Source of the DNA: Parahalioglobus pacificus
GTDB taxonomy: Bacteria; Pseudomonadota; Gammaproteobacteria; Pseudomonadales; Halieaceae
DNA length: 64,000 nt
Direction of reading: 5' to 3'
NCBI RefSeq assembly: GCF_014652275.1
Contig: NZ_BMYM01000001.1
Coordinates: forward strand, 496,001-560,000
Shown here: positions 1-64,000 of the stretch, one piece after another
Position numbering within the stretch: position 1 is the stretch's first letter
Layout of the letters: each line of letters opens with the position of its first letter
Notes under the pieces: model-generated
Seen by the model: only the letters and a program-made list of their open reading frames with translations
Told to the model about the DNA's origin: nothing
The model's database searches: none
Program-made: the position numbers and the translations under genes

Positions 1-52
1 ATCGCTTACTTCTTTGCAGCCAGCGATATCTGCGAGCGCTAAGTTACTCGCT

Positions 53-1192
53 ATGTCATCGCTGATCGCCTCCACCGCTGAGCAGCCACGGGTCAACCTG
101 TTGGGGATGACCCGTGCCCAGCTTGAGGCTTACTTCGAGACGCTGGGCGAGAAGAAGTTTCGCGCCCAGCAGTTGATGAAGTGGATCCATCACCAGGGGG
201 TGACGGATTTTGATGCAATGACCAATCTCGGCAAAGCCCTGCGTGAGAAGCTCAAGGCGGTTGCCGAGGTGCGCCCCCCCGAAATTGTCAGTCAGCACGA
301 TTCCAATGACGGCACCCGCAAATGGGCAATCCGCGTGGAAGGTGGCGGGCTGGTCGAGACAGTCCTCATACCGGACGGTAACCGGGCAACCCTGTGCGTG
401 TCCTCGCAGGTGGGGTGCAGTCTCGACTGCAGTTTTTGTTCCACGGGCAAGCAGGGTTTCCAACGAGACCTGACGTCCGCAGAGATTATTGGGCAGGTGT
501 GGCAGGCAATAAACTCCTACGATGCCTTCCAGTCCGGCAAGGGTCGCGTTGTGACCAATGTCGTGATGATGGGGATGGGTGAGCCACTGATGAACTTCGA
601 TCCCGTGGTGTCAGCCATGGACTTGATGATGGAGGACCTAGCCTACGGTATCTCCAAGCGACGGGTAACCCTGAGCACGTCCGGCGTTGTACCGGCGCTA
701 GATAAGCTAGCTGAGCTCAGCGAAGCCAGTTTGGCGGTGTCACTGCACGCGCCCAATGATGCGTTGCGCAATGAATTGGTGCCCATCAATCGCAAATACC
801 CCATCGCCACACTGCTGGAGAGCTGTCGCAACTATATTGATGCGCAGAGCGACAAAAAGCGTGTAGTTACCGTTGAATACACCCTTATCGCCGGCGTTAA
901 TGACCAGCGTGAACACGCGGTTGAGTTGGCTGAATTGCTGCGGGATTTTCCCTGCAAGATCAACCTGATTCCCTTCAACCCCTTCCCCCAGTCTGATTAC
1001 CAGCGCCCCAGCGGGAATGCTGTGTCCCGATTCTGGCAAGTGCTTGTCGATGCAGGATATATTGTCACCGTGCGTACCACGCGTGGAGACGATATCGATG
1101 CCGCCTGCGGCCAGTTGGTCGGGCAGGTGGTCGATCGCACTCGACGCAGTGAACGCTATCGCAATGCGGGTCAGACAACGGAGTCAGCGTGA
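53..1192 (+). CDS. rlmN: 23S rRNA/tRNA adenine-C2 methyltransferase RlmN
   Basis: Radical-SAM enzyme that methylates C2 of A2503 in 23S rRNA and of A37 in some tRNAs, acting in the cytoplasm. The 379-residue product has the cluster motif CxxxCxxC at C122, C126 and C129, plus the family's catalytic cysteine pair, C115 (in [11 protein letters not shown]) and C352 (in [10 protein letters not shown]). The conserved [12 protein letters not shown] and MMGMGEPL blocks are present, and length is normal. The frame stays open upstream to a TTG at 14, but homology begins around VNLLGM, so the ATG at 53 is preferred; neither start has a strong SD. The stop overlaps the GTG start of pilF by 4 bases, so the two are probably co-translated. 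Confidence 0.96.
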
Positions 1193-1971
1193 AGCAAACG
1201 ATAAGGGTGTTAGCCGCAGCAGCGGCGCTGGTGTTCGGCGCAGGATGCGTGACCACCACTACAGGTGGATTTACGGACAAAGCATCCCCGGAAGAGGCGC
1301 TGGAGCGCCGCGTTGAACTCGCCCGCCAGTACATCGGTGAGGGAAACTGGGAAAATGCCAAACGCAACCTGAAGTTGGCGACGGAAATCGATCCCAACAA
1401 TCCAGAAGTGTATGAAGCCTTCGCCCTGGTTTACCAGAGTACCGGTGAGTGGGAGCTGGCTGAGGAAAGCTTCCAGCGTGCTATTCGCCTGGATAAAAAC
1501 TTCTCCCGTGCGCGCAACAACTACGCCGCCTTCCTATTCAGCCAGCAGCGTTACGAAGAAGCTGAAAAGCAGTTGGAAGCGGTCACCGCAGATACGCTGT
1601 ACAACGCGCGTCCGCAAGCCTTCGTCAATCTTGGCCTGTGCCGACTGCAGCTATTTGATTCACAAGGCGCAGAAGAAGCCTTCATGCGGGCCCTGGCGAT
1701 GGACAGGCGAAACCCCATATCGCTGCTCGAAGTTGCGCAGTTGCGGTACGAGGCAGAGGATTACGATAATGCTGAGCGCTACTACGGTGTCTACCGCACC
1801 GTGGTTAGGCAGCAGTCTGCCCGCGCCCTCTGGTTTGGTATTCGATTGGCTGACGCCACGGATGACAAAGACGCAAGCAGCAGCTATGCCCTGGCGCTTG
1901 AAAATCTGTATCCGCAATCCGCAGAGTACAAGGCCTATCAGCGTGCCGAGTCAGGCGTAAACGGCGAATAG
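1189..1971 (+). CDS. pilF: Type IV pilus assembly lipoprotein PilF/PilW (TPR)
   Basis: Outer-membrane pilotin-like lipoprotein needed for assembly of the PilQ secretin in type IV pili. The 260-residue product begins with a lipoprotein signal ending FGAGC, with C20 as the lipidated residue. Tandem tetratricopeptide repeats follow (repeats such as [30 protein letters not shown]), matching the family's length and its usual place after rlmN. The GTG start overlaps the rlmN stop. In most gammaproteobacteria rodZ follows; here only 46 bases separate this gene from ispG. The family call is firm; a role in twitching or adhesion depends on pilus genes elsewhere. Confidence 0.92.
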
Positions 1972-2017
1972 ACGAGTGATGGCACTGGCTTGGTAGAGCT
2001 CCGTGCAGGATGTGTAA

Positions 2018-3148
2018 ATGAATACCCAGTCCCCGATTAAACGCAGGAAGAGCCGTCAGATTATGGTCGGCGACGTGCCTGTTGGCGGCGATGCGCCTAT
2101 CAGCGTGCAAAGCATGACCAACACCGAGACCTGCGATGTACCCGCAACAGTGGCGCAGGTGAATGCCATCGCTGAAGCGGGCGCCGATATTGTGCGTGTT
2201 TCCGTACCCAGTATGGATGCGGCTGAGGCATTTCGGGCGATTCGCCAGCAGGTGTCGGTACCGTTAGTGGCGGATATTCACTTTGATCACCGCATTGCAC
2301 TCAAGGTGGCTGAGTACGGCGTGGACTGTCTGCGCATCAACCCCGGAAACATTGGTCGCGATGACAAAGTACGTGAGGTCATTGATAGCGCCCGTGACAA
2401 GGGCATCCCGATCCGAATTGGCGTAAACGCCGGCTCACTGGGTAAAGACCTACAGCGTAAGTATGGCGAGCCCACGGCCGAGGCATTGGTGGAGTCGGCC
2501 CTTCACCACGTGGATATTCTCGACAAGTTTGACTATCCCGATTTCAAAGTCAGTGTGAAAGCGTCTGAAGTGTTTATGGCGGTGGACGCCTATCGACTGT
2601 TGGCCAAACAAATCGAGCAGCCATTGCATTTGGGCATCACGGAGGCTGGCGGCTTGCGCGGCGGTACGGTGAAGTCCGCCGTCGGTCTGGGCATGCTGTT
2701 GATGGACGGCATCGGCGATACGATTCGAATCTCCCTAGCGGCCGATCCGGTAGAAGAGGTCAAAGTGGGCTTCGAAATTCTGAAAAGCCTCAAGCTGCGC
2801 GCCAACGGCATCAACTTCATTGCCTGCCCCAGTTGCTCGCGACAGAACTTCGATGTGATTGGCACCATGAATACCCTGGAGCAGCGCCTGGAAGATATCC
2901 GCACGCCCATGGATGTGGCAGTTATCGGCTGTATTGTGAATGGTCCGGGCGAAGCGCGTGAGGCGGATGTCGGCCTTACCGGAGCAAGCCCCAATAATCT
3001 GATATATGTGGGCGGTGAGCCGGATCATAAGGTAAGCAATGAAGACTTTATCGACCATCTGGAACAGGTGATCCGACAGCGAGCATCGGCGCTGGAAGAA
3101 CAGCGCGCCGCTGACGAGGCCAACATCATCCACAAGACCACCGCCTGA
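2018..3148 (+). CDS. ispG: 4-hydroxy-3-methylbut-2-enyl diphosphate synthase (flavodoxin) IspG/GcpE
   Basis: [4Fe-4S] enzyme of the MEP isoprenoid pathway, converting methylerythritol cyclodiphosphate to HMBPP. The 376-residue product shows the N-terminal TIM-barrel ([27 protein letters not shown]) and the cluster ligands C270 and C273 (CPSCSRQ) and C305, followed by the NGPGE ligand/catalytic segment with E312. This is the short bacterial form without the plant insert. The ATG at 2018 is preceded by GCAGGA. It lies between pilF and hisS as usual, but without rodZ. Its presence matters because an HMG-CoA reductase gene also lies in this window (59295-60479). Confidence 0.97.
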
Positions 3149-3171
3149 AACCCGGCATTACTGGAGCACGC

Positions 3172-4461
3172 GTGACCACGATCAAAGCGATTCGGGGGAT
3201 GAATGACATACTCCCGGAGCACACCCCTTACTGGCAGAGGCTGGAAAGCACGGTGTCAGGCCTTCTGGCCAGCTATGGCTATGGCGAGATCCGCCTGCCT
3301 ATTGTGGAGCACACTGAACTGTTCAAGCGCTCCATCGGCGAAGTCACCGACATTGTCGAAAAAGAGATGTACTCCTTCGACGACCGTAACGGTGAAAGTC
3401 TGACACTGCGCCCCGAGGGTACGGCAGGGTGTGTCAGGGCCGCCATTCAGCAGGGTCTGCTGAGTGTGCCGCAGCGTATGTGGTACGCAGGTCCGATGTT
3501 CCGCTACGAGCGTCCGCAGAAGGGGCGCCAGCGCCAGTTTCACCAAATCGGTGTAGAGGCCTTTGGCACAGCCACGCCCGACATCGACGCCGAGCTGATC
3601 TTATTGACTGCCCGCCTGTGGCGCCTGCTGGGTATTGATCAGCACGTGACCCTCGAGCTCAATTCAATAGGCTCGTCACAAGCCCGGGCAGACTATCGCG
3701 CTGCACTGGTGACCTGGCTGAGCGAGCGTCGCGAGCAGCTGGACGAGGACAGCCAGCGCCGCCTGGAGAGCAACCCGCTGCGCATACTGGACAGCAAGAA
3801 TCCGGATACCCAGGCATTGCTGGACAACGCCCCCAATCTGGCGGACTTCCTTGATGAGGAATCGGTGGCAGATTTTGCCCGCGTCTGCGATCTGCTGGAT
3901 GCCTGTGGTGTTTCCTATACGATTAATCGGAGGCTGGTCCGAGGCCTGGATTATTACAACAAGACAGTGTTTGAGTGGGTCACCAGCGAGTTGGGTGCTC
4001 AGGGTACCGTTTGCGCCGGTGGACGCTACGACGGCCTTGTTGAACAGTTGGGCGGCAAGGCCACGCCGGGCATTGGGTTTGCCATGGGGGTAGAGCGCCT
4101 GGTGCTGCTGATTGAGGCCGTGGGTGCGCAAGCGCCTGCGCCCGAGAGGGCAGATGTATATGTGGTCGCCGTGGGTGATAATGCACACCGCACCGCATTG
4201 GCTGCTATCGAAGCGCTGAGAACAGCGCTGCCGGAATTGCGCGTTATTCAGCACGTGGGCGGCGGCAGTTTCAAGAGCCAGTTAAAAAAAGCCGACAAGA
4301 GTGGCGCCGCAGTGGCGTTGATTGTCGGTGAGGACGAGGCGGCCGCAGGGGTGGCCGGACTCAAACCCTTGCGTGGGCAGGGAGAGCAGACTCAGGTCGC
4401 ACTGGGTGACCTCGCCGAGAACGTTTCCAACATCGTGATGCAGGACATCACCGCAACATAA
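3172..4461 (+). CDS. hisS: Histidyl-tRNA synthetase
   Basis: Class II aminoacyl-tRNA synthetase that charges tRNA-His. At 429 residues it is the normal bacterial length. Visible landmarks are motif 2 ([21 protein letters not shown]), the histidine-specific [12 protein letters not shown] and AGGRYDGL motifs, the motif 3 segment [11 protein letters not shown] and a C-terminal anticodon-binding domain. The GTG start at 3172 is supported by GGAG six bases upstream. It sits 23 bases after ispG and 17 bases before yfgM, consistent with one transcript. Confidence 0.97.
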
Positions 4462-4478
4462 ACCGCAGGAAAGAGAAC

Positions 4479-5171
4479 GTGGAACAGTACCGCACAGAAG
4501 AAGAACAGGTAGAGGCGCTCAAGCGTTGGTGGGATGAGAACGGCAAGGCAACCATCGCCGCGATCCTGCTGGCACTGGTGGCCGGCTTTGGGTGGCAGGG
4601 ATGGCAAGGTTTCCAGCAGGAACAGCTGGCAACCGCCTCCGACAGCTACCAGCGTCTGCTACAAGCCATGAGCACACCTGAAACCGGTGAGCCTGATACA
4701 GCTGCGGCACGCGAGATCGCCGGGCAAATCAAGAAAGAGTATGGCGGCAGCACGTATGCGCAGTTTGCTGCCCTGCACCTGGCACGTATGGCGGTGAACG
4801 ACGCGGATCTGGCAACAGCCGAAGCAGAGCTGCGCTGGGTTTTGGCCAAAGCTGATGCCGGCAGTGACATCGCCCAGATCACTCAATTGCGCCTGGCTCG
4901 TGTGCTGGCATCAAGTGGTGATACCACACAGGCATTAACGCTGTTGGACGCCGGCGCCGATGGCGACTACGCGGGCGCCTATGCGATGGCCCGTGGAGAT
5001 GTCTTCATGATGCAGGGCGATGAGTCACAGGCACGCGCGGCGTACAGCGAAGCCCGTGTGCTGGCAGCTGCAGACGCAACGCTGCCACCACTGGCTACCC
5101 TGGAGCAGAAGCTGCAGAGTTTGAATCCGCAGGCGCCAGAGATGACGGGGACAACAGCTGATGAGGGGTAA
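4479..5171 (+). CDS. yfgM: YfgM family inner-membrane TPR chaperone/ancillary SecYEG translocon protein
   Basis: The 230-residue product has a short cytoplasmic N-terminus (TEEEQVEALKRWWDENG), one transmembrane helix at about residues 25-43 (ATIAAILLALVAGFGWQGW) and a periplasmic tetratricopeptide domain. In E. coli YfgM associates with the SecYEG translocon and PpiD and helps periplasmic protein folding. The N-terminal EEQVEALKRWW..NG block is characteristic of the family, and the hisS-yfgM-bamB-der order is conserved. The GTG start follows an AGGAAAGAG Shine-Dalgarno region. The gene ends just upstream of bamB, whose own SD lies inside the last codons of this gene. Confidence 0.93.
   Translation: MEQYRTEEEQVEALKRWWDENGKATIAAILLALVAGFGWQGWQGFQQEQLATASDSYQRLLQAMSTPETGEPDTAAAREIAGQIKKEYGGSTYAQFAALHLARMAVNDADLATAEAELRWVLAKADAGSDIAQITQLRLARVLASSGDTTQALTLLDAGADGDYAGAYAMARGDVFMMQGDESQARAAYSEARVLAAADATLPPLATLEQKLQSLNPQAPEMTGTTADEG
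5163..5168 (+). promoter_or_regulatory. Shine-Dalgarno that sets the bamB start
   Basis: GAGGGG lies inside the final yfgM codons, seven bases before the ATG at 5176. An in-frame ATG at 5161 would sit upstream of this SD, so the 5176 start is preferred and implies translational coupling to yfgM. Confidence 0.7.
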
Positions 5172-5175
5172 TGCC

Positions 5176-6345
5176 ATGTTGCGACTGCCCCTGGTAGTCC
5201 TGCTCTCGCTGGCGCTGTCTGCCTGTAGCACAATCAGTGGCTGGTTCGAGGTCGATGACGACACAGACCTCACCGCCCCTGTTGATCTGGTAGATATCGA
5301 AACCAGCGTGAAAGTCCGCAAACTGTGGTCGGTGGGTGTGGGCAATGGCCAGGGCGAGGGCCTGTACAAAATCCAGCCGGCGATTTCCGGCGATATTATT
5401 TACGCCGCGGCCGCTGATGGTGAGGTAGTGGCGGTTGATCGAACCAATGGGCGCACCCAGTGGGACGTTGAATTGGAGACCGGTCTCGCCGGCGGCGTTG
5501 GCCTGCACAGTGGTTCGGTCTTGTTGGGTGGTAGTGACGGCGCGGTGATTCGCCTGGACGCCCAAACCGGCACAGAATTGTGGCGCACTCGCCTGACCGG
5601 TGAAGTGCTCGCTGCCCCTCAGGGCGATGGACGCGTGGTGGTTGCCCAAACCTACGACGGTAAATTGGTTGGGCTGGATTATGACTCCGGCGAGAAGCTT
5701 TGGACCTACGATAGCAATGTGCCAGTACTGACCATCCGCGGTACGAGCACTCCAATACTGAATAATGGTGTTGTCTACGCGGGCTTCGCCAACGGCAGAG
5801 TCAGTGCCTTCGACGCCATGACCGGCGCAGTGCGTTGGGAATCCCGGGTGGCCATCGCCGAGGGTCGCTCCGAAATCGAGCGTATCGTCGACGTTGACGG
5901 CACCATGGTGCTCATGGGTAACGAACTTTATGCTGCCAGTTACCAGGGGCGTGTGACGGCCCTGAATATTCAGGACGGACGCAAGCTGTGGCAACGCAAT
6001 ATCTCCTCGTTCTCCGGCGTCTCCCAGGGGTTTGGTAACGTCTATGTAGTGGACGAAGATGGCACCGTAACCGCCTACCTGCGCAATGGCCAGGGCGTGC
6101 GCTGGCAACAGGATGCTCTGGGTTATCGCGAGCTATCCCGCCCCACACCTGTCAGCAGTTACCTGGCAGTGGTCGACTTCGAAGGCTACCTGCACCTGAT
6201 GTCGCAGGTGGATGGCACCTTCGTTGGCCGTGAACGGCCCGACGGCGACGGCGCCCGCGCTGACATGCTCAGTGATGGCAATGTGCTGTACGTGTATGGC
6301 AACAGCGGCAAGCTGATTGCCTATGAAATCACCGCCGATAACTAG
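5176..6345 (+). CDS. bamB: Outer membrane protein assembly factor BamB (beta-propeller lipoprotein)
   Basis: Lipoprotein subunit of the BAM complex that inserts beta-barrel proteins into the outer membrane. The 389-residue product begins with a lipoprotein signal ending LSAC (C17). It continues as PQQ-type WD-like blades with recurring A(A/F)DGxVxAxDxxTGxxxW repeats, for example AAADGEVVAVDRTNGRTQW and GFANGRVSAFDAMTGAVRW, forming the eight-bladed propeller. Length and neighbours (yfgM before, der after) are typical. It is read in the frame giving the signal peptide; a long antisense frame over it is a composition artefact. Confidence 0.96.
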   Translation: MLRLPLVVLLSLALSACSTISGWFEVDDDTDLTAPVDLVDIETSVKVRKLWSVGVGNGQGEGLYKIQPAISGDIIYAAAADGEVVAVDRTNGRTQWDVELETGLAGGVGLHSGSVLLGGSDGAVIRLDAQTGTELWRTRLTGEVLAAPQGDGRVVVAQTYDGKLVGLDYDSGEKLWTYDSNVPVLTIRGTSTPILNNGVVYAGFANGRVSAFDAMTGAVRWESRVAIAEGRSEIERIVDVDGTMVLMGNELYAASYQGRVTALNIQDGRKLWQRNISSFSGVSQGFGNVYVVDEDGTVTAYLRNGQGVRWQQDALGYRELSRPTPVSSYLAVVDFEGYLHLMSQVDGTFVGRERPDGDGARADMLSDGNVLYVYGNSGKLIAYEITADN

Positions 6346-6354
6346 GCCTTAGCC

Positions 6355-7773
6355 ATGCTACCCGTCATCGCCCTGGTCGGCCGCCCCAATGTGGGCAAGT
6401 CGACACTGTTTAACCAGCTCACGCGCAGCCGTGACGCGCTGGTGGCGGATTATGCGGGCCTGACCCGAGACCGTAAGTACGGCGAGGCGCGACTGGGCAG
6501 CAGACCCTTCATTGTGATTGATACCGGCGGTGTCAGTGGCGATGAGGATGGCATCGACCAGGCCATGGCAGATCAGAGCATGACAGCCATCGAGGAAGCC
6601 GATGCGGTGCTGCTCATGGTGGATGCCCGTGAGGGCCTCAATGCCGGTGATGAAGCCTTGGCGCAGCATTTGCGCCAGCGGGGGAAGCCCTTTCACCTGA
6701 TCGTCAACAAAGTGGACGGTATCAGCGCTGATGTTGCCACCGGTGATTTCTATTCGCTGGGTGTGCCTTCCCTGTTCGCTATCGCAGCCAGTCATGGTCG
6801 CGGCGTGCGCAGCATGATCGAAGCGGTGCTGGGGCCTTTTCCCGAGGCCGAGCAAGCCGATGGCGAAGATCGATTTGGGCGCACACGGGTTGCCGTCGTG
6901 GGCAGGCCGAATGTGGGCAAATCGACGTTGGTTAACCGACTACTGGGTGAAGACCGCGTCGTGGTCTACGATCAGCCGGGCACCACACGCGATAGCATCT
7001 ACATCGACTATGCCCGCGACGACAAACCTTACACACTGATCGACACTGCCGGGGTGCGCCGCCGGAAGAATGTGCGTGAGACCGTGGAGAAGTTTTCTAT
7101 TGTGAAAACGCTCAAAGCCATCGACGATGCCAATGTCGTGGTGTTGGTGATGGACGGTCATGAAGGTATTGTCGAGCAGGACATGCACCTGTTGGGTCAT
7201 TGCATCGAGGCCGGCCGCGGTTTGGTGTTGGCAGTCAACAAATGGGACGGTATCGAGCCCGACCAGAGGGACTGGATCAAGTCGGAGTTGGGGCGGCGTC
7301 TACAGTTTGCAGACTATGCCGACAGCCACTTCATTTCCGCGCTGCACGGCACCGGTGTAGGCCATCTGTATAAATCCATTGATGCCGCCTACCAGTCGGC
7401 AACGCGCAAACTCAGTACCAATGCGCTGACCCGCATCCTCGAAGGGGCCGTATACGATCATCCGCCACCACTGATGAACGGGCGCAGAATCAAACTGCGT
7501 TATGCCCATGCCGGGGGACAGAATCCACCGCTAGTCGTGATTCACGGTAATCAGACAGGCAAGGTTCCAGCCTCCTACCAACGCTACCTGGAAAAGATAT
7601 TTCGTCGGGAACTGGACCTGGTGGGGACTCCGGTACGCATTGAGTTCCGCACCAATGAAAATCCTTATGCCGACAAGCGCAACAAGCTGACCCAGCGCCA
7701 GGTTCAGCGCAAGCGGCGCATGATGGCGCACGTGAAGAAGGCCAAGAAGAGCCGCAAGAAAAAGGACCGCTAG
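6355..7773 (+). CDS. der: Ribosome-assembly GTPase Der (EngA)
   Basis: Essential GTPase with two tandem G domains that acts in 50S subunit maturation. The 472-residue product carries the first P-loop GRPNVGKST at about residue 8 and the second, also GRPNVGKST, at about residue 182. Each domain has DTGG/DTAG (G3) and NKxD (G4) motifs (VNKVDG and VNKWDG). The C-terminal KH-like domain ([22 protein letters not shown]) and a lysine/arginine-rich tail follow. It starts nine bases after bamB and ends the conserved block. Confidence 0.98.
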
Positions 7774-7777
7774 GGTG

Positions 7778-8164
7778 ATGCAGCATCGCCCCGATCTGGA
7801 TAGTCGGGCGAGGGTAGAGCAGTTCGTAGACGCATTTTATGGCCACGTACTGAACGATACCCGCCTGGCGCCACTGTTCCTGGATGTCGCAGCTATCGAC
7901 CTGCAGGTACACCTCCCTCACATCAAGGATTACTGGTCCAAGCTTCTGTTGGGCGAGCGAGCGTACCAGCGTCATACCATGAACATTCACCGCCATCTGC
8001 ACGGCAAACAACGCCTGACGGGCGCCGACTTCGCGCAGTGGCTGGCTCTGTTCAATGCCACACTGGACCAGCATTTCAGCGGCGAAAACACCGAAAAGGC
8101 TCGCCGAATTGCGGCTACGATCGCCGCAAATATGCGGGATCGGCTGGCAGAAATGCCTGAATAG
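7778..8164 (+). CDS. Group III truncated haemoglobin
   Basis: Small haem protein of the 2-over-2 globin fold, 128 residues. The group III signature is clear: FVDAFYGHVLNDTRLAPLF near the N-terminus, HLPHIKDYWSKLLLG in the middle, then HRHLHGKQRLTGADFAQWLALF, where the conserved block around the proximal (F8) histidine is expected. Group III globins are linked to oxygen or NO and peroxide chemistry, but no specific role can be read here. ATG at 7778 is preferred over the adjoining GTG at 7775. The gene starts four bases after der and may be read from the same message. Confidence 0.88.
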   Translation: MQHRPDLDSRARVEQFVDAFYGHVLNDTRLAPLFLDVAAIDLQVHLPHIKDYWSKLLLGERAYQRHTMNIHRHLHGKQRLTGADFAQWLALFNATLDQHFSGENTEKARRIAATIAANMRDRLAEMPE

Positions 8165-8216
8165 CGCGGGCGATCGCTTATATCGCTCAACTCACCGCAG
8201 AGGCCACTTTCCTCGG

Positions 8217-8244
8217 TTGTACATCAGAAATCGGGTGTTATAGT
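8217..8244 (+). promoter_or_regulatory. Candidate promoter of the YtrA-type ABC operon
   Basis: A TTGTAC -35-like hexamer (8217-8222) and a TATAGT -10 hexamer (8239-8244) are separated by 16 bases. The -10 lies inside the inverted repeat at 8234-8257, so a bound repressor would block RNA polymerase. Confidence 0.5.
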
Positions 8245-8257
8245 TCCGTATAACACC
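8234..8257. promoter_or_regulatory. Perfect inverted repeat, likely operator for the GntR/YtrA repressor
   Basis: Two perfect 9-base arms, GGTGTTATA and TATAACACC, flank a 6-base centre (GTTCCG). The element reads exactly GGTG, 16 bases, CACC. From memory this is the spacing described for operators of YtrA-subfamily GntR repressors, and the third gene downstream (9332-9703) encodes such a protein. The element overlaps the predicted -10 box, fitting autorepression of the whole five-gene operon. Confidence 0.72.
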
Positions 8258-8277
8258 ATATCAACGAGGCAATTCCG

Positions 8278-8469
8278 ATGACTATTCGGCCACGTAAATC
8301 ACAGCGCATTCAGGGTGATGACCAGGTTCTGGTCTACGCCGGACTGTTTCTAATCTGCGCTGGCGTCAGCGCTATGGGCGGCGGTGCCCTGGGTCTGCTG
8401 TCTTTCATACCCGCAGTGGCGGTAGCTGAGGTGCTTCGCAGGCTGCCAGATGCCGCCGCGGAGGCCTGA
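8278..8469 (+). CDS. Small hypothetical membrane protein, first gene of the YtrA-type operon
   Basis: Encodes 63 residues with a polar, basic N-terminus (about 18 residues) and a long hydrophobic stretch, LVYAGLFLICAGVSAMGGGALGLLSFIPAVAVAEVL, which could form two short transmembrane helices. I do not recognise a family. The ATG has GAGG eight bases upstream, and the gene directly follows the operator/promoter at 8217-8257. The next gene starts one base after its stop, so it is probably a real, co-transcribed gene. Confidence 0.65.
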   Translation: MTIRPRKSQRIQGDDQVLVYAGLFLICAGVSAMGGGALGLLSFIPAVAVAEVLRRLPDAAAEA

Positions 8470-8470
8470 T

Positions 8471-9307
8471 ATGAAGGCTATTACCCAGCGCTCGCTGGCT
8501 GCGGGAATTATATCCACGTTGCTGGCCGTGACACTGTCACTGCCCGCCGGCGCAGAGACCCTCAAGGTTGAGGGCCTGGAGTTCGACCGCATCCTGGTGA
8601 AGGGCAGCGTACAAGTGCAGATCATGCAGGGCGACGATAACCTTCTCATGGTCAAGGGGCAGGAAGGCAAGCTCGAGAAAAGGCCCTTCTACGTCAGCGA
8701 CGGCACACTGGTGCTAGGCCAGAGCCGCGAAAAGCACCGGGAAAATTTCTCCCGCGTGAAGTATAAGCTGAGCACTCCCAATATTGAGCATGTCGAATTG
8801 AATGGCTCCGGCGATGTCTACGTTCGACCCTTCAAGACCAAGTCTTTTTACGGTGCCGTCGAAGGCTCTGGCGACATAAAGCTATTTTCGATTGACGCGT
8901 CAGATGATGTCACTCTGCAGCTGAGCGGCTCCGGGGACATCAAAGTGGCTGAACTTAATGCCACGGGAGTGGCGCTGGTGCTGTCGGGCTCCGGCGACTT
9001 ACACCTTCAGGAAATGGAAGCCAAGGATACTGACGCCTCACTCAATGGCTCGGGTGACATGAGCGTGCAGGGCAAGGGGTACACTGAACGACTGCAGATC
9101 AACATTGTGGGTTCAGGCGACATCGACTTCCGGGCAATGGATGCGGAAAAGGTAGAGGTGAATATTGTAGGCTCCGGCGTCGCGCGTGTGGGCGAGTCCG
9201 AGATTCTCGATGTGAGCATTATGGGTAGCGGCGATGTGCGCTACTCTGGTCGTCCGTCTGTTGACCAGTCCGTTATGGGATCGGGTAGCGTAGAGTCCGC
9301 CGATTAA
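8471..9307 (+). CDS. Exported GIN-domain (DUF2807) beta-helix protein
   Basis: The 278-residue product has an N-terminal signal peptide (about residues 1-29, ending SLPAGAE). A head-GIN/DUF2807 domain follows, predicted to fold as a right-handed beta-helix. Nine turns each carry a GSG(D) corner: NGSGDVYV, EGSGDIKL, SGSGDIKV, SGSGDLHL, NGSGDMSV, VGSGDIDF, VGSGVARV, MGSGDVRY and MGSGSVES. The biochemical role of this family is unknown. The ATG at 8471 is chosen because GAGG precedes it and the signal peptide begins there. Its place between a YtrA-type operator and an ABC transporter suggests an envelope-stress or secretion function, which is inference. Confidence 0.85.
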   Translation: MKAITQRSLAAGIISTLLAVTLSLPAGAETLKVEGLEFDRILVKGSVQVQIMQGDDNLLMVKGQEGKLEKRPFYVSDGTLVLGQSREKHRENFSRVKYKLSTPNIEHVELNGSGDVYVRPFKTKSFYGAVEGSGDIKLFSIDASDDVTLQLSGSGDIKVAELNATGVALVLSGSGDLHLQEMEAKDTDASLNGSGDMSVQGKGYTERLQINIVGSGDIDFRAMDAEKVEVNIVGSGVARVGESEILDVSIMGSGDVRYSGRPSVDQSVMGSGSVESAD

Positions 9308-9331
9308 GGCTGGCTGACGCGGGAGATCGCT

Positions 9332-9703
9332 ATGGCGATAGAGTGGGAAGACAACCAGCCAATCTACCGGCAACTACGTGATCTGGTTGTGCAGCGCATC
9401 ATGGACGGTACCTTTGCAGAGGGTGAAGCGGTGCCATCTGTCCGACAGGTTGCTGCCGATTATCAGATTAACCATCTCACGGTGGGCAAGGCATACCAGG
9501 AACTGGTGGACACTGGTTTACTGGAGAAGCGCCGTGGTCTGGGTATGTTTGTCACTTCGGGCGCTCGCGGCTCACTCACAAGTAACGAAAAGCAACGCTT
9601 TGTAGAAGAAGAATTACCGGCTTTTGTCCAGCGAGCACATGTGCTGGGTATGGAGCTTTCAGAGGTAGTGGATTTACTGCTCGAAACCAGGGGTGAGGAG
9701 TAA
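9332..9703 (+). CDS. GntR-family transcriptional repressor, YtrA subfamily
   Basis: A short 123-residue regulator with the GntR winged helix (IYRQLRDLVVQRIMDGTFAEGEAVPSVRQVAADYQINHLTVGKAYQEL) and only a small C-terminal helical tail. This is the hallmark of the YtrA subfamily, whose genes usually sit beside ABC transporter genes. It probably represses its own operon by binding the inverted repeat at 8234-8257. The stop overlaps the ATG of the ABC ATPase gene. The inducing signal is unknown; cell-wall antibiotics induce some relatives. Confidence 0.92.
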   Translation: MAIEWEDNQPIYRQLRDLVVQRIMDGTFAEGEAVPSVRQVAADYQINHLTVGKAYQELVDTGLLEKRRGLGMFVTSGARGSLTSNEKQRFVEEELPAFVQRAHVLGMELSEVVDLLLETRGEE

Positions 9704-10566
9704 TGGAACGAATAATCGAAGCGCGCGGCCTGAGTCGCAGCTTTGGACAACTTAATGCAGTCGACAACGTGGATCTCACGATCAACAGCGGCAGTGTGAT
9801 TGGCTTAATTGGCCCCAACGGGGCCGGTAAAACAACGCTGCTGCGGGCTCTGTTGGGCCTGACGGACTGCGAAGGCACAGTGACCGTGATGGGACGCGAT
9901 CCGCGCACCGAGCGGGCGAGACTGATGCAGGAGGTCTGTTTCATGGCAGATACCGCCGTCATGCCACGCTGGATGCGAGTGGAGCAGGCGCTTGACTACG
10001 TGACCGGGGTGCATCCGCGCTTTAATCGGCAGCAGGCGGAAGACTTCCTGGCAACCACCGATGTGGGTCTGAAGCGCAAGATCAGCGATCTATCCAAGGG
10101 AATGACCGTGCAGTTGCACCTGGCCCTGGTGATGGCTATCGATGCGCGACTCCTCATTCTGGATGAGCCAACACTGGGTCTGGATATCCTCTTCCGCAAG
10201 CGCTTTTTCGAGCAGTTGCTGAACGATTACTTTGACGGTGAACGCACTATCATTATTTCCACTCATCAGGTGGAAGAGGTGCAGAACATTCTCACCGAGG
10301 TGATTTTCATGGACGAGGGTCGCTTGATCCTGCAGCAGCCCATGCTCAGTCTGGAAGACGATTTTATCGAGCTGCGTGCGGTGGGCGAGAACGTGAAGCG
10401 TGCCGAGGAAATTCCTCACGTGGGCAAGCGCAGCATTCTCGGCGGTAAAGCCATTATCTATGAGGGCGTGGGGCGCGAGCTTCTGGCCCCGCTGGGCGAG
10501 CTGACAACGCCATCGGTATCAGACCTGTTTGTGGCCAAAGTGGGAGGAGGGCAGCGTCATGGGTGA
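9703..10566 (+). CDS. ABC transporter ATP-binding protein (YtrB/CcmA type)
   Basis: 287-residue ATPase with Walker A GPNGAGKTT at residues 37-45, a signature loop in the LSKGM form (a common YtrB-like variant of LSGGQ), Walker B LLILDEP and the switch histidine in STHQVEE. A C-terminal extension of about 70 residues follows the ATPase core. It pairs with the permease at 10559-11605, whose start overlaps its end by eight bases. Export rather than import is likely, because there is no binding protein and the architecture matches YtrB-type and drug-efflux ATPases. Confidence 0.93.
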   Translation: MERIIEARGLSRSFGQLNAVDNVDLTINSGSVIGLIGPNGAGKTTLLRALLGLTDCEGTVTVMGRDPRTERARLMQEVCFMADTAVMPRWMRVEQALDYVTGVHPRFNRQQAEDFLATTDVGLKRKISDLSKGMTVQLHLALVMAIDARLLILDEPTLGLDILFRKRFFEQLLNDYFDGERTIIISTHQVEEVQNILTEVIFMDEGRLILQQPMLSLEDDFIELRAVGENVKRAEEIPHVGKRSILGGKAIIYEGVGRELLAPLGELTTPSVSDLFVAKVGGGQRHG

Positions 10567-11605
10567 GAGTGCACCGTCCCGGTTTTTCGCCATGGTGCAG
10601 CGGGAGCTGCAGGAGTACAAAACCAGCCTGGTAATTACGCCGATTGTAACGGCTGTCCTACTCACCCTGGTAATGGTAGTGAGCGTGTTATTGGCCGGTC
10701 GTATCAGCGCGATGGGCGACGCCATTATGCAGGTGTTGCTGCTGGAAGATTCTGCCAGCGGCATGAATATCTCTATTCAGATCGATGAAGACAGCGCTAA
10801 CGGCGATGAGTACAGCTACACGATAGAGAGTAACGGCAGCGTCAGTGAGGAAGATTGGAACTTCTCCCGGGAGTGGACATTCAATCCAAGAACACGGGAC
10901 AAGGCCCAGGTTGAGGATGCTATCGATGACCAGGTGGATACGCTGAATCCTATGCTCAGCGTGCTGCACTACATCATGGTGTTTGTGCTGATCATGGTGA
11001 GTATCAACTATCTGCTGGGCACACTGTTTGAAGACCGCAAGGACCGCAGTTTCCTGTTCTGGCGATCCATGCCGGTCTCTGAGTGGGAAGAGGTGTCGTC
11101 GAAGCTGCTGGTTGCACTGCTTGTGGCACCGGTGATCTTTATTGCACTGAGTATGGTGATGCAGTTGGCCTATGTGCTGCTGTCAATGTTGCTGGTTTGG
11201 CGCATGGAGCTGGATCCCGGTCGCCTGATCCTGGGCAACATCGAGTTCAGCCGGTTGCTGTTCGACCAGCTCTCCGGGTGGGTACTCAGCGCTTTACTGA
11301 TCGCGCCTTTCTATGCCTGGCTCATGTTGGCCTCAGCCGGTGCCAAGCGCTCGCCCGCGTTCTTTGCAGTGGCTCTGCCGATCGGTCTGATTCTGCTGGA
11401 GGAGTTTTTCCTGGGCACCGAAATGCTGCGCAGCGCCATCGCGAACCATGTGCCCCATGCCACGGAGACCAGCTCGGTAGCCTTTTATGTGGCCGGGCCT
11501 AACTGGGCAGGTGTGAATTACCTGAGCCTGGTGCTGGGCCTAGTTACCACGGTGATCCTGTTGTGGGGAGCCGTTTATTGCCGGCGCTATCGCTGGGAGA
11601 TCTAG
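10559..11605 (+). CDS. ABC transporter permease of the YtrA-regulated operon
   Basis: 348-residue integral membrane protein of the ABC-2 type. The first helix (residues about 22-42) is followed by an acidic non-membrane loop of roughly 90 residues (LLEDSASGM to TLNPMLSVLH), then about five hydrophobic helices. The large extracytoplasmic loop is typical of YtrC/YtrD-like or bacteriocin/stress-related permeases. The ATG at 10559 follows GGGAGGAGGG, making it clearly better than the in-frame TTG upstream. It ends 26 bases before a strong terminator. The substrate is unknown. Confidence 0.88.
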   Translation: MGESAPSRFFAMVQRELQEYKTSLVITPIVTAVLLTLVMVVSVLLAGRISAMGDAIMQVLLLEDSASGMNISIQIDEDSANGDEYSYTIESNGSVSEEDWNFSREWTFNPRTRDKAQVEDAIDDQVDTLNPMLSVLHYIMVFVLIMVSINYLLGTLFEDRKDRSFLFWRSMPVSEWEEVSSKLLVALLVAPVIFIALSMVMQLAYVLLSMLLVWRMELDPGRLILGNIEFSRLLFDQLSGWVLSALLIAPFYAWLMLASAGAKRSPAFFAVALPIGLILLEEFFLGTEMLRSAIANHVPHATETSSVAFYVAGPNWAGVNYLSLVLGLVTTVILLWGAVYCRRYRWEI

Positions 11606-11631
11606 GCCTCTGTTTGGCTACCAGGCCAAAG

Positions 11632-11659
11632 AAAACCGCGCAATGGCGCGGTTTTTTTT
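11632..11659 (+). terminator. Rho-independent terminator of the YtrA-type ABC operon
   Basis: Perfect 9-bp stem AAACCGCGC/GCGCGGTTT with a 4-base loop (AATG), running into eight T residues at 11652-11659. It lies directly after the permease stop. Confidence 0.92.
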
Positions 11660-11779
11660 GGTCTACACTCATTGGGTTGATCAAAAAATAGTCAGACCCG
11701 TGATAATTCTGATGAATACCAAAAATCTGAACTATTAATTTCATTTATAAAGGGTCGTTCACTAGGATAGCCGCCAATC

Positions 11780-11795
11780 GACGCTCAGTAGCGTC
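11780..11795. repeat. Short inverted repeat in the aceA leader
   Basis: GACGCT-CAGT-AGCGTC, a perfect 6-bp stem with a 4-base loop, 37 bases before the aceA ATG. It could be an mRNA hairpin or an operator. The rest of the 172-base leader is AT-rich, with a GATAAT box at 11702-11707 and TATAAA at 11746-11751 but no convincing -35 partner. Confidence 0.35.
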
Positions 11796-11831
11796 TCGAC
11801 ACAACCACACAGCCTTAATTGAGGTATCGCC

Positions 11832-13424
11832 ATGTCCTACCAAGACAACATCGCCGAACTGGCCAGCCTGCGTGATGCGCAGGGTGCGCCCTGGAATGAC
11901 ATCAGCCCCGAGTACGCGGCCCGCATGCGTCTGCAGAACCGTTTCAAAACCGGTCTGGAGATTGCCCAGTACACCGCTGACATCATGCGCAAGGACATGG
12001 CTGAGTACGACGCCGACACCGCACAGTACACTCAGTCTCTGGGCTGCTGGCACGGTTTCATTGGTCAGCAGAAGCTGATCGCCATCAAGAAGCACTTCGG
12101 TGACACCAACAAGCGCTACCTGTACCTGTCTGGCTGGATGATCGCTGCCCTGCGCAGTGAGTTCGGCCCGCTGCCCGACCAGTCAATGCACGAGAAAACC
12201 TCTGTACCTGGCCTGATCGAAGAGCTGTACACCTTCCTGCGCCAAGCAGATGCCCGTGAGCTCGGTGGTCTGTTCCGTGCACTGGACGATGCGCGCGCTT
12301 CAGGCGATGAAGTCAAGGCGAAGGATCTGCAGAACCAGATCGATAACTTCCAGACACACGTAGTGCCTATCATTGCCGACATTGATGCCGGTTTTGGTAA
12401 CGCAGAGGCGACCTACCTGCTGGCCAAGAAAATGATCGAAGCCGGCGCCTGCGCCATTCAGCTGGAGAATCAGGTTTCTGACGAGAAGCAGTGTGGTCAC
12501 CAGGACGGTAAAGTGACCGTTCCTCATGAAGACTTCCTCGCCAAGATTCGCGCGGTTCGCTACGCGTTCCTGGAACTGGGTATCGACAATGGCGTTATTG
12601 TTGCCCGTACCGATTCCCTGGGCGCTGGCCTCACCAAGCAGATTGCCGTCACGAATGAGCCGGGCGACCTGGGTGACCAGTACAACAGCTTCCTGGACTG
12701 TGAAGAAGTTGATGCGGCGAACATGAAGAACGGCGACGTTGTGATTAACCGCGACGGCAAGCTGCTGCGTCCCAAGCGTCTGCCTTCCAACCTGTTCCAG
12801 TTCCGCAAGGGCACGGGTGAAGATCGCGTGATCCTGGATTGCATCACCTCGCTGCAAAACGGTGCTGACCTGTTGTGGATCGAAACTGAGAAGCCTCACG
12901 TTGGCCAGATCGGTAGCATGGTGAATCGCATTCGTGAAGTTGTGCCCAATGCCAAGCTGGTCTACAACAACAGCCCCTCATTCAACTGGACGCTGAACTT
13001 CCGTCAGCAGGTATTTGATGCCTGGACTGAAGCGGGTAAAGATGTGTCCGGCTACGATCGCGCCAACCTGATGAGCGAAGATTACGACGCTTCAGATCTG
13101 GCTGCCGAAGCAGATGAGAAGATCCGCACCTTCCAGGCCGACGCTGCTCGTGAAGCGGGTATCTTCCACCACCTGATCACACTGCCCACTTACCACACTG
13201 CGGCTCTGTCAACTGACAACCTGGCCAAAGAGTACTTCGGTAAGCAAGGCATGCTGGGCTACGTGTCTGGCGTACAGCGCAAGGAAATCCGTCAGGGTAT
13301 CGCCTGCGTTAAGCACCAGAACATGGCAGGCTCTGATATGGGCGACGACCACAAAGAGTACTTCGCCGGCGATGCAGCATTGAAGGCTGCCGGTGACGAC
13401 AACACCATGAACCAGTTCGGCTAA
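11832..13424 (+). CDS. aceA: Isocitrate lyase (long Pseudomonas-type subfamily)
   Basis: First enzyme of the glyoxylate shunt, cleaving isocitrate to glyoxylate and succinate so that acetate and fatty acids can feed biosynthesis. At 530 residues it is the long subfamily found in Pseudomonas, not the 430-residue E. coli form. The catalytic loop reads KQCGH with C221, where the short form has KKCGH; the Mg-binding DIDAGFGN segment is present. The ATG has GAGG nine bases upstream. It stands alone between two terminators. Malate synthase is not in the window. It pairs logically with the valine and acyl-CoA catabolic genes at 40-47 kb. Confidence 0.96.
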   Translation: MSYQDNIAELASLRDAQGAPWNDISPEYAARMRLQNRFKTGLEIAQYTADIMRKDMAEYDADTAQYTQSLGCWHGFIGQQKLIAIKKHFGDTNKRYLYLSGWMIAALRSEFGPLPDQSMHEKTSVPGLIEELYTFLRQADARELGGLFRALDDARASGDEVKAKDLQNQIDNFQTHVVPIIADIDAGFGNAEATYLLAKKMIEAGACAIQLENQVSDEKQCGHQDGKVTVPHEDFLAKIRAVRYAFLELGIDNGVIVARTDSLGAGLTKQIAVTNEPGDLGDQYNSFLDCEEVDAANMKNGDVVINRDGKLLRPKRLPSNLFQFRKGTGEDRVILDCITSLQNGADLLWIETEKPHVGQIGSMVNRIREVVPNAKLVYNNSPSFNWTLNFRQQVFDAWTEAGKDVSGYDRANLMSEDYDASDLAAEADEKIRTFQADAAREAGIFHHLITLPTYHTAALSTDNLAKEYFGKQGMLGYVSGVQRKEIRQGIACVKHQNMAGSDMGDDHKEYFAGDAALKAAGDDNTMNQFG

Positions 13425-13443
13425 GCCCGGAGCGGTTCTTAAG

Positions 13444-13471
13444 AGGGCGGCCTTTGGTCGCCCTTTTTTTT
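13444..13471 (+). terminator. Rho-independent terminator of aceA
   Basis: Stem AGGGCGGCC/GGTCGCCCT (9 bp with one G-T pair) around a TTT loop, followed by eight T residues, starting 20 bases after the aceA stop. Confidence 0.92.
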
Positions 13472-13768
13472 GCTTTTTGATTTGTGCCTGCCAGCGCTCC
13501 TCGCTTGCGCAGAGCGTTTATGCCCTTTAATTCCGGGACCGGGCGCAGCGTCTTGGATTGTGCCGTGCACCACTTCCGGCCGTGCCCATTTCTCTCCGCA
13601 CCAACTCGGTGCATCGATCCCTTAAGCCGACCCGATTTGCTGCTCGCTATCCCCGATTGCGATGGCACATATCTTGAATGTTACCCACGCAGGCGTCCTG
13701 TGTACTGTCACTGCTGCGCGGGACTACGGCTAGTCCGGGCTCCTGCCCAATTGCCATGGCGTGTCAAC
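13472..13768. other. Intergenic region, no gene recognised
   Basis: About 300 bases between the aceA terminator and the TauE/SafE gene. Open frames here are upstream extensions of the permease frame, rich in Cys, Pro and Arg and without a family match, so they are not called. No clear promoter or RNA gene is visible. Confidence 0.5.
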
Positions 13769-14593
13769 ATGGAGAGTGCACTGCTATTGATGTCCCTGCT
13801 GGGCGCGGGTGCGATCGCCGGCCTGTCTGCTGGCTTGTTCGGCGTGGGCGGCGGTTTTGTCGTTGTGCCCGCACTGTTGCTTGTGATCGGCGCCTTCGGT
13901 CAAAGCAGTGCGCAGGATGTACACCTGGCGATTGGAACTTCTCTGGCTACCATCGTCGTGACCTCGCTGCGTGCCTTGCACGCTCACAGTCACCGCGGCG
14001 CCGTTGACTTTAAGGTGCTCCGTGACTGGGCTCCCTGGCTGGTGGTTGGCGCCCTGGGCGGTGTTGCGTTGGCCGCCGCGGCGGGCGCAAAGACTCTGCT
14101 CTTGGTCTTTGCCCTGGGCGTACTCTGCTATGCCATTTACTTTCTGCGCCCCGACTTCATGCTGCGACGAGAGCGTCACTACAGCTTTCCTCAGGGTGCT
14201 GGGCGTGCCGCACTCGCCTCGGGTTTGGCAGGGTTCTCTGCATTGTTAGGCATTGGCGGCGGAACACCCTTTGTCGTCACCATGGTCGTCTGCGGACGAT
14301 CAGTGCATCAGGCTGTAGCAACGGCCGCAGGCGTAGGTTGCCTGATCGCATTACCGGGTGCATTGGGATTTTTGGTTCTGGGGTGGGCACAACCGGGATT
14401 GCCGTCCGGCTCAGTGGGATACATCAATGTGCCCGCATTTGCCGCCATCGCGGCCATGTCGGTCATCACCGCGCCAGTGGGCGCACGCTGGGCGCACAGC
14501 CTCAGCGAAGTACATCTGCGGCGCGCATTTGGCGCCTATCTGCTGCTGGTGGCGTTCTCCATGTTTAGCAAATTCCTGGCTGCTCAAGGCTAG
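13769..14593 (+). CDS. TauE/SafE family sulfite/anion membrane permease
   Basis: 274-residue polytopic membrane protein with the two-fold repeated TauE/SafE pattern: GAGAIAGLSAGLFGVGGGFVVVPAL in the first half and GLAGFSALLGIGGGTPFVVTMV in the second. About eight hydrophobic helices can be counted. Members export sulfite, sulfoacetate or other organic anions; the substrate here is unknown. The ATG at 13769 is chosen because the frame upstream has no membrane or family character. The aminotransferase gene starts 20 bases downstream on the same strand. Confidence 0.88.
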   Translation: MESALLLMSLLGAGAIAGLSAGLFGVGGGFVVVPALLLVIGAFGQSSAQDVHLAIGTSLATIVVTSLRALHAHSHRGAVDFKVLRDWAPWLVVGALGGVALAAAAGAKTLLLVFALGVLCYAIYFLRPDFMLRRERHYSFPQGAGRAALASGLAGFSALLGIGGGTPFVVTMVVCGRSVHQAVATAAGVGCLIALPGALGFLVLGWAQPGLPSGSVGYINVPAFAAIAAMSVITAPVGARWAHSLSEVHLRRAFGAYLLLVAFSMFSKFLAAQG

Positions 14594-14613
14594 GCACAAA
14601 GAGGGAAGACACA

Positions 14614-15726
14614 ATGCTTAATCGACGCGCGTTTTTAGGTGCATCTGCCATGGCCGGACTTTCTGGCCTTCTGCCCGCGGCCGGGGCGGCGGCAAACCTG
14701 TATGGACCCGCGGCCGGTATCGCCAAGCTGGACGCCAATGAAAACCCCTATGGGCCAAGCTCGGCTGCGCTGGAGGCTATTCAGCATGCAGCTGCGCAGG
14801 GCGCTTATTACGTGGGTCCTGGTCTTGAGCGGTTGTCGGCCATGATCCTTGAGCGCTTTTCGCTGGCTCCGGAAAACCTCACTTTCTCTGCGGGGTCCAG
14901 TGGTTCACTGTCGGATCTTGCGCGGGCAAAAGCGGCCGAGGGGAAGATTCTAGGCCCTGATCTCTTTTGGGATACGACCACGCGACTCGCGCTGCGTCAG
15001 GGCGGAGAGCTAGTTCGCGTTGCAAAAACAGAAGATTTGGGTGTCGATCTGGAAGCGCTTTACGCCGCTATCACCCCGGAAGTTTCCCTGGTTCAGATCT
15101 GTAACCCCAACAACCCGACGGGCATGTTGCTGGATCACGAGGCCCTGCGGGACTTCTGTATCCGTGCATCCAAAAAGTGCACGGTGTTGGTTGATGAGGC
15201 GTATAACGAGATTACAGATGATCCTGATGGCAACTCGATGATTCCCTTGATTGCGCAAGGGCACGACGTGGTCGTTGCCAGAACCTTCTCCAAGATTTAT
15301 GGCTTGGCTGGACTGCGTGTGGGCTATCTGTTGTCTCAGCCCGACACTGGGCAGTTGATTCGCAGCTACGGCATCGGCAATTACACCTTAAACAAAGCCG
15401 GCGTGGCTGCTGCTGTAGCGAGCTTTGATGACGAGGTCTTCATGCGTTTCTCGCGGGAGAAAATCTTGCAGGGTAGAGAGATGATTATCGATGCAGCTCA
15501 ACAGCACGGCTTTAAGGTTGCACCGTCACAAACCAGCTTCGTCTTTATCGATCTGGGAGAGTTGAATGCAAACGCTATGCGGGCGGCCATGGCCCAACGT
15601 GGTGTGCTGATCCGCGGCATTTACCAGGACTATACTGGCTGGTCGCGTGTCAGCGCAGGTTTGCTTGAAGCCGTAGAGAAGTATTGCCAGGCGTTGCCGG
15701 AAGTGGTCGCAGAGTTACGTGCTTGA
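14614..15726 (+). CDS. Tat-exported class I/II aminotransferase (histidinol-phosphate aminotransferase-like)
   Basis: 370-residue fold-type I PLP enzyme. The N-terminus is a twin-arginine signal (NRRAFLGASAMAGLSGLLPAAGAAA, cleavage near residue 29), so the enzyme is predicted to be exported folded with its cofactor. The catalytic core follows the HisC pattern: KLDANENPYGPS, CNPNNPTG, the DEAYNE segment, and TFSKIYGLAGLRVGY with the PLP-binding lysine. A true histidine-biosynthesis role is unlikely for an exported protein. Co-linearity with the TauE/SafE gene 20 bases upstream suggests one transcript, but no pathway can be named. Confidence 0.86.
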   Translation: MLNRRAFLGASAMAGLSGLLPAAGAAANLYGPAAGIAKLDANENPYGPSSAALEAIQHAAAQGAYYVGPGLERLSAMILERFSLAPENLTFSAGSSGSLSDLARAKAAEGKILGPDLFWDTTTRLALRQGGELVRVAKTEDLGVDLEALYAAITPEVSLVQICNPNNPTGMLLDHEALRDFCIRASKKCTVLVDEAYNEITDDPDGNSMIPLIAQGHDVVVARTFSKIYGLAGLRVGYLLSQPDTGQLIRSYGIGNYTLNKAGVAAAVASFDDEVFMRFSREKILQGREMIIDAAQQHGFKVAPSQTSFVFIDLGELNANAMRAAMAQRGVLIRGIYQDYTGWSRVSAGLLEAVEKYCQALPEVVAELRA

Positions 15727-15755
15727 GTAGAATGCCCGGAAGGCTGCGGTCAGGA

Positions 15756-16732
15756 TTATTTCAGATCCCAGGCAAAGCGCAGTGAGTATCCGTCTACCTC
15801 ATTACCGAAGTTCACGTGGGCGCCTACGCTGAACGAATTGAAAAAGCGATTTGATTCGCTTACGTCGAAATCAACGGAGTAGCCGGCAAGGTAGAAGTGG
15901 GTAAATCCCAATGCGTCCCGGCTCTGCCCTGTGAAGGCGGTTACACCCAAGTGCGCGGTACCAAACAGCGGCGTATTGCCCAGCGCGGTATGCCAGGGAT
16001 GGGTGAAGTCTGCGCTGACGGATACAGTGCCGGTGTCTTCGGAGAAGGAGGGGAAGTCACTGGACTCCGAGTAACTCGACAGATAGCTGTGGGTGTAGCG
16101 GCCCCACACCTCCAACTCCGATGCCTCGCCAACGGGTGTTTTCCAGTCCAGTCCGCTCGTAATGCCTGCGATGCTCGCATTGGTGTCCCAATTGAACAGA
16201 GTGCCGTCCACGATGGCCGCAATAAATACCTCGCCCAATGGGCCGTTGTAATCAGCTTCGCTCTCAAGTCGGCTGATGCCCACTTGACCGCTAAGAAACC
16301 AACGCCATTACTCGTTGATGGGAACCAGGGCTCCAACCCCAATCTGGCCACTGTAAGCTTCCAGCTGCCATCGACAGTTTCTACGCCCTCAAGAATGTCG
16401 AATTCATCCTCGGCCGTGGCATGGCTGAGGGTGCCCCGAACAACCAGCTCCCAACCGCCTGCCATGTCGAACTCCGTCTGCAGCGACAGTTTGAAAACGT
16501 CGTATTTCACACCGTCATCGGCATCCAGACGCGAGGCGCTAATGCTGGGATCAACAAAGAAGTTTTGCATTTGCGCATAGCCGGAGCCGATGTTGCTGCT
16601 TTGCACCTGTCGGCCCACAGTGCCGCGAGCCTCTTGCAGCGTTCGAGCCTGACTCAGTTCATGTGCTGGCGCTTTAACAGCCACCCCGCAGAGGGTCATC
16701 GCCAGAACAAATCTTTGCGTTACGCCTCTCAA
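15756..16732 (-). pseudogene. Frameshifted solitary outer-membrane beta-barrel (autotransporter-barrel-like) gene
   Basis: Two overlapping minus-strand frames together encode one protein. The upstream part (from a TTG at 16732) has a signal peptide (RFVLAMTLCGVAVKAPAHE) and runs to GLEPWFPSTSNGVGFL. The downstream part continues GQVGISRLESEADYNGP and ends SLRFAWDLK at 15756. The frames join without loss of sense if one base is added near 16291-16296, so a single-base deletion (or sequencing error) splits the gene. Alternating aromatic/polar strands and the aromatic-rich end indicate an outer-membrane barrel, probably of the solitary autotransporter-barrel type. Its function is unknown. Confidence 0.75.
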
Positions 16733-16789
16733 AAATCTGCCCTCAATGTGCTGCTACACAGAGAAGACGCCGCGACGCTTGGTTTGGCT

Positions 16790-18010
16790 TTACTGGGTCT
16801 CGTAACCGAAGGGGTCATCAATACTGTGCGATGGCTGGGTAAACCAGCGTGGTCCCTCTTCTGTCATATAGAAGTGGTCTTCATGGCGAATACCGAACTC
16901 GCCGGGCACACAGATCATGGGTTCATTGCTGAAGCACATGCCGGGCGCCAGTGGCTGCTGGTTGTTGCGAACCAAATAGGGCCACTCGTGGATATCCAAT
17001 CCGATACCATGCCCTGTGCGATGGGGAAGACCTGGCAGTGCATAGTCAGCGCTGAACCCGCGGCTTGCAAGCACACGCCGCGCCGCGTCGTCTACACCGC
17101 CGCAGGGCGCGCCGGGCTTGGCGGCGTCAAAGGCAGCCAGTTGCGCCGCCTTCTCGGCGTCCCACACCTCTCGCTGGCGATCGGTCGGTTCGCCAAAGAC
17201 GTAGCTGCGGGTGATGTCTGAGTTGTACCCCTGTAGCTGACAGCCCGTGTCGATCAGCACCATGTCGCCCTCGTCAAGGGCCTTGGGATTGGCGACCCCG
17301 TGGGGGAAGGCGGTGTCCTCCCCAAACAGAACGATACAGAAGTAGGAGCCTGCGCCCGCGCCAACTGCACGGTGCGCGCGATCAATAAACTCGGTCACTT
17401 CGCGGGGATCGATGCCGGGGCGCAAAATACGGGCTGCGGCCTTGTGAACCTCCAGGGTCATGTCTTTAGCCCGTTGCAGCAGGGCAAGTTCAGCGGCTGA
17501 TTTTTGCATGCGGCAGCCGGCAGTAACCGCAACCGCATCCGTGAAGCGTTGTGTGGGTGCTGCGCCCTGCAATCCGCTCACCAAAAAGAAGGGAGTCGAC
17601 TCGTCCAGCCCGACGGTCCCGCCAGTTATCGAAAGCCCATCTAATAGGCCGGAAAACAGCTGATAGGGTGACTCATGTTCTTCCCAGCAGTGGATGGTGC
17701 CCTCGAGCATCATGTAGTCGCACAGGGTACCTTCCTCGAAGGCAGGGCAGATGTAATGCAGCGCGCCATCGCTTGTTAACAGCGCGCCCACCATGCGTTC
17801 GCTGGGATGCCAGCGAGTGCCGGTAAAGTAGTAGAGGTTGGTACCTGCGTTGAGGTAGATGGCATCCAAGCCTTCCAGTGTCATGAGGTCGACGGCTTTA
17901 GCGATTCGCGCTTGATACTCGCTGGCAGGGATTGGACTAACGCCAATGGCCATGTCCGTGAGTTCCGCCAGAGCTTGATTCACGCTATAACCGCCAACAC
18001 CTGTGGTCAT
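16790..18010 (-). CDS. M24 family metallopeptidase (Xaa-Pro aminopeptidase/creatinase fold)
   Basis: 406-residue protein with an N-terminal creatinase-like domain and a C-terminal pita-bread domain. The dinuclear metal ligands are visible in order: two Asp in DTGCQLQGYNSDITRSY, His in RTGHGIGLDIHEWPY, Glu in FSNEPMI and Glu in GIRHEDHF. This predicts a cytoplasmic dipeptidase or aminopeptidase acting on X-Pro bonds. The ATG at 18010 is preferred because TGAGGA lies just upstream; the frame continues further upstream without family content. It is divergent from an HxlR regulator, with a 12-base palindrome over its SD. Confidence 0.92.
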   Translation of the reverse strand: MTTGVGGYSVNQALAELTDMAIGVSPIPASEYQARIAKAVDLMTLEGLDAIYLNAGTNLYYFTGTRWHPSERMVGALLTSDGALHYICPAFEEGTLCDYMMLEGTIHCWEEHESPYQLFSGLLDGLSITGGTVGLDESTPFFLVSGLQGAAPTQRFTDAVAVTAGCRMQKSAAELALLQRAKDMTLEVHKAAARILRPGIDPREVTEFIDRAHRAVGAGAGSYFCIVLFGEDTAFPHGVANPKALDEGDMVLIDTGCQLQGYNSDITRSYVFGEPTDRQREVWDAEKAAQLAAFDAAKPGAPCGGVDDAARRVLASRGFSADYALPGLPHRTGHGIGLDIHEWPYLVRNNQQPLAPGMCFSNEPMICVPGEFGIRHEDHFYMTEEGPRWFTQPSHSIDDPFGYETQ

Positions 18011-18020
18011 TCCAATGTCC

Positions 18021-18032
18021 TCAAACGTTTGA
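18021..18032. promoter_or_regulatory. 12-base palindrome between the M24 and HxlR genes
   Basis: TCAAACGTTTGA is perfectly self-complementary and touches the SD of the M24 gene in the 116-base divergent spacer. It is a candidate binding site for the adjacent HxlR-type regulator; that link is inference. Confidence 0.4.
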
Positions 18033-18068
18033 ATATAAATGCAGGCGGCATTACAGCACAGGCGCGGG

Positions 18069-18097
18069 TTCCAAGATAGAACACTGCCGCCTATACT
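18069..18097 (+). promoter_or_regulatory. Candidate promoter of the HxlR gene
   Basis: TTCCAA (18069-18074) and TATACT (18092-18097) separated by 17 bases. The -10 matches consensus at five of six positions and the -35 is weak. It points towards the HxlR start at 18127. Confidence 0.4.
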
Positions 18098-18126
18098 CGA
18101 TGCTTTTAGTCTGGGGGAGTGGCGCA

Positions 18127-18654
18127 GTGAAGTGGGATGAAATCGACCAGCAGGTCTGCTCGGTGGCCCGAGCCCTGTCCGTAGTGGGCGAGCGTTGGAC
18201 GCTGCTGATACTGCGAGATGCATTCATGGGAACCCGTCGATTCGATAAGTTTCAGCACAACCTCGGCATAACCCGTCACCGCCTCTCAGAGCGGCTGGGG
18301 AAGCTGGTGGAGCAGGGGGTGCTGACCAAGGTTCCCTACCACGACAGGCCGGTGCGCTATGAATACAGGCTGACGCGCAAGGGCCTGGCTCTGTACCCGG
18401 TGTTGATGACGCTGGCTCAATGGGGCGATGAGTGGATGGACGGTGGAGAGGGTGCGCCTATTGAGTATGTCCACCAGAGTTGCGGCAAACGCACCCAGCC
18501 GGTGCTAACCTGTAGTGAGTGTAACGAACCGCTCAAACCAGAGAATGTATCCCCGCAGATGGGCCCCGTGCTGAAGCACTATGTTGCGCAGCTAGAGGGT
18601 CGTGGAGAAGCTATTCCGGATATGCCCGCGCTGATGCGCAGTGCCGGCGAGTAG
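18127..18654 (+). CDS. HxlR-family winged-helix transcriptional regulator
   Basis: 175-residue regulator. The HxlR core is clear: QVCSVARALSVVGERWTLLILRDAFMGTRRFDKFQHNLGITRHRLSERLGKLVEQGVL, followed by the wing (YHDRPVRYEYRLTRKGLALYPVL). A C-terminal tail with four cysteines (HQSCGKRTQPVLTCSECNEPL plus others) might bind a metal or sense redox; such extensions are common in this branch. The GTG at 18127 is chosen because GGGGGAG lies seven bases upstream; a TTG/ATG-like extension at 18100 is possible. It is divergent from the M24 peptidase gene and 100 bases upstream of the aldolase-like gene. Confidence 0.88.
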   Translation: MKWDEIDQQVCSVARALSVVGERWTLLILRDAFMGTRRFDKFQHNLGITRHRLSERLGKLVEQGVLTKVPYHDRPVRYEYRLTRKGLALYPVLMTLAQWGDEWMDGGEGAPIEYVHQSCGKRTQPVLTCSECNEPLKPENVSPQMGPVLKHYVAQLEGRGEAIPDMPALMRSAGE

Positions 18655-18754
18655 TGCCAGGTAACTAGGTACAGGAGTAGCCAGAGAGTCCTGGCGCCCT
18701 TGGCCTATAAGCCATTAACCACGGAATCGACCAGACAACGAAAGAGGTAGTGTC

Positions 18755-19549
18755 ATGGATAACGCAGCAAACAGTATTGTGATGAACCAGGACGCAGCGG
18801 ACAGCATGATGCCGGCCGAAGCTGCTGATGTAAGTACCGAACGGCAGCATCGTAAGGAGCGGCTTGCCGCTGCGCTGCGTGTCTTTGGTAAGTTCGGGTT
18901 CGATGAGGGTGTCGCCGGTCATATCACCGTGCGCGACCCGGAGCATCACGACCACTTCTGGGTCAATCCCATGGGAAGATCCTTCAAGCAGATGCGTGTC
19001 TCGGATCTGCTGCTGGTGAATCATCACGGTGAGGTGGTTGAGGGTGAGGGTTTGCTGAATGGCGCCGCATTTACGATCCACTCGCGTATTCACATGGCGC
19101 ACCCGGAGGTGACCGCTGCCGCGCATTCTCACTCTGTGTACGGCAAGACCTGGTCCACCCTGGGACGGTTGCTGGATCCCATTACCCAGGATGCCTGCGC
19201 ATTTTATGAAGACCATGTTTTGTTCGATGATTTCAGGGGTGTTGTACTGGATAACAGCGAGGGTGAGCGTATTGCTGCTGCCCTTGGGAACAGCAAAGCA
19301 GCTATCCTCCAAAATCACGGTCTGCTGACGGTGGGGCAGAGTGTTGATGAGGCCGCTTGGTGGTTTATTACCATGGAGCGCTCCTGCCAGGCGCAGCTGA
19401 TGGCTGAGGCGGTGGGTAAGCCCGTGCATATCGATCCCGAGCATGCGACTAAAACACGTGAAACCGTAGGGAATACGCTGGCGGGCTGGTTCAGCTTTCA
19501 GCCCATCTACGACGTGATCGTTGCCGAGCAACCAGAGTTGCTCGAGTAG
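18755..19549 (+). CDS. Class II aldolase/adducin family protein
   Basis: 264-residue protein of the class II aldolase/adducin fold. The zinc-binding histidines are visible in AAHSHSVYGKTWSTLG and in the later LQNHGLLTVG, and the FGFDEGVAGHITVRDP phosphate-pocket segment is present. Members act as sugar-phosphate aldolases, epimerases or decarboxylases; this adducin-like branch is usually not characterised, so no substrate is given. SD AGAGG precedes the ATG. It follows the HxlR gene on the same strand and ends before a clear terminator. Confidence 0.88.
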   Translation: MDNAANSIVMNQDAADSMMPAEAADVSTERQHRKERLAAALRVFGKFGFDEGVAGHITVRDPEHHDHFWVNPMGRSFKQMRVSDLLLVNHHGEVVEGEGLLNGAAFTIHSRIHMAHPEVTAAAHSHSVYGKTWSTLGRLLDPITQDACAFYEDHVLFDDFRGVVLDNSEGERIAAALGNSKAAILQNHGLLTVGQSVDEAAWWFITMERSCQAQLMAEAVGKPVHIDPEHATKTRETVGNTLAGWFSFQPIYDVIVAEQPELLE

Positions 19550-19596
19550 CTGTTGCACAGTCAGGTAGCAGATCTACTCTGGCACAAAGAGTGACG

Positions 19597-19622
19597 AAGC
19601 CCGGTTAATCACCGGGCTTTTT
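19597..19622 (+). terminator. Rho-independent terminator after the class II aldolase gene
   Basis: Perfect 9-bp stem AAGCCCGGT/ACCGGGCTT with a TAATC loop and a run of five T residues. On the other strand it also lies downstream of the acyltransferase gene (stop at 19699), so it may serve both convergent genes. Confidence 0.88.
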
Positions 19623-19698
19623 GGTGTTGTATTTGATTTTAACAGCTGGCGCTAGTGGGAACTGGTATGGCGCTAGGACGTCCGTGGCCGAGCGAGGG

Positions 19699-20307
19699 CT
19701 ACGTCCTTTCTGTACGACCCTCAATGCCAGCGTAGTTGGCCGTGATAGCCACCATGTCAGCCTCAAAGTCTTCGCTTGGCTGTAGTGTGGGTCCCAGCCA
19801 TACCACACGGTTTCGGTAGTCGAATGCGGCGAGTAAGATTGGGATGTTCGCCTCTACGGCAATGCGATGGAAGCCGGATTTCCATTCGCCGGCTTCACCG
19901 CGTGTCCCCTCGGGCGTAATACACAACACCAGTTGTTCGCTGTTATTAAACGCGGCGACGTTTTCGCCGACAACGCCGCCGGCAGAGGAGCGGTTCACGG
20001 GCACACCGCCTAACCACAGAAGCACCTTGCCCAATAAGCCGCGGAACAGTGTGTGCTTGCCCATCCAGGAAACGCGCACATTCAGACGGATGGCGGCCAT
20101 CATCACAATGATGAAATCCCAATTAGAAGTATGCGGTGCGCCGATGATGATGAACTTCGGGGCATCGGTTACGCGGCCGATGACGCGCCAGCCGCTGAGT
20201 GTCAGGCACAGGCGAGCGATGCCGCGAGTGAGAGCGTTGCCGCGGCGAGGTACGCGCTGGCCGATATGCTCCGGCAGCGCCTCAACGAATAAGTCGGGGT
20301 TATCCAA
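19699..20307 (-). CDS. 1-acyl-sn-glycerol-3-phosphate acyltransferase-like protein (PlsC fold)
   Basis: 202-residue acyltransferase of the short membrane-associated type. It contains the HX4D catalytic box as HTSNWD, the downstream PVNRSS segment and the substrate-binding EGTR box (TPEGTRGEAGEWKSGFHRIA). It probably acylates lysophosphatidic acid or a related lipid at the inner membrane. The start is a TTG at 20307 with AAGGA about ten bases upstream; no internal ATG lies before the catalytic box. It is followed by the shared terminator at 19597-19622. Confidence 0.85.
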   Translation of the reverse strand: MDNPDLFVEALPEHIGQRVPRRGNALTRGIARLCLTLSGWRVIGRVTDAPKFIIIGAPHTSNWDFIIVMMAAIRLNVRVSWMGKHTLFRGLLGKVLLWLGGVPVNRSSAGGVVGENVAAFNNSEQLVLCITPEGTRGEAGEWKSGFHRIAVEANIPILLAAFDYRNRVVWLGPTLQPSEDFEADMVAITANYAGIEGRTERT

Positions 20308-20383
20308 GTGGAACGAAATCCTTGTGGTTTTGTGCGCCTGTCCAGTCGCACCTCGAGTGATTTAGCGTTGTCGCCAGGGTTCG

Positions 20384-22174
20384 CTAGCGACCCACTGCAA
20401 TGCGATTAGCAATGGTATCGTCGTCCAGAGCCATAGAAGCTAGCAACCGTTGCATCCGCGGATGATCGCCCAGCGCGGGCATGTCCTGAATAAACGACTT
20501 GAGGTGCCAGCGCAGCCAGAAGTCCCTTTCGCGATTGGCCTGCACCAACATATCCACAGCGTCATCAATGCGTCCCATGGATGCAAGACTGAGCCCTACT
20601 GTAGTGGCTGACCAGGTTTCGCTGTTCCTGCGCTTTTCCTGCATATAGTCCAGCAGGGTTTCGGCCTGCTGCAGATCGCCATTGATTACATGCGCCTGCA
20701 ACAGGTACTGGGTCTGAAATCCATTCTGTTCGCCGACCCTGGCGATTGACTGCTCGGCGACTTCACGTAGCCGCTGGCCGTCGCGCTGGCGATAATACAC
20801 ATCAGACAGCACGGCTGAAACCAGGAAATTACTGCCGTCGTCTAATCCGGTGTCCTGTACGTAGGCCAGCGCCTCCGCGTAGTTGCCGTTACGACTTTCG
20901 TTCATGGCCAGTGCGAAGCGCATCAGCAGGTTATCCGGGTCTTCACCCAACTGCGCCAGCAATTGTTCAGTGAGCTCACTTTGGCGCAGTTGTGGTATCA
21001 GGTAGGTTGAGTGGTAGACATACAGCGTCAGATCCCTGTCCCGCTCCTGATCCAGTACGCGCGCATAGTCCTCGTAGGCTGAGTCCAGTCCTTTCTCGAT
21101 AACGCCCTTGATCAGGGTTGCTGGAATGTTGCCGGGGTCATTGCGCAAGGCCAGCTCCGCAGACTCCGCCGTGGCCGCAACCGTGGTAGCGAAGTCGGAA
21201 TAAATGCCCATATACCCAAGACAGAAAGCCAGGTACCCATGCGCGCTCCAGTAGTTTGGATCCAGTGACAGCGCCTGTTGGAAGGCCGCCATTGCCGCGC
21301 CAAAATTCTGCTGGCTGGGATCCTGAAATGCGTAGCGGCCGCGCAGGTTCAGGTTGTAGGCATCCACATTCTTGGTGTCAGAAATAATAATGGGGCTCTC
21401 GTCCAGGGCCAGCGGACCGCGCAGGGCAACCACGAGTGAACGGGCCAGGTTTTCTTCGATGTCGAAGATGTCCTGGAATTCGCTGTCATAAGAGTCAGAC
21501 CAGATCTGGAAGCCGGTTTCTACGTCGGTCAGCTGCGCGGATACACGAAGCCGCGCATCCTGACGGCGAATACTGCCTTCCAGGATTTGTCGCACGCCCA
21601 GCGCAGTACCGATCTCAGTGGCATCCATATCGCGGTACTGAGCGGCAAAAGAGGAGGTACGACTCGCCACCTGCAGACCGCCGTTTCGCGTGAGTCCATT
21701 GAGTACGGCTTCAGCGATGCCATTGCCCAGATACTGGTTCTCACCGCCTTCGCTGAAGTCGATAAAGGGCAGCACGGCCAGGGACGCTTCATCCACTAGT
21801 TCACTTTGCGCAGCGGGCAGTGAATTGCTGGTGCGCCGGTCGCCGAAGTCGAGAAAGAACAGGCCAATAACAATCAGCAGGGCGGCGACGATTAGATAGT
21901 CGGGTAGTGTGGCGGGCAGGGGTTCGCCCTGATCTTCCAATTCATCCGCACGTTTGATGCCGTCCGGTGTAATTTCGAAGGCCCACGCGATGATGAGAGC
22001 GATAGGGAAAAATAAAACCAAGAGCAGGGTCATGGTTTTGCCAATCCACTCGGGGGCTTCGAACATCGGCAGAACATTGGCCAGTATTTCGATCAGCACC
22101 CAGCCCACAGCGACGTAGATGCCGGCGATCCGAAATACGTGCCTGCGGCGCATCTCGCGCCAGAAGCTCATCAT
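20384..22174 (-). CDS. Membrane-anchored TolB-like/TPR protein
   Basis: 596 residues. The N-terminus has about three hydrophobic helices (residues about 13-33, 46-66 and 90-108) separated by the AFEITPDGIKRADEL segment common to CadC/adenylate-cyclase-associated proteins. A TolB-like domain follows (SLAVLPFIDFSEGGENQYLGNGIAEAVLNGL, QILEGSIRRQDARLRVSAQL), then several TPR-like repeats to the C-terminus. There is no DNA-binding or cyclase domain, so this is the stand-alone version. Its role is unknown; such proteins may act as periplasmic sensors. It is divergent from the lipoxygenase gene across a 164-base spacer. Confidence 0.78.
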   Translation of the reverse strand: MMSFWREMRRRHVFRIAGIYVAVGWVLIEILANVLPMFEAPEWIGKTMTLLLVLFFPIALIIAWAFEITPDGIKRADELEDQGEPLPATLPDYLIVAALLIVIGLFFLDFGDRRTSNSLPAAQSELVDEASLAVLPFIDFSEGGENQYLGNGIAEAVLNGLTRNGGLQVASRTSSFAAQYRDMDATEIGTALGVRQILEGSIRRQDARLRVSAQLTDVETGFQIWSDSYDSEFQDIFDIEENLARSLVVALRGPLALDESPIIISDTKNVDAYNLNLRGRYAFQDPSQQNFGAAMAAFQQALSLDPNYWSAHGYLAFCLGYMGIYSDFATTVAATAESAELALRNDPGNIPATLIKGVIEKGLDSAYEDYARVLDQERDRDLTLYVYHSTYLIPQLRQSELTEQLLAQLGEDPDNLLMRFALAMNESRNGNYAEALAYVQDTGLDDGSNFLVSAVLSDVYYRQRDGQRLREVAEQSIARVGEQNGFQTQYLLQAHVINGDLQQAETLLDYMQEKRRNSETWSATTVGLSLASMGRIDDAVDMLVQANRERDFWLRWHLKSFIQDMPALGDHPRMQRLLASMALDDDTIANRIAVGR

Positions 22175-22338
22175 TGTTCAATACCCCCAGTGGCGCAGTC
22201 TGCGCTTGAACAAAAGCCATCTCAAGACTAACTTTCTTACCCAACAAATGCTATGTAGGTTTGTACACAACAAAACCAGGCGTAGTCCAATTGCAGGAGC
22301 ACAGACGCCTTATCGCCAAACTACAAGGAAGCTTTGCG

Positions 22339-25011
22339 ATGCATGTGTTGGGTAAGTTGGGCCTTTGGCTCATGGTTGCGGGAATCATTGCATTGGTTGC
22401 GATGAATTCGTTGTTCAGTCGCAGACGGATGTCACACGACAACGGTATGGTGTGCAGGGCGCGGATTAAAGTGCTGGATGATGTGGCGATTCCACCCAGC
22501 GCATTTTTCGCGCCGGGAAAGGAGTACCCCTGTCGATTCAGGCATGCGTCGGTGTCCTTTGCCGACGATGCGCGACTGGTAGTGCGCAGCGCCTCGCTCA
22601 AATTCTCCGATACTGATCATCAAAGCCCGTTGGACATCATGATGAACACGGGCACGGCCGGGCCTTTCTCCAATGCCTGGCACTTTCTCAAGTTTATGAT
22701 TGCCACCATTCGTGGACGCGAGAAGCACATCAAACCGTATCTGGACCAGTACCCGGACCTGGCTAAGGGCATTACCCAGTCCATCTGCTACCCCGACACC
22801 TTTGCGCTGTTGAATTATCACAGTAAGACGGCACTGGGGTATCGCGACAGCAATGGCAAGGACTGGTACATCAAGTTCAAACTTGCACCCTGGGATAGGG
22901 GCCCCGACCGCGGCAGGCCGACCGACGAGGAGCTTGAACAGTTCTGGCTGCAGGCGCCCAAGGAGGGTGAAACACGCTCTCGCAACTTCCTGAAAGATGA
23001 ATACCGCAGGCGCATAAAGCAGGGCCCGGTGAAATACCACTTGCAAGCACAGTTTCATCCCGTGACCCCGGGTGAGGACCGCATTGTGTTGGATTGCGGC
23101 GTGGCGTGGGACGAAGAAAGTCACCCCTGGCAGGACCTGGCCGAGGTTGAGGTGTATGAGGTGGTGCCTACCGATGAGGGCAATATCACCTGGTACGACG
23201 TGAACAATCACCCTCCCAATATGTACATACCGGAGGCGCAGTCCATTCTCGACCCGGCATCGATTAACTACCTGCGAGCCAAGGATGGTCTGGCAAAGCG
23301 CGCGAGAATGCAGGGCTACCAATGGTTTGGGCAGCTGCCACCACTGGTGGACGATCGGCAGGGCGGCCGCTGTGCACTGCCGCGGATCTGCTTGCCGGCT
23401 GACGAACCTGACGCCACGTCTGAAATGCGTGCTGATGAGTTAATCAGCCAGCGCGACATTTATGTGTTCAAATCCGATGACGGTTTACCGCCCTACGCGA
23501 AGTACTTACCGAAGAACGAAGAATTCACCACGGCAAAAAGCCGCGGGATGATTAAAACCATGGGCTACGGTCTGCTTAATGGTTTTATCTCTGAGTTTGA
23601 GGAGATCTTTGAGCGACGCCGTTCACTGGCCACCTTCGACCGCCACTACCCCCTATGGAAAAAGCCACCGGTCAGTGACCGCTTTGGCAGTGACCTGGAG
23701 TTCGGTCGCCAGCGCATGAACGGCGTCAATCCGGTACTCATCAAACGTTGCACGCGTTTACCGGACAAGTTCCCGGTCACCAATGACATGGTGAAGCCGC
23801 AGCTCGACGAGGGCGATACGCTGTCCAAGGCTGCACGTCGTGGCAGTCTGTATTTGTTGGACCACGAGGCTGTCGGGGGTATACCGATCAAGAACGGGTA
23901 TCTGGCGGTGCCTATCAGCCTTTTCTATTGCAATGGGCGGGGCCAGCTTGTGCCGCTTGCGATTCAGTTGGAGCAACAATCAGGCCCGGATGTGCCCATA
24001 TTTACGCCCAATGACCCCTACTGGTTGTGGACCACGGTGAAGGCCTACGTGCAAGCGGCCGATGCGCTATATCATGAGGTGGCATCTCACCTGTTGCGCA
24101 CACACATGGTTATGGAAACCTTTGTGGTGGCCACTCACAGACAACTGCATCATCGCCACCCGGTACATCAGTTACTGCTGCCGCATTTCCACGCCACGCT
24201 TGCCATTAACCACTCTGCCAGAAGTGTCATGCTGGCGCCTGGCGGGCCTATCGACAAAACCCTCTCACTGGGCGCTGCAGGCTGTATGGAGCTGCTGAAA
24301 TGCGAATACCAGAAGTGGGATTTCAGTCAGTGTCATTTGCCCTCGGACCTCAAAAATCGGGGTGTAGATGATGTCAAAAAATTGCCGCAGTACTTCTACC
24401 GCGACGATGGCCTGTTGATCTGGCAGGCGCTAGATCGATTTGTGGGATCAGTGCTGGCCCACTGGTATCCGGATGACGCGGCACTGGCTAGTGACGCTGA
24501 ACTGCAAGCCTGGATTGCCGAACTCGCCGATCCTGAAGTGGGTAAGGTTAAGGGCTTGCCTGAAGGCGGTAAGCTCACGCAGCGTGATTCACTGCAACAG
24601 GTGCTCACCGCAATTATCTTCACCTGTACAGCGGAGCATGCCAGCGTGAATAACGGGCAATACGATATGTTCGGCTATCCGCCCAATGTGCCCGGTTCTA
24701 TGTATGCGCCGTACCCCACCAGCAAAGCCAATGCCATGAGCGAGGAAGACTTTGTTGCCTGTCTGCCCAACCACGGCAAGTGTGATGCGCAAATGCAGAT
24801 GGTGTATTTGTTGAGCCAGCCTACGCGCTGGCAGATCGGCAACTTTGAACAACCATACTTCCACGGCGTGCAGCAAATCTGGCACATGGTGAAGGACTTT
24901 CGCGCAGAGCTGGCGAGCATTTCTGCCACCATTCAGGAACGCAATCGCGGGGTGGAAGTCCCCTATCGATACCTCGATCCTGTGCAAATAGGGGAGAGCA
25001 TCGCAATCTAG
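22339..25011 (+). CDS. Membrane-anchored lipoxygenase with N-terminal catalase-like (allene-oxide-synthase-like) domain
   Basis: 890 residues in three parts. Residues about 6-26 form one transmembrane helix. Residues about 33-317 resemble coral allene oxide synthase (catalase fold): FFAPGKEYPCRFRHAS, VRSASLKF, PLDIMMNTG, QGPVKYHLQAQFHP, WDEESHPWQDLA. The distal haem His aligns with H33, but the position of the proximal Tyr aligns with G317; the nearest RxxxY is R323-Y327. From about residue 327 a lipoxygenase domain follows with all five iron ligands: H584, H589, H767, N771 and the C-terminal I890. It should dioxygenate polyunsaturated fatty acids. The ATG at 22339 has AAGGA upstream. It is divergent from the TPR gene and convergent with egtD. 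Confidence 0.9.
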   Translation: MHVLGKLGLWLMVAGIIALVAMNSLFSRRRMSHDNGMVCRARIKVLDDVAIPPSAFFAPGKEYPCRFRHASVSFADDARLVVRSASLKFSDTDHQSPLDIMMNTGTAGPFSNAWHFLKFMIATIRGREKHIKPYLDQYPDLAKGITQSICYPDTFALLNYHSKTALGYRDSNGKDWYIKFKLAPWDRGPDRGRPTDEELEQFWLQAPKEGETRSRNFLKDEYRRRIKQGPVKYHLQAQFHPVTPGEDRIVLDCGVAWDEESHPWQDLAEVEVYEVVPTDEGNITWYDVNNHPPNMYIPEAQSILDPASINYLRAKDGLAKRARMQGYQWFGQLPPLVDDRQGGRCALPRICLPADEPDATSEMRADELISQRDIYVFKSDDGLPPYAKYLPKNEEFTTAKSRGMIKTMGYGLLNGFISEFEEIFERRRSLATFDRHYPLWKKPPVSDRFGSDLEFGRQRMNGVNPVLIKRCTRLPDKFPVTNDMVKPQLDEGDTLSKAARRGSLYLLDHEAVGGIPIKNGYLAVPISLFYCNGRGQLVPLAIQLEQQSGPDVPIFTPNDPYWLWTTVKAYVQAADALYHEVASHLLRTHMVMETFVVATHRQLHHRHPVHQLLLPHFHATLAINHSARSVMLAPGGPIDKTLSLGAAGCMELLKCEYQKWDFSQCHLPSDLKNRGVDDVKKLPQYFYRDDGLLIWQALDRFVGSVLAHWYPDDAALASDAELQAWIAELADPEVGKVKGLPEGGKLTQRDSLQQVLTAIIFTCTAEHASVNNGQYDMFGYPPNVPGSMYAPYPTSKANAMSEEDFVACLPNHGKCDAQMQMVYLLSQPTRWQIGNFEQPYFHGVQQIWHMVKDFRAELASISATIQERNRGVEVPYRYLDPVQIGESIAI

Positions 25012-25022
25012 ACTGCGATGCT
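24997..25022. repeat. Hairpin between the convergent lipoxygenase and egtD genes
   Basis: Perfect 9-bp arms AGCATCGCA and TGCGATGCT around an 8-base loop that contains the lipoxygenase stop codon. There is no T-run on either strand, so it may be a weak bidirectional terminator or a 3'-end stabiliser. Confidence 0.45.
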
Positions 25023-25027
25023 TGGGG

Positions 25028-26005
25028 TTAGCTTGCTACGCGGAGGAAGTGCACGCTGAAGAGTTGTTCGGCATCTATCCAGGTATGCTGGTGTTGCAGG
25101 CCTGCCTGTCGCGCAAGTGCAATGAAGTCTTCCTCCGCGTACTTGTAGGAGTTTTCTGTGTGCAGCGTGTCACCTGACTCAAAAGTGATGGTTTGACCCT
25201 CGCTGGATTGTGACTGGGCGGTTAACGCTTCCAGGTGCATCTCTATGCGGCGTAGGTCCTCGTTGTAGAAAGCCCGGTGCGCGAACTGCTGTGGGTCGAA
25301 GCTGACGGACAATTCGTGATTCACCCGTTGGATAAGGTTGCGATTGAACGCCTCGGTGACGCCGTCGGTGTCGTTATAGGCGGCGTTAAGTCTTGGCGTC
25401 GATTTGTGCAGGTCTACGCCGATGATGGCAGCACCCTCCGGCTCCAAAACATCGCGCACCTGTTTCAGGAATCCGCAGGCCGCTTCCGGTTCCAGGTTGC
25501 CGATGGTTGAACCCGGGTAGAAAATCACGCGCCGCCCCGGCGGCAATGCCTTTGTGAAATCCCAGCTGCGATTGAAGTCCGCGCAGACCGCGTGCACTGA
25601 TAGCCATGGCATATCCTGCGCCAGGGAGCGGGCTGATTGCTGCAGAAAATCGGCTGATATATCAACGGGCACAAATACCTTGGGTCTTATTGCCGGTAGT
25701 AACAGCCGCGCTTTCTCGCAGCTTCCGCTTCCCGGTTCTATAAGGACACAGTCAGGGCCGCAGAGGTCAGCGATGCCTGCGGCGTGATTTATCAGCAGCT
25801 GCTTCTCGGTCCGTGTTGGGTAGTATTCCTGCGTTCGGGTGATCGCATCAAACAGCTGTGAGCCAGCCTCGTCATAGAACCACTTGGGGCTGATGGTTTT
25901 TGGCGAAGCCACCAAGCCCGCGAGTAGTTCGGCGCGACCATCACCGGCACTGGGGTGATAGTCGGTGAACCGGTAATTGCCGGCACTGCGCGGGTCACTG
26001 GTCAT
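25028..26005 (-). CDS. egtD: L-histidine N-alpha-trimethyltransferase EgtD (ergothioneine synthesis)
   Basis: SAM-dependent enzyme that trimethylates histidine to hercynine, the first step of ergothioneine synthesis. The 325-residue product matches the family length. Visible signatures are LLAGLVASPKTISPKWFYDEAGSQLFDAITRTQEYYPTRTE, the SAM-binding IEPGSGSCEKARLLL, VPVDIS, FYPGSTIGNLEP and the C-terminal HTENSYKYAEEDF. The ATG at 26005 is supported by GGAG six bases upstream; an ATG at 26017 is less likely. It overlaps the end of egtB by 11 bases, so the two are co-translated. Confidence 0.95.
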   Translation of the reverse strand: MTSDPRSAGNYRFTDYHPSAGDGRAELLAGLVASPKTISPKWFYDEAGSQLFDAITRTQEYYPTRTEKQLLINHAAGIADLCGPDCVLIEPGSGSCEKARLLLPAIRPKVFVPVDISADFLQQSARSLAQDMPWLSVHAVCADFNRSWDFTKALPPGRRVIFYPGSTIGNLEPEAACGFLKQVRDVLEPEGAAIIGVDLHKSTPRLNAAYNDTDGVTEAFNRNLIQRVNHELSVSFDPQQFAHRAFYNEDLRRIEMHLEALTAQSQSSEGQTITFESGDTLHTENSYKYAEEDFIALARQAGLQHQHTWIDAEQLFSVHFLRVAS

Positions 26006-27272
26006 GCGCATCTCCATTGAGCGCGCCCGAGTGCGCCAGGCGAATGCCGCTAAATTGCCAGCGATCGGGTGGGTAAAAGAAATTGCGGTAGGAACTGCGC
26101 AGGTGATCACCTACCGACACGCAGGAGCCTCCGCGCAAAACCCACTGATTACTCATAAATTTGCCGTTGTACTCACCGATGGCTCCGGAGGCCGGATTGA
26201 ATCCGGGGTAGGGGCTGTACGCACTGCTGGTCCATTGCCAGCAGGCACCGTAAAGCTGATCGAGGGCCTGGCCGTTCTGAGCGGGGGCAGGGTGCAGGTA
26301 TCCCTGTTCTATACCCGTGGGCACTGCGTTTGCCTGGTTCGCCGCGTATTCCCATTCTGCTTCTGTGGGCAGACGGTAGCCCGCCCAGCGGGCGTAGGCG
26401 TCCGCTTCATAGCCGCTCACGTGTGTCACCGGCGCCTCAGGGTGGCGTGGCTGCAGGCCATAGAGCGTAAACTCCATAGCCACTCCATTAACCTCGCGCC
26501 AATACAGCGGTGCCTCCCACGCCTGTGTTTGCACGGTGGTCCATCCATCGGCAAGCCAGAACTCCGGGCTTTGATAGCCGCCTTCGGCGACGAACTGACC
26601 GTATTCGCGATTGGTGACAAGGCGTTGTGCCAGGGCAAAAGGCTCTATCCATTGTTTGTGCGCGGGCAATTCGTTATCGAAGCAAAAAGCATCACCCCGG
26701 TAACCGATCGTTTCCAGGCCGCCATCATAATGATCAAAGGCGAGTTCATCGGCGTGGGCTGCCGCAGCAGTTTGAGGTGGCTCAGCAAAAGCGGGATAGA
26801 GTGGGTTAAAGGCAAAGGAGTATTTGATATCCGTGTACAGCAACTCCTGGTGCTGACATTCGTGCTCAATTCCCAAGCGGGTGCGCTCAGCGATCTGCTC
26901 GACGTTAGCGCTATCCATGGTGTGCAGTAGCTGAAGCATGGCGTCATCAACTTGTGCACGGTAAGTCAGTATGTCGGCCACGGAGGGGCGAGACAGTAGG
27001 CCACGCCTGGGGCGGGGGAACTGCTCTCCCACTCCATTGTAGTAGGAGTTGAACAATACCTCGTAGCGTTCATCGACACTGGTGTAATCGGTGGCGAAAG
27101 GCTTAAGCAGGAAGGTTTCAAAAAACCAGCTGGTGTGCGCAAGGTGCCACTTGGGTGGGCTGACAAAAGGCTCTGCCTGTAAGCCGTAGTCTTCTGCTGA
27201 CAAGCCTACGCACATGGCCCTAGAGCGCGCACGGGTAGACTCAAATGCTCTAATGAGTGCTTCCACGTTCAC
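25995..27272 (-). CDS. egtB: Hercynine oxygenase EgtB (ergothioneine C-S bond-forming enzyme)
   Basis: Non-haem iron sulfoxide synthase that joins hercynine to a thiol (gamma-glutamylcysteine or cysteine). The 425-residue product has an N-terminal DinB-like domain with the iron ligands in KWHLAHTSWFFE and HECQHQELLYTD (HxxxE/Q-H pattern). The formylglycine-generating-enzyme fold follows, with PVTHVSGYEADAYARWAGYRLPTEAEWEYAA and GACWQWTSSAYSPYPGF. The GTG start at 27272 overlaps the stop of the PhzF-like gene (GTGA). Whether it uses cysteine or gamma-glutamylcysteine cannot be read here; no egtA, egtC or egtE is in the window. Confidence 0.95.
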   Translation of the reverse strand: MNVEALIRAFESTRARSRAMCVGLSAEDYGLQAEPFVSPPKWHLAHTSWFFETFLLKPFATDYTSVDERYEVLFNSYYNGVGEQFPRPRRGLLSRPSVADILTYRAQVDDAMLQLLHTMDSANVEQIAERTRLGIEHECQHQELLYTDIKYSFAFNPLYPAFAEPPQTAAAAHADELAFDHYDGGLETIGYRGDAFCFDNELPAHKQWIEPFALAQRLVTNREYGQFVAEGGYQSPEFWLADGWTTVQTQAWEAPLYWREVNGVAMEFTLYGLQPRHPEAPVTHVSGYEADAYARWAGYRLPTEAEWEYAANQANAVPTGIEQGYLHPAPAQNGQALDQLYGACWQWTSSAYSPYPGFNPASGAIGEYNGKFMSNQWVLRGGSCVSVGDHLRSSYRNFFYPPDRWQFSGIRLAHSGALNGDAHDQ

Positions 27273-28021
27273 AGCGGCTCTCTCGCTTTTTCTACCAGAC
27301 CACCAATCCAAACCTGTTTATCGTCCAGGCGGCTGAGCAGTAGTCCTCCGCGGGGCGAGCATTGGTAGGCGCACAGGGTTTCTGCGCCGCGATGCTTGCG
27401 CCAGTACGCGGCCAGTAACCTTAGGGCCGAGCCCGTGGCGCTGTCCTCGGGGTTACCGTACTGCGGCGCAAAGTAGCGCAGCGCAATGTTGGTCTGAGTG
27501 CTCGTGGTATCCAGCAGGCAGGTGGCAATTATTGCACGCTGTGTGTGCTTGGTAAGATCGCCGTCTGGAGCGGTCAGTGACATCAGCGTATCCAGATCCG
27601 TGTATTCAAGTACCAGGTAGCCCTGATCGGGGCCACTGGCCTCTACCCGTACCGGTGCTTTGCCCAGCCGGTCAATCATCCAGCGATGTGTATTGCCTTC
27701 TTGGAGAGACGCGAGAGGCATTGCCACCCAGAACGTGTCGCCCTCACTGTCCACCTCGAAACGGCTGTTGCCCATATGCAGTGTATTGACGCTTGCATTA
27801 GAGTCTCGCCAAAAGGCGGCAGCACTCAATAAACCGTGTCCGCATAGCGAAATAGCGTTGCCGCGTTGCTGGCAGTCGACCTGCGCACGGTTGTCTCCCA
27901 GGTGCTGTGTGTGGCACTCGGCGAGATTACTGCTTGAAGTTGCTACTTGTTCGGTCGGCGCGGAAAACACTGCACAGGGGTTGCCTCGCAGTGCTCGCCC
28001 CTGCCAGGGCGTTTTTGCCAC
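27269..28021 (-). CDS. PhzF-family isomerase-like protein in the egt operon
   Basis: PhzF/trans-2,3-dihydro-3-hydroxyanthranilate isomerase fold, 250 residues from a GTG at 28021. Recognisable blocks are RGNPCAVF near the N-terminus, SLCGHGLLSAAAF and GNPEDSATGSALRLLAAYW. The conserved family start (a strand reading LYNVF) is encoded just upstream of the GTG in the same frame with no ATG, GTG or TTG. A CTG at 28064-28066 with AGGGA before it is therefore a possible true start. The gene overlaps egtB by four bases, which implies co-translation, but PhzF has no established role in ergothioneine synthesis. Confidence 0.78.
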   Translation of the reverse strand: MAKTPWQGRALRGNPCAVFSAPTEQVATSSSNLAECHTQHLGDNRAQVDCQQRGNAISLCGHGLLSAAAFWRDSNASVNTLHMGNSRFEVDSEGDTFWVAMPLASLQEGNTHRWMIDRLGKAPVRVEASGPDQGYLVLEYTDLDTLMSLTAPDGDLTKHTQRAIIATCLLDTTSTQTNIALRYFAPQYGNPEDSATGSALRLLAAYWRKHRGAETLCAYQCSPRGGLLLSRLDDKQVWIGGLVEKAREPL

Positions 28022-28152
28022 AAAGACGTTGTAGAGCGAAGCTGATGCTGTGGGGTAAGAGATCAGATCGTCCCTGATGTGATGTTGTTAGTTGTCAGAC
28101 TAGCACTTTTTTGTGATAAGGCGCGCACTCAGGCCGGGATATCTCTATCCAT

Positions 28153-29667
28153 TCAGCGTGGCTTCAGGTGTTGGGGGATTAGCCCGCGCTCGAGCAGCTC
28201 AAACAGCAGCTCCACGGCAATTGCCAGTAATGCCGCGGGGATGGCGCCTTCCAAGATCAGGCGCGAGTCGTTCAGGTTAAGCCCTGTGATAATCGGTTCG
28301 CCAAGGCCGCCGGCACCCACGAAGGCGGCTAGGGTGGCAGTGCCTATGCTGATAATGGCCGCGGTTTTCACTCCCGCCAGTATCGCCGGTAACGCCAGGT
28401 GCAACTCCACCTTGAGGAGTTGCTGGCGCCGACTCATACCCATACCGCGGGCCAGTTCCTTCAGTGTAGGATCGAGGGCAAACAACCCTGTGAGCGTGTT
28501 GCGCACGATGGGCAGCAGCGAGTAGAGGAACAGCACGGTGATGGCCGGCGCTAAGCCAAGCCCCATCACAGGTATCAGCAAGGCCAGTAAGGCGAGAGCA
28601 GGTATGGTCTGTAATAAGCCGGTGACGTATAGCAGTCCTCGCGCCAGCTGTTCACGATTTGCAACAGTAACAGCGAGCGGTATGGCTACCAGGCAGGCCA
28701 GCGCCAGGGCTGTCAGGGTCAGCTGAAGATGCACAGCCGTATTTCGTGCCACCCTGACCATCAACGTATCTCGCGCAGTGGCGTTAGAGGCTATATTGAT
28801 TGTCTTCAAAAATTCACTGGCGGCCGTAGCAGGGGATACCTTGTCAACAGCGACGCGCCGGTTGAGCGCACGCATGGTGGGTTCATCCAGAGCGCCTTCC
28901 AGCGTCTGCAGTACCTGCGCAGCGTTGTCTGGTAGCTCCCGATTGGCCAGCAGCAGCGCGTCGTACCGTGGGAAAAATTCGCGATCATCCGTAAGCAGGC
29001 GCAAGTTGAAATTGTCCAGTTCGCCGTCGGTGGTGTAAGCGTCGGTGATGTCTATGCTGCCGCCGCTTAGCGCGCCATAGGCGAGCGCGTGTTCAAGCCC
29101 CACTGTTGCCTGTGTCAGTCCGTAGTGGCGTTTGAGCGCTGGCCAGCCGTCACCGCGATTCAGGAACTCATGGGAAAACCCTGCTGACAGGTCCGGATGT
29201 TGCGCCAGGTCGGATATCTGCGTCATTCCAAGCGCCTCAGCGGTCTCCTCCGTAACGGCCAGCGCATAACTGTTATTGAAACCCAAGGCCGCGACACTGA
29301 CGAGGGACTCTGCTGCAAGCGCCGCCGGCAGTTGCTGGACGCTGAGGTTTCGACCGGAATAAATAGCTTGTAGCAGCGTGCCCGAATATTCCGGGTAAAG
29401 ATGAATCTCGTTGTTCTTAAGCGCCTCCCAGGTGATCAGGGTGCCACCCAGGCCCAGCCGTCGTTCCATCGTGAAGCCATTTGCCTCAAGCAACTGTGCG
29501 CTGATCTCCGCCAGAATGAAGTTCTCAGTGAATGGCTTGGAGCCCACAACGATGGTTTGAGCGCTGGCATCAGCGGGGTAATGCCAGAGCATTGATGCCA
29601 GCATAAGTACCAGAGCCAGCCAGGAACGGCCACGCCGGTAAATGCCCGGACTATTCACTGCCAGCAT
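28153..29667 (-). CDS. ABC transporter substrate-binding protein fused to permease (OpuBC-OpuBB type; EgtU-like by context)
   Basis: 504 residues. A signal peptide (ending YPADASAQ) is followed by an OpuAC-type binding domain (VVGSKPFTENFILAEISAQLLE, LYPEYSGTLLQAI, DITDAYTTDGELDNF). From about residue 295 comes a permease domain of about six helices with the EAA-like loop (LARGMGMSRRQQLLKVELHLALPAILAGVKTAAIISIGTATLAAFVGAGGLGEPI). The family imports betaines and choline. Ergothioneine is itself a betaine, and the genes downstream are phzF-like, egtB and egtD on the same strand, so ergothioneine or hercynine uptake is a plausible inference. Domain order is binding protein first, the reverse of characterised EgtU. 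Confidence 0.9.
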   Translation of the reverse strand: MLAVNSPGIYRRGRSWLALVLMLASMLWHYPADASAQTIVVGSKPFTENFILAEISAQLLEANGFTMERRLGLGGTLITWEALKNNEIHLYPEYSGTLLQAIYSGRNLSVQQLPAALAAESLVSVAALGFNNSYALAVTEETAEALGMTQISDLAQHPDLSAGFSHEFLNRGDGWPALKRHYGLTQATVGLEHALAYGALSGGSIDITDAYTTDGELDNFNLRLLTDDREFFPRYDALLLANRELPDNAAQVLQTLEGALDEPTMRALNRRVAVDKVSPATAASEFLKTINIASNATARDTLMVRVARNTAVHLQLTLTALALACLVAIPLAVTVANREQLARGLLYVTGLLQTIPALALLALLIPVMGLGLAPAITVLFLYSLLPIVRNTLTGLFALDPTLKELARGMGMSRRQQLLKVELHLALPAILAGVKTAAIISIGTATLAAFVGAGGLGEPIITGLNLNDSRLILEGAIPAALLAIAVELLFELLERGLIPQHLKPR

Positions 29668-30391
29668 CCAATAACTGAGCCAGAACCGCCTCTGGCGCCT
29701 GCCCGGGAAACTGCGCCTCGATCTGTGTTCGAGAGCGCTGCTTCACGATACGTCCGGCGTCCATCACTACCAGGTGTTGCGCCAGCGAGAGGGCTTCGCG
29801 GCTGTCATGGGTAACCAATACCGCAGTTGTTGGCTCGGCATCAAGCATGACAGAAAGCTGGTGTTGGACATCGGTCCGTGTGATGGGATCGATAGCGGCA
29901 AAGGGCTCATCTAAGAGCAGAATATCCGGCTTCAACATCATTGCCCGGCACAGGCCTATCCGCTGCTGTTGCCCGCCGCTGAGCTGATGGGGGTAGCGCT
30001 CCAGTAACTCCGGATCGACATGGGCCAGGGTGGTCAGCGTACTCACGCGATCCTGTATGTCTTCTGCGGGCCACTGCTCTAGCTCGGCCATCAGTATGAT
30101 GTTGGCCCTTGCGGTCAGGTGGGGGAAGAGTCCGCTGCCTTGCACTGCATAGCCAATCCGTCGGCGAACTTTCGTCAAATCAGCCTGCGCCAGATCCTCG
30201 CCCAGGGCGTATACACAACCGCTGTCCGGCTGCAGTAGTCCGTTGCACAGCTTGAGCAAACTGGATTTGCCGCAGCCACTGCGCCCGACAATGGCGGTTA
30301 AGGCCGCGTTTGGGAAGTCGACACTGACATCGTCCAGTGCAGTGACATCCCCGTAGCGCTTGTTCACTGAAGACAGGGACAGCTGAGGCAT
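29651..30391 (-). CDS. ABC transporter ATPase partner of the osmoprotectant/EgtU-like system
   Basis: 246-residue ATPase of the quaternary-amine uptake type. It has Walker A GRSGCGKSS, a Q-loop (YAVQGSGLFPHLT), signature LSGGQQQR, Walker B ILLLDEP and switch His VTHDSREAL. No C-terminal CBS domains are present, unlike some osmoregulatory OpuAA proteins. The ATG at 30391 (MPQLSL) is preferred over the GTG at 30415. Its end overlaps the start of the fused permease gene by 17 bases. It is the promoter-proximal gene of the minus-strand cluster and is divergent from the molybdenum hydroxylase genes. Confidence 0.9.
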   Translation of the reverse strand: MPQLSLSSVNKRYGDVTALDDVSVDFPNAALTAIVGRSGCGKSSLLKLCNGLLQPDSGCVYALGEDLAQADLTKVRRRIGYAVQGSGLFPHLTARANIILMAELEQWPAEDIQDRVSTLTTLAHVDPELLERYPHQLSGGQQQRIGLCRAMMLKPDILLLDEPFAAIDPITRTDVQHQLSVMLDAEPTTAVLVTHDSREALSLAQHLVVMDAGRIVKQRSRTQIEAQFPGQAPEAVLAQLLDAGSE

Positions 30392-30474
30392 GGCGCCATG
30401 TAAACACGAAGCCACAGTAATTGGCAGGGTTGGGGCCTTCTTCTATATTGGCGATTGAACGCGGAGGATTGCGA

Positions 30475-30930
30475 ATGAAGATCACGGTTAATGGAAAGCA
30501 GCGCACGGTGGATGTCGAACCCGACACGCCACTGTTGTGGGTACTGCGCGACGAATTGGCGATGCGCGGCACCAAGTTTGGCTGTGGTGCGGGTCTGTGC
30601 GGCGCCTGCACAGTACACATGGATGGCAAAGCCATGCGCGCCTGCGTATTGCCCGTTTCGGCGGTAGGTGATGCCGAGATACGCACCATTGAAGGACTCT
30701 CTGAAGACGGTAGCCATCCGCTGCAGCAGGCATGGGCCGATCATAATGTGCCCCAGTGCGGTTACTGTCAGTCTGGGCAAATCATGAGTGCTGCCGCCTT
30801 GTTGGCCGTCAACGCGATGCCCAGTGATGAGGAGATCGATACGGCCATGGCGGGCAATATTTGCCGCTGTGGTACATACCCACGGATTCGTGCGGCCATT
30901 CGTCAGGCTGCGGAGGCAGAGCAATCATGA
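30475..30930 (+). CDS. [2Fe-2S] subunit of a molybdenum hydroxylase (isoquinoline 1-oxidoreductase alpha type)
   Basis: 151-residue electron-transfer subunit of the xanthine-dehydrogenase family. The plant-ferredoxin-type cluster is bound by C37, C42, C45 and C57 ([15 protein letters not shown]). The second, helical-domain cluster is bound by CGYC (QCGYCQSGQ) and CRC ([12 protein letters not shown]). The ATG at 30475 has GGAGG seven bases upstream. The stop overlaps the start of the large subunit gene (ATGA). No FAD subunit is encoded nearby, which is typical of the IorAB and aldehyde-oxidase types that pass electrons to cytochromes. Confidence 0.95.
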
Positions 30931-33164
30931 CTGTCCTCGAGAAAATCAGCCGACGCGACTTCCTTAAGGCAACAGGCGTCTCCAGTAGCGGGCTATTGAT
31001 AGGCGCTGCGCTGCCCACCACGCTACGAGCAGACGTGTTGCAGCGCCCTTCGGGCGATGCGCTCAACCTTTTCGTTAGTCTGCGTGAAGATGGCACCGTT
31101 GAGATTATTGCCCACCGCTCTGAGATGGGCACGGGTATACGCACCAGTCTCCCGCAGGTGGTTGCGGATGAAATGGAGGCCGATTGGGATCGCGTGACCG
31201 TCATCCAGGGATTGGCAAGCGCCGACTACGGCAGTCAGAACACTGATGGTTCGCGCTCTGTACGCAACTTTTATACGGTGATGCGACAAATGGGCGCGGC
31301 GGCACGCAGTATGCTGGAATCATCGGCTGCGCAGCGATGGGATGTGCCTGTTTCTGAATGTCGCGCTAGTAACCACCGGGTAGTGCATAGTGATGGACGC
31401 AGCATTGGCTTTGGCGAGCTGGCAACGTCTGCCGCAGAACAGCCGCTACCTGCGCTGGATAGCCTGCCCCTGAAGTCTGCCGCTGATTTTCGCTACATCG
31501 GTAAAGACGTGCCCTCTGTCGATCTCGCTGATATGACGACTGGCGCGACCACCTACGGCGTCGATGTTGCGCTGCCCGGGATGTTGTATGCCTCCATTGA
31601 GCGGCGCCCGGTGATGGGTACATCGATCGAGAGCTTTAGCGCCGATGCTGCAAAAAAGGTGCGCGGTGTAGTGGCTGTAGAAGTGATTAAAGGTACCGAT
31701 CCCAATGGCTTTAAACCCATCGAGGGCGTTGCTGTGATCGCCGATAAAACCTGGTCGGCGATAAAAGGGCGTCAGGCACTCGCTGCCACCTGGACGGACA
31801 GTGCCCATAACAGTCACAGCGCAGATGTCTATTTGGACGAACTGATGGACGCGGTGTCCAGCAAACCCGGCGTGGTCGCCAGAGAGCGCGGTGATGTCGA
31901 TGCTGCATTGGCGGCGGGCAAGCGCGTTAGCGCCAGCTATCGCACGCCTTACCTGGCACATGCGTCCATGGAGCCCCCCATGGCAACCGCCTACGTGACG
32001 GAGCAGGGGTGCGAGGTTTGGGCCTGTACTCAAACGCCCCAAGCCACGCAGCAAACCGTGGCGGAGGTGCTGGGTCTTGCGCCTGAGAAAGTTACCGTGA
32101 ACGTGACCTTGCTCGGCGGTGGCTTTGGGCGCAAGTCCAAACCTGATTTCAGTGCCGAGGCCGCGCTGCTGTCACGCGCCGTTGGTAAACCGGTGCAGGT
32201 CGTGTGGACGCGCGAGGACGACATTCGCCATGATTATTTCCACTCCTGCTGTGCCCAGCATTATGAGGCGAGCATTGACGAATCAGGTGCGGTGACAGGC
32301 TGGCTGGCGCGGCAGGCCACACCGCCCATAGACACCACCTGGGACGCCTCCGCAGATTTGATGAGTGACGGTTCCCTGAGCCAGACCTTCGGTAGCATTC
32401 CATTCGCAATTCCCAACCTGCGCCTGGAGGGGCACCGCGCGCCGGCCCATGCCCGCATTGGATGGTTGCGCTCGGTGTACAACATTCCCTTCGGCTTTGG
32501 TGTGGGCAGCTTTGTCGATGAATTGGCTCACGCCGCGGACAAGGATCCCGCGGCATTCTGGATCGAGCTTATTGGTGAGGACCGCCTGCTGGACTTCGCC
32601 CCCGAGGGCTTCGAGTTCAGCAACTACGGTAAGCCACTCAGCGAATATCCCTACGATACGGCACGGTTCAAGGGCGTGATCCGTGAACTGACTGAAACTA
32701 TCCCCTGGGGTGAATCGTTGCCCGCGGGGCAGGGGTGGGGTATCGCCGCGGCGCGCAGCTTCCTGAGTTATGTTGCCGTGGCCTGCAAAGTGTCGGTTGA
32801 GGGGGACCAGCTGAAGGTTTTGGAGATGCACAGCGTGATCGACGCCGGTCTGGTTGTGAATCCTGATCGCGTGCATGCCCAGATGGAAGGCGCCATGATT
32901 TTCGGCCTCAGTCTCGCACTGATGGGCGAGATTACCTTTGAGGGCGGCGAGCCGCAGCAATCGAATTTCCATGACTATCCCGTGGCACGCATCAACCAGG
33001 TTCCGCGCGTCATACGCAATACCATTACGGCGTCGGATGCGCCGCCGGCGGGGGTCGGCGAACCCGGTGTGCCGCCAGTAGCGCCGGCTATCGCGAACGC
33101 GGTGTTTGCAGCAACGGGCAAGCGTCACCGCACCTTACCGCTGAACAAGGCGTATCGGGTCTAG
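30927..33164 (+). CDS. Tat-exported molybdopterin-binding subunit of IorB-type molybdenum hydroxylase
   Basis: 745-residue large subunit of the xanthine-dehydrogenase family, carrying the molybdenum cofactor. It begins with a twin-arginine motif, [10 protein letters not shown] (Arg 9-10), so the heterodimer should act in the periplasm, the small subunit hitch-hiking. Family landmarks are [34 protein letters not shown], and [18 protein letters not shown] at the C-terminus with the catalytic Glu. The substrate (aldehyde or N-heterocycle) cannot be read. Downstream lie xdhC and mocA, which mature the cofactor, and a lipoprotein cytochrome c that could accept its electrons. Confidence 0.92.
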
Positions 33165-33172
33165 TACAATTG

Positions 33173-33192
33173 CCCCCTGAACTTTCAGGGGG
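33173..33192 (+). promoter_or_regulatory. Hairpin that sequesters the sstT Shine-Dalgarno
   Basis: Perfect 8-bp stem CCCCCTGA/TCAGGGGG with a 4-base loop (ACTT). The 3' arm is the only good SD (AGGGGG), six bases before the sstT ATG. There is no T-run, so it is more likely a translational switch or an attenuating structure than a terminator for the upstream gene. Confidence 0.6.
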
Positions 33193-33198
33193 AATGGA

Positions 33199-34392
33199 AT
33201 GAATCCGCTTTCTTGGGGCCTGGTGCCCCAAATTCTGCTGGGCGTTGTGCTCGGCGCGTTGATGGGTGTTATTGCACCGGCTGCAGCAACCGACATCGGT
33301 CTGCTGGGCCAACTGTTCGTGAGTATGCTGAAGGCTGTCGCGCCATTACTGGTGTTGCTGCTGGTGATGTCCGCAATCGCCAATCGCCACGAATCCGGTA
33401 ACGATGGGCGTAAGGCATTGGGTGTACTGGCCCTGTACCTGGTTGGTACTGTCAGCGCCGCGGTAGTGGCTGTTGGATTGAGTCTGCTCTTCCCTCAAAC
33501 ACTGGCGCTAACCAATGTGGCAGAGGGCAGCCCGCCCATCGCTGTGTCTGCTGTGTTGGCGGATGTGTTGTTCAAATTGGTGGATAACCCGATCAATGCG
33601 CTGCTCACCGGTAACTTCCTGGGATGCCTGACCTGGGCGATTTTGTTGGGGATCAGCTTTCGTCGCGCCTCCGATACATTCCGCAACCACCTGCAGACCC
33701 TGGCCGACGGCGTCAGCGATATCGTGCGCTATGTGATCCGTCTCGCACCACTGGGCATCTTTGGTCTGGTTGCCTTCACCGTGGCTACCACAGGCCTTGA
33801 GGCGTTGCTCAGCTATGCCAGCCTGGCGGCCTTGTTGGTGAGCGCAATGTTGATTGTGGCGCTGTTGATCAATCCCCTGGTTGCTTTTGCGGTGACACGC
33901 CGCAATCCTTACCCGGTTATCCTGCGTTGCTTGCAGGAGTCCGGCGTCACTGCATTCTTTACCCGTAGCTCGGCCGCCAACATCCCCGTGAACCTCAATT
34001 TGGCTAAGCAGTTAGGTATCAGCGAGGAGCTCTACAGTGTGACTATCCCGGTAGGTGCAACGGTGAACATGGCGGGGGCAGCGATCACGATAACAGTGCT
34101 GACGCTGGCCGCTGCCAATACCCTGGGTATCGAAGTGTCGCTAGTAACTGCGCTGGTGCTGTGCGTAATTGCCGCACTGTCTGCCTGCGGCGCCAGCGGT
34201 GTGCCGTCCGGCAGCTTGCTGCTGGTGCCCCTGGCCTGCTCATTGTTTGGCATTCCGCTCGATGTTGCTATGCAAGTCGTTGCAGTGGGCTTCATTATCT
34301 CAGTGATTCAGGACTCGGCCGAAACCGCGCTTAACTCGTCCACTGACGTGGTCTACACCTACGCAGTGGACAGCGCGGGCACTAAGGATTGA
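33199..34392 (+). CDS. sstT: Sodium:serine/threonine symporter SstT (DAACS family)
   Basis: 397-residue membrane transporter with eight helices and two re-entrant loops. The diagnostic motifs are [14 protein letters not shown] (SSAA serine loop), [17 protein letters not shown], and [23 protein letters not shown]. The SstT-specific VPSGSLL and [14 protein letters not shown] segments support serine/threonine over glutamate. It sits 34 bases downstream of the Mo-hydroxylase large subunit with its SD inside a strong hairpin. A functional link to the hydroxylase is not evident. Confidence 0.93.
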
Positions 34393-34395
34393 GCG

Positions 34396-34896
34396 GTGGC
34401 GGTTTCTGAACAGCAGCGAGCACAGGTTGCGCGACTAATCGGACGCGAGCCCCGTGGACTGGAGGCAATACCGGTGTCGGATGATGCCGGTGTTCCGCGC
34501 GTTATCCGCGTCGCCTCACTGGTGGATGGTAAGCCGTTTCCCACGCTGTTCTGGCTGGTGGATGCCGACCTTAACTACCGCATCGACGTGGTGGAGGCGG
34601 GCGGGCTGATCAAGCGGCTGCAGCAGCGTATCGACGAAGATCCTGAATTGCAGGCAGGCATGACCGCCGATCATCAATCGCACATACGACTGCGCGACAG
34701 CTTCATCACCGAAGAGCAGCGTCAAGCTCTAGCGGACGGGGGGTTTGCCAAGGCGTTGTCTGGCCGTGGTATTGGCGGTATCGCTGACTTTACGCGCATT
34801 CGCTGCCTGCATACCTGGTACGCGGCGCACCTGGTGGAGCCCAATACCGTGGGTCAAATGCTGGACGCTTACTGGCAGGCAGGGCAGCAACAATGA
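34396..34896 (+). CDS. DUF501 family protein
   Basis: 166-residue cytoplasmic protein of the DUF501 family, recognised by GREPRGLEAI near the start, the PFPTLFWLVDADLNYRIDVVEAGGLIKRLQ core and the end block GIADFTRIRCLHTWYAAHLVEPNTVGQMLD with conserved Cys, His and Trp. The family's function is unknown. The GTG start is three bases after the sstT stop, and its own stop overlaps the cytochrome gene (ATGA), so translation is coupled on both sides. Confidence 0.85.
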   Translation: MAVSEQQRAQVARLIGREPRGLEAIPVSDDAGVPRVIRVASLVDGKPFPTLFWLVDADLNYRIDVVEAGGLIKRLQQRIDEDPELQAGMTADHQSHIRLRDSFITEEQRQALADGGFAKALSGRGIGGIADFTRIRCLHTWYAAHLVEPNTVGQMLDAYWQAGQQQ

Positions 34897-35261
34897 TTGC
34901 TCGATGGTTGATTATCGTTGCCTTGATAGTTCTGGTCGGCTGTGGCGACGCCACAGAGAGTCAGTCCGGGGGCAAAAAACAGTTATTGCCCAGTGACCCC
35001 CTGTTGTCCTCCCTGTATCAGCGCAGTTGCCGAAACTGCCATGCCATCGTTGCCTCGGGCGCGCCTCAAACGGGCGATGCGCTGGCCTGGGAGCCGCGCC
35101 TCGCCAAGGGGATATCGGCGTTGGTGGATAACGTCATCGCTGGCTACGGCACCATGCCGCGCGGGGGATTGTGTCCGCAGTGCACCCGGGAGCAGCAGGC
35201 CGCATTAATCGAATTTATGGCAACACCCGCCCAGCCCGCTAACGCAGGGGCTTCCGAGTGA
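34893..35261 (+). CDS. Lipoprotein cytochrome c (cytochrome c5-like)
   Basis: 122 residues. A lipoprotein signal ends LVGC (C17), followed by a Gly/Ser/Lys linker and a single-haem c-type domain with CRNCH (C46, C49, H50). A candidate axial Met lies in GYGTMPRGG, and a second cysteine pair lies in GLCPQC. That extra pair next to the Met is typical of cytochrome c5. It should be anchored in the inner or outer membrane and face the periplasm. Lying between the Mo-hydroxylase genes and their maturation genes, it is a candidate electron acceptor. Start and stop both overlap neighbours. Confidence 0.88.
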   Translation: MIARWLIIVALIVLVGCGDATESQSGGKKQLLPSDPLLSSLYQRSCRNCHAIVASGAPQTGDALAWEPRLAKGISALVDNVIAGYGTMPRGGLCPQCTREQQAALIEFMATPAQPANAGASE

Positions 35262-36223
35262 AAGCGATTGCACAGGATGTGCTCCAGCATCTGAGCCGAT
35301 GGCTGAATGAGGAAAATGACCAGCCGGTCTGGTTGTGCACCATCGTGGCTACAGTGGGTTCCTCACCCCGGCCCGTGGGCGCCATGTTGGCCTGCAATCA
35401 CCGGGGGGAACAGGTCGGTTCCCTTTCGGGTGGCTGTGTGGAGGATGACCTGCTGGCGCGGCTCGAAGCAGGGACCCTATCCGCAGAGCGCCCTACGATG
35501 ATTGAGTACGGTGTGACTGCCGAAGAGAACGAACGTCTGGGTTTACCCTGCGGCGGCCGTCTTCATGTGCTGGTTGAAACCCTGTGTCACAGTGATCTCG
35601 ATTGGGTCGAAGCCGTGTTACAGGCGTTGGAGGCTCGTCGTTGCGTTCAACGACAGTGCTCTCTTGCAAACGGCCATAGCGAAGTGAGCAATGTGCAACG
35701 CTTTCATCCGCTGAGCATGGATGAGAACGCGTTGACTCAGTGCTTCGGGCCCAGCCAGCGAATGTTGCTGGTGGGAGCGGGGCAACTCTCACAGTCGCTG
35801 GCTGAACTGGCGACGGCTATGGATTATGAGGTCATTGTGACCGACCCACGTCAGCGTATGCTGGACGCCTGGGAAGGTCCCGATGTGCAGCGTCAGGCGG
35901 GAATGCCAGATGATGCGGTCAGAGCGCTGGCAGATGACGATCACAGCGTCATTATCACCCTGACGCATGACCCTCGCATTGACGATATGGCGTTGATGGA
36001 GGCGCTTGAGACGCGTGCCTGGTATGTGGGTGCCTTGGGATCGGCGCGCACAACGGAAAAACGGCTACAGCGACTGCGCCAGCTCGACGTGCCTGAGTCA
36101 GCAATCGATCGCTTGCATGCGCCGGTGGGTCTGTCTATCGGCAGTAAAACCCCGGTAGAGATCGCGGTGTCCATCATGGCGCAGGTCACACAGCTGCGTG
36201 TGGCCCGCGAGCGCAGTGAATGA
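35258..36223 (+). CDS. xdhC: XdhC/CoxI family molybdenum-cofactor insertion chaperone
   Basis: 321-residue maturation factor that binds and sulfurates the molybdenum cofactor for xanthine-dehydrogenase-family enzymes. N-terminal XdhC motifs are ATVGSSPRPVGAML, GSLSGGCVEDDLL and LPCGGRLHVLVE. The C-terminal Rossmann domain has LLVGAGQLSQSLAELA and the ALGSARTTEKRLQRL segment. The GTG start overlaps the cytochrome stop and its stop overlaps mocA, making a tight maturation pair for the hydroxylase encoded at 30475-33164. Confidence 0.92.
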   Translation: MKAIAQDVLQHLSRWLNEENDQPVWLCTIVATVGSSPRPVGAMLACNHRGEQVGSLSGGCVEDDLLARLEAGTLSAERPTMIEYGVTAEENERLGLPCGGRLHVLVETLCHSDLDWVEAVLQALEARRCVQRQCSLANGHSEVSNVQRFHPLSMDENALTQCFGPSQRMLLVGAGQLSQSLAELATAMDYEVIVTDPRQRMLDAWEGPDVQRQAGMPDDAVRALADDDHSVIITLTHDPRIDDMALMEALETRAWYVGALGSARTTEKRLQRLRQLDVPESAIDRLHAPVGLSIGSKTPVEIAVSIMAQVTQLRVARERSE

Positions 36224-36801
36224 CGGCTGGCATCCTCTTGTTGGCGGCTGGCAACAGTCGTCGTTTTGGGGATGCCGATAAGCGCGAAGCGCTATTGGCC
36301 GGAGAAACCCGCTTACTGGACGCAACGCTGAGCCGGTGCGATGCCAGCGGGCTGCCGCTTCAGGTGTGCCTCGGCGTCAATGATCAGGTATGGCTGCAAG
36401 AGCTTTCCCAACGCGGTGTGAAGGCAATGACATGCTCGAGAAGTCCTGAGGGTATGGGCGCTACCCTGTCACAGGGCGTGGCGCAGGTAAGCGACTGGCA
36501 GACCGCGCTGGTGATGCTGGCGGATATGCCGCGCATTACTCCCGAGACGTTGAGGGCGGTGGCCGAGCAGGCTGCTGTTGATCGCATTGTGGTGCCCGTT
36601 TTTAAGGGACAGCGTGGACACCCTGTGGCGTTTGGAGCCCGATTCTTCGGCCAACTGCGAACCCTGACGGGCGATGTGGGCGGGCGGCAATTACTTCGGG
36701 CCCACGCACGGGCGGTTATGGAATTGGCGGTCGAGGATGAGGGTGTGTGTCTGGATGTTGATACGCCGGCGCAGCTGGCCGCGCTGAACGCCAGGAACTA
36801 A
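36220..36801 (+). CDS. mocA: Molybdenum cofactor cytidylyltransferase-like protein (MocA/MobA type)
   Basis: 193-residue nucleotidyltransferase of the MobA/IspD fold. The nucleotide-binding loop reads LLAAGNSRRFGDADKR, and the LADMPRITPETLRAV and GQRGHPVAFG segments match MocA, which turns Mo-molybdopterin into the cytosine dinucleotide form used by xanthine-dehydrogenase-family enzymes. Overlap with xdhC fits this role better than guanylyl transfer, though MobA specificity cannot be excluded from sequence alone. It is the last gene of the block. Confidence 0.88.
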   Translation: MTAGILLLAAGNSRRFGDADKREALLAGETRLLDATLSRCDASGLPLQVCLGVNDQVWLQELSQRGVKAMTCSRSPEGMGATLSQGVAQVSDWQTALVMLADMPRITPETLRAVAEQAAVDRIVVPVFKGQRGHPVAFGARFFGQLRTLTGDVGGRQLLRAHARAVMELAVEDEGVCLDVDTPAQLAALNARN

Positions 36802-36847
36802 GCCCGGCAAAAATAGGCCCGCTGCATTCGCGGTGGGGCAATAATCC

Positions 36848-37261
36848 TCACAGCACCGTGGGCAGGTCCTGCGTCCAAACCAGGTTCAGGTCACGACTGG
36901 CGTAGCACCAACGCTCAGCGGAGCGCACAATGGTGTCTTCGTAGCGAATGCCCATATCCAGTTTTCGCTGGGTGCCATCGCGTTCGTAGATATGGCTGGC
37001 AACGCACCAGGTTTCCCCCTGGTACCTATCATCGATCCAGTCTCCAAACTGATTACCGACCAGGTGAAATGTCGCTGAATAGTCATTGAGGATGGCGAGG
37101 CTCGCGATAAATTCATCACGGGAAGCGGATCCATAGCCGGGACCCTGCAGAGTGAATTCGGGCACCAGTATTTCTTCCAGCCGTTCAAACGCTCTGTCGT
37201 CGACGAAGCGGGCGTATTGCATGGCGAGTTGCTGTGGCGCTGTGTCCCGGGTCGTATTCAT
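36848..37261 (-). CDS. NTF2-like (SnoaL-type) protein of unknown function
   Basis: 137 residues with the cone-like NTF2 fold pattern: an N-terminal helix pair (QQLAMQYARFVDDRAFERLEEILVPEFTLQGPG), SRDEFIASLAIL, then strands (ATFHLVGNQF, GETWCVASHIYERDG, RKLDMGIRYEDTIV, RWCYASRDLNLVW). Members are isomerases, dehydratases or ligand-binding proteins. No catalytic residues can be assigned. The ATG at 37261 follows GGGA; a GTG at 37330 in frame is possible. It is convergent with mocA. Confidence 0.72.
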   Translation of the reverse strand: MNTTRDTAPQQLAMQYARFVDDRAFERLEEILVPEFTLQGPGYGSASRDEFIASLAILNDYSATFHLVGNQFGDWIDDRYQGETWCVASHIYERDGTQRKLDMGIRYEDTIVRSAERWCYASRDLNLVWTQDLPTVL

Positions 37262-37377
37262 TTGTCGTTTCCCATGTGAGAAGGGGGCGTGCTTAATGCC
37301 ATCGCCCCTGATTGTGACTGATACCTGCATTGGTGGTTGGCCACAGGTGCAGCACCGGTTTGCAAAAATTGGTGCCG

Positions 37378-37911
37378 CTAGAGCTTCCGACCCAGGCGCT
37401 TCTCAACCAGCTTCTTTTCCCAGTCGGTCCATCCAATCCGGATGACCTCAAATGCAATCAGCCCCTGCACTACAAGACCCGCGCCGACGCCCAGAAATAC
37501 CCATAAAACAATGTCGGTATCGCCAAAGAACCAGCCATCAAGTGCGGCGATGGAAAAGACCAACGCAAGAATAACGAAGGCTGTCAGACCCTCATAGAAT
37601 TCCTTGACCCGTTTGGCGTAACGGATGGCTTCTCGTTCATCGTCCTTCAAGGTGGGGGTGGGTGCCGCCGGGTGATCTGCAGCCTGCGGAGTGGGGGTTT
37701 TGGGTTCTAACTCAATGTGCGTCATATCGCTGTCCTCGGGTAAGAAAGTGGAAACATCTACCTCGAATACAGACGCCAGCGCTTTGGCCGACTCTAGACT
37801 GGCACTACCGCCGCGCTCAAGGCGCTGGATGGTTCTCACGCTGAGACCAGAGAGTGTTGCCAACTGATCTTGCGACCAGCCCTGTTGCAGTCTGAGTTTT
37901 CGGACGATCAC
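37378..37911 (-). CDS. XRE-family HTH regulator with C-terminal 2TM domain
   Basis: 177 residues. The N-terminal helix-turn-helix reads VRKLRLQQGWSQDQLATLSGLSVRTIQRLERGGSASLESAKALASVFEV. A proline/threonine-rich linker follows, then a C-terminal 2TM domain (YAKRVKEFYEGLTAFVILALVFSIAALDGWFF and IVLWVFLGVGAGLVVQGLIAFEVI) ending with a WEKKLVEKRLGR tail. It is thus a membrane-tethered regulator with an unknown signal. The GTG at 37911 is chosen because AGGAG lies seven bases upstream and the family begins there; the frame extends to 37995 without family content. Confidence 0.82.
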   Translation of the reverse strand: MIVRKLRLQQGWSQDQLATLSGLSVRTIQRLERGGSASLESAKALASVFEVDVSTFLPEDSDMTHIELEPKTPTPQAADHPAAPTPTLKDDEREAIRYAKRVKEFYEGLTAFVILALVFSIAALDGWFFGDTDIVLWVFLGVGAGLVVQGLIAFEVIRIGWTDWEKKLVEKRLGRKL

Positions 37912-38167
37912 CGGCTTGCTCCTGTTCGAGGTCGGGCCAGCATGGCGAGTGCTGCGGATAGCTGCCACGACAGCGGCCTGACGTCCACCTGACATTGACC
38001 TGACACGTCAGGCAAACAGCATAACAATCAACGGGTTAGAGTGGCCAGAGGAAAACGACTTGAGGGGTTGATCCATCGAGACCAACGGCTGGGAGAGCTA
38101 AGGGTTTACAGTGAGGGGGGTGGTTGGCGCCGGTAAGTTCAGGCGCCAACCTGTCAGCATCACCGCG

Positions 38168-38689
38168 TTAGAACTGCGGCAACAGCACGCTGTCGATGAT
38201 CCAGACCAAACCATTGTCAGTGCGAACGCCGGTGCAAGAGACTTCAGACTGGTTCACGCGAACGCGACCGTTGTTGAAATCAAAATACACGTTGGCACCC
38301 TGGAGCGTGGGGCGCTCTACCGCGGTGAAGTGGAAACGAGGATCACGCAGTCCAGGTGACACGTGGTAGGTCAGTACGCTGGTCAGCAAATCGACATCAC
38401 CGCCGATCGCATTGAGCACTGGCTCTGGAATGGCAGCGAATGCATCGTTAGTGGGCGCGTAGACGGTGATGTCCTCAGCAGTAGCCAGTGTCTCAGCCAA
38501 GCCAGCCGCCGTTACCAAGTCAACCAGTGTGCTCAGGGCCGGGGTAGCAACCGCTGCATCAACGATAGTGCCGTCGAATGTCACGGGTGCAGCCTGCAGG
38601 CAGGCAGCGAAGCCGTTAGCTTGCGCCTGTGTGCCAACAGTGGCGCTCGCGGCCATAACCAGTGCGGCAGAAAGTGATTTGAGTTTCAT
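38168..38689 (-). CDS. Exported fasciclin (FAS1)-domain protein
   Basis: 173 residues with a signal peptide (MKLKSLSAALVMAASATVGTQAQA) and one FAS1 domain. H1 is seen as VTAAGLAETLATAEDITVYAPTNDAFAAIP and the YH motif as LTSVLTYHVSPG; the end ITVxNxxVxxx-like segment reads VNQSEVSCTGVRTDNGLVWIIDSVLLP. FAS1 proteins are secreted or surface adhesins. Two cysteines flank the domain and may pair. The ATG at 38689 is preferred over one six codons upstream because the signal begins there. An inverted repeat ACGAAA/TTTCGT lies 71 bases upstream (38760-38776). Confidence 0.88.
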   Translation of the reverse strand: MKLKSLSAALVMAASATVGTQAQANGFAACLQAAPVTFDGTIVDAAVATPALSTLVDLVTAAGLAETLATAEDITVYAPTNDAFAAIPEPVLNAIGGDVDLLTSVLTYHVSPGLRDPRFHFTAVERPTLQGANVYFDFNNGRVRVNQSEVSCTGVRTDNGLVWIIDSVLLPQF

Positions 38690-39034
38690 GTGTTTTGCTC
38701 CATGCAAGTAGGGGTAAGCAACCGGTCCCAGGGGGGCGGGCGTGGGTTGTATGAAAACTACGAAACGTTCTTTCGTGTGGATTCAGCACGCTCTGATTTG
38801 GCGCGTGCACAATAACTGCATTGAAAACAGTGGCTTATGTGGCTGCTCTAAGTGCAGGTCGAAAAATGACCAATGCCTGTCCATATTTAGGCGGAGGAAA
38901 ACCAGGACTCTTTTCGGCGATACTGTGAAATATAACCCAGCAGAGGTAGTCCGCAGTGCCGGTCACTGCCGTAACCTTTGCAGGAGTAACTGGAGGGGTG
39001 CCCCCGGGCAGGCTTTGCTTAAGGAACGATGGCG
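38690..39034. other. Divergent intergenic region between the fasciclin and malonyl-CoA decarboxylase genes
   Basis: About 340 bases. It holds a 6-bp inverted repeat, ACGAAA-CGTTC-TTTCGT (38760-38776), nearest the fasciclin gene, and AAGGA (39021-39025) serving the decarboxylase. No RNA gene or credible short coding region is seen. Confidence 0.5.
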
Positions 39035-40375
39035 ATGGCAGTAGAACAGAAACAGGATCTGGAGAGTCAGGAAGGCAGTACGATGAGTGTGTTTGAGCGC
39101 ACCTTCCACAGTGTGCTTGATGCGGGCCGGGAGATCCTGGCGCGCCGTCGTGCGGTCGCCGCTCCCGAGACATCCATTGACGCCCTTGTAGACAGCTGTG
39201 CAGCATTACTTGAGCACCGCGGTGAGGCCTCTGGTCTCGCGCTGGCCAGTGAGATTACCGCGGCGTATCAGAATCTCCCCGAATCCGACCGGCTGACTTT
39301 TTTCCAACAGCTTCTCACGCGCTTCGGCGTCAAGCGCGACGACGTACTCGATGTCGTAGAGCAATACCGCGGTGATGATGACTTCGAGCACCTGGCCGCC
39401 ATTGCCCGTGCGGTAGAGGCGCCCCGGGTGAAGCTGTTCCGTCGCATCAACATGGCCCCAGAGGGCACGGCCACACTGGTGGCGATGCGTGGTCATCTGC
39501 TAAAACTGCTGCGTTCTAATCCCGAGCTGCGCGCCGTCGATGCAGACCTCAAGCACCTGTTCGTCTCCTGGTTTAACAAGGGCTTTTTGGAGTTGCGGCA
39601 GATCAGCTGGGACTCGCCTGCCGCAGTACTCGAGAAGATCATCGATTACGAAGCCGTCCATGAAATCAATGGCTGGTCTGATCTGCGGAGCCGGCTCAGC
39701 AGCGACCGCCGCTGCTTTGCCTTCTTCCACCCTGCGTTGGTGGATGATCCACTGGTGTTTGTAGAGATAGCGCTGACCGAAGACGTGCCCGGCGCGATAC
39801 AACCCCTGCTGCGCCAGGATCGCGATACCAATAGTCAGGATCGCCCGTCGACGGTGGTGTTCTATTCCATCAGCAATTGCCACCCGGGTCTGGCCGGCGT
39901 CTCCTTCGGTAACTTCCTGATCAAGAACGTGGTCGAGGAGTTGCAGCGGGAAATGCCCTGGCTGAAGACTTTCGTCACTCTGTCGCCCGTACCCGGCTAT
40001 CGCAAGTGGTTGTTAAAGGCTGACCTCAGTGAGTGGATCGATGCTTCGCTTGAGGGTGCCGTGAAAGAGCCCGCGGGCGCGGTGATGCGCTCTGAGGTGT
40101 ACGACGCGCACCTGAAGTTGTGTGCGCACTACCTGTTGAACGAAAAATCCGGAGACGCACCGCGTGATCCGGTAGCGCGTTTCCATTTGGGCAATGGGGC
40201 TCGCCTGCACCGCATTCATGGCGGGGCCGATCTCTCGCCCAAAGGCCGAGAGCAGTCAGCCGGCATCATGGTGAATTATCTGTACGACCTCTCGAAGATC
40301 GAAGTAAATCACGAGGCATTCTTCGATCAGGGCAAGATCGTTGCCTCGCGCGGCGTGCAGAAAATGGTCGGTTAG
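39035..40375 (+). CDS. Malonyl-CoA decarboxylase
   Basis: Cytoplasmic enzyme converting malonyl-CoA to acetyl-CoA and CO2. The 446-residue product has the helical N-terminal domain and the catalytic acetyltransferase-like C-terminal domain, with VVFYSISNCHPGLAGVSFGNFLIKNVVEEL, FVTLSPVPGYRKWL and the final FHLGNGARLHRIHGGADLSPKG containing the catalytic His region. ATG at 39035 is nine bases after AAGGA, better than the ATG at 39029. It is convergent with the hydrolase gene; their stop codons are 14 bases apart in a small hairpin. Confidence 0.93.
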   Translation: MAVEQKQDLESQEGSTMSVFERTFHSVLDAGREILARRRAVAAPETSIDALVDSCAALLEHRGEASGLALASEITAAYQNLPESDRLTFFQQLLTRFGVKRDDVLDVVEQYRGDDDFEHLAAIARAVEAPRVKLFRRINMAPEGTATLVAMRGHLLKLLRSNPELRAVDADLKHLFVSWFNKGFLELRQISWDSPAAVLEKIIDYEAVHEINGWSDLRSRLSSDRRCFAFFHPALVDDPLVFVEIALTEDVPGAIQPLLRQDRDTNSQDRPSTVVFYSISNCHPGLAGVSFGNFLIKNVVEELQREMPWLKTFVTLSPVPGYRKWLLKADLSEWIDASLEGAVKEPAGAVMRSEVYDAHLKLCAHYLLNEKSGDAPRDPVARFHLGNGARLHRIHGGADLSPKGREQSAGIMVNYLYDLSKIEVNHEAFFDQGKIVASRGVQKMVG

Positions 40376-40392
40376 ACGTCGGGCTGCGTCTA
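40373..40392. repeat. Small hairpin across two convergent stop codons
   Basis: TAGACG and CGTCTA arms (6 bp) around an 8-base loop. The left arm begins with the TAG stop of the decarboxylase and the right arm ends with the reverse-strand TAG stop of the hydrolase. A weak bidirectional end structure without T-runs. Confidence 0.35.
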
Positions 40393-41265
40393 GCGCTCAC
40401 TGCCCAGAATCAGGGCGTTGGATATTCCCGGCGCCTCATACATGGTCCAGTGCCCGACGCCGTCAAGCACATGGAAATCACAGCCGCCGGGTGCGTCACT
40501 GAACAGCACTCGACGTTTTTCCAGGGCGTCGCGCCCGCCTGCAGTTGCATCCTCGCTTCCCCATATGGCGCATATGGGTACTGCCACTTGCTCCAAAGTC
40601 ACAAGCAGGTCATCGGTACCGGCCAATCCGCGACTGCGAAACCGGTGTTTCGCTAGATTTTCTGAGTGAATACGAATGGCATTGATGTCGATCTTGTGAG
40701 GGTCGGCGATCATTAGGCGGGCCAGATTTTCCCGGTGAGTCACTGCTGCCTCGTCAAAGGGCGTGCCGGGCGCTGGCAGCGGCAGCAAATCTACCTGATG
40801 ATGCAGGGCCCCGCAGCCGGCCGCGCCTATCACCGTTAGACGCTGGCATTGATGCCGGCAAGCAGCGGCCAGGCGCGCGCCTATCATGGCGCCAAACGAA
40901 AAAGCAGCAATCTCAAACGTACCCTCGGACAGACCAACACCGGCGAGCGAATGACGTAACAGGGTGGTGAAGTGTTCCAGTGTCTGGGGCTGTGGCATAT
41001 CGCCGGATTCACCCAGACCGGGGAGATCTACCGTCCACACCTCCCGGCTCACACTCAGCGAAAGCAGGTTTTCCGCCCAGTGGGTCCAGCTGCCGAAGCC
41101 GCCGTGGATGAGAATCAGGGGTGGTGCCTCGGGGTTGGCTGGCGTCGGGACGGCGGCATCAGCACCTGACCACTGCCGCCAGGCAATACTGGTGGTCTCT
41201 ACCGCCACCACATGCAGGCGGGAGCGTTCGGCCAGCTCCCTCAGATAAAGCTGTGATGGGCTCAT
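40390..41265 (-). CDS. Alpha/beta-fold hydrolase in the valine/branched-acyl operon
   Basis: 291 residues. The alpha/beta hydrolase pattern is clear: LILIHGGFGSWTHW (oxyanion loop), TVDLPGLGESG, a nucleophile-elbow position in IAAFSFGAMIG (S in FSFG), VPICAIWGSEDATAG, and the end His in LDGVGHWTMYEAP. The substrate is unknown; ester or thioester hydrolysis is likely. Its ATG overlaps the stop of mmsB (ATGA), so it belongs to that operon and ends it. Confidence 0.82.
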   Translation of the reverse strand: MSPSQLYLRELAERSRLHVVAVETTSIAWRQWSGADAAVPTPANPEAPPLILIHGGFGSWTHWAENLLSLSVSREVWTVDLPGLGESGDMPQPQTLEHFTTLLRHSLAGVGLSEGTFEIAAFSFGAMIGARLAAACRHQCQRLTVIGAAGCGALHHQVDLLPLPAPGTPFDEAAVTHRENLARLMIADPHKIDINAIRIHSENLAKHRFRSRGLAGTDDLLVTLEQVAVPICAIWGSEDATAGGRDALEKRRVLFSDAPGGCDFHVLDGVGHWTMYEAPGISNALILGSER

Positions 41266-42152
41266 GCGGGTTTACGCAGTCGTTCGAGCGCACTGGAGAA
41301 ATCGCGGCTGCCATTGCCCGCCGCCTGGTGTCCTTCGTACAGCGATTGAGCCAATTGCCCCAGAGCATTATCTACCCCGGCATCCTTTGCAATGTCCATG
41401 GCAAGTCCCAGGTCCTTGACCATCAGGTCAACCATGAACCCGGGTTGGTAATCATTGCTGGCGGGCGCGTTCTCCATCACCCCGGGGTACGGGTTGTATA
41501 CCTCCAGCGACCAATTGCGGCCAGAGCTTGCCAGCATGATCTCCGATAGTACGGCAGGATCCAGGCCGTTGCGCGCACCCATCTCCAGCGCCTCACAGGT
41601 GCCCAGCATATGAATCGCGAGCAGCATATTGTTGCAGCCCTTTGCGACCTGACCCGCGCCGTGGGGGCCGGCATGAAAGATATTCTTGCCCATGGCTGAC
41701 AGCAATTCGCGCGCTTTCAGGAAGGTCTCTTCGCTACCGCCGCACATGAAGGTCAGGGTGCCGGCTGCCGCCGCTGCAACGCCACCGGATACTGGCGCGT
41801 CCATGAAGCCGATGCCCATTGCCTCTGCAGCGGCACCGACCTCTCTGGAGGTGGCTGCATCGATAGTGCTGCAGTCCAGCACAGTAACGTCACTGTTCAG
41901 TTGCGCGAGCAAGCCAGATTCGCCCAGGTAGGTCCCGGCCACATGCTTCCCCGCGGGTAGCATTGAGACCACATACTCGACGCCGTCAGTCGCTGCCGCC
42001 GCCGACGCGGCCACACTTGCGCCCGCGGCTTCCAGCGCCTCACAGGCCTCGGTAGACAAATCGAAGACGCAGACGGAGTGTCCCGCGGCCAGCAGGTTTT
42101 TAGCCATCGGGCCGCCCATGTTGCCTAAGCCGATAAACGCAACTGAAGCCAT
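41262..42152 (-). CDS. mmsB: 3-hydroxyisobutyrate dehydrogenase
   Basis: NAD-dependent oxidation of 3-hydroxyisobutyrate to methylmalonate semialdehyde in valine degradation. The 296-residue product has the N-terminal dinucleotide-binding GLGNMGGPMAKNLLAAGHSVCVFDL, the substrate motif FMDAPVSGGVAAAAAGTLTFMCGG and the catalytic Lys in GAGQVAKGCNNMLLAIHM. Family and length are standard. It is separated by 133 bases from the upstream HIBCH gene and overlaps the downstream hydrolase. Confidence 0.93.
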   Translation of the reverse strand: MASVAFIGLGNMGGPMAKNLLAAGHSVCVFDLSTEACEALEAAGASVAASAAAATDGVEYVVSMLPAGKHVAGTYLGESGLLAQLNSDVTVLDCSTIDAATSREVGAAAEAMGIGFMDAPVSGGVAAAAAGTLTFMCGGSEETFLKARELLSAMGKNIFHAGPHGAGQVAKGCNNMLLAIHMLGTCEALEMGARNGLDPAVLSEIMLASSGRNWSLEVYNPYPGVMENAPASNDYQPGFMVDLMVKDLGLAMDIAKDAGVDNALGQLAQSLYEGHQAAGNGSRDFSSALERLRKPA

Positions 42153-42285
42153 AATGCTTGTCTCTTTTTCTTTTTCTGGTTCATGTGGTGGCAGGGAGTG
42201 TACCCCGAAGGGCGGGGGTTCTGGCAGCCGTTCCGGCAGCGGCGCAGCACTATCTCCCTGGGTAACGCTGCAGTGCGCCAGCCGT

Positions 42286-43398
42286 TTAGCTGAGATCCGC
42301 CAGTGGATTGCTGTCCCAGGGGCTGGTGAAGAACCCCGCCAGCAGGTCCTCCGGAACGTCTCGAGATGCAGCGAATGTCCAGGCGGGATTCCTGTCCTTG
42401 TCGATCAACAGGGCACGAACGCCTTCAGCGAATTCGGGGTAGCGCACCACGTTGGTGGCCAGTTGAACTTCCGCCTGAAACACTTCGCGCAGCGACGCAT
42501 GCCGGGTTTCCCAAAGCTGCCTGGCAATCCACAGCGCCGCCAGTTTCGAACCTTGCGCCAGACTATCGCGCGCGCGTGATAGCCAGCTGTCGTCGGTATC
42601 CAATGCCGTTATCTGATCGATGACATCGTGAATACTATCGCCGTCGCATAATTGGTTGATTACCGCCATGTGAGGTTCAACCTGGCCTTCAGGTTTGTCG
42701 CTTTCGCTGGCGGCGGCGAAGGGGCGCAACGCCGCATTCACAAGGCCGTGGTTGGTGTCGGCCTCGTTGCTGTATGTCGTGGATAGCAGGGCGTCCAGGA
42801 CGGCCGCCTTGTGCTCGTTGGCAATAAAACGGTCTGCAATGCCGGTATAAAGTGCGTCACTGGCATTGATAGAGGCCCCTGTAAGTGCCAGAAACAAACC
42901 TGCTTCACCGGGCATGTGGTTCAGGAACCAGCTGCCGCCAACATCAGGAAACAGGGCGATGGTGACTTCGGGCATTGCTATGCGCGTACGTTCGGTGACG
43001 ATGCGGTGAGAGCAGCCGGCCATAACGCCGAGTCCGCCGCCCATAACGATGCCGTGGCCCCAGCAGATTATGGGCTTGGGATACGTATGCAGCGTGTAGT
43101 TCATGCGGTATTCGCGTGCGAAGAACACTTCTGCGTAATCGCAGGGGCCGCCGGGCGTTGCTACGGCGGATGCGTGCAGAGCCTGCACATCACCGCCCGC
43201 GCAGAAGGCCTTTTCACCTGCCGCATCGATAAATACTGCGCGAATATCATCGTCGACCAGCCAGCTGTCTAATTGCTGCTGCAGCAGGTCTACCATTTCC
43301 AGCGTGAGTGAATTAAGCGTGGCTTCAACACTCAGCGTCGCGCGCCCGACTTTACCGGCACCAGCCGTCAGCTCTTCAAATAATACAAGTGCACTCAT
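42286..43398 (-). CDS. 3-hydroxyisobutyryl-CoA hydrolase (enoyl-CoA hydratase family)
   Basis: Releases free 3-hydroxyisobutyrate from its CoA ester in valine degradation. At 370 residues it is longer than a hydratase and matches HIBCH length. Crotonase-fold blocks seen are FCAGGDVQALH, HTYPKPIICWGHGIVMGGGLGVMAGCSHRIVTERTRIAMPEV and LFPDVGGSWFLNHMPGEAGLFLALTG. The last of these (FPDVGGSW) is characteristic of HIBCH. The ATG at 43398 shares its A with the stop of the upstream hydratase gene, so the two are translationally coupled. Confidence 0.92.
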   Translation of the reverse strand: MSALVLFEELTAGAGKVGRATLSVEATLNSLTLEMVDLLQQQLDSWLVDDDIRAVFIDAAGEKAFCAGGDVQALHASAVATPGGPCDYAEVFFAREYRMNYTLHTYPKPIICWGHGIVMGGGLGVMAGCSHRIVTERTRIAMPEVTIALFPDVGGSWFLNHMPGEAGLFLALTGASINASDALYTGIADRFIANEHKAAVLDALLSTTYSNEADTNHGLVNAALRPFAAASESDKPEGQVEPHMAVINQLCDGDSIHDVIDQITALDTDDSWLSRARDSLAQGSKLAALWIARQLWETRHASLREVFQAEVQLATNVVRYPEFAEGVRALLIDKDRNPAWTFAASRDVPEDLLAGFFTSPWDSNPLADLS

Positions 43399-44186
43399 TA
43401 ACGGTTCTTCCACTCTGGGGCGCGTTTCTCCAGGAAGGCATTAACCCCCTCGGCCTGGTCTTCGGTCGCAAATAGTTCTACAAACTTATCGCGCTCCGCC
43501 GGCAGCGCGGCGCCGATCGCTGTGTCGCGCGCGGCGTGGATCAACTGCTTCGAGTAGGCGACGGAAATGGGGCTCTGCAGCGCTGCCTGCTCGGCCAGTG
43601 CCAGGGCTCGCGTCAGCGATTCGCCATTGGCGACCACTTCTTCCACCAGACCAATGCGCTCGGCGGTTTCCGCTTTGACGCGTTCCCCGCAGAGAATCAT
43701 TTTCTTTGCCCAGCCTTCGCCCACCAGCCATGACAGGCGTTGGGTGCCGCCTGCGCAGGGCAGAAGACCAACCTTTGCTTCCGGCAATGCCATCTGCGCC
43801 TGATGCTCTGCCACACGCAGGTCACAGGCCAGCGCCACCTCCAGGCCACCACCCATGGCGAAGCCGTTGATGGCGGCAATCGAGACTCCGCGGAAATCCG
43901 CCAGAGCTTCAAACGCGGCGCCAAAAGCATCGGCCATTTCACGCGCAGTGTCCGGGTTGCCGTCGGCAAATAGTTTGAGATCGGCGCCGGCAGAGAAGAA
44001 CTTGTCGCCAGCACCGGTTAGCACTAGGGCGAAAACAGAGCGGTCGGCATTCAGTGCCTCAACGACCGTGCGCAGGCCAGGGAGGCTTTCGGTGTCCCAA
44101 GTGTTAGCTGCGGGGTTGTCGATAGTGATCAGGGCGGTGTGCCCGGTGATCTCGACCTTCAGTTTGTCCGAGGGACTGATGCTCAT
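43398..44186 (-). CDS. Enoyl-CoA hydratase/isomerase (methacrylyl-CoA hydratase role by context)
   Basis: 262-residue crotonase. It shows the oxyanion-hole segments FFSAGADLKLF and IAAINGFAMGGGLEVALACDLRVA, and QMALPEAKVGLLPCAGGTQRLSWLVGEGWAKKMIL carrying the catalytic Glu region. By its place between the acyl-CoA dehydrogenase and HIBCH genes it should hydrate methacrylyl-CoA in valine breakdown; in-vitro specificity could be broader. It overlaps the dehydrogenase gene at ATGA and the HIBCH gene at TAATG. Confidence 0.9.
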   Translation of the reverse strand: MSISPSDKLKVEITGHTALITIDNPAANTWDTESLPGLRTVVEALNADRSVFALVLTGAGDKFFSAGADLKLFADGNPDTAREMADAFGAAFEALADFRGVSIAAINGFAMGGGLEVALACDLRVAEHQAQMALPEAKVGLLPCAGGTQRLSWLVGEGWAKKMILCGERVKAETAERIGLVEEVVANGESLTRALALAEQAALQSPISVAYSKQLIHAARDTAIGAALPAERDKFVELFATEDQAEGVNAFLEKRAPEWKNR

Positions 44187-45343
44187 TGAATAACCTCCAG
44201 TGCGCCATCCATCAGCAGACGGCGAGAAATAATAACGCGCATGATCTCATTGGTGCCCTCGAGAATCTGATGCACCCGGGTATCGCGCACGTGGCGCTCC
44301 ATCGGGTACTCGCGGATGTAGCCATAGCCGCCAAACAGCTGCAGTGCGTCGTTGCATACCTCAAAGCCCACATCGGTAGCGAAACGCTTGGCCATCGCAC
44401 AATAGGTGGTGGCCTGGCTATCTTTATTGTCCAGTTTGCTGGCTGCGAGGCGCACCATTTGCCGCGCGGCGACCAGTTGCGTCAGCATATCCGCCAGCTT
44501 GAATTGGGTGTTTTGAAAGTCTGAAATGGCGCTGCCAAACTGCTGACGCTCTTGTACGTAGTCAGTGGCTTCCTTCAACGCTTGCTGTGCAGTACCGATG
44601 CTGCAGGTGGCGATGTTGATGCGGCCGCCGTCCAGGCCTTCCATCGCAATGGCAAAGCCCTGGCCTTCATTGCCCAGGCGATTTTCCACGGGTACGCGCA
44701 CATTGTCGAAAGTGACCATGCGGGTAGGTTGGGCATTCCAACCCATCTTCTCTTCTTTTTTGCCGTAGCCTACGCCTGGTGCATCCGCGGGAATCAGCAG
44801 AGCGGTCACACCTTTCGGTCCCGCCCCACCGCTGCGTGTCATCACAACCAGTACATCGGTCTCGCCGGCGCCAGAGATAAACACCTTGCTGCCATTGACG
44901 ACATACTCGTCGCCCTCGAGCGTGGCGGTAGTGCGTAGAGACCCTGCATCTGAGCCCGCCCCGGGTTCCGTGAGGCAATAGGAGGCGAGTTTGGTGCCCG
45001 CTACCAGCTCGGGACACCACTGCTCGATGACGGCATCGGAGCAGTAGCGACCGATCATGCTGGTTGCCATGTTGTGGATGGTCAGAAAGGCGGTGGTGGT
45101 GGTGCAGCCTTTAGCCAACTCCTCAACGATGAGGCTGGCATCCAGCCTGGACAGTGCGAGGCCGCCGGCGGACTCCGGGGTATACACCCCCATGAAGCCC
45201 AATTCTCCGGCTTGTGCCAGTGCTTCCTTAGGGAAGTGGGATGTGGCATCCCACTCGGCGGCGTTAGGTGCCAACACGCCTTCCGAGAAGGCGCGGGCGC
45301 TATCGATAAATGCGAGCTGTTCGTCGCTGAGTGAGAACTCCAT
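44183..45343 (-). CDS. Acyl-CoA dehydrogenase (isobutyryl-CoA dehydrogenase role by context)
   Basis: 386-residue flavoprotein of the ACAD family. Visible signatures are YCLTEPGAGSDAGSLRT and DVLVVMTRSG in the middle barrel, FANP-like ALKEATDYVQERQQFGSAISDFQNTQF, and the C-terminal LFGGYGYIREYPMERHVRDTRVHQILEGTNEIMRVII. The operon (hydratase, HIBCH, mmsB) points to isobutyryl-CoA. The ATG starts eight bases after the aldehyde dehydrogenase gene. Its electrons would go to ETF, encoded elsewhere. Confidence 0.92.
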   Translation of the reverse strand: MEFSLSDEQLAFIDSARAFSEGVLAPNAAEWDATSHFPKEALAQAGELGFMGVYTPESAGGLALSRLDASLIVEELAKGCTTTTAFLTIHNMATSMIGRYCSDAVIEQWCPELVAGTKLASYCLTEPGAGSDAGSLRTTATLEGDEYVVNGSKVFISGAGETDVLVVMTRSGGAGPKGVTALLIPADAPGVGYGKKEEKMGWNAQPTRMVTFDNVRVPVENRLGNEGQGFAIAMEGLDGGRINIATCSIGTAQQALKEATDYVQERQQFGSAISDFQNTQFKLADMLTQLVAARQMVRLAASKLDNKDSQATTYCAMAKRFATDVGFEVCNDALQLFGGYGYIREYPMERHVRDTRVHQILEGTNEIMRVIISRRLLMDGALEVIQ

Positions 45344-45351
45344 GCCCTGTC

Positions 45352-46758
45352 TTAATTGAACTTGGCCATCACTGCATCGCCGAACAGGTCCTCATCACTG
45401 GGTATGACCTTCGTCTCTGTCAGTGGTTTGGATACCCACGTCTCGTTGATCAGGTCACGCCAGGTGATGTTGTTGTTAGTGGCGTTGCCGCCCCAGCTGC
45501 CACAGCCAAGCGAGAAGGTCTGTCGCATGCCATTCCACAGGTTGCCGCTGTTCGAAGCCGCCTGCGGCTGGTTGACCATGACACGCGAGGTACGCGTCTG
45601 GTCGGCGTACTTCATGATGTTGTCATCATTGTACGAATAGATGCCGCAGGAGTGACCCTGACCCTGGTAGGCCTGAATGCTGTTGGTTAGCTCGATAGCG
45701 TGATCAATGTCCTTCACGCGGTACAGCGCCATAGTGACGGAGAGCTTCTCACCGCTGAAGGGGTGATCGGGACCGGTACCCGTCTCTGGCACGATGAGGA
45801 ACAGCTTGCCCTCGGGCAGTTCGATGCCGGCCATACCGGCAATCTTGTAGGCGGGCTGGGCCACGATGGCGGTGTTCAGGTGGCCGTCTACCCAGATAGT
45901 GTTCTGCAGCTTGAGCTTTTCTTCGTCGTTCAGAACGTAGCCGCCCTCATGTTCCAGCTTCGCGACCATCTCGTCGTAGATGCTGTCGAACAGCAGTACG
46001 GAATTGTCTGACGAACAGGACGCCGCCAGATCCAGGGTCTTGGAGACGCGGATCTTTTCGGAGGCCTCTTCAAGATTGGCGCTGTCGTCCACGGTGATGC
46101 AGGCGTTGCCCACACCTACACCCAGCGCGGGTGTGCCGCTGGAGTAGGCCGCATGCACCATGGGGCCGCCACCAGTGGCCAGCACGCGGTCGCACTGACG
46201 CATTAGTTCATTGGTGGTATCCAGGCTGGGTGTTTCGATGGCAATCACCAGATCGGCAGGTGCACCGCAGCGCTCGATAGCGTCGCGCATGTAGTCAACA
46301 ATCTTTTTGTTGGTCAGCTTGGCGCGGGGGTGCGGCGCGATGATGATCGCGTTGCGGCCCTTCACGGCAGAAATAGCCTTGATTACGGGCGTCGCTTCGG
46401 GGTTGGTGGAAGGCGACAGTGCACCGATTACGCCAACGGGCTTGGCGATCTTGACGATGTTGCGCTCGGGCAGTTCCTCGATAACCCCCACTGATTTGTC
46501 ATCGATGATGTCCATCAGTGTTGCGCGCGTCTTGCGGTGGATCTTGAGGTACTTGCCTTCATAGTTGCCCAGCTGGGTTTCTTCCACGGCGAAATGCGCG
46601 ATTTCCTCGGCGCGGTCCTCGCGTGCCACGGTGTATACCATGGCGCGAATCAACTCATCGACCTGGTCCTGGCTGTAGTCTGCGATAGCTTCCTGTGCAA
46701 CGCGTGCGCGCTCAATCAGGACGGCAACTTCCTGTTCGGGGGTCATGGATTCGGACAT
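45352..46758 (-). CDS. CoA-acylating aldehyde dehydrogenase (sulfoacetaldehyde/EutE-type)
   Basis: 468 residues. Family blocks are PVGVIGALSPSTNPEATPVIKAISAVKGRNAIIIAPHPRAK, CDRVLATGGGPMVHAAYSSGTPALGVGVGNACI and LDLAASCSSDNSVLLFDS with the catalytic C248. This is the AdhE/EutE/SauS branch, which turns an aldehyde plus CoA directly into an acyl-CoA. It is not MmsA, although the operon is a valine pathway in which MmsA normally converts methylmalonate semialdehyde to propionyl-CoA. It heads the operon; the ATG at 46758 has GAGG six bases upstream. Substrate is inferred only. Confidence 0.88.
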   Translation of the reverse strand: MSESMTPEQEVAVLIERARVAQEAIADYSQDQVDELIRAMVYTVAREDRAEEIAHFAVEETQLGNYEGKYLKIHRKTRATLMDIIDDKSVGVIEELPERNIVKIAKPVGVIGALSPSTNPEATPVIKAISAVKGRNAIIIAPHPRAKLTNKKIVDYMRDAIERCGAPADLVIAIETPSLDTTNELMRQCDRVLATGGGPMVHAAYSSGTPALGVGVGNACITVDDSANLEEASEKIRVSKTLDLAASCSSDNSVLLFDSIYDEMVAKLEHEGGYVLNDEEKLKLQNTIWVDGHLNTAIVAQPAYKIAGMAGIELPEGKLFLIVPETGTGPDHPFSGEKLSVTMALYRVKDIDHAIELTNSIQAYQGQGHSCGIYSYNDDNIMKYADQTRTSRVMVNQPQAASNSGNLWNGMRQTFSLGCGSWGGNATNNNITWRDLINETWVSKPLTETKVIPSDEDLFGDAVMAKFN

Positions 46759-46863
46759 GGTGTACCTCACGGTGAATTCGGTCAAAAAATCGGCGGAATA
46801 ATACCATTACGGGCAAAATCCCGACAGGGATCAGCCATACCCCCAAAGGAGGAGGCAGGGTTT

Positions 46864-46885
46864 ATCGCAGCCTATTGGCTGCGAT
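46864..46885. repeat. Hairpin spanning the S9 peptidase stop codon
   Basis: Perfect 9-bp arms ATCGCAGCC/GGCTGCGAT with a 4-base loop that holds part of the reverse-strand TAG stop. On the plus strand it runs into five T residues (46885-46889), giving terminator character in the direction opposite to the gene; on the gene's own strand the sequence after the stem is A- and C-rich. Confidence 0.5.
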
Positions 46886-49274
46886 TTTTCACCGCGTTTT
46901 CCATGAGCTTGAAGATGCGTCGATACTCATCCAACCACGACTCCGGATGCACAAAGCCATGGGCATCCAGCGGGTAAATGGCGATCTCGAAATCCTCTTT
47001 CTTCATCTCGATGAACTTCTGCACCAGCAGTACCGAATCCTGGAAGAACACGTTGTCGTCCTGCATCCCCGCGGCGATTAGCAGGGGCTTGTTGAGGCCG
47101 GCCGCATGATTAATGGGCGAGCTCTTCTCATAGGCCACAGGATCCACCAGCGGGGTATTCAGAATGCGAGCGGTATATCCGTGGTTGTAATGCATCCAAT
47201 CCACAACGGGACGCAGCGCTGCGCCGGCGGCAAATACTTCAGGGGTACGGAACAGGGCCATGAAGGTCATAAAGCCACCGTAAGAGCCGCCGTAAATCCC
47301 GATGCGATCGCGATCAACGCTGTAGCCATCGGCGAGAAAGTCGACCCCGTCCAAATAGTCTTCCAGCTCCGGGTGACCCATCTGCCGGTAGATACTGGTG
47401 CGCCAGTCGCGCCCGTAACCCTCGGAGGCGCGGTAGTCCATGTCCAGAACTATGTAACCGGCATCAGCCAATACCGTGTGGAACATGAACTCGTGGAAAT
47501 AGTAGGGCCAACCCATGTGTGCGTTCTGGGTGTAGCCAGCGCCGTGCACAAACATCACCGCCGGGTAGCGCTTCGCCGGGTCATAGTCGCGTGGCAGGTA
47601 GAGCTTTGAGTAGATGGGCGCTTCAACGTGAGAGGAGGGGACCTCCACGATTTCCGGTACCACCCAGTCAACAGTCGCGAAAGCTTGGCTCACGGTATCC
47701 GTCAGCTGTTTGAGTGTGCCGCTGCCGTCGGCCGCGCCCAGGTACAGGTCGGGATGTCTGTCCATTGACGAGCGTGTGATCAGCAACTGCTTGCCGTCTG
47801 GCGATAGCGCCGCTGTGCTGACGCCGTCGATGTCGGCGACGCGCTCCAGCTCACCGCCAGAGGCCGCTACGCGAAAGATCTGCCAGTTCCCGGGATGGCC
47901 GCGATTACCTTCCAGATAGATGTACGACTCATCCGGCGCGACAATCGGGTTTCGCACCACAAAGTCGCCGCGGGTGATGGCGCGCACCCGGCGAGCATCG
48001 ACCGTGGTGGTGTAAAGGTGTGCATAGCCTGATTCTTCGGACATCAGCCACAGTGTGCTGCTGTCCTGAAACCAACCGAAGTCGTTGTAAGCCCAGTTGA
48101 TCCAGGCCTCGTCATTGAGCCGGTGTTGCAGCTGCAGCTCGCCTTCAGCATCCACAGTGGCCAACCAGCGATCCTTGTAGTCAGCGGCGAACAGCATGGC
48201 CGCCAGCGTGTTGCCATCGGGGCTCCACATCACCCGGATGTCGTTGATGCAACGATCATCGTCTTCCAATTGTTTGGCCACGGCGTCTTTGTCTGCCCCC
48301 TTAGCCACATGCCAGTCCAATGCTTCGCGGCGAAGGGTCTTGAAGGGATCGGATGACATACCCGGTAGTTCTGAGGTCTCGATGGTACTTAGCTCGCCAT
48401 CGGTCACGTTTAACACTAGAAGATGCAGCTCGGGGTAGGCGTTAGCGCCGACACGTGCTCGTAGCTCTCTTGTGCTGGTGTAGCCGTCTTCGGTCACATA
48501 GTTCGGCATGATGCCGGCCCTGCCGGAATCTGCTCCGGCGTCTCGCACCACTAGGGCGAGCTGTTGTCCGTTGGGCGACAAGCTGCGCTGTACCACCTCA
48601 TATTTATCGTTCAGATAAACGGGGTGGGGTAGCGAGCCCCGGGCGCGGCGCTCCTCGTCTTTCACGGCGCGTGCGCGGCGGCTGTCTTCAACAACGGTGG
48701 CGTAGCTGCGTTGCTGCTGCTCGCGCAGCACATTGAACTCTGGCTCGGCATCCGGGTCCTTGCCCGGTGCGATGTTTGTCACCTGTCGTAGCTGCCCGTT
48801 ATCCAAACCGTAGGCGAAGAACTGTCCACCTGCCAGAAAGAAGAGTTCACTGTCATCGGCGCTGAATAGTGGTTGTGACTCATCCGAAACGGTACGCGTA
48901 ATGGCCTTCACGTCGCCGGAGCCAAGCGCCTTAAGCATAATGTCGCCATGGTGTACCCAGGCGACATGAGTTCGATCCGCGGAGTAGACCTTCGCCCGCC
49001 CGGAATCCTCGGGCAGCTCTGCACGGTCTACTTGCTCGGGGTCTGATCCATCCAACGCCAGACGGTAATAGTCGCGGATATCCTCGCCTTCGCGTTTCTG
49101 CTGGTAGTAGATCGCACTGCCATCGTCCGCCCAGTAGGCGTTTTCAGGCGCATTCCCTATCCAGTCTGGGTCGGACATGACCCGTTCAAGGCCCGGTGAA
49201 GTTGCCGCCATAGCCAACAACGGCAGACCAGTGGCAATCAGTGCCAGGCCCTGGCGTGCGAAAAATGAAGTCAC
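46872..49274 (-). CDS. Exported S9 prolyl oligopeptidase family peptidase (DPP IV-like)
   Basis: 800-residue periplasmic serine peptidase with a signal peptide (MTSFFARQGLALIATGLPLLAMAATS). A long beta-propeller of about 550 residues has TolB-like blades such as ADDSELFFLAGGQ and SPDGKQLLITRSSMDR. The C-terminal alpha/beta hydrolase has the nucleophile in IGIYGGSYGGFMTFMAL, an acidic residue in the IAAGMQDDNVFFQD region and the catalytic His in YPLDAHGFVHPESW. It probably degrades peptides imported for nutrition. The GTG start has AGGAG upstream. It is divergent from the DAHP synthase gene. Confidence 0.92.
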   Translation of the reverse strand: MTSFFARQGLALIATGLPLLAMAATSPGLERVMSDPDWIGNAPENAYWADDGSAIYYQQKREGEDIRDYYRLALDGSDPEQVDRAELPEDSGRAKVYSADRTHVAWVHHGDIMLKALGSGDVKAITRTVSDESQPLFSADDSELFFLAGGQFFAYGLDNGQLRQVTNIAPGKDPDAEPEFNVLREQQQRSYATVVEDSRRARAVKDEERRARGSLPHPVYLNDKYEVVQRSLSPNGQQLALVVRDAGADSGRAGIMPNYVTEDGYTSTRELRARVGANAYPELHLLVLNVTDGELSTIETSELPGMSSDPFKTLRREALDWHVAKGADKDAVAKQLEDDDRCINDIRVMWSPDGNTLAAMLFAADYKDRWLATVDAEGELQLQHRLNDEAWINWAYNDFGWFQDSSTLWLMSEESGYAHLYTTTVDARRVRAITRGDFVVRNPIVAPDESYIYLEGNRGHPGNWQIFRVAASGGELERVADIDGVSTAALSPDGKQLLITRSSMDRHPDLYLGAADGSGTLKQLTDTVSQAFATVDWVVPEIVEVPSSHVEAPIYSKLYLPRDYDPAKRYPAVMFVHGAGYTQNAHMGWPYYFHEFMFHTVLADAGYIVLDMDYRASEGYGRDWRTSIYRQMGHPELEDYLDGVDFLADGYSVDRDRIGIYGGSYGGFMTFMALFRTPEVFAAGAALRPVVDWMHYNHGYTARILNTPLVDPVAYEKSSPINHAAGLNKPLLIAAGMQDDNVFFQDSVLLVQKFIEMKKEDFEIAIYPLDAHGFVHPESWLDEYRRIFKLMENAVKNRSQ

Positions 49275-49387
49275 AGTGTTCTCCTAATCCAAAGGGCGAG
49301 CGCTGTGCAGGAACGCCCACGAGGCGTGCTATATTACGCGCCCGCCGCGGCCTTGTCCCCGGAGTAGAACTGTTGAGAGCGCGACTA

Positions 49388-50443
49388 ATGCTATTGAACA
49401 CTGATGACCTGAGAATCCAGAAAACCAACGAGTTGATCTCGCCGGAGCAACTGATCGGCGAGATTGCCGTGAGCGATGAGGCAGCAGCAACCGTGTCGGC
49501 GGCGCGTCAGACCATTCATCGAATTTTGACTGGCGAGGACCCTCGCCTACTGGTCATCGTAGGCCCTTGTTCGATTCACGACCCCGACGCCGCCCGTGAC
49601 TATGCGGCGCGCTTGAAGGAGGCGGCTGCCAGACACGCGCAGAACCTGTTTGTCGTTATGCGCGTGTATTTTGAAAAGCCCCGAACTACCGTGGGTTGGA
49701 AAGGACTGATTAATGATCCTGATCTCAACAATACATTTCAGATTAACAAGGGGCTGCACCTTGCGCGGCAACTGCTGTTGGATCTGGCGGACATGGGCCT
49801 GCCGGCGGGGACGGAGTATCTGGATCTGATCAGTCCGCAGTATTACGCCGACCTGATCTCCTGGGGTGCCATTGGTGCCCGTACAACCGAGAGCCAGACC
49901 CACCGTGAACTGTCGTCCGGCTTGTCTTGTCCCGTGGGCTTCAAGAATGCGACCGACGGTGATATCCAGATTGCGATCGATGCCATTAAGTCCGCGTCTC
50001 AACCGCATCACTTTCTGTCAGTGACGAAGCAAGGTGGCTCGGCCATCTTTCAGACAACAGGGAATGAGGACTGCCACATCATCCTGCGCGGTGGAAAGCA
50101 CCCCAACTACGATATGTTTTCCGTTGATGATGCCAGCGCCATGCTCACAGGTGCAGGCTTACCCGCGCGCATTATGATCGATGCCAGTCACGCGAACAGC
50201 CGCAAGATTCCCGCGCGCCAGATTGACGTCGCGAGCGATATCGCGACCCAGGTAGCCCGTGGCAGTCGCGCTATTTTTGGCGTTATGTTGGAGAGTAATC
50301 TGGTGGAAGGGCGCCAGAACGTGGTGGCGGGGCAGCCTCTTACCTACGGGCAGAGCATCACCGACCCGTGCATCAACTGGATAGACACCGAAGGTGTTCT
50401 CGCCGAGTTGTCGCAGGCCGCGGCACAGCGGAACGGCCGCTAG
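49388..50443 (+). CDS. 3-deoxy-7-phosphoheptulonate synthase (DAHP synthase, class I)
   Basis: First enzyme of the shikimate pathway, joining PEP and erythrose 4-phosphate. The 351-residue product carries LLVIVGPCSIHDPDAA, VMRVYFEKPRTTVGWKGLINDP, PAGTEYLDLISPQYYADLISWGAIGARTTESQTHRELSSGLSCPVGFKNATDG and IMIDASHANSRK. These contain the metal-binding Cys, His, Glu and Asp. The N-terminal extension typical of the AroF/G/H feedback-regulated type is present; which aromatic acid inhibits it cannot be read. The ATG at 49388 is chosen because upstream codons have no family content. Confidence 0.95.
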   Translation: MLLNTDDLRIQKTNELISPEQLIGEIAVSDEAAATVSAARQTIHRILTGEDPRLLVIVGPCSIHDPDAARDYAARLKEAAARHAQNLFVVMRVYFEKPRTTVGWKGLINDPDLNNTFQINKGLHLARQLLLDLADMGLPAGTEYLDLISPQYYADLISWGAIGARTTESQTHRELSSGLSCPVGFKNATDGDIQIAIDAIKSASQPHHFLSVTKQGGSAIFQTTGNEDCHIILRGGKHPNYDMFSVDDASAMLTGAGLPARIMIDASHANSRKIPARQIDVASDIATQVARGSRAIFGVMLESNLVEGRQNVVAGQPLTYGQSITDPCINWIDTEGVLAELSQAAAQRNGR

Positions 50444-50464
50444 CGGTCACCATACTAAACCAGT

Positions 50465-50484
50465 GACCACCGGCTCCGGTGGTC
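50465..50484. repeat. Perfect inverted repeat after the DAHP synthase gene
   Basis: GACCACCGG and CCGGTGGTC are exact complements around a 2-base centre (CT). No T-run follows, so it may be a stable 3' hairpin or an operator for the LLM oxidoreductase gene, which starts 62 bases downstream. Confidence 0.45.
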
Positions 50485-50545
50485 CGCTGGTCGCCTGCGT
50501 CCCCGCGCGGTAGCGTTGCTGCAAACGATAATAGGGGAACACACC

Positions 50546-51403
50546 ATGCACCTGGGCTTCAGTTCGATGAACACCGCCGATGATCCGGCGCCGGGCCTGC
50601 TGGCCAAAACGCTGGAAGACGCGGGGTTTGAATCCCTGTGGTACGGCGAACACAGTCATATTCCCATGTCCCGTCGAACGCCGTATCCGGCCGGGGGTGA
50701 GCTGCCCGAACCTTACAAGAAAATGATGGACCCCTACATCTCGCTGATGGCGGCGGCAGCGGCCACCAGCACCTTGAAAGTGGGCACCGGTATTGCGCTG
50801 TTAATGGAGCGGGAGCTGTTCTCCCAGGCGAAAACCATTGGGACTTTGGACAGACTGTCCAATGGACGGGTGCTCATTGGCTGCGGTGTCGGGTGGAACG
50901 AGGAAGAGTTTGAAAACGCTACCTCACTGCCCTGGAAGCGCCGCTACCTGGCACTCAAGGAAACGGTTGCAGCGCAGCGCGCCCTGTTCACTGACGAGGC
51001 GCCGGAGTACCACGGTGAGCTCGTCGACTTCGACAAAGTCTGGTTTGAACCCAAGCCGGTGCAGGCCGGTGGCCCGCCGGTTATTTTCGGTGCAATGGGC
51101 CCATTAGGGGTCAGGCACACGGCACAGTGGGCCGATGGCTGGATGCCGGTTGACGTAGCGATGGGCGATATACCGGCGAGCATCGCTGATTTCCGACGGC
51201 AAGTGGAAGAGTTCGGTCGTGACCCGGATGCTGTGGAGATCACGCTGGTGGTTATGGCTCCCGTGACCGCGGATTTGCTCAAGTCTTATCGGGATATGGG
51301 TATACACCGCTGCAACATTGGTGTGGGCATGGAGAACTGGGATAAGCCCGAGATCGTCATGCCCATGATTGAGAACTTCGCCAAGCTGATTCCCGAATTA
51401 TAG
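50546..51403 (+). CDS. Luciferase-like monooxygenase family (F420-type LLM) oxidoreductase
   Basis: 285-residue protein with the bacterial-luciferase TIM barrel. The TIGR03619-like F420-dependent pattern is seen: MHLGFSSMNTADDPAPGLLAKTLEDAGFESLWYGEHSHIP, the DPYISLMAAAAATSTLKVGTGIALLMER core and the RLSNGRVLIGCGVGWNEEEFE loop. The cofactor, F420 or FMN, cannot be settled from sequence. The ATG at 50546 has AGGGGA upstream. The gene lies alone between the DAHP synthase gene and a decayed region. Confidence 0.86.
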   Translation: MHLGFSSMNTADDPAPGLLAKTLEDAGFESLWYGEHSHIPMSRRTPYPAGGELPEPYKKMMDPYISLMAAAAATSTLKVGTGIALLMERELFSQAKTIGTLDRLSNGRVLIGCGVGWNEEEFENATSLPWKRRYLALKETVAAQRALFTDEAPEYHGELVDFDKVWFEPKPVQAGGPPVIFGAMGPLGVRHTAQWADGWMPVDVAMGDIPASIADFRRQVEEFGRDPDAVEITLVVMAPVTADLLKSYRDMGIHRCNIGVGMENWDKPEIVMPMIENFAKLIPEL

Positions 51404-51405
51404 CG

Positions 51406-51600
51406 TCACTGCTTACGGGCACGCTCGCGCGCTGCGGTCATCTGGTCGAGGCTGGTCAACATTTCCACGATGTGTCTGTCCTCGTTAAGAATACTAGTCT
51501 TACAGACGTCAAGCACCAGAGCCTGCGCTTAAGAGTCGTCCAGTTGCCCATAAAACAACCAGTCTGTGAGAAGCGCCGCCAGACGCAGATGTGGGCCGAA
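51406..51600 (-). pseudogene. Decayed coding remnant of unknown origin
   Basis: One minus-strand frame reads as protein across this stretch: FGPHLRLAALLTDWLFYGQ, LDDS, a TAA stop at 51529-51531, then AQALVLDVCKTSILNEDRH, IVEMLTSLDQMTAARERA, RKQ and a final stop at 51406-51408. The amphipathic, charged composition and the clean stop look like the C-terminus of a former enzyme broken by a nonsense mutation. It resembles, weakly, the end of a Rieske-type oxygenase; I cannot identify it. No start codon or SD remains. Confidence 0.4.
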
Positions 51601-51679
51601 TGTCGGAGTCGCGGTTTGACAGGTCGGGTAGGGTGAGGTGTTGGGAGCAGCATTCCCCCGCGCATAAGCAGAGGACAAT

Positions 51680-51705
51680 AAAAAAGGGCGACCGAAGCCG
51701 CCCTT
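51680..51705 (-). terminator. Rho-independent terminator of the TonB-dependent receptor gene
   Basis: On the minus strand AAGGGCGGC-TTCG-GTCGCCCTT folds with one G-T pair and runs into a T-tract (plus-strand A-run at 51680-51685), 26 bases past the receptor stop. Confidence 0.88.
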
Positions 51706-51730
51706 GTCTCAGTCGTAGGAGAAACCTCAA

Positions 51731-54100
51731 CTAGCCTCCACCAAAGCGGTACTTCAATGTCACACCGTAAGTGGCTTGATCGCCGCGCGTGACTCGGTAG
51801 CCCTCTGAAGGGAGCGGTCCACCTACCGCAGCCGCAAAGTCGATAGAGCCGTTGTCACGATTACGTGAACCCTCCTGTAGATACTCCTCATCGAAGATGT
51901 TCTTGCCCCATAACATAACTTCCCAGCTCTCGTCAGCAGCGGTTATGCCGATCATGGCATTGATCAAGGTGTAGTCATCTGCCTTGAGGTCGGGATCAAG
52001 ATCGGGGAAGAAAAAAAGCTCGTCGCGGTAAGCGACCTCACCACGAACCCACCAGGTAATGCCGTTACTAAAGCTATCTGTCCAAGTAGCGTTGATGTTG
52101 GCCGTCCACGGGCTGTTGTAGTTGAGATCTGCGCCAGATAGATCCTGGGTGCCGGTAACGGGATCACAGGCCTCGCGCTGATACTGCGCGCGTAAACACT
52201 CTGCATCTGCAAAGTCATCCCAGGTGGCATCGATATAGGCTAAATTGCCGTCGACCAGTAGATTCTCAGTCGCCAGCCACTGGAAATCAGTTTCTACCCC
52301 CCAAATCTCCGCAGAAGCCGCGTTCAGGATGGTATTGCCGATACCTTCTTCGTCCTGAACCTCGACCTGGTAGTCGTCATACGTCTGGTAAAAGAGCGCA
52401 CCGCTCCAGTTGAAGGTCCCCCCAAATCGGCCCTTGAAGCCCACCTCGAAATTATCAGCAATCTCTGAATCAAAAGGGGCTGGGCAGAAGGGCTCGCCGT
52501 TATCTCCATCTTTACAGACGTCATGGCCGCCGGCTTTGAAGCCGCGGTCCCATCCTGCGTAAACAGAGAGGTCGTCGGTCAGGTAATAATTGGCTTTGAG
52601 TGTGCCGGTGACCTCGCTCCATTTGTCTTTCTGGCTGGGGATGTCATCAGCCCATTGGGTAGTAGGTACAAACGGTGAGTTCAAGTCTGCGATTGGTCCC
52701 ACGCCAAGCAGTTGGCCTTTGATATCGTCTTTTTCGACTTCAGACCAACGCAAGCCGAAGGTCAATTCCAGTCTATCTGACACCGTCCAAATGTTGTGGT
52801 TGAAGATCGCGATTTCTTCATTGGTTTCTCTAATATCCGAAAGGCCTGCAGACTTGATGATCAAGGGCCCTGTCGGAAGAGGGAAAACACCAATAGCCTG
52901 CGAGAAAGGCGTATAGTTGTCTAGCTCTGTATCACCATAGAAGACACCTATCAGAGAGGACCAATCGTCAGACTCGTAGCTTAGTCGGAGCTCCTGGGTG
53001 AAACTTTCTGTGTCCAGCTCGTTGATGAAGTCGTTCAGGAAATAGGGACCGTATGTGGTGTCTGCTGTCTTAAACCCGTCAGGTGTTAGCTCACGCCCGT
53101 CCGCAATGAATTCCCAATCCTGCCACCCTGTTACGGAGGTTAAAGACCATTCGTCGTTCAGCATCCATTCCACGTTTAGGTAAACAAACTCGGTGGTGGC
53201 ATCTCGCTCAGGAGGGTTGCTGTGGTCGGTTATATCATCGTAAGGATCAATCACGTTGAGCAGCGAGTTATCAGGATTTAGGCTGGCATCCAGCGTCTGA
53301 TAGAGGTCACCGTACTCCTGCGCAACCGCTGTCGCACCTACCACGGTGCTGTCATGAAATTCGTAGCTGAGGATCGCGCTGAAATCAGCGCTGGGTTCGA
53401 ACAAGACCCTGATCCGCCCGCCATCTTTGTCGTACTCGCCTTCCTCGCCGCCGGTGATGATGTTGTCCACCGTGGCGTCGCGCTCATTGTGATAGTAGCT
53501 TCCTCTGATAGCGAAGGTATCGCCCAGCGGCAGGTTGCCACCTACGCGGTACTCGGCGAGGCCGAGATTGCCAAAGTTACCTTCGATATAGCCGTCGACA
53601 CCTGCCGTGTCAGGGCGACGTGTGGTCATCGCGATAGCCCCGGAAGATACCTCACGGCCGAACAGCGTTGACTGTGGTCCCTTCAATATCTCTATCCGCT
53701 CGATGTCCGACAGGTTGTTAAACGCTGTTTCAATTGATGCCAAGGGGACATCGTCGATGAAAATACCAACGGAGGGTCGGATCGCAGGTGCAAACGAGTT
53801 ATTCCCAACACCGCGGATACGAATAATACCGCCAAAACCATCCTGGCCGCCGTTGATATTGACGCCTGAAGTGATCTTACCCAGATCCGTGAAATTGGTT
53901 GTGTTGGTTTGTTCCAGCATCTCCGCTGAAATAGCCGCCACGGAGGCAGGTACGTCCTGGATCGTTTGCTGCCGTTTCTGCGCTGTCACGATGACTTCTT
54001 CCAGCATTTGCTGTTGGCCAAAAGCCGGTGATGCCATGACTAGCGCTGATGCGATTGCGGTCCTGCGCAGGACGCGCGGAGTGAGTCGTGGATAACCCAT
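51731..54100 (-). CDS. TonB-dependent outer-membrane receptor
   Basis: 789-residue barrel receptor. The signal peptide ends ASPAFGQQQ, and a TonB-box-like EEVIVTAQKR follows. The plug domain has QDVPASVAAISAEMLEQTNTTNFTDLGKITSGVNINGG and RGVGNNSFAP, VGIFIDDVPLAS, IEILKGPQSTLFGREVSSGAIAMTTRRP. The barrel ends with the ATYGVTLKYRFGGG aromatic strand. This plug pattern is that of the IroN/FecA-like or sphingomonad-type receptors that import siderophores, terpenoids or xenobiotics; the ligand is unknown. The ATG at 54100 has GAGG seven bases upstream. It ends at a strong terminator and no regulator is adjacent. Confidence 0.93.
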   Translation of the reverse strand: MGYPRLTPRVLRRTAIASALVMASPAFGQQQMLEEVIVTAQKRQQTIQDVPASVAAISAEMLEQTNTTNFTDLGKITSGVNINGGQDGFGGIIRIRGVGNNSFAPAIRPSVGIFIDDVPLASIETAFNNLSDIERIEILKGPQSTLFGREVSSGAIAMTTRRPDTAGVDGYIEGNFGNLGLAEYRVGGNLPLGDTFAIRGSYYHNERDATVDNIITGGEEGEYDKDGGRIRVLFEPSADFSAILSYEFHDSTVVGATAVAQEYGDLYQTLDASLNPDNSLLNVIDPYDDITDHSNPPERDATTEFVYLNVEWMLNDEWSLTSVTGWQDWEFIADGRELTPDGFKTADTTYGPYFLNDFINELDTESFTQELRLSYESDDWSSLIGVFYGDTELDNYTPFSQAIGVFPLPTGPLIIKSAGLSDIRETNEEIAIFNHNIWTVSDRLELTFGLRWSEVEKDDIKGQLLGVGPIADLNSPFVPTTQWADDIPSQKDKWSEVTGTLKANYYLTDDLSVYAGWDRGFKAGGHDVCKDGDNGEPFCPAPFDSEIADNFEVGFKGRFGGTFNWSGALFYQTYDDYQVEVQDEEGIGNTILNAASAEIWGVETDFQWLATENLLVDGNLAYIDATWDDFADAECLRAQYQREACDPVTGTQDLSGADLNYNSPWTANINATWTDSFSNGITWWVRGEVAYRDELFFFPDLDPDLKADDYTLINAMIGITAADESWEVMLWGKNIFDEEYLQEGSRNRDNGSIDFAAAVGGPLPSEGYRVTRGDQATYGVTLKYRFGGG

Positions 54101-54349
54101 ACAGTACACCTCGTTGTTATAATAGAGATCGTGCGTGACGCGATTCTTCCCTGACCGGTTCACACGTATTCGTTATTTTCTCTTATACCCACCGGGGTGC
54201 TCTGGTGGGCATCTCTACCTCTGATAATACCGATTTGGCGGTCGGTGTAAATTTAATCAGGGGGGGGATTGTGGCGAGGAGGGGCCGCGCGCCGCGCAAT
54301 GCCCCCGTGGTATATCAGGCTGTACCTCGTGCACAGCCTACGATGGACC

Positions 54350-55444
54350 TTACTGCTGGGGTTGCTGGTCCAGCCAGAGTACGAACAACTTATACAGGAT
54401 AGAGAGTACGACGGCACCGGCAAACAGACCAATAATACCAGACGCGACCATGCCCCCGATGGCACCGATCAGGATCACTGGCATGGGTATATCCACGCCG
54501 CGACCCATCAGAATGGGTTTGAGGACATTGTCACTGGCGCCAGCCAGTAGTGACCAGACAGTGAAGATGATCGCGGGTGTTGTGTCGTAGGCAGAGAATG
54601 CGTAAGCAATGATGGGTAGCACCACAATCAGTGCGGGTAATTGGGCAATAGCAAGGAACAGTACGACGGCCGTCCAGATGGGCGCGCCCGGAATGCCCAT
54701 GACCACAAAGCCGATGCCTACCAATATCGCCTGAATGACAGCGACACCTATGACTCCCTTGAGTACGGAGCGCACTGTCGCCACGGCCAGGGAGGCCCAT
54801 TCGCCACCCGGCTGCAGCCCCCCCACACGCACGAAGAACCGGTGTGCCAGGCGTGCGCAACTCTCAGCATAGGCCATAAACCCGCCTGCGACGGCGATCG
54901 ATACGACAAAGAGCAATACACCAGCGAGGCTGTTACCCACACGCTTCAGTAAGCCAGAAGTGTATTCCTGTATTTGCGGTGCCGACTTCAGCAGGACAGA
55001 TTCCAGGTCCGCATTGGCGGAAGCCCAAGCGCTATAAAGCTTCTCGCCTACAAGAGGTAACTCGGCAATTTTGGGGGAGGGCGGCGGCACCTGCAGGGTG
55101 CCGTCCTGAATGGCAGTACTCAAGCCCTTCACGCTACCCATCAGCGCTTCTGTCACCTGCCAAGTCGGGATCACCAGCGCTAATATGAACAGCAGGCTCA
55201 CCAGAGTCGCTGAGAGGCCCCGTTTGCCGCCCAGCTTTCCTTCAAGCCACTTCACAAGAGGGAAGGCGGCGATGCCAATAATCGCGCCCCAAATAATGGG
55301 TACGGTGAACGGCTTGATGATGTCGTAGGACATCGATAGCAGTATCAGCAGCAAACCAATACGCAGGAAGGACTCCACCATGTTGCGCACAAACAGCGGG
55401 TCGAAGGGGGCGCTCTGCTGCCCCTCGGGGGTCTCATTACTCAT
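54350..55444 (-). CDS. AI-2E family transporter (PerM/YdiK type)
   Basis: 364-residue inner-membrane protein of the autoinducer-2 exporter superfamily. There are about eight helices, the paired GIGFVVMGIPGAPIWTAVVLFLAIAQLPALIVVLPIIAYAF segment and the conserved DNVLKPILMGRGVDIPMPVILIGAIGGM. Many members transport something other than AI-2 (for example Na+/H+ exchange), so the function is not fixed. A polar stretch after helix 3 (KGLSTAIQDGTLQVPPPSPKIAEL) is the periplasmic domain of the family. The gene lies 72 bases upstream of the ion-channel gene, same strand. Confidence 0.9.
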   Translation of the reverse strand: MSNETPEGQQSAPFDPLFVRNMVESFLRIGLLLILLSMSYDIIKPFTVPIIWGAIIGIAAFPLVKWLEGKLGGKRGLSATLVSLLFILALVIPTWQVTEALMGSVKGLSTAIQDGTLQVPPPSPKIAELPLVGEKLYSAWASANADLESVLLKSAPQIQEYTSGLLKRVGNSLAGVLLFVVSIAVAGGFMAYAESCARLAHRFFVRVGGLQPGGEWASLAVATVRSVLKGVIGVAVIQAILVGIGFVVMGIPGAPIWTAVVLFLAIAQLPALIVVLPIIAYAFSAYDTTPAIIFTVWSLLAGASDNVLKPILMGRGVDIPMPVILIGAIGGMVASGIIGLFAGAVVLSILYKLFVLWLDQQPQQ

Positions 55445-55516
55445 TGCGTGCTATTCCTGTAGATGCTGAAACATCGCAGTCTTATTAGATGTAATGACTA
55501 TGAGTGTGCGACTCAC

Positions 55517-56185
55517 TCAGTCGTCTTGTTCCCGTGAATTCGCCCTGGCGCCGACCATGGTGGCGACAACGACCGCCATATAAAACGCACCCGAGATTGC
55601 GGCCAGTATAGTCACCACCTGCGAAATAGGTTCAGCCGGGCTTATATCCCCATAGCCCAGACTGGTCATCGTCACGAAACTGAAATATACGGCAATGGAA
55701 AAGTTGTCGGCATAGTCCTGCGCCTCGATGCCGCGGAAGGCGTCGGGCGAGAAATGGAGAATGATCAGGAAGACGGTAGACCACACCAGGCCGATAAGCA
55801 GGTACATGGCCAGGGCGCCTACCATGATATTACGATCAATGCGTTTGCCTGACAGCAACACCCGGCGTGCGGCAAACCAGGATTCACCCAGGTAAAAGAC
55901 TAAAAGAATAAGCAGGCTTGGGAGTGTGCGATCAAAAAGTCCTGTCGATTCTGCGCCAGCCACTGTTGCGATCCAGGCTACGACCAGGAACATCACGAAG
56001 CGGCGCCACTGGGTGCCGAAGTTGAGGCTCATGAAGGCAACGATAAAGGTGCCAAGGATAATGATATTCAGGAAGGTGTGCCCCATGCCGCCGGGCAATT
56101 CTTCCTGAATCGCTGCTGCGACCAGTAGCACGATCAATGCCATGGTCAGATAAATAAAGTTGTTCTTCTCGTGTATCTGAAGCAT
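55517..56185 (-). CDS. Potassium-channel-like ion channel protein
   Basis: 222 residues with about six hydrophobic helices. The pore loop reads TMTSLGYGDISP, the K+ selectivity filter in a common bacterial variant (SLGYGD instead of TVGYGD), followed by a last helix (VVTILAAISGAFYMAVVVATMV). No RCK or cyclic-nucleotide domain is attached. Helices before the pore carry few charges, so voltage sensing is unlikely. It is divergent from the MscS-type channel gene, and together with the AI-2E gene forms an ion-transport group. Confidence 0.85.
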   Translation of the reverse strand: MLQIHEKNNFIYLTMALIVLLVAAAIQEELPGGMGHTFLNIIILGTFIVAFMSLNFGTQWRRFVMFLVVAWIATVAGAESTGLFDRTLPSLLILLVFYLGESWFAARRVLLSGKRIDRNIMVGALAMYLLIGLVWSTVFLIILHFSPDAFRGIEAQDYADNFSIAVYFSFVTMTSLGYGDISPAEPISQVVTILAAISGAFYMAVVVATMVGARANSREQDD

Positions 56186-56318
56186 TGTCTCCGAGCCCTT
56201 CTGGCTGACAACTTAACGCTATTGAAACACAGCGAGCGTGCTTTCTCCTATGTCGAGTTGCCCGGTTCAGGCGCCCGCCTGTGCTATCCTCACTCCACCA
56301 GTTCAAGGCCGTCAATTC

Positions 56319-58037
56319 ATGCGTTACCGAGTTAGCCGAAGTCAGTCCCTAAGCGCCGTTGCTCAAGCTTTCTTGCTGCTGCTTGCCCTGCTTACCGGCG
56401 CGAGCGTGTACGCGGAGAAGGCTGTTGATGAATCAGAAATTAATGAGCGCGTACAGCAACTGGATCGCACCATTGAGCGCGCCGGACTGTTGCAGAGTGA
56501 GTTGGACGTTGCCATACCGGCCGACAAGACTGCCCTTGAGTATCGCCTCGATGAGACATCGATTGAGGCCCTGAGGCTCATAGACCAGATTTCGGTGGGC
56601 ATGGCGCAACTGCCCGAGGGCAATATCACACGTAACGCTTTGATGGAGCGATTCAGTGGGGGGCTGTTGGGGCTTGAGACAGCCCTGTTTGAGCGCCTCG
56701 AGAATCTCAACAAACGTATCCAGGATGCGGAGAGCATATTCATTGAGAGCAGTGGTACCGACCGAGTAGCCTCCCAGGCGTTCAGCTTTAATCTGAGAAC
56801 CCTGCGTGTTCGCTACTACGGCGCTCTGGTCGACGTCATACACAGCCGCGAGGCGCTGGCGCTGGGTGTGGATGACTTGGAGCGTGTTGTTGGCCAGCGG
56901 TTACGACAGGAGGCGGAGCGCTCGGTGGCGCGCGTCGAATTGGCCGCTGCCGCATTTGCCGAGGTCAATCGCAGGCTCTCCGCAGGTACCGGCAACGCAG
57001 ACCTGAGCTCGGCGCTCAGTCAACTCAAGATTAATCGTGATTTTCATCTGTCTATTCTGAGTGCGCTGGTTGACCAGATGGACCGTCTCGACTTGAATGT
57101 CGCCTCCTATCGCACGGTGATTGTGCGTGAAAGCAATATTGTCTCAGTGGGTTTGTTTGAGCAGGGTGTGCTCAGCCAAATGCTGACGGAAGGCTGGGCT
57201 AATCTGCGAGATGCCATCGTCAAAGGGGCGCCTGATACCATTTTGCAGCTTCTCATCTTTGTCATCATTCTGCTGGTTTTCCGATTGATTTCGCGTGTCA
57301 CCAAGCGGGGCGTTGAGGCCGCGCTCGAACGCTCGAATACAAAGATGTCTGCCTTGCTCAAGGATATCCTGATCTCCGGTGTCGGCGGCACGATTATGAT
57401 CTTCGGCATCATGGTCGCCCTGTCCCAGATAGGCATCACGTTGGGCCCAATGCTGGCTGGCTTGGGTGTTGCGGGTTTCATTGTGGGCTTTGCGTTGCAG
57501 GACACCTTGGGCAACTTCGCCTCTGGCGCGATGATTCTGATTTACCGCCCCTACGATGTGGACGACTTTGTCGAGGTCAACGGAGCGGCCGGCCTGGTGA
57601 AAAAAATGAACCTGGTGTCTACCACCATTGTCACTTTTGATAACCAGACTCTGGTTATTCCCAATAGCAAAATCTGGGGCGATGTAATCAAGAACGTCAC
57701 ACACCAGCGCGTTCGTCGCGTGGATATGGAGTTCGGTATCAGCTACGGCGACGACATCGAGCATGCCGAGCGCGTCCTGAAGGAAGTGCTCGACGAGCAC
57801 GATTTGATTCTGCCCAAGCCGGAGCCTCTTATTGTGGTGAACAGTCTGGGCGACTCCTCAGTCAATATCGCAGTGCGCCCCTGGGTGCGCACTGAAGACT
57901 ATTGGAAGGTGTATTGGGCGCTGACCAAGCAGGTAAAGATGCGCTTCGACAAAGAGGGTATCTCGATTCCCTTCCCACAGCGCGATGTGCATCACTACTC
58001 AGAGGACAAGAACAAGTACACGGGCGAGCGCGTCTAA
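56319..58037 (+). CDS. MscS-family mechanosensitive channel with N-terminal extracytoplasmic domain
   Basis: 572 residues. A signal peptide (ending LLTGASVYAEKAV) is followed by about 220 residues of helical, charged periplasmic domain (VQQLDRTIERAGLLQSEL, RLRQEAERSVARVELAAAAFAEVNRRLS). Three helices then reach the MscS pore (ILISGVGGTIMIFGIMVALSQIGITLGPMLAGLGVAGFIVGFALQDTLGNFASGAMIL), followed by the cytoplasmic beta domain (YRPYDVDDFVEVNGAAGLVKKMNLVSTTIVTFDNQTLVIPNSKIWGDVI). It should open under membrane tension. The ATG at 56319 is chosen for the signal peptide. The stop overlaps the stop of the convergent DUF481 gene. Confidence 0.92.
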   Translation: MRYRVSRSQSLSAVAQAFLLLLALLTGASVYAEKAVDESEINERVQQLDRTIERAGLLQSELDVAIPADKTALEYRLDETSIEALRLIDQISVGMAQLPEGNITRNALMERFSGGLLGLETALFERLENLNKRIQDAESIFIESSGTDRVASQAFSFNLRTLRVRYYGALVDVIHSREALALGVDDLERVVGQRLRQEAERSVARVELAAAAFAEVNRRLSAGTGNADLSSALSQLKINRDFHLSILSALVDQMDRLDLNVASYRTVIVRESNIVSVGLFEQGVLSQMLTEGWANLRDAIVKGAPDTILQLLIFVIILLVFRLISRVTKRGVEAALERSNTKMSALLKDILISGVGGTIMIFGIMVALSQIGITLGPMLAGLGVAGFIVGFALQDTLGNFASGAMILIYRPYDVDDFVEVNGAAGLVKKMNLVSTTIVTFDNQTLVIPNSKIWGDVIKNVTHQRVRRVDMEFGISYGDDIEHAERVLKEVLDEHDLILPKPEPLIVVNSLGDSSVNIAVRPWVRTEDYWKVYWALTKQVKMRFDKEGISIPFPQRDVHHYSEDKNKYTGERV

Positions 58038-59062
58038 TACTCCCAGCCTATGCCCGTGGATACGCCGTAGTCGACTTGGTTGCCACTATCGGCCTTGTTA
58101 TCGTAGGTTGCCCAAGCTGACACATCCCAGAACAAATCTTCGATGATCTCCCAGCGTATGCGAATGTCTGTGTTACTGCGCACACGCCCGGACTCCGTAA
58201 GGCTAGGGAACAAGGCGCCGGTCAGCGCAATGTCCATCTCCGGCGTATCGAACTGCCAGATGGCATACTCGCTGGAGATGAACAGTTCCAGCGATTGATC
58301 AGTGCCACTGGACTCTACCTGGCGCTCGGTCAGCGCCTGCAAACCAAAAGCGCCGCTGAATCGGTGGCGGTTGTTGTCGATAAAATATCGACCCAGCCCG
58401 GCGCCGACGGTGACGCGCCGGTCCAGACCCAATTCGTCGTTGTATTCCAGGTTGCCATAGAACAACCGGTACAGGCGTGCCCTGTCTGTCCACACCCGTC
58501 GTGCCAAGTCCACTCTGCCGCTGCTGGTGTCCTCATCCAGTGTGTTGGTGTTAACAACACGGCTGGTGAGCGAGGTCCGACTGTTCTCGTTCTCGTAGCC
58601 GATCTCGGTGTTGAAGGTGATCGACTGAACCGAACTGGCTTTGGTGTAGTTGTAGTTGGCCGACAAATAGACGTCGAGTCTATCTATCCACCGCTCCTCA
58701 ATGGGGCGCAGTTCAACAATCGCGAGGCTATCTACAGAGTGGTCACCGTAGAGGTCTTCTACAACCAGCTCGCCGGGTCGGGTGTCGGAGTTCATTGTGC
58801 CGTAGTGACGTCGACCGTCACTGAGTCGTATTTCGTAGTTGTACTTGCTTTCCAGGCGCGCGATCTCTTGCCACTCGATTTTTAGGGTGCCCATGGCATC
58901 CGTGGACAGTTCGAGAATGCCGCCGAAGAGGGATTTGATCTCACCGGTAACGGTGTCACCGTTGTAGAGCGTAACGACATCTGTTTTGCGGCTAACGGCC
59001 TGTGCGGGCATGGCCAATGGCACGAGTAACAGGCCGGCCAGCAGAATTCTGATTATTTTCAC
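58034..59062 (-). CDS. Exported DUF481 outer-membrane-type protein (YdiY-like)
   Basis: 342 residues with a signal peptide (MKIIRILLAGLLLVPLAMPAQA). An N-terminal segment DVVTLYNGDTVTGEIKSLFGGILELSTDAMGTLKIEWQEIARLES follows, then repeated beta-strand pairs (SANYNYTKASSV, RVWTDRARLYRLFYGNLEYNDE, GAGLGRYFIDNNRHRFSGAFGL) of the DUF481 barrel, ending in aromatic GIGWEY. The family is thought to form an outer-membrane barrel; its function is unknown. The gene converges on the MscS gene with overlapping stop codons (TAA at 58035-58037 and TAG at 58034-58036 on opposite strands). Confidence 0.86.
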   Translation of the reverse strand: MKIIRILLAGLLLVPLAMPAQAVSRKTDVVTLYNGDTVTGEIKSLFGGILELSTDAMGTLKIEWQEIARLESKYNYEIRLSDGRRHYGTMNSDTRPGELVVEDLYGDHSVDSLAIVELRPIEERWIDRLDVYLSANYNYTKASSVQSITFNTEIGYENENSRTSLTSRVVNTNTLDEDTSSGRVDLARRVWTDRARLYRLFYGNLEYNDELGLDRRVTVGAGLGRYFIDNNRHRFSGAFGLQALTERQVESSGTDQSLELFISSEYAIWQFDTPEMDIALTGALFPSLTESGRVRSNTDIRIRWEIIEDLFWDVSAWATYDNKADSGNQVDYGVSTGIGWEY

Positions 59063-59294
59063 CGAGTGCTCCAGCTTTGCCTCACAGCAGTTGATACAAC
59101 GATCGCCCTAGCAGGATTTATAGCTACCGTGCAGCGTTGTGTCCTTGCAGTATAAGCTAGCCTGAGTGCTTCCAAAATGAGAGTAGCAGGCATTGGATAA
59201 CACGTGACGAAACCTGTGCGACGTTGTATCGCCGGGAACTTGCGTGCTGGTTGAGGGGGGCGGGCTTTACGCCAGCCCCGAAACAGCATCATGG

Positions 59295-60479
59295 TTATCG
59301 ATTGCGGCCTAATTTTTCGTGCGCGTCTACCCACTCATTAGTGCCCGTCTCTTTGTCGGTCCGCGTGGCGGACACAAGAGAAAGTTCGCCAGCAACCACC
59401 AGGCCAGCGGCAATCTCCAGCAGCTTGTAAGCCTTGCCCTTTCCATAACACCCCATGAGTTCCAGACATTCGCGCTGCGTGGCAAGGCCGGTGCCGCCGC
59501 CAAAGGTCGCCATGATGAGGGCGGGCAAGGTAATGGAATAGTACAGATCCCCCGCCTTGGTGACGTAGCTATAAACGCTGCATTGATTGGCCTCGCCAAT
59601 ATTGGCCATGTCCTGCCCAGTGGCCATGAACAGTGCGGCCAAACCATTCGCTGGGTGTGCGGCATTATTCGAGGCGCCACTCATGTAGGCCGCGAGGGTG
59701 TTAATACCATGGCTGTTGCGTAATTGCTCGGGTGTGGTTCGAAGTACGTTCTCGAGCACGGTCTTCGGCAGGGTTATCTCGGCAGTTACTTTCCGGCCGC
59801 GTCCCTTGAGCGAGTTGACGAAGGAGGTTTTCTTCTCCGTGTCCAGACCACCGGACAAGCCATAAGTGCGCAGCTTGGGATAGTTGGCTCGAATCCACTC
59901 GCATACAACAAACGTCGCCTTGCCAGTCATGTTCTGACCTGCAGCGTCGCCGGTGGAGTAATCGAAGCGCGTAAACACCATGTTGTGGTTGGGGTAGATC
60001 TCGATCTCCAGCAGCTTGCCGACCGAGGTTGTCGATTCAGCTTTCGCCTTCAACAGTTCGAAGTTGTCTCGCAGCCACTGGGCGAAATCACGACCGTCCC
60101 GGGCATTCTTAAACATGAAAACAGGGGCGCGCTGCATCGCTTCGCTCACCACGGTGGTTGTTACGCCGCCGGCTTCGCGAATCACGCGCATGCCGCGGTT
60201 ATAACTGGCAACCAAAGTGCCTTCTATCGTGGCCATGGGTACGTAGAACTCGCCCTGTGCGTGTTCGCCATTCACCACCAATGGGCCGGCAACCCCGATG
60301 GGAAGTTGCGCCACGCCAAACAGGTGCTCACAGTTACCTTCCATTGAAGCCGGGTCGAAGGAAAAGTGTTTGGTGTGCTTGAGTTGAGCGCCGGACTTCC
60401 CTTCCAGGAAACGCTGGCGTTCCTCGATCATGGCGTCGGTGTAGTCGTTGTCGCTGCTGCGGGGTATTTTCGCGCTCAT
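59295..60479 (-). CDS. Hydroxymethylglutaryl-CoA reductase (class I-like)
   Basis: 394-residue HMG-CoA reductase, with blocks CEHLFGVAQLPIGVAGPLVV, VPMATIEGTLVASYNRG, VVCEWIRANYP, LDTEKKTSFVNSLKGRGRKVTAEITLP (the DKK-like lysine), NAAHPANGLAALFMATGQDMANIGE and LIMATFGGGTGLATQRECLELMG. It reduces HMG-CoA to mevalonate, or works in reverse in mevalonate catabolism. The ATG at 60479 (MSAKIPRSS) is favoured; an ATG at 60491 or GTG at 60512 in frame is possible. No other mevalonate-pathway gene is in the window, while the MEP gene ispG is (2018-3148). Confidence 0.92.
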   Translation of the reverse strand: MSAKIPRSSDNDYTDAMIEERQRFLEGKSGAQLKHTKHFSFDPASMEGNCEHLFGVAQLPIGVAGPLVVNGEHAQGEFYVPMATIEGTLVASYNRGMRVIREAGGVTTTVVSEAMQRAPVFMFKNARDGRDFAQWLRDNFELLKAKAESTTSVGKLLEIEIYPNHNMVFTRFDYSTGDAAGQNMTGKATFVVCEWIRANYPKLRTYGLSGGLDTEKKTSFVNSLKGRGRKVTAEITLPKTVLENVLRTTPEQLRNSHGINTLAAYMSGASNNAAHPANGLAALFMATGQDMANIGEANQCSVYSYVTKAGDLYYSITLPALIMATFGGGTGLATQRECLELMGCYGKGKAYKLLEIAAGLVVAGELSLVSATRTDKETGTNEWVDAHEKLGRNR

Positions 60480-60784
60480 GGGAGTTTCCATTGATACGGT
60501 TGAGTCCGACACACCATAGCGACCCCGCTGAATGCAGTAAACCGCAGAACTGCGGCGTGCCCCCCGACAAAGGAGTTTAGTCGGCTTGGCGATAGATGAG
60601 GCAGATGCGACGCTGGCACCCGGTGGACTCGATCGTTTGCCGCTTGCCGCACGGTTCTGCCAGTTGAACCTGAGAGGGCAAACTCACGACCGCAGCACCG
60701 TATAAAAGCTAATTGCCGTTGCTGATGTTGTGGCGCCAGTGGCAGCGGTCTAGTCTCGACAGTTTTACGGAGACGGGGATAGGC
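60480..60784. other. Intergenic region between HMG-CoA reductase and sulfotransferase genes
   Basis: About 300 bases upstream of both divergent genes. Apart from the possible upstream HMG-CoA reductase starts (to 60512), I see no coding signature, RNA gene or strong inverted repeat. Confidence 0.5.
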
Positions 60785-61933
60785 GTGACACTGGTCGTAG
60801 AAGAGCTACTGGCAGCAGCCCGTGATGAGACGGGCTTATCGAATTTTGGCGATAACGGCTTTGTGGAGCCGCTGCAGCGCCTGGTCGATGCACTGAACAC
60901 TGAGGCCCGAATGAATGATTTTGGTCGCATGCGTGCACAGATGACCCTCAATGCTGGCCTCACAAACCGTCTCAAGATTGAAGACTATATCGACGCCCAT
61001 CCGCAGGTGCTCGAGCAGTCGATAGAGCGGCCGGTATTTATTGTGGGTTTACCGCGCACGGGCACTACTGCGCTGCATCATATGCTCAATGCGGATAGAT
61101 CGAACCTCACCCTACGCCTGTGGGCGGCCCAGAACCCGGTCCCCCCGCCCGAAGCGGCCACCTATGAGACTGACCCGCGTATCGAGCAGCAGCGTCAGGG
61201 CGTGGCCCTCACGGAACAGTTCCTACCGGGCTTCCTGACCACGCACTTGCTTGAGGCTGAGGCCCCCGACGAGTGCTACATGCTGCTCAACCGTAATTTT
61301 ATGTCGGTGGAGTATTCTGCCCTCTATCACATCCCCAGCTATGCCGATTGGCTCTACGCCAACCTGGTGAAGGCGGGCAGTTACGACTATCACAAGCGCC
61401 AGCTTCAGCTGCTGCAGTCGGCCAATCCGGGCAAGTGGGTACTCAAGGCGCCTTACCACCAGTTGGGTCTGCGTGAGATTCTTCGTCTGTACCCGGATGC
61501 CATCATTGTGCAGACCCACCGAGCGCCCGAAAGCTTCGTCGCCTCGGGGTGCAGTTTCAGTGAGCTGCTGCGCCGCAGCGGCAGCGACGCTATTGATAAG
61601 CATGAGATTGGCCGGGACTGGATGACCATGCTGCGCATTTATACGCAAACGTTTGAGTCGGATAGGGCGGAACTGGAGCCCCAGCACCCCGGTCAGTTCC
61701 TCGATATCTGCCATGATGATTTTGTTGCAGATCCGTGGCCGCACATTGAGGCGGTGTATGGCGCGCGCGGCGATCAACTGACATCTGAAGCTCGCGCTGG
61801 TATGCAGGCGTGGCTGGACGGGAATCCCAAAGGTAAACACGGCAAGCATGAGTATACGCTGGCAGAGTACGGTATCAGTGAGGATGAGGTGGATGAGCTG
61901 TTTGCCAGTTACAGTGAGCGCTATGGGCTCTAG
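60785..61933 (+). CDS. Sulfotransferase family protein (Sulfotransfer_3 type)
   Basis: 382-residue protein with the PAPS-binding P-loop FIVGLPRTGTTALHHML (5'-phosphosulfate loop), WVLKAPYHQLGLREILRLYPDAIIVQTHRAPE with the 3'-phosphate-binding Arg/Ser region, and HDDFVADPWPHIEAVY. An acceptor hydroxyl is sulfated; lipid or sterol-like acceptors are common in this branch, but none can be assigned. The GTG at 60785 is chosen for the GGGGAT SD six bases before it; upstream residues lack family character. It is 18 bases from the DUF1214 gene. Confidence 0.85.
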   Translation: MTLVVEELLAAARDETGLSNFGDNGFVEPLQRLVDALNTEARMNDFGRMRAQMTLNAGLTNRLKIEDYIDAHPQVLEQSIERPVFIVGLPRTGTTALHHMLNADRSNLTLRLWAAQNPVPPPEAATYETDPRIEQQRQGVALTEQFLPGFLTTHLLEAEAPDECYMLLNRNFMSVEYSALYHIPSYADWLYANLVKAGSYDYHKRQLQLLQSANPGKWVLKAPYHQLGLREILRLYPDAIIVQTHRAPESFVASGCSFSELLRRSGSDAIDKHEIGRDWMTMLRIYTQTFESDRAELEPQHPGQFLDICHDDFVADPWPHIEAVYGARGDQLTSEARAGMQAWLDGNPKGKHGKHEYTLAEYGISEDEVDELFASYSERYGL

Positions 61934-61951
61934 AAGACGCGTGAGGAAAAA

Positions 61952-63058
61952 GTGATGAGTGATACAACGTCAGAACAACGAGTGATGGATGGGCGCGCCT
62001 GGGAGGAGTTTTGTGACGGCCTCAAAGAAGCGGGACAGCTGGTGTTCAGGGAGCAGGCGCCGGCCAATGCGTTTGACCGTGCGGAGGGTTATCGCTACCT
62101 GGCGCGGATGACGCGCGCAGGCCTTGAAAGCTTTCTAGAGGCAGGCGACCCCGGTTTCCCTGACCTGCGTTGCCCGGTTCACGAGACGATCAAGATGGGC
62201 GCCGACAATCCCGACAACTACTACCAGAGTGCACCCATTGATCCCGAATACGATTACAAAATAACGGGAACGCGCGGCACCGTGGACTACCTGGGATTTG
62301 GCACCGTGATTAACCGCTACAGCTCGGGTGGCGGCATGAAGACTGACGGTTTCCTCGACTCTCGCGAGATAGATCTGGGTGAGGGGGGTGAGATTGAGAT
62401 CATCGTCAGCCAACAAGAGCAGCCCGGGAACTGGTTGCGTATGGGGCCGGAAACCAACGCCATCAATGTCCGGCAAACCTTTCAGGACAGACGCAAGGAG
62501 CGTCGTGCGGAGATCAAGATTCAACGCATAGGTGCTGAAAATGAGCGCCCGGCGCCACTTACGCCTGAGAAGCTCGACAAGGCGTTGCAGGGCACTGTGC
62601 AGTTCCTGAAAAACACAACCGGGTTGTTCGCGGGTTGGGCAGAAGGCTTTTTGCCGACAACTAACGAAGTGGCACCGGCAGATCAGGGCTTTTGCCAGGC
62701 TATCGGTGGCGATCCCAACATTTACTACTTCCACAGTGCCTGGTCACTGGCTGATGACGAAGCGCTGGTGATCGACGCGCCTGACATCCCCGATTGTCAG
62801 ACCTGGAATTTCGTGCTGCAGAACTGGTGGATGGAGTCGCTGGATTATCGACACCACACCGTACATTACAACACGCACACGGCCAAGTATCGCCAGGACG
62901 GTGCCGTGCGCATCGTGGTTGCCCATCAGCAGCCGCCTGGCGACGATAACTGGGTGGAAACAGCGGGTCATAATCGCGGTACCCTGTGCTGGCGATGGAT
63001 AGGCGCTGAGCGTCATCCGCCGGTGAACGCCAAGGTGGTGAAGTTCAGCGAGCTTTGA
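61952..63058 (+). CDS. DUF1214 domain protein paired with sulfotransferase
   Basis: 368-residue protein with the DUF1214 core (INVRQTFQDRRKERRAEIKIQRIGAENERPAPLTPEKLDKALQ and the end block DCQTWNFVLQNWWMESLDYRHHTVHYNTHTAKYRQDG, ending TLCWRWIGAERHPPVNAKVVKFSEL). A glutaredoxin-like or binding role has not been shown; the family function is unknown. A start at 61952 (ATGATG) is supported by GAGGA eight to ten bases upstream. It is co-oriented and close to the sulfotransferase gene, and in many marine genomes these two families occur together. Confidence 0.8.
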   Translation: MMSDTTSEQRVMDGRAWEEFCDGLKEAGQLVFREQAPANAFDRAEGYRYLARMTRAGLESFLEAGDPGFPDLRCPVHETIKMGADNPDNYYQSAPIDPEYDYKITGTRGTVDYLGFGTVINRYSSGGGMKTDGFLDSREIDLGEGGEIEIIVSQQEQPGNWLRMGPETNAINVRQTFQDRRKERRAEIKIQRIGAENERPAPLTPEKLDKALQGTVQFLKNTTGLFAGWAEGFLPTTNEVAPADQGFCQAIGGDPNIYYFHSAWSLADDEALVIDAPDIPDCQTWNFVLQNWWMESLDYRHHTVHYNTHTAKYRQDGAVRIVVAHQQPPGDDNWVETAGHNRGTLCWRWIGAERHPPVNAKVVKFSEL

Positions 63059-63118
63059 TCCGCCGGGTAAGTTGGCGGCGTATTGATCATCGCTACCAAA
63101 CCCTGCCCAGAGGACTGT

Positions 63119-64000
63119 ATGAATAAGCAACATTACGCCGCATTGAGCCTGGTCGCGGCCTTTGCCATGAACCCGATAATCTCGCTGGCCGAAGAGGACG
63201 AGGCCAGCACTTCCGAGGAGGAATCCAAACCCGCCGCTGAAGCCAAGGTGGGCTATTTTCCCTTGGAGGTGGACCCTCGGGAATTCCTCTCGACGATTCA
63301 GTTGCCTGAGGGCTTCAACATCAGCATTTATCGCGACGGTATTGAAGCCGCGCGCTCGCTCGCCGTCAGCGACAGCGGCGCCGTGTTTGTGGGTAGTCGC
63401 ACAAACAGGAAGCGGGAGCGTATCGGTAAAGTCTACGCCGTAACGCCCGGCGAAACTCCCGCCGTAGGCGGAGACGTGAAGGTGATAGCCTCAGACTTAA
63501 ACGTGCCCAATGGCGTTGCATTGCGCAACGGCGATCTGTACGTGGCAGAGATACACCGCGTTATCCGAATGGATGCCATCGAGAACAATCTGGATTCGCC
63601 ACCCGAGCCCGTGGTGATCAATGACAGCTTCCCGGAAGAGTTTCACCACGGCTGGAAGTACCTGCGTTTTGGTCCTGATGACAGATTGTATGTGCCCATC
63701 GGTGCGCCCTGTAACATCTGCGAGCCCGAAGCCCGTCAGGGCACCATCGTCTCACTGGCCGCCGATGGCACGGATGAACAAGTACATGCCTATGGCGTGC
63801 GTAACTCGGTCGGTTTCGACTGGGACCCGGCAACCGGAGACTTCTGGTTTACCGATAACGGCAGGGATCTCTGGGGGGACGACACACCGCCGGAAGAGTT
63901 GAACCACGCCCCGGTGGCTGGCGCCCACTTTGGTTATCCATACCGCTATGGCGCGGCGCTTGTCGATGACAGCTTTGATACGGAGCTGACTGACGAGGCG
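63119..64000 (+). CDS. PQQ/sorbosone-dehydrogenase-type beta-propeller protein (partial, cut by window end)
   Basis: The first 294 codons of a longer gene, open at the window end. A signal peptide (MNKQHYAALSLVAAFAMNPIISLAEE) is followed by an acidic stretch and a six-bladed propeller like L-sorbosone dehydrogenase/soluble glucose dehydrogenase: LPEGFNISIYRDGIEAARSLAVSDSGAVFVGSR, VPNGVALRNGDLYVAEIHRV, WKYLRFGPDDRLYVPIGAPCNICEP, YGVRNSVGFDWDPATGDFWFTDNGRDLWGDD and PEELNHAPVAGAHFGYP. It may oxidise a sugar or aldehyde in the periplasm with PQQ, though some members lack cofactor. ATG at 63119 has AGAGGA upstream. It follows the DUF1214 gene by 60 bases. Confidence 0.85.
   Translation, partial: MNKQHYAALSLVAAFAMNPIISLAEEDEASTSEEESKPAAEAKVGYFPLEVDPREFLSTIQLPEGFNISIYRDGIEAARSLAVSDSGAVFVGSRTNRKRERIGKVYAVTPGETPAVGGDVKVIASDLNVPNGVALRNGDLYVAEIHRVIRMDAIENNLDSPPEPVVINDSFPEEFHHGWKYLRFGPDDRLYVPIGAPCNICEPEARQGTIVSLAADGTDEQVHAYGVRNSVGFDWDPATGDFWFTDNGRDLWGDDTPPEELNHAPVAGAHFGYPYRYGAALVDDSFDTELTDEA

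Follow-up and report, generated by a model that had tools for sequence, protein, structure and literature searches.

Known fusions of catalase-related proteins and lipoxygenases

Catalase-fold enzymes of oxylipin pathways use a tyrosinate-ligated haem. In the allene oxide synthase-8R-lipoxygenase of the coral Plexaura homomalla (structures 1u5u and 3dy5), a catalase-fold domain (cAOS) is located N-terminally and a lipoxygenase (LOX) C-terminally, and the haem-site residues reported for cAOS are R64, T66, H67, R102, N137, Y353 and R360 (PMC5617202). A related enzyme, the hydroperoxide lyase-LOX of Capnella imbricata (cHPL), carries Phe at the specificity position 150. Bacterial fusions of a catalase-related protein with a LOX are published as well, for the cyanobacteria Acaryochloris marina and Anabaena PCC 7120 (PMC11719350). 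Fusions of this kind were thus already known, as had been pointed out in an earlier sequence-only reading of the locus described here, and joining the two domains is in itself no novelty. A search of the literature by titles and the beginnings of abstracts, reaching neither the original reports on the Acaryochloris and Anabaena proteins nor those on the coral enzymes, yielded no catalase-LOX fusion from proteobacteria.

A cAOS-like protein with RATH and RAIVY-x6-R motifs, 29% identical to the coral domain, is encoded on a plasmid of Sinorhizobium fredii NGR234 (locus L011) and, unlike the protein studied here, is not fused to a LOX. From positions 1880-5773 of that locus onward, a catalase ORF overlaps the cAOS-like frame and is followed by genes of a di-haem peroxidase and a patatin-like phospholipase, so that by its sequence the group looks like an oxylipin cluster. 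Another Sinorhizobium plasmid (L013) carries a cAOS-like gene that lacks its 5' part.

Organisation of the fusion gene and its product

The window analysed is a stretch of 64,000 nt of Parahalioglobus pacificus (NZ_BMYM01000001.1), and the coordinates of all its features are positions within it. A fusion protein of 890 amino acids is encoded on the plus strand, as are all its parts given below, by a single open frame (22339-25011) that runs from ATG to stop without internal stop codons and is preceded by a likely ribosome-binding site, AAGGAA (22325-22330). Two full-length homologues with 70% identity (L006 and L007) start at approximately the same place, giving three distinct fusion sequences; a further locus, L003 in genome G041, encodes the same protein as L006, and the two contigs are equal in length.

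Residues 3-26 (22345-22416) form a hydrophobic segment, which replaces residues 1-57 of cAOS and was predicted from hydropathy to be a membrane anchor or a signal. Its mean hydropathy over 19 residues is 2.2 (1.8-1.9 in the homologues), and it is the only strongly hydrophobic stretch of the protein, the best segment beginning past residue 40 reaching 1.16. The protein is therefore predicted to be membrane-anchored by its N-terminus, a cleaved signal peptide being the alternative. The segment ends four residues before R30 and seven before H33, the counterparts of cAOS R64 and H67, so the distal haem strand would sit beside the membrane.

The segment is followed by a cAOS-like catalase-fold domain (residues 27-340; 22417-23358), delimited by sequence and fold matches, a variable linker (residues 341-362; 23359-23424), defined by alignment to the coral protein and by pairwise identity, and a LOX catalytic domain (residues 363-890; 23425-25008), assigned from Pfam, structure matches and a tree. 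This is the domain order of the coral enzyme, as seen from the two-domain match to 3dy5, and each of the two domains is 33% identical to its coral counterpart. The first segment of this match ends at residue 314 (coral 350) and the second begins at residue 352 (coral 492); 38 residues thus separate the domains compared with 142 in coral. The roughly 100 residues missing (about 104) are presumably the coral PLAT domain. No PLAT domain was detected in the fusion protein by Pfam at E values up to 10, and Pfam and NCBIfam together gave the LOX match only, apart from one meaningless 10-bit match.

Catalase-like domain and its distal haem side

Residues 24-314 match the coral cAOS structures 1u5u (E 4e-50) and 3dy5 (E 4.5e-49), and a profile of the N-terminal domain built from three rows matched cAOS with an E value of 2.6e-52; 98 of 295 aligned positions (33%) are identical to coral cAOS. 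The fusion of a cAOS-like domain to a LOX, proposed by the sequence-only reading from alignment by eye, is therefore borne out. The profile search suggested there gave a divided answer: kinship with cAOS is clear, while the Pfam Catalase family (PF00199) gave no signal up to E 10 in any of the three N-terminal domains. Coral cAOS itself, used as a control, scores 18.6 bits against PF00199, also below the cut-off of 25, so Pfam cannot decide whether the domain belongs to the catalases.

The AlphaFold models were poor, with pLDDT of 40.7 for the full protein and 42.0 for the N-terminal domain with a three-row alignment. Foldseek ranked 1u5u first for the low-confidence domain model (E 8.6e-11), with a TM-score of just 0.42. 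In all, fold searches with this model (pLDDT 42.0) agree with a catalase fold at TM-scores of at most 0.42 and Z-scores of at most 8.7, and among the matches listed the aligned ranges stop at residues 258-262 of 323, i.e. before the proximal helix.

The haem site was compared by multiple alignment under five settings, with rows including the window protein, L006, L007, coral cAOS and the NGR234 protein. R64, H67, R102 and N137 of cAOS fall on R30, H33, R68 (22540-22542) and N103 (22645-22647) in all five settings, and these residues are invariant in the three fusion sequences; H33 had been correctly identified as the distal haem histidine. R30-M31-S32-H33 (22426-22437) corresponds to R64-A65-T66-H67 on the distal side of the haem (PMC5617202). 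Going by a paper title in the references of PMC10813956, the Thr-His pair is a distal hallmark, and here all three sequences have Ser-His instead (S32-H33), a conservative change. K60 and K107, the lysines proposed to bind the substrate carboxylate in cAOS, correspond to F26 and S73. F116 (22684-22686) aligns with the specificity position occupied by Leu in cAOS and by Phe in cHPL (L150 and F150; PMC5617202), which might be a weak hint of lyase chemistry, weak because the uncharacterised NGR234 protein has Phe there too. At the second specificity pair of cHPL, 176-177, the alignments disagree; the other differences from cHPL are the same as those from the Plexaura enzyme.

Proximal haem side

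The proximal segment comprises R313...G317...R323-x3-Y327 (23275-23319). R349 of cAOS falls on R313, not on R323, in all five multiple-alignment settings, anchored by the motif S-I-x-x-L-R. The site of Y353 is taken by G317 in three of the settings, by D316 in one and by Y327 in one, and this last setting pushes the Tyr of the NGR234 protein into a gap. Tyr is absent from the canonical haem position in the three sequences found, as the sequence-only reading had suspected. The particular role given there to glycine did not hold: residue 317 is G, I or S in the three sequences, and G317 is, judging from the alignments, not a conserved substitution.

R323 and Y327 are invariant in the three sequences, and so is the following GQLPPLVDDR (331-340). 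R323-x3-Y327 is the sole RxxxY within residues 23-345, in agreement with the sequence-only reading, which had named it as the only such motif near the site. Pairwise alignments reached Y327 in 10 of 27 settings (six of nine for the window protein, three of nine for L006 and one of nine for L007), and shuffling of the proximal stretch produced an RxxxY with Tyr in that zone by chance in 9.6% of cases. No clear equivalent of R360 is seen, the seventh residue after Y327 being P334 in place of the R360 of cAOS (PMC5617202); the NGR234 protein and a catalase-family protein have Arg there. Y327 may be regarded as a candidate displaced haem ligand, not more, and the alignment does not favour it.

Lipoxygenase domain and its relationship to animal enzymes

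Residues 449-875 match the Pfam lipoxygenase family PF00305 with an E value of 5.2e-77 (260.3 bits, cut-off 23.6). The LOX is complete, as had been proposed: all five iron ligands are present, H584 and H589 in an H-x4-H arrangement (24088-24105), H767 and N771 (24637-24651) and the C-terminal carboxylate of I890 (25006-25008), and they are invariant in the three homologues. From its sequence, this domain should oxygenate polyunsaturated fatty acids (PUFAs) to hydroperoxides. Alignment to coral shows A627 (24217-24219) where the 8R-LOX carries Gly, at the Coffa site; by the Coffa rule, Ala there leads to S stereochemistry, and S products would therefore be expected. The cyanobacterial fusions, compared here by description only, are reported to give R products (PMC11719350).

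In a phmmer search of solved structures, the LOX domain of the window protein scored 354 bits with human ALOX15B, its nearest solved LOX structure, 325 with coral 8R-LOX, 318 with 5-LOX and 265 with 5med, presumably a bacterial LOX and the best bacterial structure for this domain. Two control proteins showed the opposite preference: a bacterial LOX (L004) scored 306 bits for 5med versus 172 for the best animal structure, and a LOX from a Nostoc plasmid 370 versus 214. ALOX15B has a PLAT domain and no catalase domain. An unrooted tree built from 11 rows placed the LOX domains of all three fusions in one group with ALOX15B and coral 8R-LOX (99/99), outside which the six bacterial LOXs fell; only two rows of this tree are animal, the cyanobacterial fusions are absent from it and one bacterial row (L027) lies on a long branch. 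The composition of the gene is not foreign (GC 0.557, window 0.576). P. pacificus possesses a bacterial relative of coral AOS-LOX that lacks PLAT, is probably anchored in the membrane and has a LOX half that groups with animal enzymes, and with such a relative the origin of the coral fusion becomes testable by phylogeny.

The genome of P. pacificus contains no PfaA above the cut-off (best score 121.8 of 1010 bits) and six genes of the desaturase family, none of which exceeds an NCBIfam cut-off, so no pathway of PUFA synthesis can be named, and the substrate could be an exogenous lipid. A bacterial LOX is on record in a species without detected PUFAs (PMC11011848).

Distribution and conservation of the fusion

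Among 97 genomes, its own included, the fusion protein had matches in four: its own, G041 with the full-length protein at 70% identity, and G081 and G071 in the LOX part only. The survey of related genomes proposed by the sequence-only reading thus recovered the same fusion in two further distinct sequences, which a contig scan located at the loci L006 and L007, and did not find G317 conserved.

The N-terminal domain is present in two of 140 genomes of the family, again including P. pacificus. With the N-domain profile, two of 369 genomes of the class sample matched, the own genome and one with a frame of 60 residues containing a stop (E 4.7e-5), and two of 398 genomes of the phylum sample, the own genome and one with a catalase-family protein (E 6.9e-4); no convincing match beyond the own genome was therefore found in these 369 and 398 genomes. 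The samples are partial and hold no cyanobacterial genomes. LOXs of any kind are encoded by six of the 369 class genomes, P. pacificus among them. Four class genomes (G120, G133, G207 and G323) encode distant LOX-like proteins (L028-L035), which match PF00305 as two separate pieces of one frame of 623-726 amino acids. Searching 72,556 plasmid records gave 14 matches, none across more than 80% of the query, and the fusion is therefore in none of them. A further plasmid search led to Sinorhizobium and Roseomonas only, and five scans of viral contigs yielded no relatives.

Pairwise identities among the three fusion sequences are 75.8, 79.9 and 76.8% for the catalase-like domain and 69.5, 65.7 and 67.2% for the LOX domain. 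The former is more conserved in every pair, indicating that it is not decaying and arguing for a working domain, whether haem-bearing or haem-free. Residues 301-340, which include the altered proximal segment, are 75.0-77.5% identical, like the rest of the domain; the linker is at 31.8-50.0%.

Possible function of the fusion protein

The explanation we prefer, with a probability of about one half, is that the protein is tethered to the membrane and acts as a bifunctional oxylipin synthase, similar in kind to coral AOS-LOX or the cyanobacterial catalase-LOX proteins, in which the proximal haem site has been rebuilt. The C-terminal LOX would introduce O2 into a PUFA, probably in the S configuration, and the hydroperoxide might then be passed to the N-terminal domain, as the fusion suggests. 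This domain most likely still binds haem, since the distal machinery (Arg, Ser-His, Asn) of the hydroperoxide-metabolising catalase relatives is kept, and would rearrange or cleave the hydroperoxide. On the proximal side the conserved Arg is no longer followed by Tyr at the fourth residue, and if the ligand has been displaced, R323-x3-Y327, ten residues further on, is the likeliest motif to supply it.

Another possible explanation, somewhat less probable to our mind and still to be taken seriously, is the one put forward by the sequence-only reading, namely that the domain has become a haem-free pseudo-catalase, the fold of which binds a fatty acid or hydroperoxide and steers, stabilises or regulates the LOX at the membrane. 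The loss of the canonical Tyr in all three sequences, the unanimous placing of R313 on R349, the want of a clear R360 and the free variation at site 317 (G/I/S) all fit it, and so does the lack of any Pfam Catalase signal to E 10 in three domains where coral cAOS still reaches 18.6 bits. For a haem-free protein there is no obvious need to retain R30, H33, R68 and N103, as all three sequences do, although this counts as weak counter-evidence, the sequences being so alike. Either way, a constrained member of this group without Tyr at that place would reveal either that the haem ligand has been displaced or that the catalase fold can be used without haem.

A broader evolutionary proposal, which we regard as doubtful, is that the catalase fold gave up haem, or its tyrosinate ligand, and that strong selection has maintained it as a LOX partner at the membrane that handles lipid hydroperoxides, in a lineage of bacterial enzymes that shares a fused ancestor with the octocoral AOS-LOX. 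It is improbable that haem is bound without Tyr altogether, by another residue or in a five-coordinate or water-ligated site with unusual chemistry: an intact distal pocket and a missing canonical Tyr would suit such a site, but position 317 offers no conserved alternative ligand, and Y327 is the simpler candidate. An artefact of assembly or annotation, be it a frameshift or chimeric join close to the codon for Tyr or the erroneous fusion of two genes, is ruled out in practice, since two more distinct sequences from separate records (70% identity) share the organisation and the missing Tyr; nothing was found in its support, and the uninterrupted ORF speaks against it.

Genomic neighbourhood

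In the genome of P. pacificus, which is 99.98% complete, no catalase of family PF00199 was found at E values up to 1. Divergent from the fusion gene lies the gene of a membrane/TPR protein of 596 amino acids (20384-22174, minus strand), which adjoins the fusion in all three distinct loci. Among the 140 family genomes, the two best matches of this protein are in the two fusion-bearing genomes, the own one and G041 (58% identity, full length). The next best by score reaches 225 bits with 29% identity over nearly the full length, and some member of this broad protein family occurs in 65 of the 140. A functional tie between the two divergent genes is plausible from this analysis.

On the other side, the minus strand at 25028-30415 carries genes of an EgtD-like Methyltransf_33 protein, an EgtB-like FGE/DinB protein and a PhzF-like protein, and beyond these the genes of an OpuAC/permease fusion and of an ABC ATPase; the ergothioneine-type names are our assumption from the domains. 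Lying beside the egt genes, the transporter might serve to take up ergothioneine. A link of ergothioneine to the fusion was considered and rejected, as the neighbours of L006 differ on that side and the contig of L007 shows none. Further downstream, the plus strand at 30421-33164 encodes 2Fe-2S and molybdopterin-binding oxidoreductase subunits, presumably of the xanthine dehydrogenase type, to judge by their domains.
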